Under the pieces are notes generated by a model, which worked only from the letters and a program-made list of their open reading frames with translations, was not told the DNA's origin and ran no database searches. From Thalassobaculaceae bacterium (GTDB taxonomy: Bacteria; Pseudomonadota; Alphaproteobacteria; Thalassobaculales; Thalassobaculaceae): DNA of 52,440 nucleotides. A program made the translations under genes and the position numbers. The DNA lies in contig JARGOG010000010.1 of NCBI GenBank assembly GCA_029212785.1, positions 1 through 52,440 on the forward strand. Direction: 5' to 3'. Of this stretch, positions 1-52,440 are shown one piece after another (the stretch's first letter is position 1; the number at the start of each line of letters is the position of its first letter).

Positions 1-42
1 GGTTTGTCGTCGGCGTATTGCTGGCCGGCGGGCGAGGCCCAA

Positions 43-1107
43 CTACATAATTGTCGACGGTGCCGACGCTTCCAGCGACAGCAGCTTCTCCAGCCCGGGC
101 GCCAGATCCGACTGAACGAACTCCGCCCGCTTGTGCGGGCTGCCGGTATGGCTGGGGAACTTGGCCTCCCAGGCGTCCAGCTTGACGGTGAGGCCGCAGA
201 GCACGCCGCCGATGGTCTCGTGGTGGCTGGTGATCAGGGCGTGCAGTTTCTGGAAGCTCTCCATCGAGATGTTGTCCCAGAACGTCTGCGAGTTGCGGTC
301 GAAGGACTCGAAGCGTCCGGTCACGGAGCCGAGCAACTCGTTCAGACCGTTGCGGACGACGTCGCATTTCTCCATCAACTGGCGGTTCTCGCGCAGCATG
401 GTCTCGCGCATTTCGTCCATCCAATCGGTGAGCTGATCGAATTTCGGGACCACCTCGTCGAGGCACCGCCGGAAATAGGAGAGGGACAGATAGATATCGC
501 CGTACTTCTCCAGGAAGTCGGGGATATCGGCGACGGTGATGTTCATCATCGCGGCGATCTTCTGCATGTTCTTCAGCGCGACCTTGCGGTCGACATTCTT
601 GAACATGTCGATGATCTGACCCGAATTCTCTGCGTTGTCCGTGCTGGCGCCGAACACGTTGACCACCAGGGGGCGGGTGAAGGATTTCATGTAGTCGGTA
701 AGCCGCGCTTCCATGGCCGGCGACAGGTTGAGATCGGTGGCCTGCCGGACATCGATCTTCAGGTCGCGCAGGGAATTGCGCAGCGAGAACACGTCGAAAC
801 TGTTCAGCTCGGCGAGCTCGAACAACACGTCCATATCGGCCTTGAGATCTTCCTCGGAGGCGCCGATGAAATCCGGCAGGTCCTTGATTCTGATCAGGCC
901 GGCTCCGGTGCTGCCGTCGTTGAACAGTTCCAGCTCGGAGTTGAGCTGAGAGGTCTTGATCAGGCGTGCTCGTGCGAGGCCCGGCAACCGCAGCGGTACG
1001 ATGCGCAAAGGCATCGTATGTAAGGAGTCCCGGTCGATGTCTGCGAGATCGTCGAGGATGGCTGTGCTCTTGGGTTCCGCTTCGGCGGACAAACCATGAT
1101 CCGCCAC
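43..1107 (-). CDS. Conserved-looking protein of unknown function, 354 aa
   Basis: The reading frame opens with GTG at 1107 and closes with TAG at 43-45. I do not recognise a family. The product looks soluble and mostly helical: there is no signal peptide or membrane segment, and charged helices run through residues 60-330. The first 35 residues look disordered. An alternative ATG at 1014 (sequence MPLRIVPL) would remove that tail; neither start has a clear Shine-Dalgarno sequence. Codon use is normal for the window, with strong GC at third positions, which supports a real gene. The next gene, hspQ, diverges from it across 292 bases, so they do not share an operon. No function is proposed. Confidence 0.75.
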   Translation of the reverse strand: MADHGLSAEAEPKSTAILDDLADIDRDSLHTMPLRIVPLRLPGLARARLIKTSQLNSELELFNDGSTGAGLIRIKDLPDFIGASEEDLKADMDVLFELAELNSFDVFSLRNSLRDLKIDVRQATDLNLSPAMEARLTDYMKSFTRPLVVNVFGASTDNAENSGQIIDMFKNVDRKVALKNMQKIAAMMNITVADIPDFLEKYGDIYLSLSYFRRCLDEVVPKFDQLTDWMDEMRETMLRENRQLMEKCDVVRNGLNELLGSVTGRFESFDRNSQTFWDNISMESFQKLHALITSHHETIGGVLCGLTVKLDAWEAKFPSHTGSPHKRAEFVQSDLAPGLEKLLSLEASAPSTIM

Positions 1108-1399
1108 CTGCGATTGCTCAAGCTGAAAACGCAGTATGGTTTCATTCAGATAAGTGAAATCATTCTATGACTTTGAAAGTAGGCGGTGCAGTAGCTTCTT
1201 GCGATGCGCTGCCATGGTCATGACATCGGATATTCCGGCCGTCGGTTTCGGGATTGGCCCTACGCATGTATGGTCTGCGGACGACGCGGTCGGCGGGAAG
1301 CCGGCGGCGGGGCGTTTCCGGGCGGGCTCTTGCCCCTCGGCGTTCATTGGCCAAATATGTCAGTTATATACCGAAACTTTCTGCGGACCGGGCAGGACC

Positions 1400-1726
1400 A
1401 TGAAGATCATTGAGCCCAAATTCCCGATCGGCGCGGTGGTCAAGCACCGCCACTTCGATTTCCGTGGTGTGGTGTTCGACATCGATCCGGAATTCTCCAA
1501 TACGGAGGAGTGGTACAATTCGATTCCCGAGGACCGCCGGCCGCGGCGCGACCAGCCATTCTATCATCTGTTCGCCGAAAACCCGCAGAGCTACTATATC
1601 GCCTATGTGTCGGAGCAGAACCTGGTCGACGACATGACCAACGGACCGGTCGACCACCCGCAGATTTCCGAGATGTTTCGCACCAGTGGCGACGGCCGGT
1701 ACGTCATGCGCCAGGTCAACGCCTGA
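1400..1726 (+). CDS. hspQ: Heat shock protein HspQ
   Basis: The 108-residue product matches the HspQ/YccV-like family, a small beta-rich protein. In enterobacteria HspQ binds hemimethylated DNA (DnaA control) and acts as a specificity-enhancing factor for Lon protease; those roles are known from the family and inferred here. Recognisable segments are KFPIGAVVKHRHFDFRGVVFD at the start, DQPFYHLFAE in the middle and YIAYVSEQNL near residue 75. The ATG at 1400 is chosen over an upstream in-frame start at 1154 because family members are about 105 residues long and the upstream part has no similarity to anything I know. It converges on the REC-like gene across 30 bases. Confidence 0.9.
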   Translation: MKIIEPKFPIGAVVKHRHFDFRGVVFDIDPEFSNTEEWYNSIPEDRRPRRDQPFYHLFAENPQSYYIAYVSEQNLVDDMTNGPVDHPQISEMFRTSGDGRYVMRQVNA

Positions 1727-1756
1727 ACCCTCGCGACCTTTTGATCTCGACGGCCG

Positions 1757-2788
1757 TCACCGGGCCTCCCGGTGGCTGCTGGAAAATGCGCGCTCGGCCT
1801 CCTTCAACGTCGCCATGATGGTGCGGCCGGTTGGACCGCCATCGTCGTCGATGCGGTGTTTGAGGGCGGCACCGATCCCATCGAGATGGGCGCCGAGAAA
1901 GGACACGAGTCTGGGGCCGAGCCCGTGTTTGCCGGCGCTGTAGCGTGTCAGAGATCCGGTGATGGCGCCGAGCAGGGCGAGACCGCGCTGAGCCGAGAGC
2001 CGGGTTGAGGCGGCGGCCTGGGTGTTGAGGCGGGCCAGCAGGGGCGGGGAGAGTGTCGCCTGCAGTTCGGACCAGGTCCGCCCCATCACCTCGCTCTGGC
2101 GGTCGATCAGGCGGAGGCCTTCGCGCTTCTTCTGGGAGATGTGATGAAATGCCGGCAGCACCGTGCTCCGCTGTAATCCGTTGCGCAGCGCCAGGCCGGC
2201 ACTGACGCTCGCGGTGCCGGCTGGGAAGCGTTTGAACCGGAAGCCGGTGGTCTCGGCGGCGATGTCGTAACGGGTGGCGGTGGAGGCCACGGCCTGCTCG
2301 GCCAATGGCGTCCCTCGGCGGTCGGTCGGCTTCGCGTCGGCGCTTGCTCGGCGTTCCGGACCGACATAGGCGCCGCTGACAATGAAGTCGGACCGATCGA
2401 TCGGCCATTGCCGAACGGCGGTCGCTAGCACTTGCCGATTGAAGGGACGGCTCAGGGTCAGCAGGCAGCCGGCCCGCAGACTCTGCCGCAGGTCGCTCTC
2501 CGTGATTCCGTCGCCGAAGAAGCCGAGGGCGAGCCCGGGATAGGGACTGTCCGGGTCGCGTCGGACGAACTGGACAAGGGCCAGGGCCGGGTCGGGGCCG
2601 AGATCGCGGTTGAACAGGGCGAGTGTTATCCGATTGCCCGGATCTCTCAGCCGGTCGATCGCGCCCTGTGACGTCGCGGTACGCTCGACCATTTGGTCGG
2701 TCAACCAGGGACTGGCATCGAGGAGGCGCATGACATCCGTGTCGTTGCCGCCCGCGAGGAGGATCCGTTCTGTACCTGTGGTCATCAT
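1757..2788 (-). CDS. Degenerate response-regulator (REC-like) protein
   Basis: Residues 7-125 follow the alternating strand/helix pattern of a receiver domain: RILLAGG as the first strand, ITLALFN as the third, and TLSRPF as the last strand with its following turn. The usual phospho-acceptor Asp is Asn60 and the usual Lys before Pro-Phe is Arg, so classical phosphorylation is doubtful. Residues 130-343 hold a GPERR-type linker and a helical tail that I do not recognise. The start at 2788 (ATG-ATG) has GTGAGGCG directly before it; a longer frame to 2854 is possible. It lies downstream of the SMP-30 gene on the same strand with a 204-base gap, so its own promoter is likely. It may be an output or scaffold protein in a signalling pathway. 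Confidence 0.72.
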   Translation of the reverse strand: MMTTGTERILLAGGNDTDVMRLLDASPWLTDQMVERTATSQGAIDRLRDPGNRITLALFNRDLGPDPALALVQFVRRDPDSPYPGLALGFFGDGITESDLRQSLRAGCLLTLSRPFNRQVLATAVRQWPIDRSDFIVSGAYVGPERRASADAKPTDRRGTPLAEQAVASTATRYDIAAETTGFRFKRFPAGTASVSAGLALRNGLQRSTVLPAFHHISQKKREGLRLIDRQSEVMGRTWSELQATLSPPLLARLNTQAAASTRLSAQRGLALLGAITGSLTRYSAGKHGLGPRLVSFLGAHLDGIGAALKHRIDDDGGPTGRTIMATLKEAERAFSSSHREAR

Positions 2789-2992
2789 CGCCTCACCGAT
2801 CAGGGATGGGTGCGGTGATATCGGCAAGACTCGTGCCGGTTGTGGGTTAACCAAAGCGTGCGGCGGATTCCAGGCAATGCCCGCGATGATTCCTGTGCCG
2901 CCCTTGGGAGTCGCGGAATCGGATTCCGGCCGAAGCGGCTGAATCTGCCGGGCGCGGGTCTTTCGGGAGCGATCCGACCGGTCGTTGTCGGC

Positions 2993-3913
2993 TCAGGAGA
3001 GACCGAACATGGCCGCGCCCGCCACCGGCAGTTCGGCGCTCAGGATCGCGCCGGTCTCGCTCTCGGTGATGAACAGGGTGCGCCGTTCAGGTCCGCCGAA
3101 AGCGACATTGGTGGTGCCAAGCCCAGCGGGGGAGCGCACCCGGTTCAGCGGCTCGCCCAGCGGCGAGAAATGCCAGACGGAGCCGAGGCCGAAATGGGCG
3201 ACCACCAGCCCGCCGGTCTCGTCGATGGCCAGGCCGTCGGGCCCGTGGCCGCCGGAGAGCTGGATGAACTGTCCGACCTTGGAGACGTGTCCGTCCGGCA
3301 TCAGCGGCAGGCGCCAGATGGCATTGGCGCGGGTCATGGCGACGTAGAGCCAGTTCTCCTGCGGGGTGAGCACGAGGCCGTTGGGCGACGGGCCGTTGTC
3401 GAGCAGCTTGTCGAGCCGGCCCTCGGCGGTCAGGCGGAACACCCGTCCGCGGGGATCGTGCAGTCCGGTCTGGCCCTGGTCGGTGAAGTAGAGGTCGCCG
3501 TTTGAAGCGAAGTGCAGGTCGTTGACGCCGATCAGCCCTTCGGAATAGCGGTCGCCGACCACCGTCTCGACGCTACCGGTCGCCGGATCGAGGACCAGCA
3601 CGCCGAGTTTATAGTCGGCGATGAAGGCGCGGCCGTCGGCATGGAATTTCAGTCCGTTCGGCCAGCCGCCGTAGTCGGCGACGACATCCCAGTCCCTGCC
3701 GTCAGCGGACAGGCGGAGAATTCGGCCGTTGGGGATGTCGACCAGCCAGAGATTGCCGTCGCGGTCGAAGCTTGGCCCCTCCAGAAAACAGTCGGTCTGC
3801 ATGCCCGGACGGTTGCCGCGCACCCACCCGGATTCGGTGTGCTTGCGCAGGCTGTCGGGCAGGCGGGCGAAGACGCGGGCTTCGATGTCTGTAGGCGGGG
3901 GAAATAGGCTCAT
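2993..3913 (-). CDS. SMP-30/gluconolactonase family hydrolase
   Basis: This 306-residue protein has the six-bladed propeller pattern of the SMP-30/gluconolactonase/LRE family, which hydrolyses sugar lactones or similar esters using one divalent metal ion. The expected metal ligands are visible: Glu45 in FLEGPSF, Asn131 in GVNDLHF, Asn178 in SPNGLVL and Asp226 in GPDGLAI. There is no signal peptide, so it should be cytoplasmic. The length is typical. Nothing nearby supplies an obvious sugar pathway, so the true substrate cannot be read from context. It is 79 bases from the gene upstream (the small charged protein) and could be cotranscribed with it. Confidence 0.88.
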   Translation of the reverse strand: MSLFPPPTDIEARVFARLPDSLRKHTESGWVRGNRPGMQTDCFLEGPSFDRDGNLWLVDIPNGRILRLSADGRDWDVVADYGGWPNGLKFHADGRAFIADYKLGVLVLDPATGSVETVVGDRYSEGLIGVNDLHFASNGDLYFTDQGQTGLHDPRGRVFRLTAEGRLDKLLDNGPSPNGLVLTPQENWLYVAMTRANAIWRLPLMPDGHVSKVGQFIQLSGGHGPDGLAIDETGGLVVAHFGLGSVWHFSPLGEPLNRVRSPAGLGTTNVAFGGPERRTLFITESETGAILSAELPVAGAAMFGLS

Positions 3914-3993
3914 GGTCAGCAGGCTAGCCGGATGGCCGACCCGGTCAATCCCTGCAATGCGCTCCAGCCGCCAAGGGCGGGATATGGGGGGCG

Positions 3994-4551
3994 CTACACC
4001 TTAAGATTCTGAGGGATGTCGGGCTTCTTCTCGGTCTCGGCATCGGGAGTATAGGTCTTGGCCCGGTCCTTGACCTTCGGGGCGGTATCCAGCGGCTTCG
4101 CCTTGGTCGGGCCCTTTGCCTTCACACCGCCGCTCATCATGGCGACTTCGAGCATTCGCTCGCACTGTTTTTTGAAATCGGCCGGTGCCTTGTACTTCAT
4201 GGCGCCGGCAAGGGCCTCGCGCGCTTTTTTCGTCATCTCGCTGCGCTTGTCGGTGTTGTCGGCCTTGCCTGCATCGATCGCGCCCTTGCAGGCGAGCGCG
4301 GTGGCTTTCATGTAGGCGTGCAGCAGGAAGGCATCGACGGCGTTGCGCCGGTCCTTGGAATAGGCGGGCGGGAGCTTCGGGTTCTTGAGGGATTCGACAA
4401 GCCGCTTGGCGGCGGCCTCGCTGCGCTCGGTATTGCCGGCCTCGGCGTGGTGGCGCAGGTGATCGAAGCCGGAATCGATCGAGATCATCGTCGCCTCGAT
4501 TTTCCGCTTCTCCGCCTCTTCCTTTTCGGCGTCCTTGTCGTTTTTACCCAT
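3994..4551 (-). CDS. Small charged protein of unknown function
   Basis: The product is about 185 residues, rich in Lys, Glu and Ala, with a predicted helical core (about residues 20-135) and a Pro/Lys-rich tail that is probably disordered. There is no signal peptide. I do not recognise a family. Two starts are plausible: ATG at 4551 (MGKNDKD) and an in-frame GTG at 4560, which sits 10 bases after a good GGAGG. A longer frame to 4596 is less likely because the GGAGG lies inside it. The two cysteines (in LACKG and KKQCER) are isolated and do not suggest a metal site. It may be cotranscribed with the lactonase gene downstream. Confidence 0.65.
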   Translation of the reverse strand: MGKNDKDAEKEEAEKRKIEATMISIDSGFDHLRHHAEAGNTERSEAAAKRLVESLKNPKLPPAYSKDRRNAVDAFLLHAYMKATALACKGAIDAGKADNTDKRSEMTKKAREALAGAMKYKAPADFKKQCERMLEVAMMSGGVKAKGPTKAKPLDTAPKVKDRAKTYTPDAETEKKPDIPQNLKV

Positions 4552-4750
4552 GCCGAACACGGCCAGGTTTCCTCCTTCAAAACCCTCCCGGTTCAAATGC
4601 CGGGGCTTCGAGGGCAGCAGTTACATGACTGCACTCTGAGACTGAAGGATAGGGGTTAATATTCCGTTAGCGTAAAGAAAATTGCGGCGGAGTTGTTCTT
4701 GCGGATTCAGTAAAATTGTCGACGATCTTGTTTTAATTCTACAAAATTTT

Positions 4751-4787
4751 ACTAAAGAAAAAGGGGAAAGCTTGAGGCTTTCCCCTT
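4751..4787 (-). terminator. Rho-independent terminator of nrdJ
   Basis: An 11-bp perfect stem (4761-4771 pairing with 4777-4787) with a 5-base loop lies 23 bases after the nrdJ stop. On the minus strand the stem is followed by a T-rich run (TTTCTTTAG). This is the strongest terminator in the window and isolates nrdJ from the genes to its left. Confidence 0.9.
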
Positions 4788-4809
4788 ACGCGTTGGTTAT
4801 GGAGTACGT

Positions 4810-7800
4810 TCAGCTGCAGCCGCTGGTCCCGCCGCAGGTGTCGCACTTCATGCAGGTGCCGTTCCGCACCAAGGTGAAGTTGCCGCATTCGCCGCAGCTC
4901 TCCCCTTCGTAACCCTTGATCCGGGCCTCGCGGATCGCCGAGAGCTTGGCATCGACGGCGTCCTTCACCGACGTGCTGACAGTGGTCGTCTGGGTCACGG
5001 TCCGCTCGGCAACAGCCACGCCGCCGCCGGACGCGCTGGGGGCCGGGACACTCGGGGCGGCGGAGGTCATGGGGGCCGCAGTAACGGCGTCGGTACCGGT
5101 CGCCCGCCACTCGTTGAGCCCGCCGGTGATCACCTCCAGATTGGCCCGCACATCGGTCCGGGCAAAGCCGCGGCTGGCGAAGCCGCTGACCTTCTCCAGC
5201 ATCGCGGAGGCGGCGGCGGCATTATGCTCCTCGCCCTGGCCGTCGCCGACCGTGTCCGGCATCAGGTCTTCCTGCTCGACATGGGCCAGGTCGTGGCGGT
5301 CGAGATAGGAGATCGCCAGTTCGCGGAACAGGTAGTCGAGGATCGACGTCGCCATCTTGATGGCGTCATTGCCCTGGACCAGGCCCTGCGGCTCGAACCG
5401 GGTGAAAGTGAAGGCATCGACATACTCTTCCAGCGGCACGCCGTATTGCAGGCCGATGGACACCGCGATCGCGAAGTTGTTCATCAGCGAGCGGAAGGCG
5501 GCCCCTTCCTTGTGCATGTCGATGAAGATCTCGCCGAGCTTGCCGTCGGAGTATTCGCCGGTCCGCAGATACACCTTGTGGCCGCCGACGACCGCCTTCT
5601 GGGTGTAGCCCTTGCGGCGTTGTGGCAGGCGATCGCGCTCTGCCCGATGCTCCACGATCTTCTCGACGACCTTCTCGACGATACGCTCGGCGACCACTTC
5701 GACCTTCTGGGCGGTCGGCTGGGCGGCGAACTCCTCGGCGTCGTCCTCGTCCTCGAAGTCGAAGACCGCGGCCGAGAGCGGCTGGCTCAGCTTGGAGCCG
5801 TCGCGGTACAGCGCGTTGGCTTTCAGGCCGAGGCGCCAGGACAGCGCATAGGCGTTCTGGCAATCCTCGACCGTGGCGCCGTTCGGCATGTTGATGGTCT
5901 TGGAAATCGCACCCGAGATGAACGGCTGGGCCGCCGCCATCATGCGGATGTGGCTCTCGGCGGAGAGGTAGCGCTTGCCGATCCGGCCGCACGGGTTGGC
6001 GCAGTCGAACACCGACAGATGCTCGTCCTTCAGGTGCGGCGCGCCTTCCAGCGTCATCGCTCCGCAGACATACGTGTTCGCGGCGTCGATCTCGGTCTTC
6101 GAGAACCCGAGCTCCGAGAGCATGTCGAAGGAGATGTCGTTAAGCTGGGCGTCGGTGAAGCCGAGCGTCTCCCGGCAGAACGTCTCGCCGAGGGACCACT
6201 TGTTGAACGCGAACTTGATGTCGAACGCCGACACAACCGCCTGTTCCATCGCACCGATCTGTTCGGCGCCGAAGCCCTTGGCGGCAAGCGCCTCATGACC
6301 GAGGCCGGGGGCGTCCTTCAGGGTGCCGTGGCCGACCGCGTAGCGCACGATCTCCTCGACCTGGCCGTCGGCATAGCCGAGGGTCCGCAGTGCTTCCGGG
6401 ACGACGCGGTTGATGATCTTGAAGTAGCCGCCGCCGGCGAGCTTTTTGAACTTCACGATCGCGAAGTCGGGCTCGATGCCGGTGGTGTCGCAATCCATCA
6501 CCAGGCCGATCGTGCCGGTCGGGGCGATCACGGTGGCCTGGGCGTTGCGGTAGCCGTGCTTCTCGCCGAGCGCCAGAGCTTCGGTCCAGGACGCCTGCGC
6601 CGCGGCGACCAGATCGGCCTGCGGGCAATTCGCGGCGTCCAGCGCCACCGGCGCGATCGACAGATCCTCGTAACCGGCCGTCTCACCATAGGCGGCGCGA
6701 CGGTGGTTGCGGATCACCCGCAGCATGTTCTCGGCATTCGCCGGATATTCCGGGAACGGGCCGAGCTCGCCCGCCATGTTCGCCGAAGTGGCGTAGGAGA
6801 TGCCGGTCATCAGCGCGGTGATGGCACCGCAGAGTGCGCGGCCGGCATCGCTGTCGTAGGACAGGCCCATGCCCATCAGCAGGCCGCCGATATTGGCGTA
6901 GCCGAGGCCGAGCGTGCGGTAGTCGTAGGAGAGCTTGGCGATCTCCTTCGACGGGAACTGCGCCATCAGAACGGCGATTTCCAGCGTGACGGTCCACAGC
7001 CGGGTGGCGTGGGTGAAGGCGGCGACGTCGAACGTGCCATCGGCCTTCTGGAACTGCATCAGGTTCATCGACGCCAGATTGCAGGCGGTGTCGTCGAGGA
7101 ACATGTACTCCGAGCACGGATTGGACGCGTTGATGCGGCCGCCGGCCGGGCAGGTGTGCCAGTCGTTAATGGTGGTGTCGTACTGCAGGCCCGGATCGGC
7201 GCTCTGCCAGGCGGCTTCGGCGATCTTCTCCCAGAGGTCCCTGGCCCGCAGGGTGGCGCTGATCTTGCCGTCGGTCCGGCGGATCAGGTTCCAGTCGTCA
7301 TCGGCCTCGACGGCGCGCAGGAAATCGTCGCTGACACGCACCGAGTTGTTCGAGTTCTGGCCGGAAACGGTGAGGTAGGCCTCGCTGTCCCAGTCGGTGT
7401 CGTAGGTCCGGAATTCGATTTCGGTGAAGCCCTGGCGCGCGAACTGGATCACCCGCTGGACGTAGCTGAGCGGAATCATCGCGCTCTTGGCGGCCTTGAT
7501 GGCGGCCTTGAGCTCCGGATTCGCCTTCGGCTCGAAGGCGTCGTCGCCGAGGGTCTCGCGGGCATCGACGCAGGCGGCCATGATCCCCTTCATGGCCCGG
7601 GCGGTGAGCTTTGAGCCGGCGACCAGGGCCGCGACCTTCTGCTCCTCGATGGCTTTCCAGGAGATGTACTGGACGATGTCCGGATGATCGATATCGACGG
7701 TGACCATCTTCGCGGCGCGACGGGTGGTGCCGCCCGACTTGATGGCACCGGCGGCCCGGTCGCCGATCTTCAGGAAGCTCATCAGGCCGGAGGACTTGCC

Positions 7801-8544
7801 GCCGCCGGCGAGCGGCTCGTTCTCGCCGCGCAGGCGGGAGAAGTTGGAGCCGGTGCCGGAGCCGTACTTGAACAGACGCGCCTCGCGGACCCAGAGGTCC
7901 ATGATGCCGCCCTCGTTCACCAGATCGTCCTGCACGCCCTGAATGAAGCAGGCATGCGGCTGCGGGTGCTCGTAGGCCGACTTGGAGCGGGTCAGCTTGC
8001 CGGTCTTGAAGTCGACATAGTGGTGACCCTGGGCCGGACCGTCGATGCCGTAGGCCCAATGCAGGCCGGTGTTGAACCATTGCGGCGAGTTCGGCGCGGC
8101 CATCTGGCGGGCCAGCATCGCGCACATCTCATCGTAATAGGCCTGGGCGTCGGCTTCGGTGTCGAAGTAGCCGCCCTTCCAGCCCCAATAGGTCCAGGTG
8201 CCGGCCAGACGGTTGAACACCTGCTTGGCGCTGTTCTCGCCGGTGGTGCGCTCTTCCTTCGGCAGGGCGGCGAGCTTCTCCTCGTCCGGCGCCTCGCGCC
8301 ACAGCCAGGCCGGGACGTCCTTCTCCTTGACCTTCTTGAGCACGGCCGGGATCCCGGCCTTGCGGAAATACTTCTGCGCCAGGATGTCGCTGGCCACTTG
8401 GGACCAGTCGCTCGGCACTTCCATGTCGTCGCGGCGGAACACGATCGAGCCGTCCGGATTCCGGATCTCGCTCGTGGTCATCCGGAAATCGATGCCATCG
8501 AATGCATCCTTGCCGGCCGTGGTAAAGCGCCGCTCGATCTTCAT
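4810..8544 (-). CDS. nrdJ: Vitamin B12-dependent (class II) ribonucleotide reductase
   Basis: This 1,244-residue enzyme reduces ribonucleotides to deoxyribonucleotides using adenosylcobalamin to make the active-site thiyl radical, so it works with or without oxygen. The catalytic Asn-Cys-Glu set is visible in SNPCSEYMF near residue 475, with [11 protein letters not shown] just after it, APTGTIG near 670 for phosphate binding, and HACFIQG near 200 for one redox cysteine. The C-terminus carries a CGECGNF...CMKCDTCGG cysteine cluster, a zinc-ribbon-like tail found in long NrdJ proteins. The start at 8544 (MKIERRF) has AGGAG 8 bases upstream; the frame extends to 8655 but that stretch has no family similarity. 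Two NrdR-box-like sites precede it. No nrdA/nrdB genes are in the window. Confidence 0.96.
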
Positions 8545-8627
8545 GCTTAAGCTCCTGCCTCTGGGTATCTTGCTGCCGGATTGTCTCGCCGGGCCCTTTG
8601 CGCGTAAGAGCGTCCCCCGCCCGTGTC

Positions 8628-8673
8628 GCCCCACATATTGTGTTTCGACGATCAAAACCTACTTGATTTAGTG
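8628..8673 (-). promoter_or_regulatory. Two tandem NrdR-box-like sites upstream of nrdJ
   Basis: Read on the minus strand, 8643-8628 is ACACAATATGTGGGGC and 8673-8658 is CACTAAATCAAGTAGG. Both resemble the imperfect palindrome ACACTATATATAGTGT bound by NrdR, the ATP/dATP-sensing repressor of ribonucleotide reductase genes. By my hand alignment the first matches at 11 of 16 positions and the core of the second at about 10 of 14. Their centres are 30 bases apart, close to three helical turns, which is the usual tandem arrangement. They lie 84-129 bases before the nrdJ start codon. The spacing supports the call as much as the sequence does. Confidence 0.6.
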
Positions 8674-9098
8674 ATCGGAGGGCAACTTCAAAAATGACTC
8701 TTCGGTGACTTTCTTGGGGCTGTTGCTGCGTTGCAACAAGTAACTTCGAAGTCAAATTGCTTCGATCGAAAGTCCACGCAAGACTTCCGTTGGTGCCCCT
8801 TGGCGATGTCCTTAAGAGACGGTGTCCGTGCCCAGATCCGCCTCTGATCGACGGCCCGGTCCAAGTCTCCGCCTCGGACCTCGATGCCGCCATTAAGGAT
8901 GCGTTAGCATCTTCGTCGGTGCAATAGATTTTGTAGGAAAGATTATTGCGAAATCTAGATGTGGTGGAGGCGGGTAGTTATCCACAGACTCATTGCACCC
9001 GCGGAATCCCGGGCTTCTCGGGTTGCCGGAGCCTTGTCCGGCCCCCTAGGATGGCGTCCCGAACGATCCTGCTCGAAACACAATAATCGGAGGAACCC
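8674..9098. other. Intergenic region between nrdJ and the RraA-like gene
   Basis: About 425 bases without a supported gene. It is less GC-rich than its neighbours. It holds a 6-bp stem at 8721-8738, one exact TTATCCACA (DnaA-box sequence) at 8978-8986, and a strong Shine-Dalgarno (GGAGG) before 9099. I saw no B12-box that would indicate a cobalamin riboswitch. Confidence 0.5.
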
Positions 9099-9770
9099 AT
9101 GGCGATTCTGCGCCGTGCGATGAGCTACACCCCGCTGGATACGGCGACGCTGCAGCGTTGGCGCGCGGTGCCGCCGGCGGTGGCGGGCGACTGCCTGAAC
9201 CGCGATCGCTGCATGGACAGTTCCGTGGCCCCGCTGTCCGAGGGATACACCATGGTGGGGCATGCCCGCACGATCTCGGTCATGGCCGGTGACAATGCGG
9301 CCGTCCACGCCGCCCTGCCGCTGATCCAGCCCGGCGAGATCCTGGTGGTCACTGCCGGCGGCGCCGGCGAAGTCGCCATCATCGGCGAGATCATCGCCGA
9401 GTGCGCCAAGGCCAGGGGCTGCGCGGGCATCGTGCTGGACGGGGCGGTGCGCGATGTCGGCTCGCTGCGGACCATGGGCATGCCGGTCTATGCAACCGGC
9501 GCCACGCCGCGCGGCCCGCACAAGGGATTCGGTGGCGAGATCGACACGCCGATCGCCTGCGGCGGTGTGGTCGTCGCCCCCGGCGACCTGGTGCTGGGCG
9601 ACGATGACGGGATCTGCGTCGTGCCGCGGGCGGTCTGCGACGCGGTGCTGGTCAAGGGCGAGGCGCAGGTCGCGAAGGAAGCCGACATCATCGCCAAGGT
9701 CCGCGCCGGCATCACCACCGCCGAACTCCAGGGTCTCGCCGTGCCGGAGCCGAGCGCGGAGACGAACTGA
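9099..9770 (+). CDS. RraA family / 4-hydroxy-4-methyl-2-oxoglutarate aldolase-like protein
   Basis: The 223-residue product belongs to the RraA-like superfamily, whose members are either class II pyruvate aldolases (HMG/CHA aldolase, with Mg2+) or RNase E regulators. The sequence has the family core: GHARTISV near residue 55, the GGAGEVAIIGEI loop near residue 90, and GIVLDGAVRDV near residue 118, where the Arg and Asp of the aldolase active site sit. The GGAGE and DGAVRD segments favour an aldolase or decarboxylase over an RNase E inhibitor. The start has CGGAGG 6 bases upstream. No aromatic meta-cleavage genes are nearby, so the substrate is uncertain. It converges on the DMT exporter with a 21-base gap. 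Confidence 0.85.
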   Translation: MAILRRAMSYTPLDTATLQRWRAVPPAVAGDCLNRDRCMDSSVAPLSEGYTMVGHARTISVMAGDNAAVHAALPLIQPGEILVVTAGGAGEVAIIGEIIAECAKARGCAGIVLDGAVRDVGSLRTMGMPVYATGATPRGPHKGFGGEIDTPIACGGVVVAPGDLVLGDDDGICVVPRAVCDAVLVKGEAQVAKEADIIAKVRAGITTAELQGLAVPEPSAETN

Positions 9771-9791
9771 GGCGGCGGGCGCCGGCCCCGC

Positions 9792-10688
9792 TCAGCCCGC
9801 CGGACGGCGGATCCGTTCGACCTGCATGAGGAGGATGCCGGCGATCACCACGCCGGCGCCCAGCATCTGCCATGGTCCGAGCACCTGGCCGAGCAGCAGG
9901 CCGGCGGTGATCAGACTGACCACCGGTTCCATGTTCACCACTACCGCGACCCGGACCGATCCGAGCCGGGCGATCGCGCCATACAGGGACGACAGTCCGA
10001 CGACGTAGCACAGCACGTTGACGGTAAAGCCGATCCAGGGGATCTGACCGGTCGGCAGGCGCAGCCCCTCGGCCGCCGTGGCGATGCCGAAGATCACCAG
10101 GCAGCCGGTGGTGACGATCGCGGTGATGTGCATCGAGCCGAGGCTGCCGGAAAGCTGACGGGTGAGCAGGAAGGTTACCGCGACACAGCTCCCCGCGCCG
10201 AAGGCCAGCGCCACCCCGGCCGGGTCCGCGTCCTGAAGATCGGCGCCGAGCAGCAGCGCCAGGCCGGCGAACCCGACGGCCAGCGCCACCAGCCGAAGCG
10301 GAGTCATCCGTTCGTGCCCGGCGAAATGCGACAGCGGGCCGACCATCAGCGGAAAGACGAAGAAGGTCAGGCTCGCCAGCGGCACCGGGATGAAACTGAC
10401 GCTGGTCATATAGCCGAAGGAGGCGAGCGCGGTGGAGGTGATCAGTCCGGCCAGCAGCGGCCATAGCCGACGCGGCACTGGTGCGGCCAATCCACGGCCG
10501 AGCACGATCGCCCAGAGCACCGCGACGGCCAGCATGAACCGGCCGAGCTGCAGCGTCACCGGCCCGGCGCCGCCGTCGAAGGCGAGTTTGGCGAAGCTCG
10601 GCGCGATGCCGAAGAACACCGCGACCAGCGCGACCAGGATATAGCCGGTCGCGGCGGAGTCGCCTTGAGGGAGGGACGCGGTTGCCAT
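9792..10688 (-). CDS. DMT superfamily transporter (EamA type)
   Basis: A 298-residue membrane protein with about ten hydrophobic segments arranged as two EamA repeats (roughly residues 15-145 and 155-285), the typical form of a drug/metabolite exporter. The first repeat begins GYILVALVAVFFGIAPSFAKLAF. The ATG at 10688 gives the usual length; the frame runs upstream to 10862, but that extra stretch is Arg/Pro-rich and not membrane-like. It diverges from the GH18-like gene across 116 bases. Family members export amino acids or other metabolites; the substrate cannot be told from sequence. Confidence 0.88.
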   Translation of the reverse strand: MATASLPQGDSAATGYILVALVAVFFGIAPSFAKLAFDGGAGPVTLQLGRFMLAVAVLWAIVLGRGLAAPVPRRLWPLLAGLITSTALASFGYMTSVSFIPVPLASLTFFVFPLMVGPLSHFAGHERMTPLRLVALAVGFAGLALLLGADLQDADPAGVALAFGAGSCVAVTFLLTRQLSGSLGSMHITAIVTTGCLVIFGIATAAEGLRLPTGQIPWIGFTVNVLCYVVGLSSLYGAIARLGSVRVAVVVNMEPVVSLITAGLLLGQVLGPWQMLGAGVVIAGILLMQVERIRRPAG

Positions 10689-10804
10689 GCGCGGCTGATA
10701 CGCCGGAGGACAGGAGGGCGCAACCGCATACCGGCGGCGCCGGCGCGGGTCTGCTATAGAGTCGGTATCGAGGCAGGGTGGAACAGGGTCGCGGGAGCAG
10801 GCAC

Positions 10805-11773
10805 ATGAAGCGACGGATACGCGCCTCTCTGGTCGCCGTCGTCGGGCTGCTGGCTCTGGCATCCGGGTCGGCGGCGGCCCAGACTCCGCGCTACATCGTC
10901 TATTACAACTCCGGGGCCACGCCGCTCGCCAAAGTGGGGGCGGCCGATTACACGCACGTGATGCTGTCCTTCCTTACCGTGGCCGAGGACGGCGGCGATG
11001 CGCCGCTTGCCCTGGTCACGCCGGCACCGCTGGGCGGGCAGTTGGCCGACGTCGCGGCCCTGAAACAGGGCGGTAAGACCGTCATGGCGTCCTTCGGTGG
11101 CGGGGCGATGTCGGCGGCCTCGTGGGCGCGGCTCGCCGGGCGGGAGATGGAGATCGCCCGCCTGCTGGCCGGTTTCGTGGTGCAGCATGGCCTCGACGGT
11201 GTAGGCATCGACTTCGAGATATCCGAGGCTCTGCATCGCAATCCCAAGCATCGCGCCTTCGACGGTCGGGGCCTGCTGATCGCGTTGACCAAGGCCCTGC
11301 GTGCCGCCTTGCCGGCGGGATCCTTGATCAGCCACGCGCCGCAGCCGCCATATCTCGATCCACGCTGGGAAAACGGGCCTTACCTGGAGATCCTGCGCGC
11401 GGTCGGTCCGGACATCGATTGGATTGCCGTGCAGTACTACAACAATCGCGGCTATGACGGCCCGGCCTCGGTTCATGTGCTCGGCGCGGCGCGCGCGCCC
11501 TTCGTGACGTCGATCGCCGGCCTGGCCGAGGGGATGGCCGGTATCAAATGGCCGCCGGAAAAGACGGTCGTCGGCAAGCCGATCTACCGCGACGATGCGT
11601 CCAGCGGCCATCTGCCGCCGGCACGGGTGCGCGAGGAGATCGTCAAGCCGCTGGTCGCGCGTTACGGCAACCGGTTCGGCGGGCTGATGGGCTGGCAGTT
11701 TTCCGACCTGACCGACGATCACCGTTACTGGAACCGCCGCATGGCACCGGGGCTGTTGCAGGCGGGACGATAA
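10805..11773 (+). CDS. Exported glycoside hydrolase family 18-like protein
   Basis: The 322-residue precursor begins with a clear signal peptide (MKRRIRASL, a hydrophobic stretch, then SAAAQT with cleavage near residue 26). The mature part has the (beta/alpha)8 features of GH18 chitinase-like proteins: YIVYYNSG as strand 1, VMASFGGG as strand 3 and DGVGIDFE at 131-138 as strand 4. The general acid Glu138 and Asp136 are kept, but the second Asp of the DGxDxDxE motif is Gly134. DWIAVQYYNN and GLMGWQFSD are later barrel strands. Activity may be on chitin, peptidoglycan-like or other GlcNAc polymers, or it may be a binding protein. The start has GGGAGCAGG upstream; GTG at 10778 is in frame but would spoil the signal peptide. 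Confidence 0.82.
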   Translation: MKRRIRASLVAVVGLLALASGSAAAQTPRYIVYYNSGATPLAKVGAADYTHVMLSFLTVAEDGGDAPLALVTPAPLGGQLADVAALKQGGKTVMASFGGGAMSAASWARLAGREMEIARLLAGFVVQHGLDGVGIDFEISEALHRNPKHRAFDGRGLLIALTKALRAALPAGSLISHAPQPPYLDPRWENGPYLEILRAVGPDIDWIAVQYYNNRGYDGPASVHVLGAARAPFVTSIAGLAEGMAGIKWPPEKTVVGKPIYRDDASSGHLPPARVREEIVKPLVARYGNRFGGLMGWQFSDLTDDHRYWNRRMAPGLLQAGR

Positions 11774-11864
11774 GCGGGTCAAAAAGGCGCGCGTGCGACT
11801 GGACGATCCGTGCCGCTGATGACATAGTCCCCGCGCAATTCAGCAGACTGTTCGAGGTCGGGGA

Positions 11865-12224
11865 ATGGACGTCGGAACGAAGCTCTTTACCTGGATGAAC
11901 GGCAAGGCCGTGGGCGAGGACGCCTACGGAAACAAGTACTATGTGCACCGCAAGGGCGTCCTGCGCGACGGCCATGAAATGCGGTGGTGCATGTACAAGG
12001 GCCTTGCCGAAGCCTCCAAGGTCCCGCCGGAGTGGCACCACTGGCTGCACCACGGCACCGATGCCGTGCCAGACGGCACGGACCCGCGCCAGTTCGCCTG
12101 GCAGAAGGAGCACGAGCCAAATCTGACCGGAACGCCGTATGCCTATCGTCCGCCGGGCCATGTGTTCGAGGGCGGCAAGCGTGATAAGGCCACCGGCGAT
12201 TACGAGCCCTGGACGCCGGCGTGA
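11865..12224 (+). CDS. NADH:ubiquinone oxidoreductase subunit NDUFA12 family protein
   Basis: This 119-residue protein matches the NDUFA12 (B17.2/17.2 kDa) supernumerary subunit of complex I, which alphaproteobacteria share with mitochondria. Diagnostic segments are GEDAYGNKYY near residue 20, WCMYKG near residue 44, VPPEWHHWLHH near 56 and TGTPYAYRPPGH near 92. It is expected on the cytoplasmic face of complex I near the quinone-reducing arm. It lies ahead of mlaD with a 22-base gap and probably heads an operon of three genes. No nuo genes are in the window, which is usual for this subunit. Confidence 0.95.
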   Translation: MDVGTKLFTWMNGKAVGEDAYGNKYYVHRKGVLRDGHEMRWCMYKGLAEASKVPPEWHHWLHHGTDAVPDGTDPRQFAWQKEHEPNLTGTPYAYRPPGHVFEGGKRDKATGDYEPWTPA

Positions 12225-12246
12225 TCCGGAACGGGCGGGGGTTGTC

Positions 12247-12717
12247 TTGAGCAGAGGCATTATCGAGACGTTGATGGGAGCGCTGGTCCTGGTCGTGGCC
12301 GGGGTGTTCCTGTTCTACGCCTATTCGACGTCGGAGATCGGCAAGGGTGGGGGCTATGAGGTCATTGCCCGGTTCACGACCGTCGGCGGGCTGAAGCCGG
12401 GCAGCGACGTGCGCATGTCCGGCATCAAGGTCGGCACCGTGTCGAGCCAGATCCTGGATCCGAAATCCTACCTCGCCGAGGTGACGCTCAGCATCGACGA
12501 GTCGATCCTGCTGCCGGTTGATTCCAGCGCGGCGGTCGCCAGCGAAGGACTGCTTGGCGGCAACTATGTCGATCTGGTGCCGGGTGCCGAGGAGCAGACG
12601 CTGAAGCCGGGCGAGCGGATCGAGTTGACCCAGGATGCGGTCGATTTCGTCCAGATGCTGAGCAAGTTCATGTTCCAGGCGGGCACGTCGGCGCCGGCGG
12701 GCGCGGGGTCGAACTGA
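12247..12717 (+). CDS. mlaD: Outer-membrane lipid asymmetry protein MlaD
   Basis: The 156-residue product has one N-terminal membrane anchor (residues 8-28, ending FYAYSTSE) followed by a single MCE domain (about 35-120: FTTVGGLKPGSDVRMSGIKVGTV). It is the hexameric periplasmic substrate-binding part of the Mla phospholipid transporter. The start is TTG at 12247, chosen because it gives MSRGIIETLMG, the conserved N-terminus of MlaD; an ATG at 12274 would cut into the anchor. The partner genes mlaE and mlaF are not adjacent. A lone mlaD beside the NDUFA12 and DUF2155 genes is a recurrent alphaproteobacterial arrangement. Confidence 0.92.
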   Translation: MSRGIIETLMGALVLVVAGVFLFYAYSTSEIGKGGGYEVIARFTTVGGLKPGSDVRMSGIKVGTVSSQILDPKSYLAEVTLSIDESILLPVDSSAAVASEGLLGGNYVDLVPGAEEQTLKPGERIELTQDAVDFVQMLSKFMFQAGTSAPAGAGSN

Positions 12718-12781
12718 CGCCGTGCGCCGCCGTCTCGCGGACACATTTCGCTATTATCCCGGTGCTCCGACGAAACCAGCG

Positions 12782-13246
12782 ATGGCAGCCGACATGGACC
12801 GGCCGACTCTCAGTCACACCGCAGCCCGAACCGTCACGGGCGCGGTCTGCGGCCTGATGCTTCTGACCACCGTGGCCCACGCCCAGGCGCCGGATCCGCA
12901 GGACTGGCAGCAGAAGGAGATCGCGGTTCTCCAGGGGCTCGACAAGGTCACGGCACGGATCTCCCGCTTCGAGGTGCGGGTTGGTCAGACCGCGCGGTTC
13001 GGCACGTTCAACATCCGCGTCGAAACCTGCCAGGACCTGCCGCCGACCCTGCCGCCGGAGAGTGCGGCGTTCCTGCATATAGAGGATCAGCCGCCGGACG
13101 AGACCGCGCGGGAGCTGTTCAGCGGCTGGATGTTCGCGTCCAGCCCCGGCCTCAACGCGGTCGAGCATCCGGTCTACGACGTCTGGGTGGCATCCTGCAA
13201 AAGCGCTTCGACCGACGGCCAGTCGTCCGCCGCCACATCGAACTGA
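12782..13246 (+). CDS. DUF2155 domain-containing periplasmic protein
   Basis: A 154-residue protein with a signal peptide (hydrophobic stretch around residues 18-34, VAHAQA cleavage site) and a DUF2155 domain. Family features visible are ITARISR-like VTARISRFEVRVGQTARFGTF near residue 60, the cysteine in VETCQDLPP, FSGWMFASSPGLNAVEHPVYDVWVASC at the end, and two cysteines placed to form a disulfide. The function of DUF2155 is not known. It follows mlaD by 64 bases on the same strand. Its last 73 bases overlap the 3' end of aat on the opposite strand. ATG at 12782 is preferred; ATG at 12794 is possible. Confidence 0.88.
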   Translation: MAADMDRPTLSHTAARTVTGAVCGLMLLTTVAHAQAPDPQDWQQKEIAVLQGLDKVTARISRFEVRVGQTARFGTFNIRVETCQDLPPTLPPESAAFLHIEDQPPDETARELFSGWMFASSPGLNAVEHPVYDVWVASCKSASTDGQSSAATSN

Positions 13247-13827
13247 ACCGGCGCGGCGATCGCCTGGGCCAGCATGTCGCGGTAGTCGTCGCGCGGGATC
13301 TCGATCGCGCCGAAGCGGGTGAGGTGGTCGGTGATGAACTGGGTATCCAGCAGGGTGAAGCCGCTGGCCTTCAGCGTCGCCACCAAGTGGACCAGCGCCA
13401 CTTTTGAGGCATCGGTCGCCCGGCTGAACATGCTCTCCCCGAAGAACGCGCCGCCAAGCCGCACGCCGTAGAGCCCGCCGACCAGCGTTCCCTCCTTCCA
13501 GCACTCGACCGAATGAGCGTGGCCGCGGGCAAAAAGGGCGAGGTAGAGCCGGTGGATCTCCGGATTGATCCAGGTATCCGGCCGGCGCAGGGTCGCCTCC
13601 GCGCAACCGTCTATCGTCGCCTCGAAATCGCGGTCCCAGACCACCTCGAAGACCCGTTTGCGCACGGTTTTGCGCAGGCTACGGGGGATGTGGAAGCCGT
13701 CGAGCGGCAGAATTCCGCGCTTGTCGGGATCGACGAAGAACAGGCGCGGATCGTCGCGCCCTTCGGCCATGGGGAAGACCCCGACGGCATAGGCCTGTAG
13801 CAGAAGTTCCGGTTGCAGCTCGGACAT
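13174..13827 (-). CDS. aat: Leucyl/phenylalanyl-tRNA--protein transferase
   Basis: The 217-residue enzyme transfers Leu or Phe from tRNA to proteins with N-terminal Arg or Lys, marking them for ClpS/ClpAP degradation (N-end rule). Motifs fit: LQPELLLQAYAVGVFPMAEG at the start, LPLDGFHIPRSLRKT, VECWKEGTLVGGLYGVRLGG and FFGESMFSRATDASK in the GNAT-like core, and LLDTQFITDHLTRFGA. The ATG at 13827 fits the family start; GTG at 13836 is in frame. It lies 68 bases after accC. Its 3' end overlaps the DUF2155 gene by 73 bases, convergently. Confidence 0.95.
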   Translation of the reverse strand: MSELQPELLLQAYAVGVFPMAEGRDDPRLFFVDPDKRGILPLDGFHIPRSLRKTVRKRVFEVVWDRDFEATIDGCAEATLRRPDTWINPEIHRLYLALFARGHAHSVECWKEGTLVGGLYGVRLGGAFFGESMFSRATDASKVALVHLVATLKASGFTLLDTQFITDHLTRFGAIEIPRDDYRDMLAQAIAAPVQFDVAADDWPSVEALLQDATQTS

Positions 13828-13895
13828 CCGGTCCACCCGGGTCGCCAGTTAGCGAGCAAGCGTAACATCCCCGGCGCCGGCGGCAACGGGGGCCG

Positions 13896-15236
13896 TCAGG
13901 AAGTCAGATATTCCGCTTCCAGCCAGCGGATATGGTAGTCGCCGCTGCGGAAAGCCGGCGCTCGCATCAGCTCCACATGCAGGGGAATCGTCGTCGGAAT
14001 GCCGCCGATCACGTATTCGCCGAGCGCGCGCTCGACCCGCATCAGGCACTCCTCGCGGGTCGTGCCATGAACCACCAGCTTGGCCACCAGACTGTCATAA
14101 TGCGGCGGCACGCTGTAGCCGGCGTAGAGCGCGCTGTCGACGCGCACGCCGAGGCCGCCCGGCTGGTGGTAGTCGTCGATCGTGCCGGGCCGTGGCTGGA
14201 AGGTCCGCGGATCCTCGGCTGTGATCCGGCACTCGATGGCGTGACCGGTGAACCTCACATCCTTCTGCTCGATCCCCAGCTTTCGGCCGGCGGCGATCTC
14301 GATCTGCAGGCGCACAAGATCGATGCCGGTGATCGCTTCGGTGATCGGGTGCTCGACCTGCAGGCGGGTGTTCATCTCGATGAAGAAGAACTCGCCGTTC
14401 TCGTACAGGAATTCCAGCGTGCCGAGGCTGCGGTAGCCCATCTGCTGGATCGCCTCGACGGCGCGCGTACCGATCGCCTCGCGTTCGGCCTGGGTCAGGG
14501 CGGGCGAGGGCGCCTCCTCTATGACCTTCTGGTGGCGGCGCTGGATCGAGCAGTCGCGCTCGCCGAGATGGATGACGTTGCCGTGGCTGTCGGCGGCGAT
14601 CTGGATCTCGATATGCCGCGGGCGGCCGAGATAGCGCTCCATATAGACGGCGTCGTTGCCGAAGGCGGCAGCACTCTCGCGCCGCGCCATGGTGTAGGCC
14701 TCTTCCAGGTTGTCGGCGGTCTCGGCGACCTTCATGCCGCGCCCGCCACCGCCGGCGGCGGCCTTGACCAGGATCGGGTAGCCGATCCGCTTGGCCTCCT
14801 CGCGGGCTGCCGCGATGCTGTCGACCGACCCTTCTGAGCCGGGTACGCAGGGGATGCCGAGCTCGATCATCGTGCGCTTGGCGGTGATCTTGTCGCCCAT
14901 AGACTGGATATGCTCGGGAGACGGCCCGATGAAGGTGATGCCGTGGGCCTCGACGATCTCGGCGAAGGCGGCATTCTCCGACAGGAACCCGACGCCCGGG
15001 TGGATCGCGTCGGCATGGGTGATCGCAGCGGCCGAGAGGATCGCTGGGATGTTCAGGTAGCTGTCACGGGCTGGAGGTGGGCCGATGCACACGCTCTCGT
15101 CGGCGAGACGCACATGCATGGCGTCCTCGTCGGCGGTCGAGTGAACGGCCACCGTCTTGATACCCATCTCGCGGCAAGCGCGATGGATGCGGAGCGCGAC
15201 GTCCCCGCGGTTGGCGATCAGGACCTTATTGAACAC
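13896..15236 (-). CDS. accC: Acetyl-CoA carboxylase, biotin carboxylase subunit
   Basis: The 446-residue enzyme carboxylates the biotin on AccB with ATP and bicarbonate, the first half of malonyl-CoA formation. It has the FNKVLIANRGDVALRI start, the ATP-grasp glycine loop AAAGGGGRGMKV near residue 160, ERDCSIQRRHQKVIEEAPS near 230 and EMNTRLQVEHPITE near 290. The start is GTG at 15236, preceded by AGAGAGG; this gives the standard length, while the longer frame to 15323 runs into accB. It is the third gene of aroQ-accB-accC, 31 bases after accB. The carboxyltransferase genes accA and accD are not here. Confidence 0.97.
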   Translation of the reverse strand: MFNKVLIANRGDVALRIHRACREMGIKTVAVHSTADEDAMHVRLADESVCIGPPPARDSYLNIPAILSAAAITHADAIHPGVGFLSENAAFAEIVEAHGITFIGPSPEHIQSMGDKITAKRTMIELGIPCVPGSEGSVDSIAAAREEAKRIGYPILVKAAAGGGGRGMKVAETADNLEEAYTMARRESAAAFGNDAVYMERYLGRPRHIEIQIAADSHGNVIHLGERDCSIQRRHQKVIEEAPSPALTQAEREAIGTRAVEAIQQMGYRSLGTLEFLYENGEFFFIEMNTRLQVEHPITEAITGIDLVRLQIEIAAGRKLGIEQKDVRFTGHAIECRITAEDPRTFQPRPGTIDDYHQPGGLGVRVDSALYAGYSVPPHYDSLVAKLVVHGTTREECLMRVERALGEYVIGGIPTTIPLHVELMRAPAFRSGDYHIRWLEAEYLTS

Positions 15237-15267
15237 GCTGGACCTCTCTTCACGCCGTTCGGGCGGA

Positions 15268-15720
15268 TTATTCGAGGACCAGCAGAGACTGGCCGTACTC
15301 GACCGGCTGACCGTTCTCGACATGCACGGCCTTCACCGTGCCGTCGCGCGGGGCCGGGATCGGGTTCATGGTCTTCATCGCTTCGACGATCATGATCGTC
15401 TGGCCCTTGCGCACGGCGGAACCGACCGGCGCGAAGGAGGCTGCACCAGGTTCCGGCGCGATATAGGCGGTGCCGACCATCGGCGAGGCGATTACCTCCC
15501 CGTCCTCGACAGGTACCGCTACGGGCGCCGCCGGCGTCGCTGCAGGGGCCGCGGCGACGGCCGCGGGTGCCGCGGCGTAGGTCGTTGTCACGGTCGGTTT
15601 GGCGATGCGGATACGCAGGTCGCCGACCGCATACTCGATCTCGCCGAGTCCGGTCTCTTCCAGCAGCACGGCCAGTTTGCGGACCAACTCTTCGTCCAGA
15701 TCCTTGCTCACGGCATTCAT
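15268..15720 (-). CDS. accB: Biotin carboxyl carrier protein of acetyl-CoA carboxylase
   Basis: A 150-residue protein with an N-terminal helical part, a flexible Ala/Pro/Val-rich linker (about residues 45-75) and a C-terminal biotinyl domain. Biotin is attached at Lys116 in EAMKTMN; ASPMVGTAY is the matching half of the hammerhead fold. It carries the carboxyl group from AccC to the carboxyltransferase. It starts 3 bases after the aroQ stop, so the two are surely cotranscribed. Confidence 0.97.
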   Translation of the reverse strand: MNAVSKDLDEELVRKLAVLLEETGLGEIEYAVGDLRIRIAKPTVTTTYAAAPAAVAAAPAATPAAPVAVPVEDGEVIASPMVGTAYIAPEPGAASFAPVGSAVRKGQTIMIVEAMKTMNPIPAPRDGTVKAVHVENGQPVEYGQSLLVLE

Positions 15721-15723
15721 TCC

Positions 15724-16176
15724 TTATTCGTCGGCCCCGACCAGCCCCGCCATGGCCTCGATCGCCAGGACATAGCCCCGGGCGCCAAAGCCGGCGATGA
15801 TCCCGTCCACCACGCCCGAGAGGTAGGAGTGGTGGCGGAACTCCTCGCGCCGGTAGGTATTCGACAGGTGAAGTTCGATCGCCGGCAGCTCCGCCACCGA
15901 TAACGCGTCGCGGATAGCGACCGAGGTATGGGTATAGGCGCCAGCGTTCAGGATGATCCCGTCGTGACTGTCGCGGGCCTGCTGGATGATCGTGACCAGC
16001 TCGCCTTCGAAATTCGATTGTCGGAAATCCACGCCGAGACCGAGAGCCTCGCCGCGCTCCTGACACATCGCTTCGACATCAGCCAGCGTATCGCGTCCGT
16101 AGATCGTGGGCTCGCGCACGCCGAGCATGTTCAGATTGGGTCCGTTCAGGACCAGGATGTCGGGCCGGTCAGCCAC
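15724..16176 (-). CDS. aroQ: 3-dehydroquinate dehydratase, type II
   Basis: The 150-residue enzyme forms 3-dehydroshikimate from 3-dehydroquinate in the shikimate pathway, as a dodecamer. The expected residues are present: [14 protein letters not shown] at 10-23, catalytic Tyr26 in TIYG, Asn77 in [11 protein letters not shown] and His103 in ELHLSN. It heads the aroQ-accB-accC operon, a common alphaproteobacterial arrangement. GAGAGGCG precedes the start. Confidence 0.97.
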
Positions 16177-16205
16177 TGAAAACGCCTCTCGTTTGCTCGG
16201 GGCGG

Positions 16206-16233
16206 GTTATACCATGGCGTAATCGGTGCGCAA
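16206..16233 (-). promoter_or_regulatory. Possible promoter of aroQ-accB-accC
   Basis: On the minus strand TTGCGC (16233-16228) and TATAAC (16211-16206) are 16 bases apart and lie 30-57 bases before the aroQ start. The -10 match is good and the -35 match is weak. Confidence 0.35.
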
Positions 16234-16619
16234 CGGTGCCCCTGAAACCTCAAGCTTACTCCCCGACCCGCGGCAGCCGCGAAATCTGCCGCGGGCGATG
16301 GCGCCTCGCGACTCCACACCGCCGCTGCCGTGTGCGGGGGACTGGGCGGACGCGCAGGATCGACTCTTCAGAATGCACTGAATAGATGTTTATTCAACAT
16401 GATAATAAAATAATAAATGGAAATTTGGGCGTAAATTTTTGATTCTTAAAGTGTTCGGTAAATAATTAATTGTCTTGAACTGGTGAGTGTTCGCGAAATT
16501 AACCAATGATTAAAATATTGGCTGATATGTCGAAGGAACCAGGCAGCCGGTAGGCGTGCGTCGTCGCATCCGGCCCATGAATTATTGGCGCACTTTGGTG
16601 CGAGAAAGCAGGAGGAAAC
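16234..16619. other. Divergent intergenic region with a GC-rich hairpin and an AT-rich block
   Basis: The 443-base gap between aroQ and the Cache gene has no supported gene. A perfect 10-bp inverted repeat (CCCGCGGCAG, 16267-16276 with 16286-16295, 9-base loop) lies near the aroQ side; it lacks a T-run, so it is not an obvious terminator. From about 16376 to 16545 the sequence is strongly AT-rich against a GC-rich genome, with many A/T tracts, suggesting a promoter and regulatory region for the Cache gene. A 5-bp stem CGCAC/GTGCG lies just before the Shine-Dalgarno (AGGAGG). Confidence 0.5.
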
Positions 16620-17075
16620 ATGCTCAAGACAATCATTAGCGGTATCGCCGGCCTTTTCTTGGCGCTGGCAGTCGTTGTTGCGCCGGCTTACGCGGCCGAG
16701 CAGGGCTCAGTCGACGAGGCCAAGGCAATGGCCGAAAAGGCAGCGGCGTTGCTTAGCAGTGCCGGCAAGGACAAGGCCTTCGAGGCGTTCAACAACAGCG
16801 GTGATTTCAAGGACCGCGACCTTTACGTGTTCGTTGTCGACAACGCCGGTATCACCGTCGCCCATGGCGCCAACGCTGCCCTGATCGGCCGCAACCTGAT
16901 GGAAGTGCGCGACCCCGCCGGGAAGCAGTTCGTCAAGGAAATGGTCGGCGTTTCCGACAAGGGGTGGGTCGAATACGTCTGGCAGAACCCCGCGTCCAAG
17001 GCCGTCGAGCCGAAGAAGTCCTACGTGATCCGCGAAGGTGACGTCGTCGTCGGTGTTGGCGCTTACGTGAAGTAA
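16620..17075 (+). CDS. Secreted single-Cache (sCache_2-like) ligand-binding protein
   Basis: The 151-residue precursor has a signal peptide (hydrophobic residues 5-22, APAYAAE cleavage near 26). The mature part resembles a single Cache domain: a long helix (about 30-60, [14 protein letters not shown]), then [49 protein letters not shown] and a final strand [10 protein letters not shown]. This fold binds small carboxylates and similar ligands in chemoreceptors, but here it is a free periplasmic protein with no membrane or output domain. It sits 67 bases before a chemoreceptor gene, so a role as a binding partner of that receptor is likely, though inferred. The start has AGGAGGAAAC upstream. 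A terminator follows it directly. Confidence 0.82.
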
Positions 17076-17090
17076 GCCGACTCCATCATT

Positions 17091-17119
17091 CGGGGGTGGT
17101 GATCGCCACCCCCGGTTTT
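17091..17119 (+). terminator. Terminator between the Cache gene and the chemoreceptor gene
   Basis: A 9-bp perfect GC-rich stem (CGGGGGTGG 17091-17099 with 17106-17114, 6-base loop) is followed by GTTTTCCCTTT. It lies 15 bases after the Cache stop codon and 23 bases before the chemoreceptor start, so it can set the ratio of the two products by partial read-through. Confidence 0.75.
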
Positions 17120-17142
17120 CCCTTTCCTTTCGAGGGGCGATC

Positions 17143-18828
17143 ATGATCTCCGTTAAGAACCTCTCCATCCTCTCCAAATCGCTCGCCGCGCCCCTCCTCG
17201 CGACATTGATGATCGCAGTGGTCGCGGTCGTGTTCGTCGCCACCTATCTGCAAATCCGCGGCAATACCGACCAACAGGCCCGGATTTCGGAGCTGCGCGT
17301 CGACGTGCAGGACGCACTTCTCAATCTGGCCACCGCGCATACGGAGACCCTGCGGGCGACCAACATGAAATACGCCCAGGTCCCGGATGACCTGATCACC
17401 AAGGCCTCGGCGTCCGCGCGAACATATCTCGACCGGGTGCAGGAAATCCTCGACAGCCGGCTCGCCATGGGCGGTCTCGAGCACGAGGCGCTTGTCGCGA
17501 TGGTCGATCTGTTCAAGAGCTATCGCGCGCCGACCGAGGAGACCCTCGGCTCGATCACCATCGACGCCTTTATGGCGGCGATGTTCCTGAACGATGCCCA
17601 GGTGCGGTTGATCGAAATCGAAAAGGCGGGCAAGGCGCTTCTGACCCGCGTGATCGAGGCTGATGCGGCGATTGCCCGCGAGGTGAGCGATGCGTTGACC
17701 TTCGCGCTGATCGCGGTTCTCACCGCCTCCGTGCTTGCCGTGCTGCTTGCGGGCAGCGCGGGCCTGTTCTTCGGGCGGGCGATCGCCCGCCCGGCACAGG
17801 CGCTGACCGAGTCGATGCGGCGGTTGGCCGACGGCGACACGGCGGTCGAGATTGCCGGCACCAATCTCGGCGACGAGATCGGGCAAATGGCCGGCACGGT
17901 CCAGGTCTTCAAGGACAATATGGTCCGCAACGAGGAACTCTCCCGCCAGACCGCGCGCGAGCAGGAGGAGCGCGTGGCCCGTTCCGAACGTCTGGAACGG
18001 CTCACCACCGCGTTTGACGCCAATGTACGCTCGGCGCTGGACGTGCTGTCGAGCGCCGCCGGCGACATGAACCGGACCTCGGCCACACTCACCGAGGCGG
18101 CGGGTTCGACCAATTCGCAGGTCGCCACGATCTCCAACACCGCCCGTCTGGTTTCCGGGAGCGTCCAGACGGTCGCCTCGGCGGCGGAGGAGCTGAGCGC
18201 CTCGATCGGCGTGATCAGCGACCAGGTCCAGCGGCAGGCCGACATGGCGCAGAGCGCGTCCGAGGCTGCCGACGGCAGCCGTCAGCACGTGACCGAACTG
18301 GCCCAGCAGGCCGAGCGCATCGGCGAGGTCGTGACCCTGATCCAGGACATCGCCGAGCAGACCAACCTGCTGGCGCTGAACGCCACGATCGAGGCGGCGC
18401 GGGCCGGTGATGCCGGCAAGGGTTTCGCCGTGGTGGCGACGGAGGTGAAGAGCCTGGCGACCCAGACCGCCCAGGCGACCGAGAATATCGCCTCCCAGAT
18501 CCAGTCCGTTCAAACCCAAACCAAGGCGACAGTCGGGGCCATCGAATCGATCGTGAAATGGATCGCCGAGATGACGGAAGTATCCGCCGCCGTCGCCGCT
18601 GCGGTGGACGAGCAGAACGCCGCCGCTCAGGAGATCGGGCGCAGCGCCAGCCAGGCCGCCGACGGGACGGGCGAGGTCACCAGCGGGATCGAGGCGGTCA
18701 CCCAGGCGGCCGACAGCGCGGGCGCCGCGTCGGGAGAGGTCAAGGAGGCGGCCGGTAAGCTGTCGGAGAATGCGTCCACCCTGAGCAGCCTGGTCGACGG
18801 TTTCCTGAGCGACGTCCGCGCAGCCTGA
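17143..18828 (+). CDS. Methyl-accepting chemotaxis protein
   Basis: A 561-residue transmembrane chemoreceptor. Order: TM1 (about 18-38), a 150-residue periplasmic domain (39-186) that looks helical like a four-helix bundle, TM2 (about 187-211), HAMP domain (about 208-262, [13 protein letters not shown]), then a long coiled-coil signalling domain to the end. The conserved hairpin tip is present near 405 ([19 protein letters not shown] ... [13 protein letters not shown]), which binds CheA and CheW. The ligand for the periplasmic domain is unknown. The neighbouring secreted Cache protein may deliver it. Start ATG at 17143 is preceded by GAGGGG. No che genes are in the window, so this receptor feeds a pathway encoded elsewhere. 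Confidence 0.95.
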
Positions 18829-18859
18829 TCGGACACGCTGCAGATCTTCCAGACATTGG

Positions 18860-18896
18860 CGACCCCGCTGGCATCCCCGGCGGGGTCGTTGTCTTT
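18860..18896 (+). terminator. Terminator of the chemoreceptor gene
   Basis: GACCCCGC pairs with GCGGGGTC around a short loop (stem arms 18861-18868 and about 18880-18887), followed by GTTGTCTTT. It lies 32 bases after the chemoreceptor stop and separates it from the convergent LysR gene. Confidence 0.65.
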
Positions 18897-18907
18897 CCCG
18901 CCGGCGC

Positions 18908-19792
18908 TCAGAACGGGCCCGGTCGGCCTTCCTCGGCGAGCCAGCGGGTGAAGGCGGCCTCTTCCGGACAATCCAGGCGGCCCGACGGCAGCAGCATGTA
19001 CCACCGGTCCCCGTCGATCCGCGGCCCGTCCACGGCAGGGACCAGACGGTCGGCGGCGAACGATGCGGTATCGGTAATGGTCGAGGCGAGCACGATGCCC
19101 TTGCCGAGTTCGGCCGCCCGCACCGCCAGATCCCGGGCCGCGAAATCCACCCGGGCGTGGTCGTCGAGCCGCGCCGGTCCGTTGGCGGCGAACCACCGAT
19201 CCCAGTCGGGAGCGTTTCCCGCGACCAGCAGCGGCAGGGCCCGGCCGAACGCATTGTCCCCCAGGCTTTGCGCGACGCCAGGCGCGGCCGCCGGGAACAG
19301 CGCCTCGTCGAGGAACGGGTCGGCATGCAGGTCCGGGTGGCTCGATACGCCGTTCAAGAGGGCGATGTCGGCCCGCCCCTCCAGCACGCAGGACGGGTCC
19401 GACGCCTCGGCGATCTTGACCTTGAGACCATTGCCCGACCGGGAGAAACGGTCGAGGCGCGGCACCAGCCACTGGAAGGCGAAATCCGGGTCGGTCCCGA
19501 TCACAAGCTCCGGGCCCTCGCGGCGCGGGGCGACGGATTCAGTGGCGATCGAAATCGTCGTGAAGGCCGACCGCAGCGGGGCGACGTAGCGCTGGCCCTC
19601 TGCGGTCAGGATCAGGCCGTTGTGGATGCGCTCGAACATCGGGGTGCCGAGTTGGTCCTCCAGGGCTTTCACCTGCTGGCTGACGGCGCCGGGGGTGACG
19701 TGCAACTCCGCCGCCGCTCGCTTGAAGCTGAGATGACGGGCCGCCGCCTCGAAGGCACGCAAGGCGTTCAGGGGAGGAAGTCGATAGGTCAT
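18908..19792 (-). CDS. LysR family transcriptional regulator (GcvA-like)
   Basis: A 294-residue LysR-type regulator. Residues 1-65 form the winged helix-turn-helix: LPPLNALRAFEAAARHLSFKRAAAELHVTPGAVSQQVKALE, which is close to the GcvA/AmpR subgroup that begins with PLNALR. Residues 90-290 form the periplasmic-binding-protein-like effector domain. It diverges from the RidA-like gene with 137 bases between starts, the standard arrangement for a regulator and its target. The ligand is unknown. Confidence 0.92.
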   Translation of the reverse strand: MTYRLPPLNALRAFEAAARHLSFKRAAAELHVTPGAVSQQVKALEDQLGTPMFERIHNGLILTAEGQRYVAPLRSAFTTISIATESVAPRREGPELVIGTDPDFAFQWLVPRLDRFSRSGNGLKVKIAEASDPSCVLEGRADIALLNGVSSHPDLHADPFLDEALFPAAAPGVAQSLGDNAFGRALPLLVAGNAPDWDRWFAANGPARLDDHARVDFAARDLAVRAAELGKGIVLASTITDTASFAADRLVPAVDGPRIDGDRWYMLLPSGRLDCPEEAAFTRWLAEEGRPGPF

Positions 19793-19929
19793 GGTGGCGG
19801 TTATAGCGCAGCGGATGTCGTGGTGCGGGTCAGATTTTCTGAACGGATCGTGGAAAAGATCTGGTTTGCCGATGCCACCTGCGGTCCGGCATTACCGCCG
19901 AGACTTCACACCCGAACCAGGAGCACTTC

Positions 19930-20310
19930 GTGGCGACGCATCATGTTCCCGCTTCCGTCTTTCCGCCCATCGGCAACTACGTCCACGGCGTCTCGGTGCC
20001 GGCGACGTCCCGCCTCCTGTTTATCTCCGGCACCATGGGGCTCAGGCCCGATGGCGGCGTTCCGGAAACCTTCGAGGAACAGTGCGACCTGGCCTGGCAG
20101 AATGTGCTGGCCGTGCTCGCCGATGCCGGCATGACCAAGGACAACCTGATCAAGGTCACCACCTTCCTCGCCCATACCGGCGACCGCATCAAGAACGTGG
20201 AAGTCAGGGACCGCATCCTCGGCGATCACAAGGTGGCCGTGACCACCGTGCGGGCCGGACTGCATGAGAGCGGCTGGAAGCTGGAGATGGAAGCCGTGGC
20301 CGCCGGTTAG
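19930..20310 (+). CDS. RidA (YjgF/YER057c/UK114) family protein lacking the deaminase Arg
   Basis: A 126-residue protein with the RidA/chorismate-mutase-like trimeric fold: LLFISGTMGL, QCDLAWQNVLAVLADAGMTKDNLIKVTTFL and GWKLEMEAVA. True RidA enzymes hydrolyse reactive 2-aminoacrylate and other imines and need an Arg in a PARSTV-type motif. In this protein the matching position is Val104 (VAVTTV), so imine deaminase activity is doubtful and it probably belongs to another Rid subgroup. The start is GTG at 19930. It diverges from the LysR gene, which likely controls it. Only 4 bases separate its stop from the convergent lyase gene. Confidence 0.88.
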   Translation: MATHHVPASVFPPIGNYVHGVSVPATSRLLFISGTMGLRPDGGVPETFEEQCDLAWQNVLAVLADAGMTKDNLIKVTTFLAHTGDRIKNVEVRDRILGDHKVAVTTVRAGLHESGWKLEMEAVAAG

Positions 20311-20314
20311 TGGG

Positions 20315-21157
20315 TCAGGCGCCGGCGCGGGCCAGCACCCGGTACATGCTGCGCAGCACCGGCTTCTCGATCAACTTGCCGTCGATCACCACAAGGCCGC
20401 TGTCGCCCTGCTCGAACGCGTCGACGATGCGTTTGGCATGGGCGATTTCGGCTTCGCTCGGGGTGAAGATCTCGTTCAACACCGGCACCTGCTTGGGATG
20501 GATCGAACCCTTGCCGCAGAAGCCGAGCGCGCGCGCCGCCTCGGCCTCGCGCCGCATCCCGTCCATGTCGTTCAGGTCGAGGAACGGCACGTCGATCACG
20601 TCGACCCCGGCGCCGGCGGCGGCGTGCACCACCCGCGAGCGGGCATAGAGCAGCGCCTCCCAGGTGTATTCGCAGCGCAGGTCGGCCGCCATGTCGACGC
20701 CGCCGAAGAAGATCGCGTCAATCCGCGTCGAGCAGCGGGCGATCTCCCAGGCCGCCTCCAGCGCCTCGTTGGTCTCGATGATGACCTGCAGGCGGGACGG
20801 GATCTTGAAATCGTCGAACAACTCGTCGAGCGCGATCACTTCGGCCGGCGACTTCACCTTGGCCAGCATCAGCGACGGCGGCGCCTTGGGTGAGGCGAGG
20901 ATAGCCTGCACGTCGCTCATCCCGTCGGGGGTGCGCGGCGCGTTGATCCGCACCATGCATTCGACCGCGTCGTCCAAAGCGGCGGTGGCGAACCAGGCAA
21001 GCGTCGCGGCGCGTGCCTGCTCCTTGTGCTGGGGCGCGATGGCGTCCTCCAGGTCGATGCACATGATGTCGGCGCCCGTGCCCATCGCTTTCGGGAACAT
21101 GTCGGGCTTGTTGCCGGGCGCGAAGATGAAGCTGCGGCGTGGGCGGATCGGGATCAT
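20315..21157 (-). CDS. HpcH/HpaI aldolase/citrate lyase family (CitE-like) CoA ester lyase
   Basis: A 280-residue TIM-barrel enzyme of the CitE-like/malyl-CoA lyase type. Motifs: RRSFIFAPGNKPDMFPKA at the start, CIDLEDAIAP near residue 35 (Mg2+ site), VRINAPRTP, LQVIIETNEALEAA with the metal-binding Glu, and FFGGVDMAADL with the metal-binding Asp. Members cleave or form malyl-CoA, citramalyl-CoA or related esters. The length is right for a stand-alone CitE-like lyase. No citD or citF is near, so citrate lyase is excluded. Its ATG overlaps the stop of the upstream exporter (ATGA), so they form an operon. GGAGG precedes the start. Confidence 0.9.
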   Translation of the reverse strand: MIPIRPRRSFIFAPGNKPDMFPKAMGTGADIMCIDLEDAIAPQHKEQARAATLAWFATAALDDAVECMVRINAPRTPDGMSDVQAILASPKAPPSLMLAKVKSPAEVIALDELFDDFKIPSRLQVIIETNEALEAAWEIARCSTRIDAIFFGGVDMAADLRCEYTWEALLYARSRVVHAAAGAGVDVIDVPFLDLNDMDGMRREAEAARALGFCGKGSIHPKQVPVLNEIFTPSEAEIAHAKRIVDAFEQGDSGLVVIDGKLIEKPVLRSMYRVLARAGA

Positions 21158-22050
21158 CGGGGGGCCTCCGGAGCTGGGTCGGCGGGGAGACTACGCCGCT
21201 TGAGCACGAAGTTCATCACCAGGGCGGTGATCACGACGGCGCCGCCTACCAGCGCGTACTCGCCCGGCTCCTCGCCCAGCACCAGCCAGACCCAGAGCGG
21301 ACCGAGCACGGTTTCCAGCAGAACCACGAGCCCGACCTCGGCGGCGGAAAGGTAGATCGGCGCCATGGTCAGCAAACCGAAGGAGATCGGCAGGATCAGT
21401 AGCGCCAGCAGGGCCATCCAGCCGAACTGGACCGGGGTGAGGGCGAGACTGTCGGCGACGACCAGCGACATGACAGCGACCAGCACGCCGGACAAACCGA
21501 CCGCCGGCATCATGTCGACCGGCCGGGCGGCGCGGACCAGGACGAAATGGCCGCCAAGCGCGATCGCGGCGGCCAGCGCCACCAGATCGCCGATCCAGGT
21601 CCCGACCGTCAGTCCGTCGGCGACGATCACGGCGATGCCCAGCATGGCGATGGCGATGGCGATCCAGGTCCGTATCGGTGGCCGCTCGCCGAGCGCGATC
21701 CGGCCGATGACGGCGGCGAACAGCGGGGCCGCCGACATGATGACCAGCGTGTTGGCGACGGTGGTGGTGTCTACGGCGATGACGAAGAGGATCGTGTTGA
21801 TCGCGAACAGGATCGTGACCGCGGCCCCGAGTTTACCGGTCGCCATCATCGCAGAAAAACATCCGCTCCGATATCTTACGCCCAACAAACCGATATATCC
21901 GACTGTCATTAACAGGCCGCGCCAGAATAGAATGGTCCAGGGATCGGCACCGACCATCCGCATCAGCAGAGTGTCCGGCGTGAGGATCAGAACGCCCAGT
22001 ACGGCGAGCGTCAGGCCCTTGATCGGATCGGCGGTGGAAGCGGGAGACAT
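21154..22050 (-). CDS. DMT superfamily transporter (EamA type)
   Basis: A 298-residue protein with about ten membrane segments in two EamA repeats. It starts with GLTLAVLGVLILTPDTLLMR, and the second repeat holds PISFGLLTMAPIYLSAAEVGLVVLLETVLGPLWVW, a segment typical of the family. It is translationally coupled to the CitE-like lyase downstream (4-base overlap), which hints that it moves a metabolite of that pathway; this is inference. It diverges from the methyltransferase gene. Confidence 0.88.
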   Translation of the reverse strand: MSPASTADPIKGLTLAVLGVLILTPDTLLMRMVGADPWTILFWRGLLMTVGYIGLLGVRYRSGCFSAMMATGKLGAAVTILFAINTILFVIAVDTTTVANTLVIMSAAPLFAAVIGRIALGERPPIRTWIAIAIAMLGIAVIVADGLTVGTWIGDLVALAAAIALGGHFVLVRAARPVDMMPAVGLSGVLVAVMSLVVADSLALTPVQFGWMALLALLILPISFGLLTMAPIYLSAAEVGLVVLLETVLGPLWVWLVLGEEPGEYALVGGAVVITALVMNFVLKRRSLPADPAPEAPR

Positions 22051-22123
22051 GTGGTTAATTTTCCGGTCTGTCGGATGAGATCGTGGTAACCGTTCGTTCA
22101 GGATTCAGCCGTATCTTGCGGCC

Positions 22124-23158
22124 ATGGGCGAGGCAAGCACCATCGCTGTAACTTGGCGCATACGTCTGCGGGCGTGGTGGGAAGGATACGATCCACTCGA
22201 GTACATCGAGTGGCGAGATCGTGCTGACTCCGAATCCGAGGAACCGGAGCTGCCTCCGTCGATCGCCCTGCCGAAGACCATGAGTCTCGACGAACTGATG
22301 TCGGACGAACCCACCACCCGCGAGGCGGGCGGGGAGGGGGCGGCCTTCGATTTCGAGGATGAAGACGAACCCGATCCGGTCTGGCCAAGGGCCAAGATGG
22401 AAGTGTCCCAGCGCGTGTTCGGGCGCGGGTTCATCATTCCCGGCGGGCCCGAGCACGTGATCGACATCGTGAAGTCGCTCGGCCTTGATCCGGTGCAATC
22501 GGTTCTCGATATCTCCATGGGGCTTGGCGGTCCGGGCGCCGCGATGGCGGCGAAGTACGGGGTGTGGATCACCGGCTACGAGCGCAACCCGGCCCTTTTC
22601 GAGCAGTCGGCCAGCGTGCTGGCAACGATCAAGTCGGGCGACCAGGTCCGCAGCAACTTCCTGGACCCCGAGACCTTCGACCTGCCCCGCAAGAAGTTCG
22701 ATGCCGTTCTGTCGACCGAGAGCATGCACCGGGTTCAAGACCGCATCGCCCTGATCGGGAAGGTCCGCAATACCCTGAAGGACTGGGGCCAGTTCCTGCT
22801 GATCGACTATGTCCTGCCCGATGAGAGCCAGCCTTCCGAGCGGCTGATGACCTGGTTGCGCAGCCGCGGCGAGCCGGTGACGCTCTGGACCCGTCAGCAA
22901 TACGAGGTCGCCCTGTCGAACCAGGGGCTGGACATCCGAGTGATCAAGGACGAGTCCGGCGCTCATGTCGAAATGATCCGCCGGGATTTCGCTGAATTCG
23001 TTAGCACTCTGAACGCCAACAAGGCCGTGACCGGCACGGAGATCGGCAAGGCCGCGCTGATGGATCTGGCCGAGGATTGGTCACGGCTGGCGAGCCTGTT
23101 GCAGGACGGGGAACTGCAGCTTCTGCGGTTCCTGGCGATGAAGCCGGAAGAGACCTGA
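22124..23158 (+). CDS. Class I SAM-dependent methyltransferase-like protein
   Basis: A 344-residue cytoplasmic protein. Residues 1-85 are acidic and probably disordered (SESEEPELPPS, FDFEDEDEPDP). Residues 90-270 look like a Rossmann methyltransferase: SVLDISMGLGGPGAAMA as motif I, GVWITGYERNPALFEQS as motif II and FDAVLSTESMHRVQD as motif IV. LLIDYVLPDE is motif V. The motif I glycine pattern (GLGGPG) is a variant, but the fold looks intact. The C-terminal 70 residues are helical. The substrate is unknown. No clear Shine-Dalgarno precedes the ATG at 22124. Confidence 0.75.
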   Translation: MGEASTIAVTWRIRLRAWWEGYDPLEYIEWRDRADSESEEPELPPSIALPKTMSLDELMSDEPTTREAGGEGAAFDFEDEDEPDPVWPRAKMEVSQRVFGRGFIIPGGPEHVIDIVKSLGLDPVQSVLDISMGLGGPGAAMAAKYGVWITGYERNPALFEQSASVLATIKSGDQVRSNFLDPETFDLPRKKFDAVLSTESMHRVQDRIALIGKVRNTLKDWGQFLLIDYVLPDESQPSERLMTWLRSRGEPVTLWTRQQYEVALSNQGLDIRVIKDESGAHVEMIRRDFAEFVSTLNANKAVTGTEIGKAALMDLAEDWSRLASLLQDGELQLLRFLAMKPEET

Positions 23159-23177
23159 AAACCGCCGCATATCGCGG

Positions 23178-23206
23178 TTGACAGCCCGGAGCCTTCTCAG
23201 TAGGTT
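23178..23206 (+). promoter_or_regulatory. Promoter of rpmJ
   Basis: A perfect -35 TTGACA (23178-23183) and a -10 TAGGTT (23201-23206) are separated by 17 bases and lie 39 bases before the rpmJ start. This is the cleanest vegetative promoter in the window. Confidence 0.6.
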
Positions 23207-23244
23207 CCGCGCTCTTTGAAATTCGACGACCCCGGAGACGACCA

Positions 23245-23370
23245 ATGCGCGTCGCGAACTCGCTGAAGACGCTGAAGAAGCGCCACAAGGGCTGCCGTGT
23301 GATCCGTCGCAAGGGCCGCGTCTATGTGATCAACAAGACCAACCCGCGCTTCAAGGCTCGTCAGGGCTGA
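23245..23370 (+). CDS. rpmJ: 50S ribosomal protein L36
   Basis: A 41-residue basic protein: it begins [14 protein letters not shown] and ends [12 protein letters not shown], with [15 protein letters not shown] between. This is the alphaproteobacterial L36 form (the YkgO-like type) that has only one cysteine in place of the four-residue zinc site. It binds 23S rRNA at the peptidyl transferase region. GGAGACGACC precedes the ATG. It is monocistronic, with its own promoter and terminator. Confidence 0.95.
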
Positions 23371-23377
23371 CCTCGTT

Positions 23378-23413
23378 GGGTTGACCACGGCGGGTTGACC
23401 ACGGTGGGTTGAG
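23378..23413. repeat. Tandem 14-base repeat, 2.6 units
   Basis: GGGTTGACCACGGC (23378-23391), GGGTTGACCACGGT (23392-23405) and the partial unit GGGTTGAG (23406-23413) lie directly after rpmJ. The two full units differ by one base. Confidence 0.8.
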
Positions 23414-23456
23414 ATGTCCGCGTGGCCCGGTGCCGCGCGTTCCTATATCCGCTTTC

Positions 23457-23488
23457 AGGCGGCCGACGGTAACGTCGCGCCGCCTTTT
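23457..23488 (+). terminator. Terminator of rpmJ
   Basis: AGGCGGC pairs with GCCGCCT (23457-23463 and 23479-23485), extended by GACG/CGTC around a GTAA loop with a small internal mismatch, and followed by TTT. It lies about 90 bases after the rpmJ stop. Confidence 0.7.
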
Positions 23489-23596
23489 CGCGTTCCGCTC
23501 CAGATCCTAATGGCCCTTCGGCGCCATGGCTTGAATTTCCTCCGCGTTCCGGCAAGTTAGTCACCAAGACCTGTTCAACAGGCGGGGAGACGCGCC

Positions 23597-25084
23597 ATGC
23601 AGATGCCGGAGCCGGACCAGGAGGTCTTGGGCCGCCGCTCGGAGATCGTCGACGCCCTGCGCGCGATCGTGCCGGGCGAGGGGGTGATCGCCGACGAGCG
23701 CGAGATGCGGCCGTATGAGAGCGACGGCCTCACCGCGTATCGGACCCTGCCGATGATCGTCGTCCTGCCGGAGACGGTCGGGCAGGTCGCGGAGGTCCTC
23801 AAATATTGCCACGCGAACGGCGTCAAGGTGGTGCCGCGGGGCTCCGGCACGTCGCTGTCCGGTGGCGCGTTGCCGCTGGCCGACGGGGTGCTGCTGGGCC
23901 TCGGCAAGTTCAACCGCATCCTCGACATCGACTTCGACAACCGCACGGTGACGGCACAGCCCGGCGTGACCAATCTCGGCATCACCACCGCCGTGCAGCA
24001 TGAGGGCTTCTACTACGCGCCGGACCCGTCCTCGCAGATCGCCTGTTCGATCGGCGGCAATGTGGCGGAGAACTCGGGCGGGGTGCATTGCCTCAAATAC
24101 GGGCTCACAACCAACAACATCCTCGGCTTGGAGATCGTCACGGTCGAGGGCGAGGTCATGCGCCTCGGTGGCAAGCATCTCGATTCCGAAGGCTATGATC
24201 TGATGGGGCTGCTGACCGGCTCCGAGGGACTGCTCGCCGTGGTCACCGAGGTCACCGTGCGGATCCTCAAGAAGCCCGCCTCGCTGCGCGCCCTGCTGCT
24301 GGGCTTCCCGACCAGCGAGCAGGCGGGGGCCTGTGTCGCCGCGATCATCGGTGCGGGCATCATCCCCGGCGGCATGGAGATGATGGACAATCCGGCGATC
24401 AACGCTGCCGAGGACTTCGTCCACGCGGGGTATCCGCGCGACGCCGGTGCGCTGCTGATCGTCGAGCTGGACGGCCCGGAGGTCGAGGTCGACACCCTGA
24501 TCGACCGGGTGCGCGAGATCGCCGAGGCCAACGGCTCCACGACCCTGCGGGTTTCCGACAGCGAGGACGAGCGCAACGCCTTCTGGGCCGGGCGCAAGGC
24601 GGCCTTCCCGGCGGTCGGGCGGATCTCGCCGGACTACATGTGCATGGACGGCACCATCCCGCGCCGCCAGCTGCCCGAGATCCTCACCCGCATGACGAAG
24701 ATGAGCGAGAAATACGGGCTGCGGGTCGCGAACGTGTTCCATGCGGGCGATGGCAATCTGCACCCGCTGATCCTGTTCGACGCCAACCAGCCGGGCGAGC
24801 TGGATCGGGCGGAAGCCTTCGGCGCCGACATCCTGAAATCCTGTGTCGAGCTGGGCGGCGTGCTGACCGGCGAGCATGGGGTGGGCGTGGAGAAGCGCGA
24901 CCTGATGCCGGAGATGTTCAGCGAGACCGACCTGAACCAGCAGATGCGCGTGAAATGCGCCTGGGACCCCAAGGGCCTGCTGAACCCGGGCAAGGTGTTC
25001 CCGGTGCTGCACCGCTGCGCCGAGCTCGGCCGCATGCATGTGAGCCGGGGGCAGTTGCCGTTCCCGGACATCCCAAGGTTCTAG
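23597..25084 (+). CDS. glcD: Glycolate oxidase subunit GlcD (FAD-linked)
   Basis: The 495-residue FAD subunit of the glycolate/D-lactate oxidase complex, which turns glycolate into glyoxylate and passes electrons to quinones. The PCMH-type FAD domain spans about 40-220, with the pyrophosphate-binding loop VPRGSGTSLSGGALPLADG at 79-97 and SIGGNVAENSGG near 150. The C-terminal FAD-oxidase domain has NVFHAGDGNLHP near 380 and GEHGVGVEKRDLMPEM near 430. The length is typical. First gene of glcDEF. No glcC regulator or glycolate permease is adjacent. Confidence 0.95.
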   Translation: MQMPEPDQEVLGRRSEIVDALRAIVPGEGVIADEREMRPYESDGLTAYRTLPMIVVLPETVGQVAEVLKYCHANGVKVVPRGSGTSLSGGALPLADGVLLGLGKFNRILDIDFDNRTVTAQPGVTNLGITTAVQHEGFYYAPDPSSQIACSIGGNVAENSGGVHCLKYGLTTNNILGLEIVTVEGEVMRLGGKHLDSEGYDLMGLLTGSEGLLAVVTEVTVRILKKPASLRALLLGFPTSEQAGACVAAIIGAGIIPGGMEMMDNPAINAAEDFVHAGYPRDAGALLIVELDGPEVEVDTLIDRVREIAEANGSTTLRVSDSEDERNAFWAGRKAAFPAVGRISPDYMCMDGTIPRRQLPEILTRMTKMSEKYGLRVANVFHAGDGNLHPLILFDANQPGELDRAEAFGADILKSCVELGGVLTGEHGVGVEKRDLMPEMFSETDLNQQMRVKCAWDPKGLLNPGKVFPVLHRCAELGRMHVSRGQLPFPDIPRF

Positions 25085-25092
25085 GATCCGAC

Positions 25093-26313
25093 ATGCCTGA
25101 CACTTTCAAGCCCGACACGCCGGAGCAGGTGCGCGACGCGGTCGCCTGGGCGGTCTCCGAGGAGAGCCCGCTGGAGATCGTCACCCGTGCCACCAAGCGC
25201 ACCATCGGCCGGCCGCTGCAGACCGCCAACACGCTCGACCTCTCGGGCCTGTCCGGTATCGGCCTGTACGAGGCGGAGGAGCTGATCTGCCAGGCCGGAC
25301 CGGGCACGACGCTGGCGGAGATCGAGGCCGCCCTGAAAGCCGAGAACCAGCGCCTCGCCTTCGAGCCGATGGACCTGGGCGTGCTGCTCGGCCCAGGGGA
25401 TGGACGGGGGGAGGGGCATCAGTCCATTGCCGGGGTCTTCGCCTGCAATCTGGCCGGCCCGCGCCGGATCAAGGACGGGGCGGCGCGCGACCACCTGCTG
25501 GGCTTCACCGCCGTCACCGGACGCGGCGAGATCGTCAAGTCCGGCGGCCGGGTGGTGAAGAACGTCACCGGCTACGACCTGTCCAAGCTGGTCTGCGGCT
25601 CCTGGGGCACCCTGGCCGCACTCACCGACCTGACCTTCAAGGTTCTGCCCGCGCCGGAGACCGAGACCACCCTGCTGCTGCACGGGCTCGACGAGGCGGC
25701 GGCGGTGCGGGCGATGAGTGCGGCCATGGGCTCGGCCCATGACGTGTCCTCCGCTGCTCACCTGCCGGCGGACATCACCGCAGGTGGGGTCGGCGGCGTG
25801 GTGACGGCGCTGCGGGTCGAAGGAATTGCCCCCTCCGTGGTGGCCCGTGTGGCGGCGCTGACGGGGGAGATGGCCGCTTTTGGGGTGGCGGTCACCGTGA
25901 TCGAGGATACGGCCTCCACCGCGCTCTGGCGCGACCTGCGCGACGCCCGCCCGCTGGCCGAGCCGCGCGACCGGCCGGTGTGGAAAATCTCGGTCGCCCC
26001 GATGGTGGGCCCGCGGGTGGTAGCGGCGATCCGGCCGCTGGTGGCGGAGTGCGCGTATTTCTACGACTGGGCCGGCGGCCTGGTCTGGCTGGCGGTGCCG
26101 CCGTCGGCCGACGCCTCTGCGGGCGCGGTGCGAAGGGCGGTGGACGTGGTGGGCGGCCACGCCACCCTGATCCGTGCCGCCCCGGAGGTCCGCGCGGTGG
26201 TGGACAGTTTCCACCCGCAGTCCGGCCCGATCGCGGCCTTGGCGAAACGGGTGAAGGACAGTTTCGACCCGAAAGGCGTGCTCAATCCGGGCCGCATGAC
26301 GGCGGGGGCATAG
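25093..26313 (+). CDS. glcE: Glycolate oxidase subunit GlcE (FAD-binding)
   Basis: The 406-residue GlcE subunit, a shortened paralogue of GlcD with a PCMH-type FAD domain (about 20-200): LICQAGPGTTLAEIEAAL, HQSIAGVFACNLAGPRRIKDGAARDHLLGF and GRVVKNVTGYDLSKL. It ends with FDPKGVLNPGRM, the usual family terminus. It starts 8 bases after glcD, and glcF follows 8 bases later, so the three genes form one tight operon. The ATG at 25093 is chosen; a longer frame from 24640 lies inside glcD and is spurious. Confidence 0.94.
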   Translation: MPDTFKPDTPEQVRDAVAWAVSEESPLEIVTRATKRTIGRPLQTANTLDLSGLSGIGLYEAEELICQAGPGTTLAEIEAALKAENQRLAFEPMDLGVLLGPGDGRGEGHQSIAGVFACNLAGPRRIKDGAARDHLLGFTAVTGRGEIVKSGGRVVKNVTGYDLSKLVCGSWGTLAALTDLTFKVLPAPETETTLLLHGLDEAAAVRAMSAAMGSAHDVSSAAHLPADITAGGVGGVVTALRVEGIAPSVVARVAALTGEMAAFGVAVTVIEDTASTALWRDLRDARPLAEPRDRPVWKISVAPMVGPRVVAAIRPLVAECAYFYDWAGGLVWLAVPPSADASAGAVRRAVDVVGGHATLIRAAPEVRAVVDSFHPQSGPIAALAKRVKDSFDPKGVLNPGRMTAGA

Positions 26314-26321
26314 GACGCACA

Positions 26322-27638
26322 ATGCAAACCAACTTCACCCTGGCCCAGCTTGCCGATCCGGAGATCGCGACCGCCAACGAGATCCTGCGCAAATGCGTGC
26401 ATTGCGGGTTCTGCACGGCGACCTGTCCGACCTATGTCCTGCTGGGCGACGAGCTCGACAGCCCGCGCGGCCGGATCTACCTGATCAAGGACATGCTGGA
26501 GAACGACCGGCCGGCCGGGGAGCAGGAGGTCAAGCATATCGACCGCTGCCTGTCGTGCCTGTCCTGCATGACCACCTGTCCGTCCGGCGTGCACTACATG
26601 CACCTGGTCGACCACGCCCGCACCCATATCGAGCGCACCTACCGGCGCGCGCCGCTGGACCGCTGGCTGCGCGCCCTGCTGTCCAACCTGATCCCCTATC
26701 CGAACCGGTTCCGCGCCGCCCTGATGGGCGCCTGGTTCGCCCGGCCGTTGGCGCCGCTTGTCGGCAACCTGTTCGGCGGACGGCTGCGGGCGATGCTGGA
26801 ACTGGCGCCCAAGGCGATTCCGGCGCGCTCCGCCATGGACAAGCCGGGCGTCTATCCGGCCGAGGGCGAGCGGCGCGGTCGGGTCGCCCTGTTGCTTGGC
26901 TGCGCCCAGCGGGTGCTGGAGCCGGAGATCAACGACGCCACCATCCGCGTGCTGACCCGCCTCGGGGTCGAGGTGGTGGTGCCGCCGAGTGCCGGCTGCT
27001 GCGGCTCGCTCACCCACCATATGGGCCGCGAGGCGGAGGCCCATGCCAGCGTGAAGGCCAATGTGGATGCCTGGTGGGCCGAGACGGCCGAGGGCGGCGG
27101 GGCCGGGCTGGACGCGGTGGTGATCAACGCGTCGGGCTGCGGCACCACCGTGAAGGATTACGGCTTCATGCTGCGCGAGGATTCTGTCTACGCCGACAGG
27201 GCGGCGGCGATCGCGGCGATCACCCGGGACGTGACGGAATATCTGGCGATGTTGGACCTGCCGGCGGGGGCGGAGAGCGGCCTGACGGTGGCGTATCACT
27301 CGGCCTGCTCGATGCAGCACGGCCAGAAGATCAAGACCCTGCCGGCGGAGCTGCTGACCCGCGCCGGTTTCACAGTGAAGGGCGTGCCGGAGGGGCATCT
27401 GTGCTGCGGGTCGGCAGGCACCTACAACATGATGCAGCCGCAGATCGCCCGGAAGCTCCGGGACCGCAAGGTGGCCAATATCGAGAGTACGAAGCCGGAC
27501 ATCATCGCCACCGGCAATATCGGCTGCATGACCCAGATCGGCGGCGGCACGGCGATTCCGGTGGTCCACACGGTGCAACTGCTCGACTGGGCCACCGGCG
27601 GCCCGGTGCCGGGTGCTCTGAAGGACCGGGCGGCTTAG
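26322..27638 (+). CDS. glcF: Glycolate oxidase iron-sulfur subunit GlcF
   Basis: The 438-residue iron-sulfur subunit. Two ferredoxin-type [4Fe-4S] sites are complete: Cys25, 28, 31, 35 and Cys76, 79, 82, 86. Two CCG domains follow, with SAGCCGSLTHHMG near 227 and LCCGSAGTYNMM near 365, plus INASGCGTTVKDYG and NIGCMTQI. It transfers electrons from GlcD towards the quinone pool. The length is close to the family norm. Last gene of glcDEF, facing lipB across 82 bases. Confidence 0.96.
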   Translation: MQTNFTLAQLADPEIATANEILRKCVHCGFCTATCPTYVLLGDELDSPRGRIYLIKDMLENDRPAGEQEVKHIDRCLSCLSCMTTCPSGVHYMHLVDHARTHIERTYRRAPLDRWLRALLSNLIPYPNRFRAALMGAWFARPLAPLVGNLFGGRLRAMLELAPKAIPARSAMDKPGVYPAEGERRGRVALLLGCAQRVLEPEINDATIRVLTRLGVEVVVPPSAGCCGSLTHHMGREAEAHASVKANVDAWWAETAEGGGAGLDAVVINASGCGTTVKDYGFMLREDSVYADRAAAIAAITRDVTEYLAMLDLPAGAESGLTVAYHSACSMQHGQKIKTLPAELLTRAGFTVKGVPEGHLCCGSAGTYNMMQPQIARKLRDRKVANIESTKPDIIATGNIGCMTQIGGGTAIPVVHTVQLLDWATGGPVPGALKDRAA

Positions 27639-27720
27639 GCGTCATCCCGACCTTCGTCAGGGTGCCGAGAAGGGGAAGTCGTTTCAGAAAGGCCTGGCTC
27701 CGATCGGAGCGACAGTGCCG

Positions 27721-28431
27721 TCACTCCCTGATCGCCATCTCCCCGCCCGCGCCGAAGACCTCGTCGAACGCGCCTTTCAGCGCCTCGTCGACCTCGGTCA
27801 TGCCCACCAGGACGCCGAGATCGACCAGACTGGTCACCCCGTGGCCGGCGATGCCGCAGGGCACGATGCCGTCGAAATGGGAGAGATCGGGCTCGACGTT
27901 GAGCGCGATGCCGTGGAACGTCACCCAGCGCCGCACCCGCACCCCGATGGCGGCGACCTTGTCCTCGCGCAGGGGCTCGCCCCGGTCGGTGCGCCGGACC
28001 CAGATGCCGACCCGGCCCTGGCGTCGCTCGCCTTCGACGCCGAGGCGGTCGAGCGCGCGGATCAGCCACTCCTCCAGCGCGTGGACATAGGCGCGCACGT
28101 CCTGGCGGCGGCGCTTCAGATCCAGCATGACATAGGCGACCCGCTGGCCCGGACCGTGATAGGTGTATTCGCCGCCGCGTCCCGTGCTGTACACGGGGAA
28201 ACGGTCCGGCTGCAGCAGGTCGGCGCCCACCGCACGGGTCCCGCCGGTATAGAGCGGCGGGTGTTCCAGCAGCCATACGGTCTCGGATGCTTCGCCGGCG
28301 TTGATGGCGCCCGCCATCCGTTCCATCTCGGCGACGCCGGCCTCATAGTCGATGGGCGCGTCGGAATGGCGCCAGTCGACGTTGCTCTGGAACACGCTTG
28401 CGGCCTGATCGGAGAGGGTGGCGAGTGACAT
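27721..28431 (-). CDS. lipB: Octanoyltransferase (lipoate biosynthesis)
   Basis: A 236-residue LipB: it moves octanoyl from acyl carrier protein to the lipoyl domains of 2-oxoacid dehydrogenases and the glycine cleavage system. The catalytic Cys192 lies in [14 protein letters not shown] and the catalytic Lys158 in [27 protein letters not shown] and [13 protein letters not shown] are the other conserved blocks. The extra 25 N-terminal residues are normal for alphaproteobacteria. It diverges from the tRNA-Leu gene. Confidence 0.96.
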
Positions 28432-28478
28432 TAAGCGGTGTCCGCTTCCGGTTCCGTGCGTCGGCCCGAGATCTCAGC

Positions 28479-28505
28479 TTGATTGGGCGGGCGGCTTTTG
28501 CTAAT
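28479..28505 (+). promoter_or_regulatory. Possible promoter of the tRNA-Leu gene
   Basis: TTGATT (28479-28484) and GCTAAT (28500-28505) are 15 bases apart; the -10 is preceded by TTTT. They lie 43 bases before the tRNA 5' end. Moderate match only. Confidence 0.35.
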
Positions 28506-28547
28506 CCCTCACCCTCGCTGCGGGCCGGGGCTCGTAGCCAAGATAGT

Positions 28548-28634
28548 GCGGTCGTGGCGGAATTGGTAGACGCGCAGCGTTGAGGTCGCTGTCCGGTAAC
28601 ACGGGTGGAAGTTCGAGTCTTCTCGACCGCACCA
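28548..28634 (+). tRNA. tRNA-Leu (anticodon GAG)
   Basis: The cloverleaf folds by eye. The acceptor stem is GCGGTCG with CGACCGC, discriminator A and an encoded CCA end at 28632-28634. The anticodon stem is CAGCG/CGCTG around TTGAGGT, with anticodon GAG at 28582-28584. The long class II variable arm has CCG/CGG around GTAACA. The T arm is GGAAG-TTCGAGT-CTTCT. The long variable arm and the anticodon both indicate leucine. Confidence 0.95.
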
Positions 28635-28690
28635 CTATCTCTTTCCTAAATTCAGGATCTGAAGGCGACGTGCGGTTGGGGGGCCGAGCG

Positions 28691-29695
28691 ATGCGGATCG
28701 GTCTTGTGGTCACGGGTTTGCAGCGGATCGACGCCCGCCGGGCGACCTCCGACCATGCCAGCACCCGTCTGCGTGCGCTGATCCCGGCCACCGGCCTCGG
28801 GCGGCGCGGCCACGGCCTGCTGATCTGTTCCGACCGCGACCTGTTCACCGGCGCGGTCGATGCCCATCTCGACGCGCTCGACGTGCTGATCGTCCACAAG
28901 TCCCGTCTCGACCTGTCGGTGAAGCTGGATCTGGCACGGGCCGGCGGTGCCGCCGTAGTCGTCGACCTGTGTGATCACGTCTTCCTGCATCCCATCCTGT
29001 CGGCCTTCTATCCGGCAATCCTGGCCCGCGCGGATCTGGTGACCGCCGCCACCGAAGCGATGGCGGAGGTCGCCGCGGAACATGTCGATCGTCCCATCGC
29101 GGTGATCCCCGATGCGGTGGAGGGCGCGCGCGGAGATGCGGGTCCGGCCGCGGCCGGGGCGGGTCCGCGGTTTCTCTGGTTCGGGCGGTCGCAGAACGCG
29201 GGCGCCTTGCTGGAGTTGCTGCCGGAGCTGGCGTGTTTCTCCGATGCGACGCTGCAGATCGTCACCGATATAGGCGACGGGTTCAGGACGCGGGTCGCGG
29301 CGGCGGCGCCGGCCGGGCTGGCTGTTACGATGACGCCGTGGAACCCGGTCGCCGTCGAGGGGGCCCTGGCCGCTTGCGATCTGGTCGTGCTGCCGGCCGA
29401 TCCCGGACCGCTGCATCGGGTGAAGTCGGCCAACCGTATGGAGCGGGCCCTGTGGGGCGGGCGCATGGTGGTCGCCAGAGCGAGCCGGGTTTCGGAGCCC
29501 TGGTCGGATCTGGTCTATCTCGACAGCGAACCGATCCGGGGAATTGTCCGGGCGCTGGAGGATCGCGGGGCATGGGTGTCGCGCATCGTCGAAGCGCAGG
29601 AGCGTCTGTCGCGCATCCGTTCGGCCGACGCCCTCGCACTCCAATGGGAAGCGGCGGCGGCCGCCGTGCTCAAGACCCTACCGGTTCCGCGATGA
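28691..29695 (+). CDS. Glycosyltransferase-like protein (GT-B fold, probable)
   Basis: A 334-residue protein that looks like a GT4-type, GT-B fold glycosyltransferase. Residues 1-155 form the N-terminal half (MRIGLVVTGL, then DVLIVHKSRLD and VVVDLCDH). Residues 160-320 form the nucleotide-sugar half (PRFLWFGRSQNAGALLELLPEL, TLQIVTDIG, ACDLVVLPADPG). The family Glu-x7-Glu motif is not evident, so the donor and even the activity are uncertain. The ATG at 28691 is chosen over frames that run through the tRNA. It converges with the GSCFA gene, overlapping it by 26 bases at the 3' ends. Confidence 0.65.
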   Translation: MRIGLVVTGLQRIDARRATSDHASTRLRALIPATGLGRRGHGLLICSDRDLFTGAVDAHLDALDVLIVHKSRLDLSVKLDLARAGGAAVVVDLCDHVFLHPILSAFYPAILARADLVTAATEAMAEVAAEHVDRPIAVIPDAVEGARGDAGPAAAGAGPRFLWFGRSQNAGALLELLPELACFSDATLQIVTDIGDGFRTRVAAAAPAGLAVTMTPWNPVAVEGALAACDLVVLPADPGPLHRVKSANRMERALWGGRMVVARASRVSEPWSDLVYLDSEPIRGIVRALEDRGAWVSRIVEAQERLSRIRSADALALQWEAAAAAVLKTLPVPR

Positions 29696-31017
29696 AGGAC
29701 CTGACGAACAGGTCGACCATGCGGGCGATCATGTCTGTGCTGGGGTGGCGGGGATTGTTCTCGCCGTCGTAGAGCCGCCGCTCCAGATGCGCGCCGAGCC
29801 AGCGGAACGCCTCGAAGGACGGCCAGTAATGGACCCCGACCTCGCGCTCCAGCGTCACGTGCTCGATGGCGAGACGGAGCGTCGATTTACTGACGGCATC
29901 GGCGGCGAAGATCGATGTGCGCTCACGCATCGTCGCGATCAATGGAACCGGCGACAGGGTGAAGACGACCGGCACGTCGCCGGCGAGCGCCCGCAGCGAC
30001 CGGGCGATGGCGCGCAGGTTGTCGGCGTTCTCCTCCACCGTGCTCAGGCGGTGCTCGTGCACCTGCGGGTCGAAGATGTCCTGGGGGATGCCGCGCCAGA
30101 ACACGCCGCCGGTGCGCCTGTCCTGCCAGACTTCCGCCACGCCGATGGTGACGACGAAGCCGCCCGCCTGCGCGATCGCCTGACGGAAGGCGTCGCGATC
30201 CTTGTCCGCCTCCCAGCGCTCCATCCGGTTGTCATCCGTCTTCTCGAACGAATACAGCGTGTCGGCGCCGCCGGCCGCCCAGTCGACGAACTGCCGGATG
30301 GCGAAGGTGTTGTTCAGGCCCTCGGGCACCGGAACGTGACCGGACTGGCGTCCGTGGCGCAGCAGATGCTGTCGGATGTGCTGGGCGAAGCACGATCCCA
30401 TCGCGACGATCGGACGGTCGGATGCGATCTGGGGGGGCCTGTGGCAGATAGCCGTGGAAAATATCGTCGCGCAGGACCCGGTCGAGGTCGTCGATCTGCT
30501 GCAGATGCCGCGGGAAGAACCGGGCATGGGTGGTGCGGAAGAAGCGGGGCGCATCCTCCTTGGCACCCGTCTCCATCACGAAGTTGCCGATGATGCCCCG
30601 ATCGTCCCATCCCCAGTCGCTCTTCAGCTTCCAGACCTGCTCCAGGATTCTGCTGTCCGCCGGGTAGGCGCACAGCGCGCGTCGGGCGAAGCGCCTGGCC
30701 ATGGGAAGGAGCTGCTCGGAGAACTTCAGATAGAGCAGGCCCTGCCAGAGGCCGAAGAGCGAGGTCGGATCGGCGACCAGGCAGCGCAGCAGCTCCGTCT
30801 CGAAATTGCGATGGCTTGACCAGCCGCTGTGGACGGCGCCGGCGATACAGAATTCCCGTGCGAGCGGGTGCAGCGGGCCGAGTGCAAGGCCGCGTCGAAG
30901 CTGCCGCTCGAAACCGGCGTGATCGTCCACTACCGCGTGGCCCTTGGCGAGCGCGGCGTAACCCTTGACCCAGTTGTGAGTCCGGACCAGCTGTTTGAGA
31001 ATCGCTGCGCGTTCCAT
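29670..31017 (-). pseudogene. GSCFA domain protein, split by a +1 frameshift at a C7 tract
   Basis: Two frames together encode one protein. The upstream frame from ATG 31017 (MERAAILKQLVRTHNWVKGYAAL) gives a helical, TPR-like first half to DIFHGYLPQAPP, then is out of frame and stops at 30232. The downstream frame continues with QIASDRPIVAMGSCFAQHIRQ, the GSCFA motif, and TIGVAEVWQDRRTGGVFWRG, ending at 29670. The frames switch at a run of seven C on the coding strand (G on the plus strand, 30431-30437); six C would restore one frame of about 448 residues. GSCFA proteins are GDSL/SGNH-like hydrolases of poorly known role, often near glycan genes; the neighbour here is a glycosyltransferase-like gene. 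The shift may be a sequencing error, a true mutation or slippage. Confidence 0.8.
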
Positions 31018-31124
31018 GCCTGCCGCCCTTTTTCGGTTCTTCTGTCGTTGTCCTTCAGACCCCTTGGGCGCTCCTGATCGCCCGTGTAATGTCTGCGCCC
31101 ACATGCGGGCGACTGGAGCTGGGA

Positions 31125-33416
31125 ATGGCGGAAGATCTGAAAGACGCTGCACTCTACTATCATGAGACTCCGGTGCCCGGGAAACTGGCGGTTGTGCCGA
31201 CCAAGCCGATGGCGACGCAGCGCGACCTGTCGCTCGCGTACTCGCCCGGCGTGGCCTATGCCTGCACCGCGATCGCCGAAGATCCGAGCACGGCGGCGCG
31301 CTATACCGGCCGCCAGAATCTCGTCGGCGTGGTGACCAACGGCACCGCCGTGCTCGGCCTCGGCAATATCGGCCCGCTCGCCTCCAAGCCGGTGATGGAA
31401 GGCAAGGCCGCGCTGTTCAAGAAATTCGCCGATATCGACGTGTTCGACATCGAGGTGGCGGAACTGGATGTCGACCGCTTCGTCGAGGTGGTCGCCGCGC
31501 TGGAACCGACCTTCGGCGGCATCAATCTCGAAGATATCAAGGCGCCGGAATGCTTCGAGATCGAGCGCAAACTGCGCCAGCGCATGAACATCCCTGTCTT
31601 CCATGATGACCAGCACGGCACCGCGATCTGCGTGGGCGCGGCGATCTTCAATGCGCTGCGCCTGGTCGAGAAGCCGATGGAGACCGTCCGGCTCGTCACC
31701 TCCGGTGCGGGCGCCGCGGCCATGGCCTGCGTCGACCTGCTGGTGGCGATGGGGGTGAAGACCGAGAACGTGATCCTGACCGACATCGACGGGGTCGTTT
31801 ACACTGGCCGGACGCAGATGAACCCGGTGATCGCCCGTTACGCCGCGGATACGCCGATGCGCACCCTGGCCGAGGCGGTCGCCGGTGCCGACATCTTCCT
31901 TGGTCTCTCGGCGCCCGGCGTGCTGAAGCCGGACATGGTCAGGTCGATGGCCGAGAGGCCGATCATCATGGCGCTGGCCAATCCGACGCCGGAGATCATG
32001 CCGGAAGAGGCCAAGGCGGTGCGCGACGATGCGATCATCGCCACCGGCCGCTCGGACTATCCGAACCAGGTCAACAACGTGCTCTGTTTCCCGTTCATCT
32101 TTCGCGGCGCGCTCGACGTGGGGGCGACGACGATCAACGAGGAGATGAAGATCGCCGCCGTGACCGCGATCGCCGATCTGGCGATGCAGGAGGCCTCCGA
32201 CATCGTCGCCACCGCCTATAGCGGCCAGGAGCTTTCCTTCGGGCCTGAATACCTGATCCCGAAACCGTTCGATCCGCGCCTGATCATGGAGATCGCGCCG
32301 CGCGTCGCCCAAGCGGCGATGGACAGCGGCGTGGCCGCCCGGCCGATCGAGGATTTCGACGCCTATCGCCAGAAGCTGTCGCAGTTCGTCTATCGGTCCG
32401 GCCAGGTCATGCGCCCGATCTTCGCCAAGGCGCGCGAGGAGCCGAAGCGGGTGGTCTTCGCCGAGGGCGAAGAGGAGCGGGTGCTGCGCGCCGTGCAGTC
32501 CGTGCTCGACGAGAAGCTGGCGAAGCCGATCCTGATCGGCCGGCCCGACGTGATCGAGCGGCGCCTGGAGCGCTTCGGCCTGCGCCTCAAGGTCGGCCGC
32601 GACGTGGATGTCGTGGACCCCACCAATGATGAGCGCTACGAGCAGTACTGGCGCACCTATCACGGCCTGATGGAGCGCCGCGGCGTGTCGCCGGACCGCG
32701 CCCGCGAAGTGGTGCGCACCAACGACACGGTCATCGCCGCCCTGATGATGCAACTCGGCGATGCCGACGCGGCGATCTGCGGCACGGTCGGCCGATATTG
32801 GGACCATCTGCGCCATGTCCGGCAGGTGATCGGCACCCGCCGTGGGGTGAACGAACTTTCGGCGGTCAGCCTGGTCATCCTGCCCCAGGGGTCCTACTTC
32901 ATGGTGGATACCCATGTGACACCGGACCCGAGCGCCGACGCGCTGGTCGAAATGGTCGAACTGGCGGCGATCGAGGTACGGGCGTTCGGCCTGGAACCCA
33001 AGGTCGCCTTCGTTTCGCATTCCCATTTCGGATCGTCCGACGAACCGTCGGCCGAGAAGATGCGCGAGGCGGTCGCCACACTGGCGGCGCGGCATCCAGG
33101 CCTTGAGGTCGAGGGCGAGATGCATGCCGACAGCGCGATCTCGGAAGTGATCCGCACCCGCAGCTTTCCGAACTCGCGTCTCCAGGGATCGGCGAACCTT
33201 TTGGTCATGCCGACGTTAGACTCAGCGAACGTCGCGTTTAATCTGATGAAATCGACCGGGCAGGGGCTTTCGGTCGGTCCGATGCTGGTCGGATCCGCCA
33301 AGCCGATGCATATCCTTACTCAGTCGGTGACGGTGCGCGGCATCATCAACATGACGGCGGTTGCCGTCGTCGATGCCCAGGCCCACGCAATGGCGCGGCG
33401 CAAGCCGCCGCAATAG
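31125..33416 (+). CDS. maeB: NADP-dependent malic enzyme (MaeB type, fused phosphotransacetylase-like domain)
   Basis: A 763-residue enzyme that decarboxylates malate to pyruvate. Residues 1-425 are the malic enzyme part: [62 protein letters not shown] and [15 protein letters not shown] (nucleotide binding). Residues 430-763 are a phosphotransacetylase-like domain ([27 protein letters not shown]) that is regulatory, not catalytic, in this family and binds acetyl-CoA. The ATG at 31125 has GGAGCTGGGA before it; the in-frame start at 31089 adds an unrelated tail. mgtE follows 13 bases later. Confidence 0.96.
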
Positions 33417-33429
33417 AGCACGGTGATTC

Positions 33430-34935
33430 ATGGCCTCTGACGAACGTCCGGAAGAGACCGGTGACCGCGAAGCAGCGGCGAAGGTGCAGGAGTCGAAGCG
33501 CAAGCCCAAGGTCCGCAAACGCGAACTGAAGGCGAAGATCCGCGCGCTTGAGGCGGAGATTGCCGAAACCCGCGAGAACGTGCCGGAAGAACCGCTCTAC
33601 GGCCTGACGCCCCGACTTGAAGCGGCGGTCTTCCGCGCGCTGGAGCAGGACCGTCTGCCGATCATTCCGCGTCTGCTGCGTCCGCTGCACCCGGCGGATC
33701 AGGCCGACCTGATCGAACGGCTGTCGCCGGAGCAGCGCCTGATTCTGATCGCGGCGATGGGCGCCACGTTCGATGCGGACATCCTGGCCTATCTCGACGA
33801 CACGGTCCGCGACGAGCTGGTGGGCGCGCTGGGTGAGGATGATCTGGCCCGCTTCCTGTCGGCGCTGGATTCCGACGACGCCGTCGACCTGTTCGGCGAG
33901 TTGAATGAAGAGGAGCAGGCCCGCATCCTGGCGGCGCTGCCGGCCAAGGACCGGATCTTCCTGGAGGAAGGCCTGAACTTCCTCGAGGATTCCGCCGGTC
34001 GTCTGATGCAGCGCGAGATGGTCGTCGTGCCGTCGCACTGGACGGTCGGGCAGACCATCGACTTCCTGCGCACCGTGCGCAATCTGCCGGACGACTTCTA
34101 CGACATCTTCGTCGTCGATCCCGGCCATCATCCGGTCGGCGAACTCGCCCTGTCGCACCTGCTGCGCTCCAAGCGACCGGTTCGGGTCTCCGACATCATG
34201 CGCCGCGACTTTCGCAAGGTGCCGGTCGAGATGGACCAGGAAGAGGTTGCGCTGCTGTTCCGCCAGTATGGCCTTGTCGCCGCCCCGGTGGTCAGCGGGG
34301 ACGACCGGCTGCTCGGCGTCATCACCGTCGACGACGTGGTCGACGTGATCGACGAAGAGGCGGAGGAGGATCTGATGCGCCTCGCCGGTGTCGGCGAGAG
34401 CGATCTCTACGGCTCGCTGTGGGACACCGCCAGGACCCGGTTGCCCTGGCTTGTCATGAACCTGCTCACCGCGGTCGCCGCCTCGGTCGTGATCGGCCTG
34501 TTCGAGGCGACCATCGAAAAGGTCGTGGCTCTGGCCGTGCTGATGCCGATCGTCGCTTCCATGGGCGGCAATGCCGGCACCCAGACTTTGACGGTGGCGG
34601 TGCGCGCGCTCGCCATGCGGGACATCGACACCCGCAACGCGATGAAGTTCATCGCCAAGGAGACCGTCGTCGGGTCGGTGAACGGCGTGGTCTTCGCGGT
34701 GCTCGTTGCCGGCGTGTCGGTGGCCTGGTTCGGGGATTTCGAGATTGCCTGGATCATCGCCGTCGCCATGGTGCTGAACCTGGTCGTGGCCGGGTTGGCC
34801 GGAACCCTGATCCCGCTTGGCCTGCAGCGCTTCAAGGTGGACCCGGCGGTGGCCAGCGGCGTGTTCCTGACCACGGTGACCGACGTGGTCGGCTTCTTCG
34901 CCTTTCTCGGCCTGGCGACACTGTTCCTGCTTTAG
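33430..34935 (+). CDS. mgtE: Magnesium transporter MgtE
   Basis: A 501-residue Mg2+ channel/transporter. Order: a charged N-terminal extension (1-40), the helical N domain (about 60-190), a CBS pair (about 195-310, ending LLGVITVDDVVDVIDEE), and five membrane segments (about 335-500). VLMPIVASMGGNAGTQT near residue 380 lines the pore in this family. The cytosolic domains close the pore when Mg2+ is abundant. It lies 13 bases after maeB. Downstream is a palindromic repeat (34974-34988). Confidence 0.96.
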   Translation: MASDERPEETGDREAAAKVQESKRKPKVRKRELKAKIRALEAEIAETRENVPEEPLYGLTPRLEAAVFRALEQDRLPIIPRLLRPLHPADQADLIERLSPEQRLILIAAMGATFDADILAYLDDTVRDELVGALGEDDLARFLSALDSDDAVDLFGELNEEEQARILAALPAKDRIFLEEGLNFLEDSAGRLMQREMVVVPSHWTVGQTIDFLRTVRNLPDDFYDIFVVDPGHHPVGELALSHLLRSKRPVRVSDIMRRDFRKVPVEMDQEEVALLFRQYGLVAAPVVSGDDRLLGVITVDDVVDVIDEEAEEDLMRLAGVGESDLYGSLWDTARTRLPWLVMNLLTAVAASVVIGLFEATIEKVVALAVLMPIVASMGGNAGTQTLTVAVRALAMRDIDTRNAMKFIAKETVVGSVNGVVFAVLVAGVSVAWFGDFEIAWIIAVAMVLNLVVAGLAGTLIPLGLQRFKVDPAVASGVFLTTVTDVVGFFAFLGLATLFLL

Positions 34936-34967
34936 CGGCGCCAATGTCGGGTGCCGCAGGCTGAGCT

Positions 34968-34991
34968 CTTCCCGGCCTTGTGCCGGGATCC
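34968..34991. repeat. Intergenic palindromic repeat, copy 1
   Basis: This 24-base stretch matches 46052-46075 at 22 positions. Its core CCCGGC-CTTGT-GCCGGG is an inverted repeat and could end the mgtE transcript. It is followed by more short GC-rich inverted repeats up to 35090. Confidence 0.6.
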
Positions 34992-35093
34992 CGGTTTCGG
35001 CGCGCCGGAGCGCGGGCGATCATCATCCCGCGCTCCAGCCTGTTGCTTCCCTCGACCCCGGCACACAGCCGAGGACGGGACTTCCGGCGTGCC

Positions 35094-36149
35094 TCAGCTC
35101 GTCAGCACGACGCGCCCGGTGATGCGGCCGGCCTTGAGGTCCTGGAGGGTGTCGTAGGCGGCTTCCAGCGGACGGGTCTCCATCGGGATCGGCTTCACCT
35201 TGCCCGCCTTCACCAGTTCCATCAGTTCCTTCAACTCGCCAAGCGAACCGACATAGGAGCCGAGGATCGACAGCGCGCGCATCGGAATGGTCGGCAGGGA
35301 GATGGTCAGTTCGCCGCCATAGAGACCGACGACGACGTAGCGCCCGCCCTTGCGTACCGCGCCGATGCCGACGCTCGACGTCGCCTCGCCGCCCACGGTG
35401 TCGACCACCGCACGGAGTTCGCCGCCGGCGATCTTCTGCAGATCGGCGATCGGGTTCTCCGACGTCTTGGAGTTCAGCACCGCGTCGGCTCCGGTCGCCT
35501 TGGCGGCCTCCAGCTTGGCGTCGTCGATATCGACCGAGATGACGTTTTTCACGCCCATGCCCTTGGCGATGGCGACGGCAGAGAGACCGAGCCCGCCGGC
35601 GCCGAAGATCGCCAGCCATTCGCTGTCGAGCACCGGCATCGCCTTCTTCAGCGCCGAATACACGGTCACGCCGGAGCAGGAATACGGGGTGGCGACGGTC
35701 GGGTCGACGTCACCGATGTCCACCAGATACTTCGGATGCGGCACCAGGCAGTGGGTGGCGTAGCCGCCGTCGCGGAAGATGCCGATCGAACGCATGGTCG
35801 GGCAGTGGTTCTCCTGCTCGGCCTTGCAGGCGGAGCACTCACCGCAGCCGAGCCAGGGGTGGACGAGCATGGTCTTGCCGATCGGCGCGTCCTTGGCGTC
35901 CGGACCGGCGGCGATCACCTCGCCCAGGATCTCGTGGCCGAGGGTGACCGGCAGGCGTTGGCCGCGGGCGATGATGTCGAGCTTCTTGCCGCCGCCGAGA
36001 TCGAAATAGCCGTCGGAGATGTGAATGTCCGAGTGGCACACGCCGGCATGGGTCACGCGGACGAGCACTTCGGAGCCGGTGGGTGTCGGATCCGCGCCCT
36101 CGACCTTCTCGAACGGCTTGCCGGGTGTGACCAGTTGATAGCTGCGCAT
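35094..36149 (-). CDS. Zinc-dependent alcohol dehydrogenase (MDR family)
   Basis: A 351-residue medium-chain dehydrogenase. The catalytic zinc ligands are Cys38 in GVCHSD, His72-Glu73 in TLGHEILGEV and Cys158. The structural zinc site is complete (Cys102, 105, 108, 116 in GCGECSACKAEQENHC). The Rossmann motif GAGGLGLSA starts at 183, and DID after strand 2 (near 206) suggests NAD+ as cofactor. The insertion FDLGGGKKLDIIARG near residue 50 is typical of one alphaproteobacterial subgroup. The alcohol oxidised is not known. GAGGGAGCG precedes the start. Confidence 0.92.
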   Translation of the reverse strand: MRSYQLVTPGKPFEKVEGADPTPTGSEVLVRVTHAGVCHSDIHISDGYFDLGGGKKLDIIARGQRLPVTLGHEILGEVIAAGPDAKDAPIGKTMLVHPWLGCGECSACKAEQENHCPTMRSIGIFRDGGYATHCLVPHPKYLVDIGDVDPTVATPYSCSGVTVYSALKKAMPVLDSEWLAIFGAGGLGLSAVAIAKGMGVKNVISVDIDDAKLEAAKATGADAVLNSKTSENPIADLQKIAGGELRAVVDTVGGEATSSVGIGAVRKGGRYVVVGLYGGELTISLPTIPMRALSILGSYVGSLGELKELMELVKAGKVKPIPMETRPLEAAYDTLQDLKAGRITGRVVLTS

Positions 36150-36437
36150 TGTCGTCTCGCTCCCTCAAGGGTTTTTGATGAGTTTGGATTGTTGATGTGG
36201 TGCCCGCAGTCCGGGCCGACGGCGAGTGCGATGGTGCGAGCGTTTAAACCCTCCACGCGCATCGCGGCGCTCGACATGGGTCCTCCGGATGGACAGGGCG
36301 GGGCGGTCTTACGATTGGCCGGATTTAACAGCATCCGCCGGGGCCCGCGCAAACCCTGGAATTCGACTCGCCGGGCTGATTTTTCTGTTAAGATTTTGAT
36401 AAGAAAATATCGACTACTTTGGGCTTCTATCCTGGTA

Positions 36438-36818
36438 ATGAACCGTACAGGCAGTGTTGCCATGAGGGGATTTCACAAACTTCCGAGAGCGACGCAGGGA
36501 AAATCGATTCTCTTTGTCTCATTTTTATTTGGCATTTTTTGCTTTACCAGCGGGGCAGTCAGTCCAGATTTTCTTTATAATGTATTTAGCGTGAATATTA
36601 TCAAAATTATATTCGGGTTCTATATATTCTCCGGGTGTTTTCTGGTGCTGGTGGCAAATCTGTATCTGGTGCTCAGCGGCCATGGATTGGTTCCTATGCG
36701 GGGAAGCCTGCACAAGACACCCCCCGTGGTCCGGATTTCCTACCGCTACTTCTATCTTCCGATCTTCTCGTGGGGACTGTTCCTGGCGGGCGGTGCGCTG
36801 GGCATCGCGCTGTTCTGA
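36438..36818 (+). CDS. Small orphan membrane protein in an AT-rich segment
   Basis: A 126-residue protein with three predicted membrane segments (about 23-41, 53-80 and 104-126). The segment SILFVSFLFGIFCFTSGAV begins TM1. I do not recognise a family. From about 36380 to 36640 the DNA is markedly AT-rich, unlike every neighbour, and codons such as ATT, AAA and TTT are common, which suggests recent acquisition. Two starts are possible (36438 and 36462); neither has a good Shine-Dalgarno, so the start is uncertain. The reading frame extends further upstream, but that part resembles antisense of the dehydrogenase gene. It converges on the DMT gene and ends one base before it. Confidence 0.55.
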   Translation: MNRTGSVAMRGFHKLPRATQGKSILFVSFLFGIFCFTSGAVSPDFLYNVFSVNIIKIIFGFYIFSGCFLVLVANLYLVLSGHGLVPMRGSLHKTPPVVRISYRYFYLPIFSWGLFLAGGALGIALF

Positions 36819-36819
36819 C

Positions 36820-37716
36820 TCAGCGCCCGGTCACGGGAGTTCCGGCCCGCACCCGCTCGCGCCACCACACATAGAGCCCGCTGGCGACGATGATGGCGGC
36901 CCCCACCACGGTCCACAGATCCGGCAGATCGTCGAACACGACGAAGCCGATCGTCGTCGCCCAGATCAGCAGAGTGTAGTTGAACGGCTGAAGCACGCTC
37001 GCCGGTGCAACCTCCAGCGCCTTGATGACCGTCGCATGGCCGATCGAGCCGAGCAGACCGGCGAGCATCAGCAGCCCCCAGCCGCGGCCGTCCGGCCATG
37101 TCCATTCGAACGGACCGAAGAAGCTCATGGCGAGGAAGCCGATCCAGCCGGTGTAGAGCAGGATTGTCTCCATCCCATCCGTGCGCGAGATGACCTTCGT
37201 CATCACCTGGTAGACGCCGAACAGGATGGCGCCTGCCAGCGGCAGCAGGGCGACCGGCTCGAACACCGACATGCCGGGCCGCAGGATCACCAGCATGCCG
37301 ATGAAACCGATGCTGACGGCGGTCCAGCGTCGCACGCCGACCTGTTCGCGCAGCCAAAGCGCCGACAGGGCGGTGATGACGAGCGGGAATACCGCGCCGA
37401 TGGAATGGGTCTCCGCCAACTGCATGTAGCGGAAGGCCAGAATGAAGCAGCCGATCTCGGCGACCAGCAGCAGGGCGCGGGCACACTGGAACACCGGCCG
37501 GGTTGTCCGGAACTGGCGGATCACCCCGCCGCCGCGCCGCCAGGCCAGCACGGTCGCGAAGCCGGCGAAGAAGGCGAAGCGGATCCACAGGATCTGCGCG
37601 ACCGAGTATTCCATCGTCAGGGTCTTGGACACGGCATCCATGCCGGCAAAGCCGAGATTGGCGAGCAGGATCAGGACAATGCCGCGCGCGCCGTCGGACA
37701 TGGGTACACGACTCAT
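36820..37716 (-). CDS. DMT superfamily transporter (EamA type), tandem copy 2
   Basis: A 298-residue exporter with two EamA repeats of five membrane segments. It begins GIVLILLANLGFAGMDAVSKTL, has PLVITALSALWLREQVGVRRW at the end of repeat 1 and VLQPFNYTLLIWAT in repeat 2. The pattern is that of the YdcZ/RarD-like riboflavin or drug exporters, without a firm substrate. Its ATG (37716) overlaps the stop of the upstream paralogue by 4 bases, so the two are translationally coupled. The pair may act together as a heteromer or move related compounds; that is inference. Confidence 0.88.
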   Translation of the reverse strand: MSRVPMSDGARGIVLILLANLGFAGMDAVSKTLTMEYSVAQILWIRFAFFAGFATVLAWRRGGGVIRQFRTTRPVFQCARALLLVAEIGCFILAFRYMQLAETHSIGAVFPLVITALSALWLREQVGVRRWTAVSIGFIGMLVILRPGMSVFEPVALLPLAGAILFGVYQVMTKVISRTDGMETILLYTGWIGFLAMSFFGPFEWTWPDGRGWGLLMLAGLLGSIGHATVIKALEVAPASVLQPFNYTLLIWATTIGFVVFDDLPDLWTVVGAAIIVASGLYVWWRERVRAGTPVTGR

Positions 37717-38636
37717 AAGGGTCTCATCTGACGCTCGCGCCACCACGCGTAGAGGCCGCTGGCCGCGATCACTCCGGCGCCGGCGAGGGTGACCGCATCG
37801 GGGAGATGGTGGAAGATCACCAGGCCCGCCCCCGTGGCCCACACGACCTGCAGGTAGGTGAAAGGCTGCAGCGTGCTCGCCGGCGCGCGGGAGAAGGCGG
37901 CGATGATCAGCCGGTGGCCGACGGTGCCGGCGACGGCGACCAGCGTCAGCAGGACAGCTTCCTCGACGCTGGGGCTGCGCCAGTCGAAGGGCAGGGCGAT
38001 GGAATAGACCGCGAAGCCGATCCAGGCCGTGGTCAGCGCGATACCATCCGGCCGGTCGCCGCGGCTCAACAGGCGGGTCAGTACGAGATAGAGCGCATAG
38101 ACGGCACCGGCGCCGAGCGCGATGAAGGCGGCGGGGTCGAACACGGCGGTCCCGGGGCGCACGACGATCAGAACACCGACGAACCCCACGGCCACCGCCG
38201 TCCATCGGCGAACGCCGACATGCTCGCCCAGGATCGGCACCGAAAGCGCGGTGACGATCAGCGGAAAGGTGCAGACCACCGTCGTCACCGTGGCGAGCGG
38301 CAACAGGTTCAGGGCCAGCACCATCAGCGCCATGTTGATCGGCAGCAGCAGGCCGCGGAGCAGGTGCAGCAGTGGTCGCCGGGTCCGCAAAGCGGTGCGC
38401 AGCGATCCGTTGCGGGCCGCATCCGCTGTGGCGGTCAGGGTGAAGGCGGCGAAGAAGCCCCACACGATCTGCGCCGTGCCGAAACCCTCGGAAAGCAGCT
38501 TCACCAACGTGTCCATCGCCGTGAACACCACCTGGGCGGCGATCATGCAGAGAATGGCGGCGACCAGAGACTGGGGCAGCGGCGTCGGTGCCGCCGCGCT
38601 CGGCGGAAGGGGAACGGTCGGTGCGGGGATGGACAT
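37713..38636 (-). CDS. DMT superfamily transporter (EamA type), tandem copy 1
   Basis: A 307-residue paralogue of the gene it overlaps. Shared landmarks: AAQVVFTAMDTLVKLLSEGFGTAQIVWGFF at the start, PLIVTALSVPILGEHVGVRRWTAVAVGFVGVLIVVRPG and STLQPFTYLQVVWAT. It has an extra 25-residue Pro/Ala-rich N-terminus. The pair looks like a gene duplication with moderate divergence. Confidence 0.88.
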   Translation of the reverse strand: MSIPAPTVPLPPSAAAPTPLPQSLVAAILCMIAAQVVFTAMDTLVKLLSEGFGTAQIVWGFFAAFTLTATADAARNGSLRTALRTRRPLLHLLRGLLLPINMALMVLALNLLPLATVTTVVCTFPLIVTALSVPILGEHVGVRRWTAVAVGFVGVLIVVRPGTAVFDPAAFIALGAGAVYALYLVLTRLLSRGDRPDGIALTTAWIGFAVYSIALPFDWRSPSVEEAVLLTLVAVAGTVGHRLIIAAFSRAPASTLQPFTYLQVVWATGAGLVIFHHLPDAVTLAGAGVIAASGLYAWWRERQMRPL

Positions 38637-38733
38637 CGGAACCTCGGGTTGAGGTGCCTCGCTATCATGCGGAGCCGACTTGCGGTAGGGGCTTGCTCCA
38701 CCCTTGGCACCCGCGACGGCGGGACGAGACCGG

Positions 38734-39297
38734 TCAGGTGTCGCCCGTCAGGTCCTGTCTCTGGATGTGAAGACAATGAATCAGACCGCCGACGGTCTGG
38801 CGATCCAGTGTGTAGGGAAGTTCCAGAACGTCGATCGACATGAAGTCCCGGGCGACGCCGGCGATCGAGCCGGAGGTCAGGCCGATCATGCGCTGCTCAC
38901 GAAGCGCCGCGAAATGCTCGCGGAGCTGGTGATGGTAGAGCCGCGGTCGGATCTCGCTGAACCTGAAGCCGGCGACATTGCCGAGCGTCACGATGCGCCA
39001 ACTCTCGCCCATGATGCGGAATTTCGGATCCGGCCCGTCATCCGGAAACACCGACACCTTGATCCGGCTGTGCCACCCCTTGAAGTCGATAAAGTCGAAA
39101 TCCGACCACAGCGGCAGGTCCGTCCCGCGGCGCGGCCGGTTCCAGGTGGCCAGGATGTCGGTGAAGGGTGATGTCTCCTCCAGCGCGGTATCCAGGGGCA
39201 TAAGCCTCAGGTCCAGCGGTGGCGGCTCCGTGCTCTCCGCCAGGATCGGGCTCTTTGGGGGCGGCGTGAACCCATTTCCGAATTCTTCAAAAGGCAT
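38734..39297 (-). CDS. PAS domain protein (PAS_5 type)
   Basis: A 187-residue protein whose core (about 60-180) matches the PAS_5 family common in Rhodospirillales: LPLWSDFDFIDFKGWHSRIKVSVF, then FRIMGESWRIVTLGN, RPRLYHHQLREHFAALRE and a final strand VGGLIHCLHI. Such proteins have one PAS sensor domain and no output domain; their ligand and partners are not known. There is no signal peptide. The start at 39297 lacks a clear Shine-Dalgarno. It diverges from the cyclase-family operon. Confidence 0.72.
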   Translation of the reverse strand: MPFEEFGNGFTPPPKSPILAESTEPPPLDLRLMPLDTALEETSPFTDILATWNRPRRGTDLPLWSDFDFIDFKGWHSRIKVSVFPDDGPDPKFRIMGESWRIVTLGNVAGFRFSEIRPRLYHHQLREHFAALREQRMIGLTSGSIAGVARDFMSIDVLELPYTLDRQTVGGLIHCLHIQRQDLTGDT

Positions 39298-39475
39298 TGG
39301 ACTAACGCGACCCTCTATCCGCTCGACGGAAGCATCCTATGAAAATGAAGTTAAAAAAAGGTTCAAACCCAGTCTTCCGTGCCCTTGCGCCCCCCCGTTG
39401 CACCCGCGACAATCGCGGCACGACCAATCAAACGCCGTCCGATCAAGCGACGGCATATCCGGGATGGAGGAAACC

Positions 39476-40522
39476 ATGGCGGGACGGTGGGTGAACCGGC
39501 CTGAGGGCTCGAATTGGGGTGATTTCGGGCCTGACGATCAGCTGGGACGGCTCAATCTGCTGACCCCCGAGCGGGTGGTGCAGGCGGTGCAGGAGGTGAA
39601 GACCGGAAAGCGGTTCTGTCTGGCGCTGCCGATGGATCTGCCCGGCGGGCGCGTGCTGAACCCGCGCCGGTTCCCGCCGCGCCTCTTCGCGACCGAGCGC
39701 AACAATCTCGCCAACTACAATTTCGCGATGGAGCAGGAGAACCCGGAGCTGACCGACGTCATCTGCGACGACGCGGCCCTGATCTGCCTGCAGTATTCCT
39801 CGCAATGGGACAGCCTCACCCATGTCGGCTCGATGTTCGACGCCAATGGCGACGGGGTGCCGGAGGTCGTCTACTACAACGGCTGGAGCGGGCAGGAGCA
39901 CAAGCTTGCGGCCGACCGCAACGACAAGGCCGACCCGCTGATGCGCTTCGAGGGGGTGCGGGCCAAGGCGCTGGGCATCGAGAATATGGCTGGCGCCTGT
40001 GTCCAGGGCCGCGGCGTGATGATCGACCTGCACCGCCATCTCGGCGACGCGCGCACGATCGTCGATTTCAAGACCCTGTCGCGGATCATGGACGAGGACG
40101 GCGTGGTGGTGGAGGAGGGCGACATGGTTTGCCTCCACACCGGCTTCGGCCAGAAGATCATCGACATGGCGGGCGATCCCGATCCTGAGATGATGCACAA
40201 CGGCTGTCCGGCGCTCGACGGCGGCGATCCGGAATTGCAGGCTTGGGTGCGCGACAGCGGCCTTTCGGTGCTGATCGCCGACAATTACGCGGTCGAGCAG
40301 GCGCCAGGCAAGGATCGGCGCAACGGTCCGAAAAAGGTGATGCTGCCGCTGCACGAGCTGTGCCTGTTCAAGCTGGGCGTCCATCTCGGCGAGATCTGGT
40401 ACCTCACGGAACTGGCCAACTGGCTGCATGAGAACGGGCGCAACCGCTTCCTGCTGACGGCGCCACCGTTGAACCTGCCGGGCGCAGTCGGATCGCCCGC
40501 CAACGGCATTGCAACGGTTTAG
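39476..40522 (+). CDS. Cyclase family protein (kynurenine formamidase-like)
   Basis: A 348-residue protein of the cyclase/KynB superfamily, metal-dependent amide or ester hydrolases. The metal-site region is QWDSLTHVGSMFD near residue 105, a long-form variant of the HxGTHxD motif. GRGVMIDLHRHLG near 180 and GDMVCLHTGFGQKI near 215 are the other conserved blocks. ADNYAVEQAPG and HELCLFKLGVHLGEIW near the end are typical of this long subgroup. GGAGG sits 5 bases before the ATG. It heads a four-gene unit; the next start is 14 bases after its stop. Substrate unknown. Confidence 0.9.
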   Translation: MAGRWVNRPEGSNWGDFGPDDQLGRLNLLTPERVVQAVQEVKTGKRFCLALPMDLPGGRVLNPRRFPPRLFATERNNLANYNFAMEQENPELTDVICDDAALICLQYSSQWDSLTHVGSMFDANGDGVPEVVYYNGWSGQEHKLAADRNDKADPLMRFEGVRAKALGIENMAGACVQGRGVMIDLHRHLGDARTIVDFKTLSRIMDEDGVVVEEGDMVCLHTGFGQKIIDMAGDPDPEMMHNGCPALDGGDPELQAWVRDSGLSVLIADNYAVEQAPGKDRRNGPKKVMLPLHELCLFKLGVHLGEIWYLTELANWLHENGRNRFLLTAPPLNLPGAVGSPANGIATV

Positions 40523-40536
40523 GTAGCGAACAGAGC

Positions 40537-42645
40537 ATGAGCCAGGACAGACCTGACGTCGCCACCCTGACGCCGCTGATTGCTCCCAAGTCCATCGCCG
40601 TGATCGGCGCGTCCGACGATCCCAAGCGGATCGGCGGGCGCCCACTCGGCTACATGATCCGCGCCGGGTTCTCCGGGCCGATCTGGCCGGTGAACCCGAA
40701 ACGCGAGACCGTGCAGGGGCTGCCGGCCTATGGCGATGTCGCCGCCCTGCCCGGCGCGCCCGACGCGGCGATCGTCGCCGTACCGGCACCGATGGTGGCG
40801 GATACGATCGAGGCGCTGGCGGAGAAGGGCTGCAAGGGGGCGGTGGTGTTCTCCTCCGGCTTCGCCGAAATGGGCGCGGAGGGCGCGAAGTTGCAGGACC
40901 GGGTCCGCGCGGTGGCGCGGGCGGGCGGCATCCGTGTGCTGGGGCCGAACTGTCTCGGCATCTTCAATGCCCGCTGCGATTGGATGGCCACGTTCTCGTC
41001 CTCGGTCGATCACCTGCTGCCGAAGCCCGGTCCGGTCTCTATTGCCAGCCAGTCCGGCGCCTATGGCAGCCACGTCTTCCACCTGATGCGGCAGAAGGGC
41101 GTGGAGACCGGGATCTGGATCACCACCGGCAACGAGGCGGATGTGGATGTGGCCGATGCCATCGCCTATCTCGCCGCCGATGACGAGACCAAGGTGATCG
41201 TCGCCTATGCCGAGGGAATCCGCGACGGTGATGCGATCCGCGCCGCGCTGGAAGCGGCGGCAAACGCCGGCAAGCCGGTGATCTTCCAGAAGGTCGGCCG
41301 CTCGGAGATCGGCGCGGCGGCCGCGGCCTCGCACACCGCCGCACTGGCCGGGTCCGACCGGGTCTACGACGCCCTGTTCGCCCAATACGGCGTGATGCGG
41401 GTGGATACCACCGACCAGATGATCGACGCCGCCTATATTTGCGCCCGCGGCGCCTACCCGAACGGCAACGCCATCGGCCTGATGACCATTTCCGGTGGTG
41501 TCGGGGTGCAGATGGCCGACGCGGCGATCGACTACGGCCTCGACGTCAAGGAGATGCCGGCCGAGACGCAGAAGGCCCTGAAGGAGCTGCTGCCCTTCGC
41601 CGCCGTGCGCAACCCGGTCGACATCACCGCCCAGGCGTTCAACGACCTGTCGCTGATCACCACCAACATGCGGATGATGCTGGACGAGGGCGGCTACGAC
41701 GTGGTGGTCGCGTTCTTCACGATGATCGCCGCCTCGCGCTACATCGCCGACGATCTGATCAAGACCCTGCAGGAGACGCGGGAACGGTTCCCCGACAAGT
41801 CGATCATCCTGTCCCTCATCGCCCCGCCGGAGATCGTGCGACACTACGAATCAGGCGGGTATCCCGTGTTCGAGGATCCGACACGGGCGGTGGCGGCGGC
41901 GGCGGTGATCAGCCGGTTCGGCCGATTCTTCGCGCGCAAGGCCGAGACGGCCCCGCCGGCGATCCCCGCGGGGGCGGCACCGGTTCCCTCCAGGCAATTG
42001 GGAGAGCATGAGGCGTCGGACCTGCTTGAGGCCTGGGGCGTGCCTTTCGTCGACCGCCGGCTCGCCACCAGCGCCCATGAGGCGGTGGAGGCGGTGAAGG
42101 CGCTCGGCGGCAAGGCAGTCCTGAAGATCGCGTCGCCCGACATCCTGCACAAGACCGAGGTCGGCGGCGTGGTCGTCGGCGTGACCGAGAGCAACGCCGC
42201 GGCCGCCTATGACGGTCTGGTGACCCGAGTCGCCGGTGCCGCCCCGGAGGCGAAGGTTGACGGCGTACTGGTCGCCGCCATGGCTCCGGACGGGGTCGAG
42301 ACGGTGATCGGCGTGCAGAACGACCCGACCTTCGGCCCGGTGGTGATGGTCGGGCTCGGCGGGATTCTCGTCGAGGTGCTGGAAGACGTGTCGTTCCGCC
42401 TCGCCCCCTTCGGAGTCGAGGAGGCGAAGCGCATGATCGCCGAACTGAAGGGGGCCAAGATCTATGGCGGGGTGCGCGGCGCGCCTCCGGCCGATGTCGA
42501 TGCGCTTGCCGAGCTGCTGGCCACGGTGTCGGTCTTCGCCGCCTCCGAGGGCGACCGGATCGAAAGCGTCGACCTGAACCCGGTCCGGGTGCTACCAAAA
42601 GGGGAAGGATGCGTGGCGCTTGATGCGCTGATCGTGCCCCGCTGA
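40537..42645 (+). CDS. Acyl-CoA synthetase (ADP-forming) / acetate--CoA ligase family
   Basis: A 702-residue fused enzyme of the NDP-forming acyl-CoA synthetase type, which makes an acyl-CoA from a carboxylate, CoA and ATP through a phosphohistidine. Residues 1-135 are the CoA-binding domain (SIAVIGASDDPKRIGGRPL). Residues 150-460 are the succinyl-CoA-ligase-like part, with the phosphohistidine motif SHTAALAGSD near 267. Residues 480-702 are the ATP-grasp domain (GGKAVLKIASPDILHKTEVGGV, MVGLGGILVEVLEDVSFRLAP). The acid is unknown. It lies between the cyclase-family and nitronate monooxygenase-like genes in one operon. Confidence 0.94.
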   Translation: MSQDRPDVATLTPLIAPKSIAVIGASDDPKRIGGRPLGYMIRAGFSGPIWPVNPKRETVQGLPAYGDVAALPGAPDAAIVAVPAPMVADTIEALAEKGCKGAVVFSSGFAEMGAEGAKLQDRVRAVARAGGIRVLGPNCLGIFNARCDWMATFSSSVDHLLPKPGPVSIASQSGAYGSHVFHLMRQKGVETGIWITTGNEADVDVADAIAYLAADDETKVIVAYAEGIRDGDAIRAALEAAANAGKPVIFQKVGRSEIGAAAAASHTAALAGSDRVYDALFAQYGVMRVDTTDQMIDAAYICARGAYPNGNAIGLMTISGGVGVQMADAAIDYGLDVKEMPAETQKALKELLPFAAVRNPVDITAQAFNDLSLITTNMRMMLDEGGYDVVVAFFTMIAASRYIADDLIKTLQETRERFPDKSIILSLIAPPEIVRHYESGGYPVFEDPTRAVAAAAVISRFGRFFARKAETAPPAIPAGAAPVPSRQLGEHEASDLLEAWGVPFVDRRLATSAHEAVEAVKALGGKAVLKIASPDILHKTEVGGVVVGVTESNAAAAYDGLVTRVAGAAPEAKVDGVLVAAMAPDGVETVIGVQNDPTFGPVVMVGLGGILVEVLEDVSFRLAPFGVEEAKRMIAELKGAKIYGGVRGAPPADVDALAELLATVSVFAASEGDRIESVDLNPVRVLPKGEGCVALDALIVPR

Positions 42646-42684
42646 CAGCGCCTCGCCGAAGAGGCCGAACCAGGGAGTGCAGGC

Positions 42685-43701
42685 ATGCGACCGCAGCGCT
42701 TCAAGACCCGGATCACCGAGCTGTTCGGCATCGATCACCCGATCGTCGCCGGCGGCCTGATGTGGCTGGCCGATGCCCGCTACGTTGCCGCCATCGTGAA
42801 TGCCGGCGGCATGGGCTACATCACCGCCAAGACCTTCCCCGGTCCCGGCGAATTCGAGGCCGAACTGGACAAGGCGCGCGAACTGACCGGCGGCAAGCCG
42901 TTCGGCGTTAACCTCTACATGTCGGTCCACACCGAGCATAACAAGGACCTGCCGGCGCAACTCGAGGTCGCGCTGGACAAGGGGGTGCGCCATTTCGAGA
43001 CGGCGGGTCTGCCGCCGGTCGATTTCGTCGAGCGCATCAAGGAAGCGGGCGGCGTGGTGTTCCACAAGGTCGCCACGGTCAAGCACGCGGTCTCCGCCGC
43101 CGCCAAGCTGCCGGTCGATGCCATCGCCGTGGTGGGTGCGGAGTGCGGCGGCCATCCGGGTCTCAACCTGGTCGGCTCGATCGTCCAGGCGCCGCTGGCG
43201 GTGCAGCGCATCGACAAGCCGGTGCTGATCGGTGGCGGCATCGGCACCGGTGCCCAGGTCGCCGCGGTGCTGGCCATGGGCGCCGACGCGGCGCTGATCG
43301 GCACCCGCTTCCTGGTGGCGGACGAGATCTGGAGCCACGATGCCATCAAGCAACGGGTGATCGACGCCCAGGAGACCGACACCGCCCTGGTGCTGGCCTC
43401 CCTGCGGAACACTTTCCGCGGCATCGACAACGCGACGACCCGCGCCATCTCGGAGTTGGAAAGGCAGTGCGTCACCGATTTCGACGCCTACCGGCCCTAT
43501 GTGATGGGGAAGATGCAAAAGGAAGCCTATGCCGAGGGCGATCCGGAGAAGGGCATCCTCTCCATGGGCCAGGCCTGCGTCTTCGCCGATCGGACCGAGC
43601 CGGTGGAGGCGATCATGGACCGCCTGGTCGACGAGGCTGTGGCGGCGTCGAGCCGCGTGGGCGCGATCTCGGTCTCCCCCGCGGCGGCCGCGGCGGAGTG
43701 A
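42685..43701 (+). CDS. NAD(P)H-dependent flavin oxidoreductase / nitronate monooxygenase family
   Basis: A 338-residue FMN TIM-barrel enzyme of the 2-nitropropane dioxygenase family: [33 protein letters not shown] at the start, [16 protein letters not shown] near 152 with the conserved His, and [28 protein letters not shown] near 185-212 for FMN phosphate. Members oxidise nitronates or reduce enoyl compounds; the operon context with an acyl-CoA synthetase fits a catabolic role, but the substrate cannot be read. It lies 39 bases after the synthetase gene. Confidence 0.92.
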
Positions 43702-43711
43702 GCGCACGCGG

Positions 43712-44296
43712 GTGAGCGGCGGACCGGTCCTCTACTTCATCACCCACGCAGATGTGGTGATCGACCCGACGGTGGCGATCATCGACTGGCCATTGTCATC
43801 GCGCGGACGGACACGCATGGCGGCACTCGCCTCGGCGCCCTGGATCTGGCGCCTTTCCGGCCTCTACTGCAGCCCGGAACGGAAGGCGCGGGACGGAGCG
43901 GCGGTGCTCGCCGGGATTACCGGCCGCGCGCCCGTTGTCCGAGACGATCTCGGCGAGAACGACCGCTCGGCGACCGGCTATCTGCCGCCGGAGGCGTTCC
44001 AGGCGACAGCGGATGCCTTCTTCGCCGCTCCGGAGCAAAGCGCGCGCGGCTGGGCCCGGGCGGTGGACGAGCAGGCCCGGATCGTCTCGGCGCTGGAGGC
44101 GGTTATGGGGCAAGTTGAAGGCGACGTCGCCGTGGTCAGTCACGGTGCCGTCGGGGCGCTGGCGCTGGCGCATTACCTCGGCCAACCGATCTCCCGAAGT
44201 CTGGATCAGCCGGGCGCCGATGGTGGGAATTTCTTCGCGCTCTCAATGGCGGACCGCGCCGTCCTCTATGGCTGGCGACCGGTCGATCCCGCCTGA
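43712..44296 (+). CDS. Histidine phosphatase-like protein with altered RHG motif
   Basis: A 194-residue protein of the histidine phosphatase (phosphoglycerate mutase) superfamily. The phosphohistidine is His12 in YFITHAD: the usual Arg-His-Gly is Thr-His-Ala, so the first catalytic Arg is missing. LYCSPERKARDGA near 50, the Glu-containing GENDRSATGY, and VVSHGAVGALAL with His144 keep the rest of the pocket. It may be a phosphatase with changed specificity or inactive. Start is GTG at 43712, 10 bases after the previous stop; it is the last gene of the four-gene unit. Confidence 0.82.
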   Translation: MSGGPVLYFITHADVVIDPTVAIIDWPLSSRGRTRMAALASAPWIWRLSGLYCSPERKARDGAAVLAGITGRAPVVRDDLGENDRSATGYLPPEAFQATADAFFAAPEQSARGWARAVDEQARIVSALEAVMGQVEGDVAVVSHGAVGALALAHYLGQPISRSLDQPGADGGNFFALSMADRAVLYGWRPVDPA

Positions 44297-44314
44297 TGGG
44301 GCGGAGCTCCGCTC

Positions 44315-44341
44315 TTGATAGTTCATTTTAGATGTTATAAA
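44315..44341 (+). promoter_or_regulatory. Possible promoter of the two-gene cassette
   Basis: TTGATA (44315-44320) and TATAAA (44336-44341) are 15 bases apart in a short AT-rich stretch just before the 87-residue gene. The spacing is a little short. A 12-base palindrome GCGGAGCTCCGC precedes it. Confidence 0.35.
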
Positions 44342-44372
44342 TGTACCACGGTAACAAATAAATGAGCAAGCC

Positions 44373-44636
44373 ATGCCGGACCGTATGACCGTGGATCGCG
44401 TGCAGACCGGCGTCCGGCTGGAGCGGCGGCTGCTCAAGGTGATGAAAGGCGTGGCCGAACTGCATGATATCAGCCTCGGCGATCTGATCGAGGGCGTGAT
44501 GCTGCACGCCTTCGAGGGCAAGCAGCCGTTCGGCGAAGAAACCCTGAAGCGCGCGGCTCAACTGCGCGAGGTCTACGGCCTGGATCTGAAAGCTGCCGAT
44601 AGCCACAAGCTCAAGGAGAGCGGGGATGACCGATGA
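44373..44636 (+). CDS. Small helical protein, possible ribbon-helix-helix fold
   Basis: An 87-residue protein of unknown function. The segment from residue 11 on (TGVRLERRLLKVMKGVAEL then ISLGDLIEGVMLHAFEG) resembles a ribbon-helix-helix DNA-binding unit: a short strand, a helix, a turn and a second helix. This is a weak, by-eye match. It overlaps the next gene by 11 bases, so the two are coupled. An AT-rich promoter-like stretch precedes it. RHH protein plus small partner is the layout of many antitoxin/toxin pairs, but nothing confirms this. Confidence 0.6.
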   Translation: MPDRMTVDRVQTGVRLERRLLKVMKGVAELHDISLGDLIEGVMLHAFEGKQPFGEETLKRAAQLREVYGLDLKAADSHKLKESGDDR

Positions 44637-45021
44637 GGAGTTCGCGGCCGCCTTCGAGGGGCTGAGCCTGCCGCCCGCCGAGTTTCGCCACACGGGCCAT
44701 GTGCGGCTCGCCTGGATCTATCTGCGGCGCCTGCCGTTGCCGGACGCGATGAGGCGGTATGCGGAAAGCCTGCGGGCGTTCGCCGGTCATGTGGGCAAGC
44801 CGGGCCTCTACCACGAGACCATCACCTACGCGTTCCTCATGGTGATCAACGAGCGCATTGCCGACGGGCCCGAAGGCGATAGTTGGGAGGGGTTCCAGGC
44901 GCGTAACCCGGACGTGATGGCGGGGGTGAAGGCTGCCCTCGGCCGCTACTACAGCGACGAGCGTCTGGCGGGGGACCGTGCGCGGGCCGGGTTCGTCATG
45001 CCGGACCGGCTGGCGGGATAA
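44626..45021 (+). CDS. Protein of unknown function with a His-rich motif
   Basis: A 131-residue, mostly helical protein. I do not recognise a named family. Notable residues are HTGHVRLAW (His22, His25) and YHETITYAFLMV (His-Glu near 64), which could form a metal site as in DinB-like bundles; this is speculation. AAGGAGAGCGGGG before the ATG is a good ribosome site inside the previous gene. It converges on the Gfo/Idh/MocA gene across 46 bases. Confidence 0.7.
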   Translation: MTDEEFAAAFEGLSLPPAEFRHTGHVRLAWIYLRRLPLPDAMRRYAESLRAFAGHVGKPGLYHETITYAFLMVINERIADGPEGDSWEGFQARNPDVMAGVKAALGRYYSDERLAGDRARAGFVMPDRLAG

Positions 45022-45067
45022 GGAGCCGTGACTCAGCCGACAGCACGCGCTACGGCAGGGAGGGCGT

Positions 45068-46027
45068 TCACGTCCCCGCCAGCATCCCCTCGATCTTCTG
45101 CTGCACGCTGAACGCGTCGTCGAGGGTCGCGAGTCTGGAAGGGCGGCCGGACAGCAGGTCGTCGAGCGCGTCGAGCTGGGCACCGAGGCTGATCTTGCGC
45201 GGGTCCGCCGGCGGATCGAGGATCTCCTTCCACGGGCCGCCATCGGACTGGAACAGCCGGTAGAACTCGGCCACCAGGAACCCGGTCTTCTCGAAATTCA
45301 GGTAGACCTCCTGGCGGTCCGGCTGCACGCCGCCGACCGAGCCGAGGATCGACACCGGCACGCCGGCCTCGTTCTCCAGCCGGGCCAGTACCTGGGTCTC
45401 GCACAGGGTCGGATCGGCCGGATAGGACGGCTTCGCCCAGACCAGTTTGGTGCGCCCGAGGATGCGCTCGGAGAAGAACACGAAGTGGGAGATCACCTCG
45501 CGGGTGTAGCCGCCCTCGTCCTTGAAGCGCAGCCAGTCGGCATCAACCTGCCAAGCCCGCGGCCAGGCCGGGTAGGTGACGATGATGTTGATGTTGCTGA
45601 TCGTACCGGCCACACCCGAGGCGACGGCTTCCTGCACGGTGGCGAGCGCCTTGCCGGCGGCCTGGGTGAAGTTGACGGCGGCGGGCACGCCGGACGCCTT
45701 CAGCTTCTCGATCAGATCGCGGCTCTCCGCGATATCGACGCCGAGCGGCTTCTCCAGGAACACCGCTTTGCCGGCGGCCGCCGCCTCAAGCGCATAGGCC
45801 TTGCGCGGCACCGGCGGGCAGGCGAGGTAGACCACGTCGGCGGCGGCGATGGCGGCCTCCGCATTGTCGACGATCGGCACGCCCGGCGCCTCCTCGGCGG
45901 CCTTCCGGCAGGCGGCCTCGGACGGGTCCCACAGGGCCACCGGCTCGAACGCCGGATGCTCCAGAATGCGGCCGAGCAGCCGCCGGCCCATGATGCCGAG
46001 GCCGATGATCGCGATCTTATGGGCCAT
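45068..46027 (-). CDS. Gfo/Idh/MocA family oxidoreductase
   Basis: A 319-residue NAD(P)-dependent oxidoreductase. The Rossmann domain is residues 1-120: KIAIIGLGIMGRRLL, VVYLACPPVPRKAYALEAAAAGKAVFLEKPLG with the conserved Glu-Lys-Pro. Residues 125-290 form the alpha/beta substrate domain with GGYTREVISHFVFF where the catalytic His is expected. Members act on sugars, inositol or similar polyols; the substrate is unknown. GGGGGAG precedes the ATG. It is 158 bases from the gamma-glutamyltransferase gene on the same strand. Confidence 0.9.
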   Translation of the reverse strand: MAHKIAIIGLGIMGRRLLGRILEHPAFEPVALWDPSEAACRKAAEEAPGVPIVDNAEAAIAAADVVYLACPPVPRKAYALEAAAAGKAVFLEKPLGVDIAESRDLIEKLKASGVPAAVNFTQAAGKALATVQEAVASGVAGTISNINIIVTYPAWPRAWQVDADWLRFKDEGGYTREVISHFVFFSERILGRTKLVWAKPSYPADPTLCETQVLARLENEAGVPVSILGSVGGVQPDRQEVYLNFEKTGFLVAEFYRLFQSDGGPWKEILDPPADPRKISLGAQLDALDDLLSGRPSRLATLDDAFSVQQKIEGMLAGT

Positions 46028-46051
46028 GGCAGGCTCCCCCTCTGTGTTCGG

Positions 46052-46075
46052 CTTCCCGGCCCTGCGCCGGGATCC
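46052..46075. repeat. Intergenic palindromic repeat, copy 2
   Basis: This matches 34968-34991 at 22 of 24 positions, with core CCCGGC-CCTGC-GCCGGG as an inverted repeat. It is followed by GATCCAGCCC, a 4-base spacer and GGGCTGGATC (46071-46094), a second perfect inverted repeat. It fits a dispersed REP-like element. Confidence 0.6.
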
Positions 46076-46185
46076 AGCCCTGGGTGGGCTGGATCTTCAG
46101 ATATTTGTCTTTGACGCCTCGGCTGCCCTCGTTCCGGGTTCCGGCGCGAGGCCGGCAAGACGGAACGGAAGGGGACCTTGAAGGA

Positions 46186-47769
46186 TCAGTACCCGAGCGC
46201 GCAGCCGTCCTTGCGAGGATCGGAGCCGGCGACGAGCACACCGTTCTTTTCGTCAATGAGAACCGCCTGGCCACCGCCGATCGGCTTCGGCATGCGGGTC
46301 AGGCTGTGGCCCTTGGCTTCCAGTGCCTTGTAGGTTTCCGGCGCGAAAGTGCTCTCGACCTGCAGCGTGCCCTCGGTGGCGAAGCTGCGGCTGTCGTCCA
46401 GCGCCTCCTGCGGGTCCATGCCGCGCATCAGCAGGTTGGACAGGAAGGTGGCGTGGCCGGTCGACTGGTACTGGCCGCCCATGACGCCGAACGGCGCGAC
46501 GGCGCGGCCGTCCTTCACCAGCATGCCGGGGATGATGGTGTGCATCGGTCGCTTGTTCGGCGCGATGGCGTTCGGATGGCCTTCCACGAGATGGAACGAC
46601 TTGCCGCGGTTGTGCAGCATGACGCCGGTTTTCTCGCTCATGATGCAGCTTCCGAAATCCGAGAAGATCGAGTTGATGAAGCTGATTGCGGTGCCGTCCT
46701 TGTCGACGCAGGAGAGATAGATCGTGTCCTTGTGCATCGGGAAGTCGCTCGGCTCGAAGGCGCCGGCCTTGGCCGGGTCGATCATCGCGTTCAAAGCATC
46801 GAGATGGGCATCCGACAGCAGCCAGTCGACCGGCACGTCGACCTGGCGCGGATCGGCGACGTAGCGGTCGCGCTGCGCGTAAGCGAGCTTGGTCGCCTCG
46901 GCGATCAGATGGACCCGGTCGGCCTGGCTCAGGCTGGCGACGTCGTGGCGGTCGAGGATGCCGAGGATCATCAGCGCGCACACACCCTGGCCGTTCGGCG
47001 GGCATTCGAAGACCTCGTGGCCGGCGAACTTGCCCTTGATCGGGTCGACCCATTCAGGCGTGGCGTTGGCGAAATCCTCAAGACTGTGCAGGCCGCCGAG
47101 CTTGTTCAGGCTGGCGACCATGTCTTCGGCAACGGCACCGGTGTAGAAGCCGTCGCGGCCCTTTTCGGCGAGGATCCGGAAAGTGGCGGCGAGCTTCGGC
47201 TGGCTGTGGCGGGTGCCGATCGCCGGTGCTGCACCGTTCGGCAGCATGGCGGCCTTGGCGGCCGGGTTCTTCGACAGCTTCTCGACCGCATCGGCCCAGT
47301 CGCTGCCGACACGCGAGCTGATCGGAAAGCCCTCTTCGGCGTATTTGATCGCCGGTTGCAGCAACTCGCCGAGCGTCTTGGTTCCGAACCGCTCCAGCAG
47401 CGCCGCCCAGGCGCCGACGGCGCCCGGCACAGTGACCGTATGCGGATCGCCGGAGGCCCCAAGCTCGGTGATCCCGTTGCCGAGGAACCAGCCAAGCTCA
47501 GCCTTCGCCGGCGCGCGGCCGGAGCCGTTCATGGCGACGATCTCGCCACTGCCCTTCGGCGCGATCAGGGCGAAACAGTCGCCGCCGATGCCGGTCATGT
47601 GCGGCTCGACCACACAGAGCACCGCGCAGGCCGCGACCGCAGCGTCGATGGCGGTGCCGCCGGATTTCAGAACGTCGAGGCCGACCTGGCTCGCCAGCGG
47701 GTGCGAGGTGGCGATGGCGGCGTTGGGTGCGTACACCGGAGAACGGCCGGGCAGATGCAGATCGCGCAT
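46186..47769 (-). CDS. Gamma-glutamyltransferase family protein
   Basis: A 527-residue Ntn-hydrolase of the gamma-glutamyltranspeptidase family, made as a precursor that cuts itself. The likely new N-terminal nucleophile is Thr349 in HKDTIYLSCVDKDG, which starts the small subunit. Other blocks: ATSHPLASQVGLDVLKSGGTAIDAAVAA and MTGIGGDCFALI near the start, and FGVMGGQYQSTGHATFL near the end. There is no obvious signal peptide, so it may be cytoplasmic. Members hydrolyse gamma-glutamyl or cephalosporin amides; this subgroup lacks the classical TTHFS motif. The ATG at 47769 is preceded by GAGGAAG; ATG at 47787 is possible. It diverges from the acyl-CoA dehydrogenase gene. Confidence 0.9.
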   Translation of the reverse strand: MRDLHLPGRSPVYAPNAAIATSHPLASQVGLDVLKSGGTAIDAAVAACAVLCVVEPHMTGIGGDCFALIAPKGSGEIVAMNGSGRAPAKAELGWFLGNGITELGASGDPHTVTVPGAVGAWAALLERFGTKTLGELLQPAIKYAEEGFPISSRVGSDWADAVEKLSKNPAAKAAMLPNGAAPAIGTRHSQPKLAATFRILAEKGRDGFYTGAVAEDMVASLNKLGGLHSLEDFANATPEWVDPIKGKFAGHEVFECPPNGQGVCALMILGILDRHDVASLSQADRVHLIAEATKLAYAQRDRYVADPRQVDVPVDWLLSDAHLDALNAMIDPAKAGAFEPSDFPMHKDTIYLSCVDKDGTAISFINSIFSDFGSCIMSEKTGVMLHNRGKSFHLVEGHPNAIAPNKRPMHTIIPGMLVKDGRAVAPFGVMGGQYQSTGHATFLSNLLMRGMDPQEALDDSRSFATEGTLQVESTFAPETYKALEAKGHSLTRMPKPIGGGQAVLIDEKNGVLVAGSDPRKDGCALGY

Positions 47770-47922
47770 GGTCGGATGCTTCCTCATTTCGAACTGTTTC
47801 AAGCGGTGTAGCCCCTGCATAGATGCGGGGCAAGGTGCGTGGACGACCGCCCACGCGGAACCTATAGTCTGGCGCGGAAAAGCAAGCGTGCCGCGCAGGC
47901 ATGGCGATACCAGGAGGAAGCG

Positions 47923-49083
47923 ATGGCGCTCGACCAGGAGACCTTGAACCAGTTCGTCGATACCGTCCGCCGCTACGTGACCGAGCGCCTGATCCCGCTC
48001 GAGGAGCAGGTCAGCCGGGAGGACGCGATTCCCGAGGAAGTCTCCCAGGAGATGGCGGAGATGGGGCTCTATGGCCTTTCCATTCCGGAGGAATACGGCG
48101 GGCTCGGTCTCTCCATGTCGGACGAAGTAGTGATCGGCAACGAGCTCGGTCACACCGCTCCCTGCTTCCGGTCGCTGATCGGCACCAATGTCGGTATCGG
48201 CAGCCAGGCGATCGTCATCGACGGCACCGAGCAGCAGAAGCGCGATTATCTGCCGAAGCTGGCCAGCGGCGAGCTGGTCGGGTCGTTCTGCCTGACCGAG
48301 CCGGATAGCGGCTCCGACGCCGCCTCGGTGCGGACCTCGGCGCGTAAGGACGGCAACGGTTACGTCCTGAACGGCACCAAGCGCTTCATCACCAACTCGA
48401 CCCGCGCCGGCGTGTTCACGGTGATGGCGCGGACCGACCCGGACAACAAGGGGGCCGGCGGCATCTCCGCCTTTCTGGTTGATGCCAAATCGTCGGGCAT
48501 TTCGACCGGCAAGCCGTACAAGAAGATGGGCCAGCAGGGCACCCACGTCGCCGACGTGATCTTCGAGGACGTGAAGGTGCCGGGCGACGCCATCATCGGC
48601 GGCGTCGAGGGCCGGGGCTTCAAGACCGCGATGAAGGTGCTGGACCGCGGTCGCCTGCATCTGTCGTCGATCTGCATCGGCATGGCCGACCGGCTGATCA
48701 CTGAGTGTCTGGACTATGCCACCGAGCGCAAGCAGTTCGGCTCTCCCCTCAGCGACTTCCAACTGATCCAGGCGATGTTGGCCGACAGCAAGACCGAGGC
48801 CTATGCGGCCGAGGCGATGGTCAAGGACGCTGCCGCCAAGTTCGACGCCGGCGAGAACACCGCCATGGTCGCGGCCTGCGCCAAATACTACGCCTCGGAG
48901 ATGGTCGGCCGGGTGGCGGACCGGGCGGTGCAGATCCATGGCGGGGCCGGCTACATCAACGAATACGCGGTCGAGCGGTTCTATCGCGACGTCCGCCTGT
49001 TCCGGATCTACGAGGGCACCTCGCAGATCCAGCAGATCGTGATCGCCCGGAACATGCTGAAGGCACACGCCGCCGCGCGCTGA
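47923..49083 (+). CDS. Acyl-CoA dehydrogenase
   Basis: A 386-residue FAD enzyme that makes enoyl-CoA from acyl-CoA. The helical N-domain is followed by FCLTEPDSGSDAASVRTSA (about 126-144) and FITNSTRAGVFTVMART, which bind substrate and FAD. RKQFGSPLSDFQLIQ near 268 and QIHGGAGYINEYAVERFYRDVR near 338 are C-domain motifs. The catalytic base is Glu364 in IYEGTSQIQ. AGGAGGAAG precedes the ATG at 47923. No electron-transfer flavoprotein genes are near. Chain length preference cannot be read. Confidence 0.95.
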   Translation: MALDQETLNQFVDTVRRYVTERLIPLEEQVSREDAIPEEVSQEMAEMGLYGLSIPEEYGGLGLSMSDEVVIGNELGHTAPCFRSLIGTNVGIGSQAIVIDGTEQQKRDYLPKLASGELVGSFCLTEPDSGSDAASVRTSARKDGNGYVLNGTKRFITNSTRAGVFTVMARTDPDNKGAGGISAFLVDAKSSGISTGKPYKKMGQQGTHVADVIFEDVKVPGDAIIGGVEGRGFKTAMKVLDRGRLHLSSICIGMADRLITECLDYATERKQFGSPLSDFQLIQAMLADSKTEAYAAEAMVKDAAAKFDAGENTAMVAACAKYYASEMVGRVADRAVQIHGGAGYINEYAVERFYRDVRLFRIYEGTSQIQQIVIARNMLKAHAAAR

Positions 49084-49749
49084 AGCCCGGCGGCGGACCC
49101 GCCTGTTGCCGATCGGTCACGGCCTCGGCCACATATCGGTGTATCTCGGCAACATGTTCCACGAGCGTGGGCCGCCGGGATCGCCTCGTGCGCGGCCGGG
49201 CAGCCCTCACAGAGCGTGCGATCCGGTGGAGTGGGCGGCCCAAAGAGGCCACCAGATCTGCCGATGAATCCAGGTGCTGATACTAGAAGTTGACTGTTGT
49301 CGGATTCGCCTCGGCATCCAAGCCTGGGGCCCCCGATGCGCGGCCTTCTATCGAGTCCGAGTGCCGTGGCGAAGCGGCGGTTCGTGGGCCGTTGCATAAA
49401 AGCTACGACCGCGCAGGGGCCGGACTTTGAAACCCCGCGAGGCGACAATGGTCGGCTCTGGGACAATTCATTTGGGCCGTGTCGGTTTGTGACCAAAGGA
49501 TGATGTGGGTTACGCTAGCGTCACATCTTGCGGGTCCGTGATGCGCGGTCCGCGAAACAGCCGGGACAACCGGCGCATGTGGGGGGCAAGCAGGAGACGG
49601 CGTTCGACGGGCGCGCGACGGCCGCCCCGATACCGTCGATTTCCCGTCCCTACCGGAGCCGTCCGGCCCGAAACGGGTTCGGAGAGGGCCTCGCCGGCGA
49701 CCCTGTCGCCGTGCGGCGCGCCGCAACACCGAAAGCGAGAGGGAGTACC
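49084..49749. other. Long intergenic region before the BCCT transporter
   Basis: The 666 bases hold no gene I can support; a minus-strand open frame (49008-49496) has low-complexity, Arg/Pro/Gly-rich translation and overlaps the acyl-CoA dehydrogenase gene. The notable feature is an imperfect palindrome at 49502-49527 (GATGTG...ACGCT/AGCGT-CACATC). TTGTGA at 49478-49483 could be a -35. GAGGGAGTACC precedes the BCCT start. Confidence 0.5.
49502..49527. promoter_or_regulatory. Operator-like palindrome upstream of the BCCT gene
   Basis: GATGTG (49502-49507) and ACGCT (49512-49516) pair with AGCGT (49517-49521) and CACATC (49522-49527), with an extra GGTT on the left arm. The inner 10 bases ACGCTAGCGT are a perfect palindrome. 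It lies about 220 bases before the BCCT start. A regulator site or a hairpin is possible. Confidence 0.35.
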
Positions 49750-51366
49750 ATGACCGACCACGCCGTAAAGCCGCCCGACGGGCCGACCGACCTTATCGAG
49801 ACCGAGTATGAAATCGGTCAGGACAACATTCGGACGAATGTCGGGCCGTTCGGCCTCGACATCCACAACCCGGTCTTCGTCATCTCCGGATTGGTGATCG
49901 TCGCCTTCGTCTTTCTGACGCTGGCCCTGCAGGAGCAGGCGGCCGAGGCCTTCAATGCCCTGCGAGTCGCGCTGACCTCGACCTTCGACTGGTTCTTCAT
50001 CGGGGCGGCCAATGTCTTCGTGATCCTGTGCGTCGTTCTGGTCGTCACGCCGCTCGGCAAGGTCCGGCTCGGCGGGCGGGACGCCAAACCTGACTATTCC
50101 TACAGCGGCTGGTTTGCCATGCTGTTCGCCGCCGGTATGGGCATCGGGTTGATGTTCTACGGCGTTTCCGAGCCGATCTCGCACTTCAACTCGTCGCTCG
50201 CTGAGGGCGCCGGGTCGCCCGACAGTTGGGCTCCGCTTGCTGGAGCGGCCGGCGATGCGGAGGCGGCGAAGGCGCTCGGCATGGCGGCGACGATCTTCCA
50301 TTGGGGCCTGCACCCGTGGGCGATCTACGCCATCGTCGGTCTGGCGCTGGCGCTGTTCTCCTACAACAAGGGATTGCCGCTGACGATCCGCAGTGCGTTC
50401 CACCCGATCTTCGGCGATGCCGTTTGGGGTTGGACCGGCCATGTCATCGACATCCTGGCCGTGTTCGCGACCCTGTTCGGTCTGGCCACGTCGCTCGGTC
50501 TCGGCGCGTCCCAGGCGAATGCCGGGCTGGAGTTCCTGTTCGGCATCCCGGTTTCGGAGGTGTCCCAGGTCATCCTGATCTGCGGCATCACAGGCCTGGC
50601 GCTTCTGTCGGTGCTGGCGGGGCTGGACGCCGGGGTGAAGCGGCTGTCCGAGATCAACATGATCCTGGCATTCCTGCTGCTGATGTTCGTGATCATCGTC
50701 GGTCCGACCATGGCGATCCTCACCGGGTTCTTCTCGAACCTGGTGGCCTATCTGGAGTATCTGCCGGCGCTGTCGAACCCGATCGGACGGACCGACGCAA
50801 ATTTCAGCCAGGGTTGGACCTCGTTCTACTGGGCCTGGTGGATCTCCTGGTCGCCGTTCGTGGGCATGTTCATCGCCCGCGTCTCGCGCGGCCGAACGGT
50901 GCGGGAGTTCATCGTCTGCGTCCTGCTGATCCCGTCGCTGGTCTCCGTGCTCTGGATGACGGCGTTTGGCGGGACGGCGATCAGCTTCGTCGAGTCCGGC
51001 GTGTCGGCGATCTCCGATGCCGGTTTGCCGTTGAAGCTGTTCGTCATGCTTGAGCAGATGCCGCTGGCGCAGATCACGTCCTTCATCGGCATTGTGCTGG
51101 TGATCGTGTTCTTCGTCACATCGTCGGACTCGGGCTCGCTGGTGATCGACACGATCACCGCCGGCGGCAAGACCAATGCCCCGGCGTCTCAGCGTGTGTT
51201 CTGGGCCTGCTTCGAGGGGCTGGTGGCGATCGCCCTGCTGCTTGGCGGCGGTCTCGGCGCCCTGCAGGCGATGGCAGTGTCGACCGGCTTCCCGTTCACC
51301 ATCGTCCTGCTGCTGGCGTGCTACGCCATCGTCAGGGGGCTGATGAGCGAACCGAAATCGGACTGA
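49750..51366 (+). CDS. BCCT family transporter (betaine/carnitine/choline)
   Basis: A 538-residue, 12-segment membrane protein of the BCCT family, which takes up quaternary ammonium solutes such as glycine betaine, choline, ectoine or DMSP, using Na+ or H+. Family motifs: GMGIGLMFYGVSEPISHF near 130, FHWGLHPWAIYAIVGLALALFSYNKGLP near 183, and WWISWSPFVGMFIARVSRGRTVREF near 360 with the aromatic substrate box. The N-terminal 35 residues are cytoplasmic. There is no long C-terminal osmosensor tail of the BetP type. The ATG at 49750 has GGGAG upstream. Uptake could serve osmoprotection or catabolism. Confidence 0.94.
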   Translation: MTDHAVKPPDGPTDLIETEYEIGQDNIRTNVGPFGLDIHNPVFVISGLVIVAFVFLTLALQEQAAEAFNALRVALTSTFDWFFIGAANVFVILCVVLVVTPLGKVRLGGRDAKPDYSYSGWFAMLFAAGMGIGLMFYGVSEPISHFNSSLAEGAGSPDSWAPLAGAAGDAEAAKALGMAATIFHWGLHPWAIYAIVGLALALFSYNKGLPLTIRSAFHPIFGDAVWGWTGHVIDILAVFATLFGLATSLGLGASQANAGLEFLFGIPVSEVSQVILICGITGLALLSVLAGLDAGVKRLSEINMILAFLLLMFVIIVGPTMAILTGFFSNLVAYLEYLPALSNPIGRTDANFSQGWTSFYWAWWISWSPFVGMFIARVSRGRTVREFIVCVLLIPSLVSVLWMTAFGGTAISFVESGVSAISDAGLPLKLFVMLEQMPLAQITSFIGIVLVIVFFVTSSDSGSLVIDTITAGGKTNAPASQRVFWACFEGLVAIALLLGGGLGALQAMAVSTGFPFTIVLLLACYAIVRGLMSEPKSD

Positions 51367-51384
51367 CGACCGACATGAACTTAG

Positions 51385-51411
51385 AAAGGGGAGGCTCCGG
51401 CCTCCCCTTTT
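51385..51411. terminator. Bidirectional terminator between BCCT and TRAP genes
   Basis: AAAGGGGAGG pairs with CCTCCCCTTT around CTCCGG, flanked by A and T runs. It lies 18 bases after the BCCT stop and 11 bases from the end of the TRAP gene, so it can end both convergent transcripts. Confidence 0.85.
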
Positions 51412-51421
51412 CAGTTGCGGA

Positions 51422-52440
51422 TCAACCCGGGGCGGCCCGGCGGGTGACGAGACCGGTTCCGAGACCGATCGCCACCATGACCGCGCCGGCGATCACCGCA
51501 TCCCAGTGGCTGACGCCCATATCCTCGCTGCCGGGGAAGGCGAACAGCACACCGCCGATGAAGACGACCGTGCGGACCAGCGTCGACCACGCGCCCTCTC
51601 CGAAGGTGCCATAGCCGATCAGGTATCCCTGGGTCGACGAGGCGATCAGCAGCACGCCTGCTAGCGCGCTGGCCAGGACGACGATGATCTGCACCGGCGC
51701 GCCGTTGAGGATCAGGGCCGGCTCCAGCACGAAGAAGAACGGGATGAAGTAAATGATCGAGCCGAGCCGCATGGCGGAGAATCCGGCCTGCATCGGCGTC
51801 GCCCCGGAGATCGTCGCCGCCGCGAAGGCACCGAGCGCCACCGGCGGGGTGATGTAGGACAGCATGCCCCAGTACAGGATGAACATGTGCACCGCCATCG
51901 GGTCGAGGCCGGAGTTGACCAGCGACGGCGCCAGCACGATGGCCAGGAACACATAGGCCGCCGTGACCGTCATCCCCATGCCGAGGATGAAGCTGGTCGC
52001 CGCGCCCATCAACAGCAAGGCGTAGACGTTGCCGCCGGCCAGCAGCACCAGGTCGGTGGCGATCGAGCCGACCAGCCCGGTCACCGACAGGGCGCCGATG
52101 ATCAGCCCGATGGCGCCCAGGATGGCGACCAGCTCGGCCAGCACCTGTCCGGTCTCGTACAGGAAGTGCTTCAGGTCGGCCCAGCCGAGCCGCTTGCCGA
52201 AGATCTGGTTGGTGATCAGCAGCACCGCCGTCGCGTAGTACGGCGCCAGCGCCTCCTGCTTCAGGTAGAGCAGCAGGTAGATCAGCAGGCCGAGCGCGAA
52301 CAGGTAATGCCAGCCCTGGCGGAACACGTCGCCGAGCTTCGGCAGTTCCTCGCGCGGCAGACCCTTCAGGTTCTTGCGGGCCGCGTAGGCGTCGATCTGC
52401 AGGAACAGGCCGAGATAGTAGAGCAGCGACGGGATCACCG
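51422..52440 (-). CDS. TRAP transporter large permease, fused-type, C-terminal part (cut by the window)
   Basis: The visible 339 residues are the C-terminal part of a TRAP-type permease; the gene continues beyond 52440, so no start is seen. Segments are typical of the 4TM-12TM fused DctQM proteins: AELVAILGAIGLIIGALSVTGLVG, GMGMTVTAAYVFLAIVLAP, PMAVHMFILYWGMLSYITPPVALGAFAAATISG and SAMRLGSIIYFIPFFFVLEPALIL. The last 80 residues form extra membrane segments seen in the fused class. It imports an organic acid with a periplasmic binding protein that lies outside the window. It ends just before the shared terminator. Confidence 0.93.
   Translation of the reverse strand, partial: VIPSLLYYLGLFLQIDAYAARKNLKGLPREELPKLGDVFRQGWHYLFALGLLIYLLLYLKQEALAPYYATAVLLITNQIFGKRLGWADLKHFLYETGQVLAELVAILGAIGLIIGALSVTGLVGSIATDLVLLAGGNVYALLLMGAATSFILGMGMTVTAAYVFLAIVLAPSLVNSGLDPMAVHMFILYWGMLSYITPPVALGAFAAATISGATPMQAGFSAMRLGSIIYFIPFFFVLEPALILNGAPVQIIVVLASALAGVLLIASSTQGYLIGYGTFGEGAWSTLVRTVVFIGGVLFAFPGSEDMGVSHWDAVIAGAVMVAIGLGTGLVTRRAAPG

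Follow-up and report, generated by a model that had tools for sequence, protein, structure and literature searches.

In the XylFII-LytS and TorT-TorS systems, histidine kinases with a helical-bundle sensor read soluble, bilobal binding proteins. Among chemoreceptors, binding-protein chemotaxis has been described for the pairs MBP-Tar, RbsB/MglB-Trg, DppA-Tap and LsrB-Tsr (PMC4926252). In the available descriptions, the MBP-Tar type resembles the pair proposed here in that a soluble periplasmic ligand-binding protein is read by a chemoreceptor with a four-helix-bundle (4HB) ligand domain. Its binding proteins, however, are solute-binding proteins (SBPs) whose genes go with transporter genes, whereas here a Cache gene of some 150 aa lies beside the receptor gene with no transporter gene adjoining. 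PstS-CtpL of Pseudomonas aeruginosa is likewise described as indirect sensing, the loaded protein and the receptor domain forming a 1:1 complex, but the CtpL ligand domain is not 4HB and PstS is a transporter-type phosphate-binding protein (PMC4926252).

According to the available text of PMC12889525, more than 90% of Cache domains occur in fusion with a signalling module, and PMC4822843 is reported to argue that an extracellular Cache signals solely via its C-terminal transmembrane helix. 4EXO, PscD, Adeh_3718 and the gut lactate/pyruvate sensors share their fold and six pocket positions with the Cache protein studied here, but sCache_2 receptor domains as described have the Cache built in, whereas ours is free and carries a predicted signal peptide (PMC12415202). 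For a stand-alone Cache gene of Rhodopseudomonas, joint action with the receptor encoded next to it has similarly been proposed; its partner differs in being a ligand-gated channel, and the case is described from one genome (PMC549065). The sCache_heme/Tll0287 proteins are also stand-alone single Caches with a signal peptide, but they are described with CXXCH, haem and a proposed redox role, whereas the Cache here is cysteine-free (PMC12889525).

We analysed a window of 52,440 nucleotides (the whole stretch of DNA under study) from a Thalassobaculaceae bacterium, in which a free single-Cache gene directly precedes a chemoreceptor gene on the forward strand. With a probability of roughly 0.6, we read the two genes as an indirect chemosensor, in which the Cache protein presents its ligand to the 4HB receptor and an inter-gene hairpin sets an excess of Cache. 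The best reading is that a detached Cache domain serving as binding protein represents a new form of binding-protein chemotaxis, alongside MBP-Tar and PstS-CtpL. A literature search found no description of a free Cache paired with a receptor in the accessible text of open-licence papers. If the reading is true, a free Cache signalling through docking would be a counter-example to the argument of PMC4822843 as far as its available text sets it out. It would also show a route from receptor module to soluble co-receptor, and a set of orphan 4HB receptors would gain a testable ligand class, the short-chain carboxylates. The presence of the pair in cultured Azospirillum sp. B510 allows a direct test.

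The Cache protein and the chemoreceptor

The first gene (16620..17075, forward strand) encodes a protein of 151 aa, which we propose to be a C2/C3-carboxylate binding protein. PF17200 (sCache_2) matched residues 20–150 (E = 5e-19; 69.1 bits against a cut-off of 25), and all Pfam matches of the protein were Cache families. The AlphaFold2 (AF2) model had a mean pLDDT of 90.6, with block means of 56 for residues 1–20 and 95–99 for residues 31–150, and its best structural neighbours were Adeh_3718 (4k08; Z 16.8, 3.6 Å over 124), 2qhk (Z 16.3, 5.6 Å over 127) and PscD (5g4y; Z 15.6, 5.2 Å over 124). Having passed the profile cut-off and matched the Cache fold at Z 15.6–16.8, the protein belongs to sCache_2, and it is the one sCache_2 protein in its own genome.

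A Sec signal peptide (residues 1–25, 16620..16694), with an AYA-A site after residue 25, was called by eye from the sequence, and AF2 is of low confidence over the same stretch. Under a simple cut-off, a comparable N-terminal hydrophobic stretch was present in 71 of 74 free relatives; two fell barely short and one (L095) had none. The Cache protein is thus predicted to be secreted. The absence of cysteine from all 151 aa rules out both a lipoprotein and a haem Cache with CXXCH (sCache_heme). No hydrophobic stretch follows the signal peptide, so that the membrane anchors flanking a built-in receptor Cache on both sides are absent, and in the AF2 model the last strand is the end of the protein, leaving it without the C-terminal helix by which a built-in domain signals. 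These data bear out the original prediction of a free periplasmic single-Cache protein ahead of a chemoreceptor. The available text of PMC9602780, which lists 45 Pfam families as SBPs, does not contain PF17200, PF08269 or PF02743, and the Cache protein falls outside those 45 families.

The carboxylate pocket described for sCache_2 sensors comprises, in 4EXO numbering, Y96, F98, H109 or L, F148 or Y, W150 or F, and K161 (PMC12415202). Sequence alignment to 4exo placed the equivalent residues of the Cache protein at Y69 (Y96), F71 (F98), H82 (H109), Y119 (F148), W121 (W150) and K132 (K161), encoded within 16824..17015, and all six positions are identical throughout the 12 close relatives. By its residues, the Cache protein would therefore rank among the sCache_2 short-chain carboxylate binders, and the alignment supports a conserved small-carboxylate pocket at the published pyruvate/lactate positions. 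The ligand is predicted to be a small carboxylic acid, and H82 favours pyruvate or acetate over L-lactate.

The second gene (17143..18828, forward strand) encodes a chemoreceptor (MCP) of 561 aa with a HAMP domain (PF00672, 7e-10; residues 209–260, 17767..17922) and an MCP signalling domain (PF00015, 7e-31; residues 360–522, 18220..18708). About 20 MCPs are present in its own genome, where PF00015 gave 21 matches and two of these share a frame. A Pfam search of the window receptor returned no ligand-domain match, including 4HB_MCP_1 and TarH, which match 5 and 2 of 28 paired receptors, respectively (E ≤ 0.01). AF2 modelled residues 1–270 with a mean pLDDT of 93.6 and helices at 9–77, 82–109, 114–137 and 142–229, and the periplasmic ligand domain, our proposed docking domain, was assigned to residues 36–186 (17248..17700; AF2 and VIA-align). 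Its best structural neighbours are 4HB domains, led by PcaY_PP (6s33; Z 17.9, 1.6 Å over 139); MCP2201 is also close and Tar (2asr) gave Z 15.1, while designed helical bundles also reach Z 15.9. The neighbours also include helical-bundle sensors that have a soluble partner, namely LytSN of XylFII-LytS (Z 17.2, 1.8 Å over 118) and TorS of TorS-TorT (Z 13.7). With a modelled four-helix periplasmic bundle, HAMP and a signalling domain, the protein is best assigned to the 4HB chemoreceptors, and the confident model agrees with the earlier view that its periplasmic domain is a helical bundle and not a Cache.

Recurrence of the gene pair

Among the matches listed, a receptor lies directly beside the free Cache at 35 of 67 census loci (32 downstream, 3 upstream), and at 35 of 80 once 13 receptor-less loci kept out of the census are added (L008, L009, L011, L014, L027, L028, L030, L033, L037, L038, L039, L041 and L042, with no receptor within 1500 bases). 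One relative search feeding the comparison comprised at least 57 loci. The census was taken without six duplicate loci (L110, L112–L115 and L123), the kinase-fused match in L057, 24 fused frames, and genomes G170 and G393; L045 and L048, which are cut by contig ends, were assigned to the downstream class by hand. The fused frames are those of the betaproteobacterial matches in L070–L098, which were rejected as receptor-then-Cache gene pairs because receptor and Cache share a single open frame. All pair analyses below use 30 of the 32 downstream pairs, without the truncated L045 and L048.

The outer flanks mostly differ, giving about 22 contexts among the 30 pairs. By record name, the matches listed include pairs of Hoeflea, Kiloniellaceae and Rubrivivax, so the pair is wider than the Rhodospirillales; it is present in Nisaea denitrificans (L049), and it also occurs in genomes from other classes of the same phylum. 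Beyond the census, additional pairs were found at L195, L197, L198, L199 and L202 and in Azospirillum sp. B510 (AZL_RS29420 and AZL_RS29415). The search for conserved adjacency proposed for the Rhodospirillales thus found a pair that extends beyond that order and is not confined to one genome.

When the single Cache sequence was used as query, a receptor lay downstream in 6 of the 6 best other genomes of the window's own order (E ≤ 6e-43) and in 6 of the 7 best of the class sample (E ≤ 5e-31), G018 being in both sets. Conversely, the window's single ligand-domain sequence retrieved receptors with an adjoining free Cache in 5 of 7 other genomes. Profiles A1 (Cache) and A4 (receptor) were both built from paired members, so the results obtained with them are partly circular: 10 of the 12 strong A4 places are rows of A4 itself, G018 is a close relative and paired, and the sole new one, G068, is unpaired. 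A Cache neighbour was present at 5 of 18 weaker A4 places, and a plasmid search with the L132 Cache gave no match. Taken over these loci, joint encoding or inheritance of a soluble periplasmic protein and an MCP characterises the close subfamily but does not extend to every free Cache.

The hairpin between the genes

An inter-gene hairpin (17090..17115, forward strand) has an 11-bp stem (8 G-C), behind which a U-rich tract extends to about 17127; the sequence directly 3' of the stem-loop is TTTTCCCTTTCC. It ends 27 bases ahead of the receptor ATG (23 with the end point of the original prediction), and it looks like an intrinsic terminator. Folding of 81 nt around it gave z = −1.7. The terminator scan alone was weak, finding 7 sites in the 8-kb region where shuffled sequence predicts 3.8, the inter-gene site having the longest stem of the 7; therefore, gene ends were compared across relatives. 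A strong hairpin was found between the genes in 16 of 30 pairs and at 4 of 32 control gene ends (p = 6e-4; our Fisher and permutation p-values ignore shared ancestry). Stems of 8 bp or longer occurred in 17 hairpins, of which just 2 had at least 5 T among the 8 bases that follow, so that a GC stem plus U-tract is present in the window itself but is not a conserved inter-gene element across the pairs.

Because so few of the recurring hairpins carry a U-tract, differential mRNA stability would account for this group of hairpins no less well than termination does. A precedent is described in the Rhodobacter puf operon, where a 3'-stabilising hairpin between genes sets unequal product amounts from one mRNA (PMC10253847); the genes there are other ones. 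The terminator that had been placed between the two genes thus finds support in the window, with its hairpin and U-rich tract, but not in the relatives, whose hairpins usually lack the tract. Likewise, the stoichiometry argument built on it keeps a terminator-like hairpin in the window, while the recurring element suits a 3' stabiliser at least equally. Whether stabilising or terminating, such a hairpin could raise Cache mRNA above receptor mRNA.

The hairpin could also be a plain intrinsic terminator that divides two transcription units, the receptor transcript starting inside the Cache gene. This alternative, which is compatible with the two-gene sensor, finds support in the U-rich tract after the stem in the window and in three relatives (L050, L052 and L133). 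We consider it unlikely, given the scarcity of T-rich stretches after the other stems and the lack of space for a normal promoter between hairpin and receptor.

Around the genes, Rfam returned over 16200–19000 only two matches, far under the cut-offs and taken as chance. An AT-rich leader 5' of the Cache gene (16360..16619, forward strand) is a candidate promoter region; it holds one weak sigma-70-like match (16439–16466, 9/12), such matches numbering 2 in the 8-kb region against 1.3 expected by chance.

A two-part sensor and its alternatives

In the proposed mechanism, the first gene would give a secreted, soluble single-Cache domain, free of any membrane tether but with the C2/C3-carboxylate pocket kept. 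Once loaded with ligand, it would dock onto the adjacent receptor, at the membrane-distal tip of the four-helix bundle, and the receptor's transmembrane helices, HAMP and signalling domain would carry the signal to CheA. The inter-gene hairpin would hold Cache mRNA above receptor mRNA, an excess appropriate to a binding protein in solution. In this scheme, we infer the docking, the direction of the response and the Cache excess. Since many bacteria keep both genes together, the two proteins probably cooperate in sensing small carboxylic acids, as a sensor made of two pieces. The fuller picture is an even call: a dispersed two-gene chemosensor whose Cache, cut loose from a receptor, has become a secreted, co-evolving ligand-presenting subunit outside the listed SBP families, tuned to pyruvate/acetate, with an mRNA hairpin setting the subunit excess.

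Divergence of the Cache protein correlated with that of the receptor ligand domain (r = 0.78 for 30 pairs and 0.50 for 22 non-redundant pairs; reached by 0 of 1000 permutations, which take no account of ancestry). For the signalling domain, r was 0.42 (30 pairs; 0 of 1000) and 0.05 (22 pairs; 341 of 1000). Consistently, the partial correlations were 0.72 (30 pairs) and 0.51 (22) for the ligand domain, and about −0.1 for the signalling domain. Without five truncated receptors, they were 0.72 and 0.54 versus −0.07 and −0.06. Cache divergence thus appears to follow the ligand domain of the receptor, not its signalling domain. Together with adjacency and the conserved carboxylate pocket, this co-divergence supports the partnership that the original prediction had offered as inference.

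Conservation of the receptor concentrates at the membrane-distal tip, where 14 of 62 positions are at least 70% conserved among 18 core receptors, compared with 2 of 89 elsewhere; the tip zone, which takes in 15 residues on each side of both distal turns, was set after the invariant positions had been seen. At this tip, D141 (codon 17563..17565) is present in 30 of 30 paired receptors and in 5 of 12 unpaired relatives, a position chosen from among all and with an uncorrected p. Tar binds aspartate in the distal half of its ligand domain, and the conserved tip residues could instead make a direct ligand pocket. The four-helix bundle would then itself be the sensing domain of the receptor, and the Cache would only buffer, scavenge or compete for ligand without docking. 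The close structural neighbours PcaY_PP, MCP2201 and Tar do bind ligands directly; moreover, R71, Y127 and D141 all sit in the distal half, and Y127 and R71 are kept in 11 and 7, respectively, of the 12 unpaired relatives compared (of 13, L192 being left out). We nevertheless judge direct sensing improbable, because D141 distinguishes paired from unpaired receptors, Cache divergence specifically follows the ligand domain, and one tightly adjoining Cache per receptor is unusual for a plain buffer.

Docking is also preferred to a still less probable alternative, in which a common ligand theme and co-regulation link two proteins that act separately, the Cache serving metabolism or another sensor. 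Among the matches listed, 32 of the 67 free-Cache loci have no adjacent receptor: 31 show none in the fetched flanks, which argues that free Caches also serve other uses, and one (L097) has a receptor only at a distance of 463 bases. Free Caches adjoin PQQ alcohol dehydrogenase genes in Azospirillum, and others stand in tandem near genes resembling mdh and sucC. Among the closest relatives, however, the pair persists while its flanks change; three loci have the reversed gene order, and co-divergence specific to the ligand domain is not predicted by co-regulation.

With about 20 MCPs in its own genome, and taking about 4,600 genes, we estimate the chance of random adjacency to an MCP at ~1% per genome. 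The system is patchy, as five same-genus genomes searched with the Cache sequence gave no match; while this absence would suit adjacency by chance without a functional link, such an origin is very improbable beside recurrence in about 22 neighbourhood contexts.

The gene pair and its predicted folds

The gene for a free, probably secreted single-Cache protein (16620–17075, + strand, 151 amino acids) and the chemoreceptor gene behind it (17143–18828, + strand, 561 amino acids) form a co-directional unit, because the upstream aroQ (PF01220) is divergent and the downstream gene for a LysR-family regulator is convergent. The original prediction placed both genes correctly, as well as the signal peptide, the hairpin between the genes (17090–17115) and the helical bundle of the receptor. 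The Cache protein belongs to sCache_2 (PF17200, E = 5e-19) and is the only such protein in its genome, which encodes about 20 chemoreceptors (21 PF00015 matches, two sharing one frame). The receptor contains HAMP and MCP signalling domains, and the domain search recognised no ligand domain in it.

AlphaFold2 gave confident models of both proteins from alignments (28 and 58 rows) of their relatives. Receptor residues 1–270 form four long helices with a HAMP-like end (pLDDT 93.6). Its top solved neighbour was PcaY_PP (6s33; Z 17.9, 1.6 Å over 139 residues). LytSN, as solved in XylFII–LytSN (5xsd), matched at Z 17.2 (1.8 Å over 118), and Tar (2asr) scored lower at Z 15.1 (2.0 Å over 136). Because helical bundles easily score high, with designed bundles in the same list reaching Z 15.9, we read these matches as a four-helix bundle (4HB) and no further. 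The Cache model has a short N-terminal helix (residues 31–48) and ends at its last strand, so it lacks the segments that connect a built-in Cache domain to the membrane. Its nearest solved structures were Adeh_3718 (4k08; Z 16.8, 3.6 Å over 124 residues), a Vibrio parahaemolyticus domain (2qhk; Z 16.3, 5.6 Å over 127) and PscD (5g4y; Z 15.6, 5.2 Å over 124).

For the close subfamily we favour a two-gene indirect chemosensor, at a probability of roughly 0.6. The free Cache would be secreted, capture its ligand and dock on the tip of the receptor 4HB, and the signal would then pass through the receptor HAMP. The working analogue is binding-protein chemotaxis, as described in an excerpt of PMC4926252; the window Cache lies outside the classical solute-binding families listed in PMC9602780.

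Recurrence of the pair

In an order sample, the single window Cache sequence matched 10 of 36 genomes at 1e-10, its own included, and a receptor lay directly downstream in all six of the best other genomes (E ≤ 6e-43), with homology extending into the ligand domain. A class sample gave matches in 38 of 387 genomes at 1e-15 and a downstream receptor in six of the seven best others (E ≤ 5e-31; the exception is G351); one genome, G018, is counted in both samples. Pattern scanning of 84,980 species, one genome each, gave at least 57 named relatives. These loci, joined with the fetched regions and freed of six duplicates, gave a census of 67 distinct free-Cache loci, with the receptor directly downstream in 32, directly upstream in 3, further off in 1 and absent from the fetched flank in 31. 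The adjacency check attached to the original prediction therefore returned recurrence in 35/67 loci, or 35/80 once 13 receptorless loci outside the census are added. By Cache profile score, adjacency was 14/14 (≥200), 11/15 (150–200), 8/29 (100–150) and 2/9 (<100), bins that favour pairs because the profile was made from paired members.

At phylum level, 41 of 397 genomes had a Cache match. Among the 30 loci returned, 8 had a downstream receptor (L193, the window's own L194, L195–L199 and L202), 5 were fused receptors and 17 had no receptor within 1500 bases. The downstream receptors of L195 and L202 were seen in longer stretches of these loci, and both have a second receptor just upstream as well; in these stretches (L227 and L226, respectively) the free Cache is flanked by two chemoreceptors, and the upstream one of L227 carries a weak Cache match of its own. 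L197 and L202, from genomes of another class, have a ligand domain of the same type as the window's receptor. Six plasmid records had a Cache match, and three were inspected: that of Azospirillum sp. B510 holds the pair, with a ligand domain matching the same profile (54 bits), and those of A. lipoferum 4B and A. ramasamyi hold a Cache without a paired receptor.

Several variants were observed. The B510 pair (L224:1933-6569) comes after a gene for an AMP-binding, acyl-CoA-synthetase-like enzyme, again a carboxylate theme. Two tandem Cache genes precede one receptor at L044:3986-5186 (MAG IP29b_bin.98), where perhaps two ligands feed one receptor. The order is reversed, receptor then free Cache, at L056, L143 and L144. 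Pairs in records named Syntrophus MAG (L048) and Nitrospirae MAG (L061) reflect either inter-phylum transfer or mis-binned contigs.

Seen from the receptor side, the window ligand domain by itself matched 8 of 387 class genomes. Besides the window's own, the match directly follows a Cache in four (G018, G036, G113 and G310) and directly precedes one in G067 (L143); no Cache adjoins it in G172 and G252. A profile of paired ligand domains found 30 places in 24 genomes. Strong places (E ≤ 5e-49) had a Cache neighbour in 11 of 12, which shows only that Cache-less strong members are scarce in the sample, since the profile itself contains 10 of them; the one strong member without such a neighbour, in G068, has two free Caches elsewhere in its genome (L129). 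Weaker places had one in 5 of 18, one of the five diverged (E = 5e-10), and none in the other 13. Because this profile-based count is largely circular, we slightly lowered our confidence in the indirect chemosensor.

Outer neighbourhoods of 30 pairs are conserved only inside five close groups of loci, and two more gene families turn up repeatedly here and there in the flanks. We count about 22 different contexts. That the two genes stay together as their surroundings change argues that the pair is under selection.

Shared divergence, receptor tip and ligand pocket

Across the 30 pairs, pairwise Cache distances correlated more strongly with those of the ligand domain (r = 0.78) than with those of the signalling domain (r = 0.42), neither value being reached in any of 1000 permutations. 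For the 22 non-redundant pairs, r was 0.50 (reached by 0/1000 permutations) and 0.05 (341/1000). Partial correlations kept the link to the ligand domain (0.72 and 0.51 for 30 and 22 pairs) and removed that to the signalling domain (−0.09 and −0.11); with five truncated or short receptors left out (25 and 17 pairs), they were 0.72 and 0.54 versus −0.07 and −0.06. Since both domains share one gene, the signalling-domain control partly corrects for shared ancestry; the strength of co-divergence is rough, because simple distances and label permutation were used.

Among 18 core receptors, conservation of ≥70% is reached at 14 of 62 positions near the membrane-distal turns versus 2 of 89 elsewhere in the periplasmic domain (p = 8e-5; zone boundaries were set after a first view of the alignment). 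D141 is present in 30/30 paired receptors versus 5/12 unpaired relatives (p = 3e-5, uncorrected for choosing one position); R71 is kept in 7/12 unpaired relatives, and Y127 in paired and unpaired receptors alike. Judged from sequence, the conserved tip could be the docking site of the Cache or, equally well, a direct ligand pocket.

According to an excerpt of PMC12415202, sCache_2 domains hold short carboxylic acids through Y96, F98, H109, F148, W150 and K161 (4EXO numbering), position 109 being histidine in those that bind pyruvate and leucine in those that bind L-lactate. The aligned window residues are Y69, F71, H82, Y119, W121 and K132, all invariant across 12 close relatives; binding of pyruvate or acetate-like acids is predicted. 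Of 58 free Caches, all have Y69 and Y119, 56 have K132, 46 have W121, and H82 and F71 occur in 44 each, so paired and unpaired proteins both retain the pocket.

The inter-gene hairpin and other Cache arrangements

A strong stem (≥8 bp including ≥6 G-C, at most 85 bases from the Cache stop) occurs in 16/30 pairs versus 4/32 other co-directional gene ends of the same loci (p = 6e-4, with genes called by a simple composition rule and related loci retained). In 19/30 pairs the sequence between the genes reaches a folding z ≤ −2 relative to its shuffles. The arms differ in sequence between loci, and Tistlia (L045), which is not among the 30, carries a stem of 16 bp. The original prediction called the hairpin a terminator; the window stem does have a U-rich tail, but among 17 stems of ≥8 bp with 5 G-C only one other does. 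With so few tails, the recurring hairpin resembles that of puf, which makes the message upstream of it more stable and determines the ratio of the products (PMC10253847, in excerpt). More Cache than receptor is plausible, by termination or by stabilisation.

The same Cache type also lies behind the signalling domain within one chemoreceptor frame, in 24 frames among L070–L098 (e.g., L070:1985-4387, L098:2870-4393) and at L200 and L212–L215, mostly in betaproteobacterial records. Eight such frames were inspected: PF17200 was present in two and no transmembrane helix separated the two domains in any, so this Cache should be cytoplasmic. That MCPs can carry a ligand domain at the C-terminus is already known (excerpt of PMC7390727). 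Tandem free Cache genes (L024, L037, L065, L067 and L099, with four in L099) sit, by eye, between malate dehydrogenase-like and sucC/sucD-like genes, with no receptor seen nearby. The free Caches of A. lipoferum 4B (L223:3842-4306) and A. ramasamyi (L225:3839-4306) follow a PQQ methanol/ethanol dehydrogenase and pedF and precede an ABC transporter, a context that fits an acid produced by periplasmic alcohol oxidation. Free frames of about 280–347 amino acids with two Cache matches (e.g., L211 and L216–L222 from the phylum search; family f175 and others) occur in several genomes, with no receptor within 1500 bases.

Searches of an open-licence literature library turned up no description of a Cache–4HB receptor pair. 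The nearest published idea found, from 2004, is a stand-alone Cache encoded next to a ligand-gated channel in one Rhodopseudomonas genome (PMC549065, in excerpt). The window Cache is no member of the haem-binding stand-alone group as delineated in an excerpt of PMC12889525. Five same-genus genomes had no Cache match; this patchy distribution and the many free Caches lacking a receptor mean that such proteins, taken as a whole, serve more than one role. Two genomes labelled as the same genus (G023 and G024) are single contigs of 1.5 Mb at 99% completeness, versus 4.7–5.6 Mb in the others.
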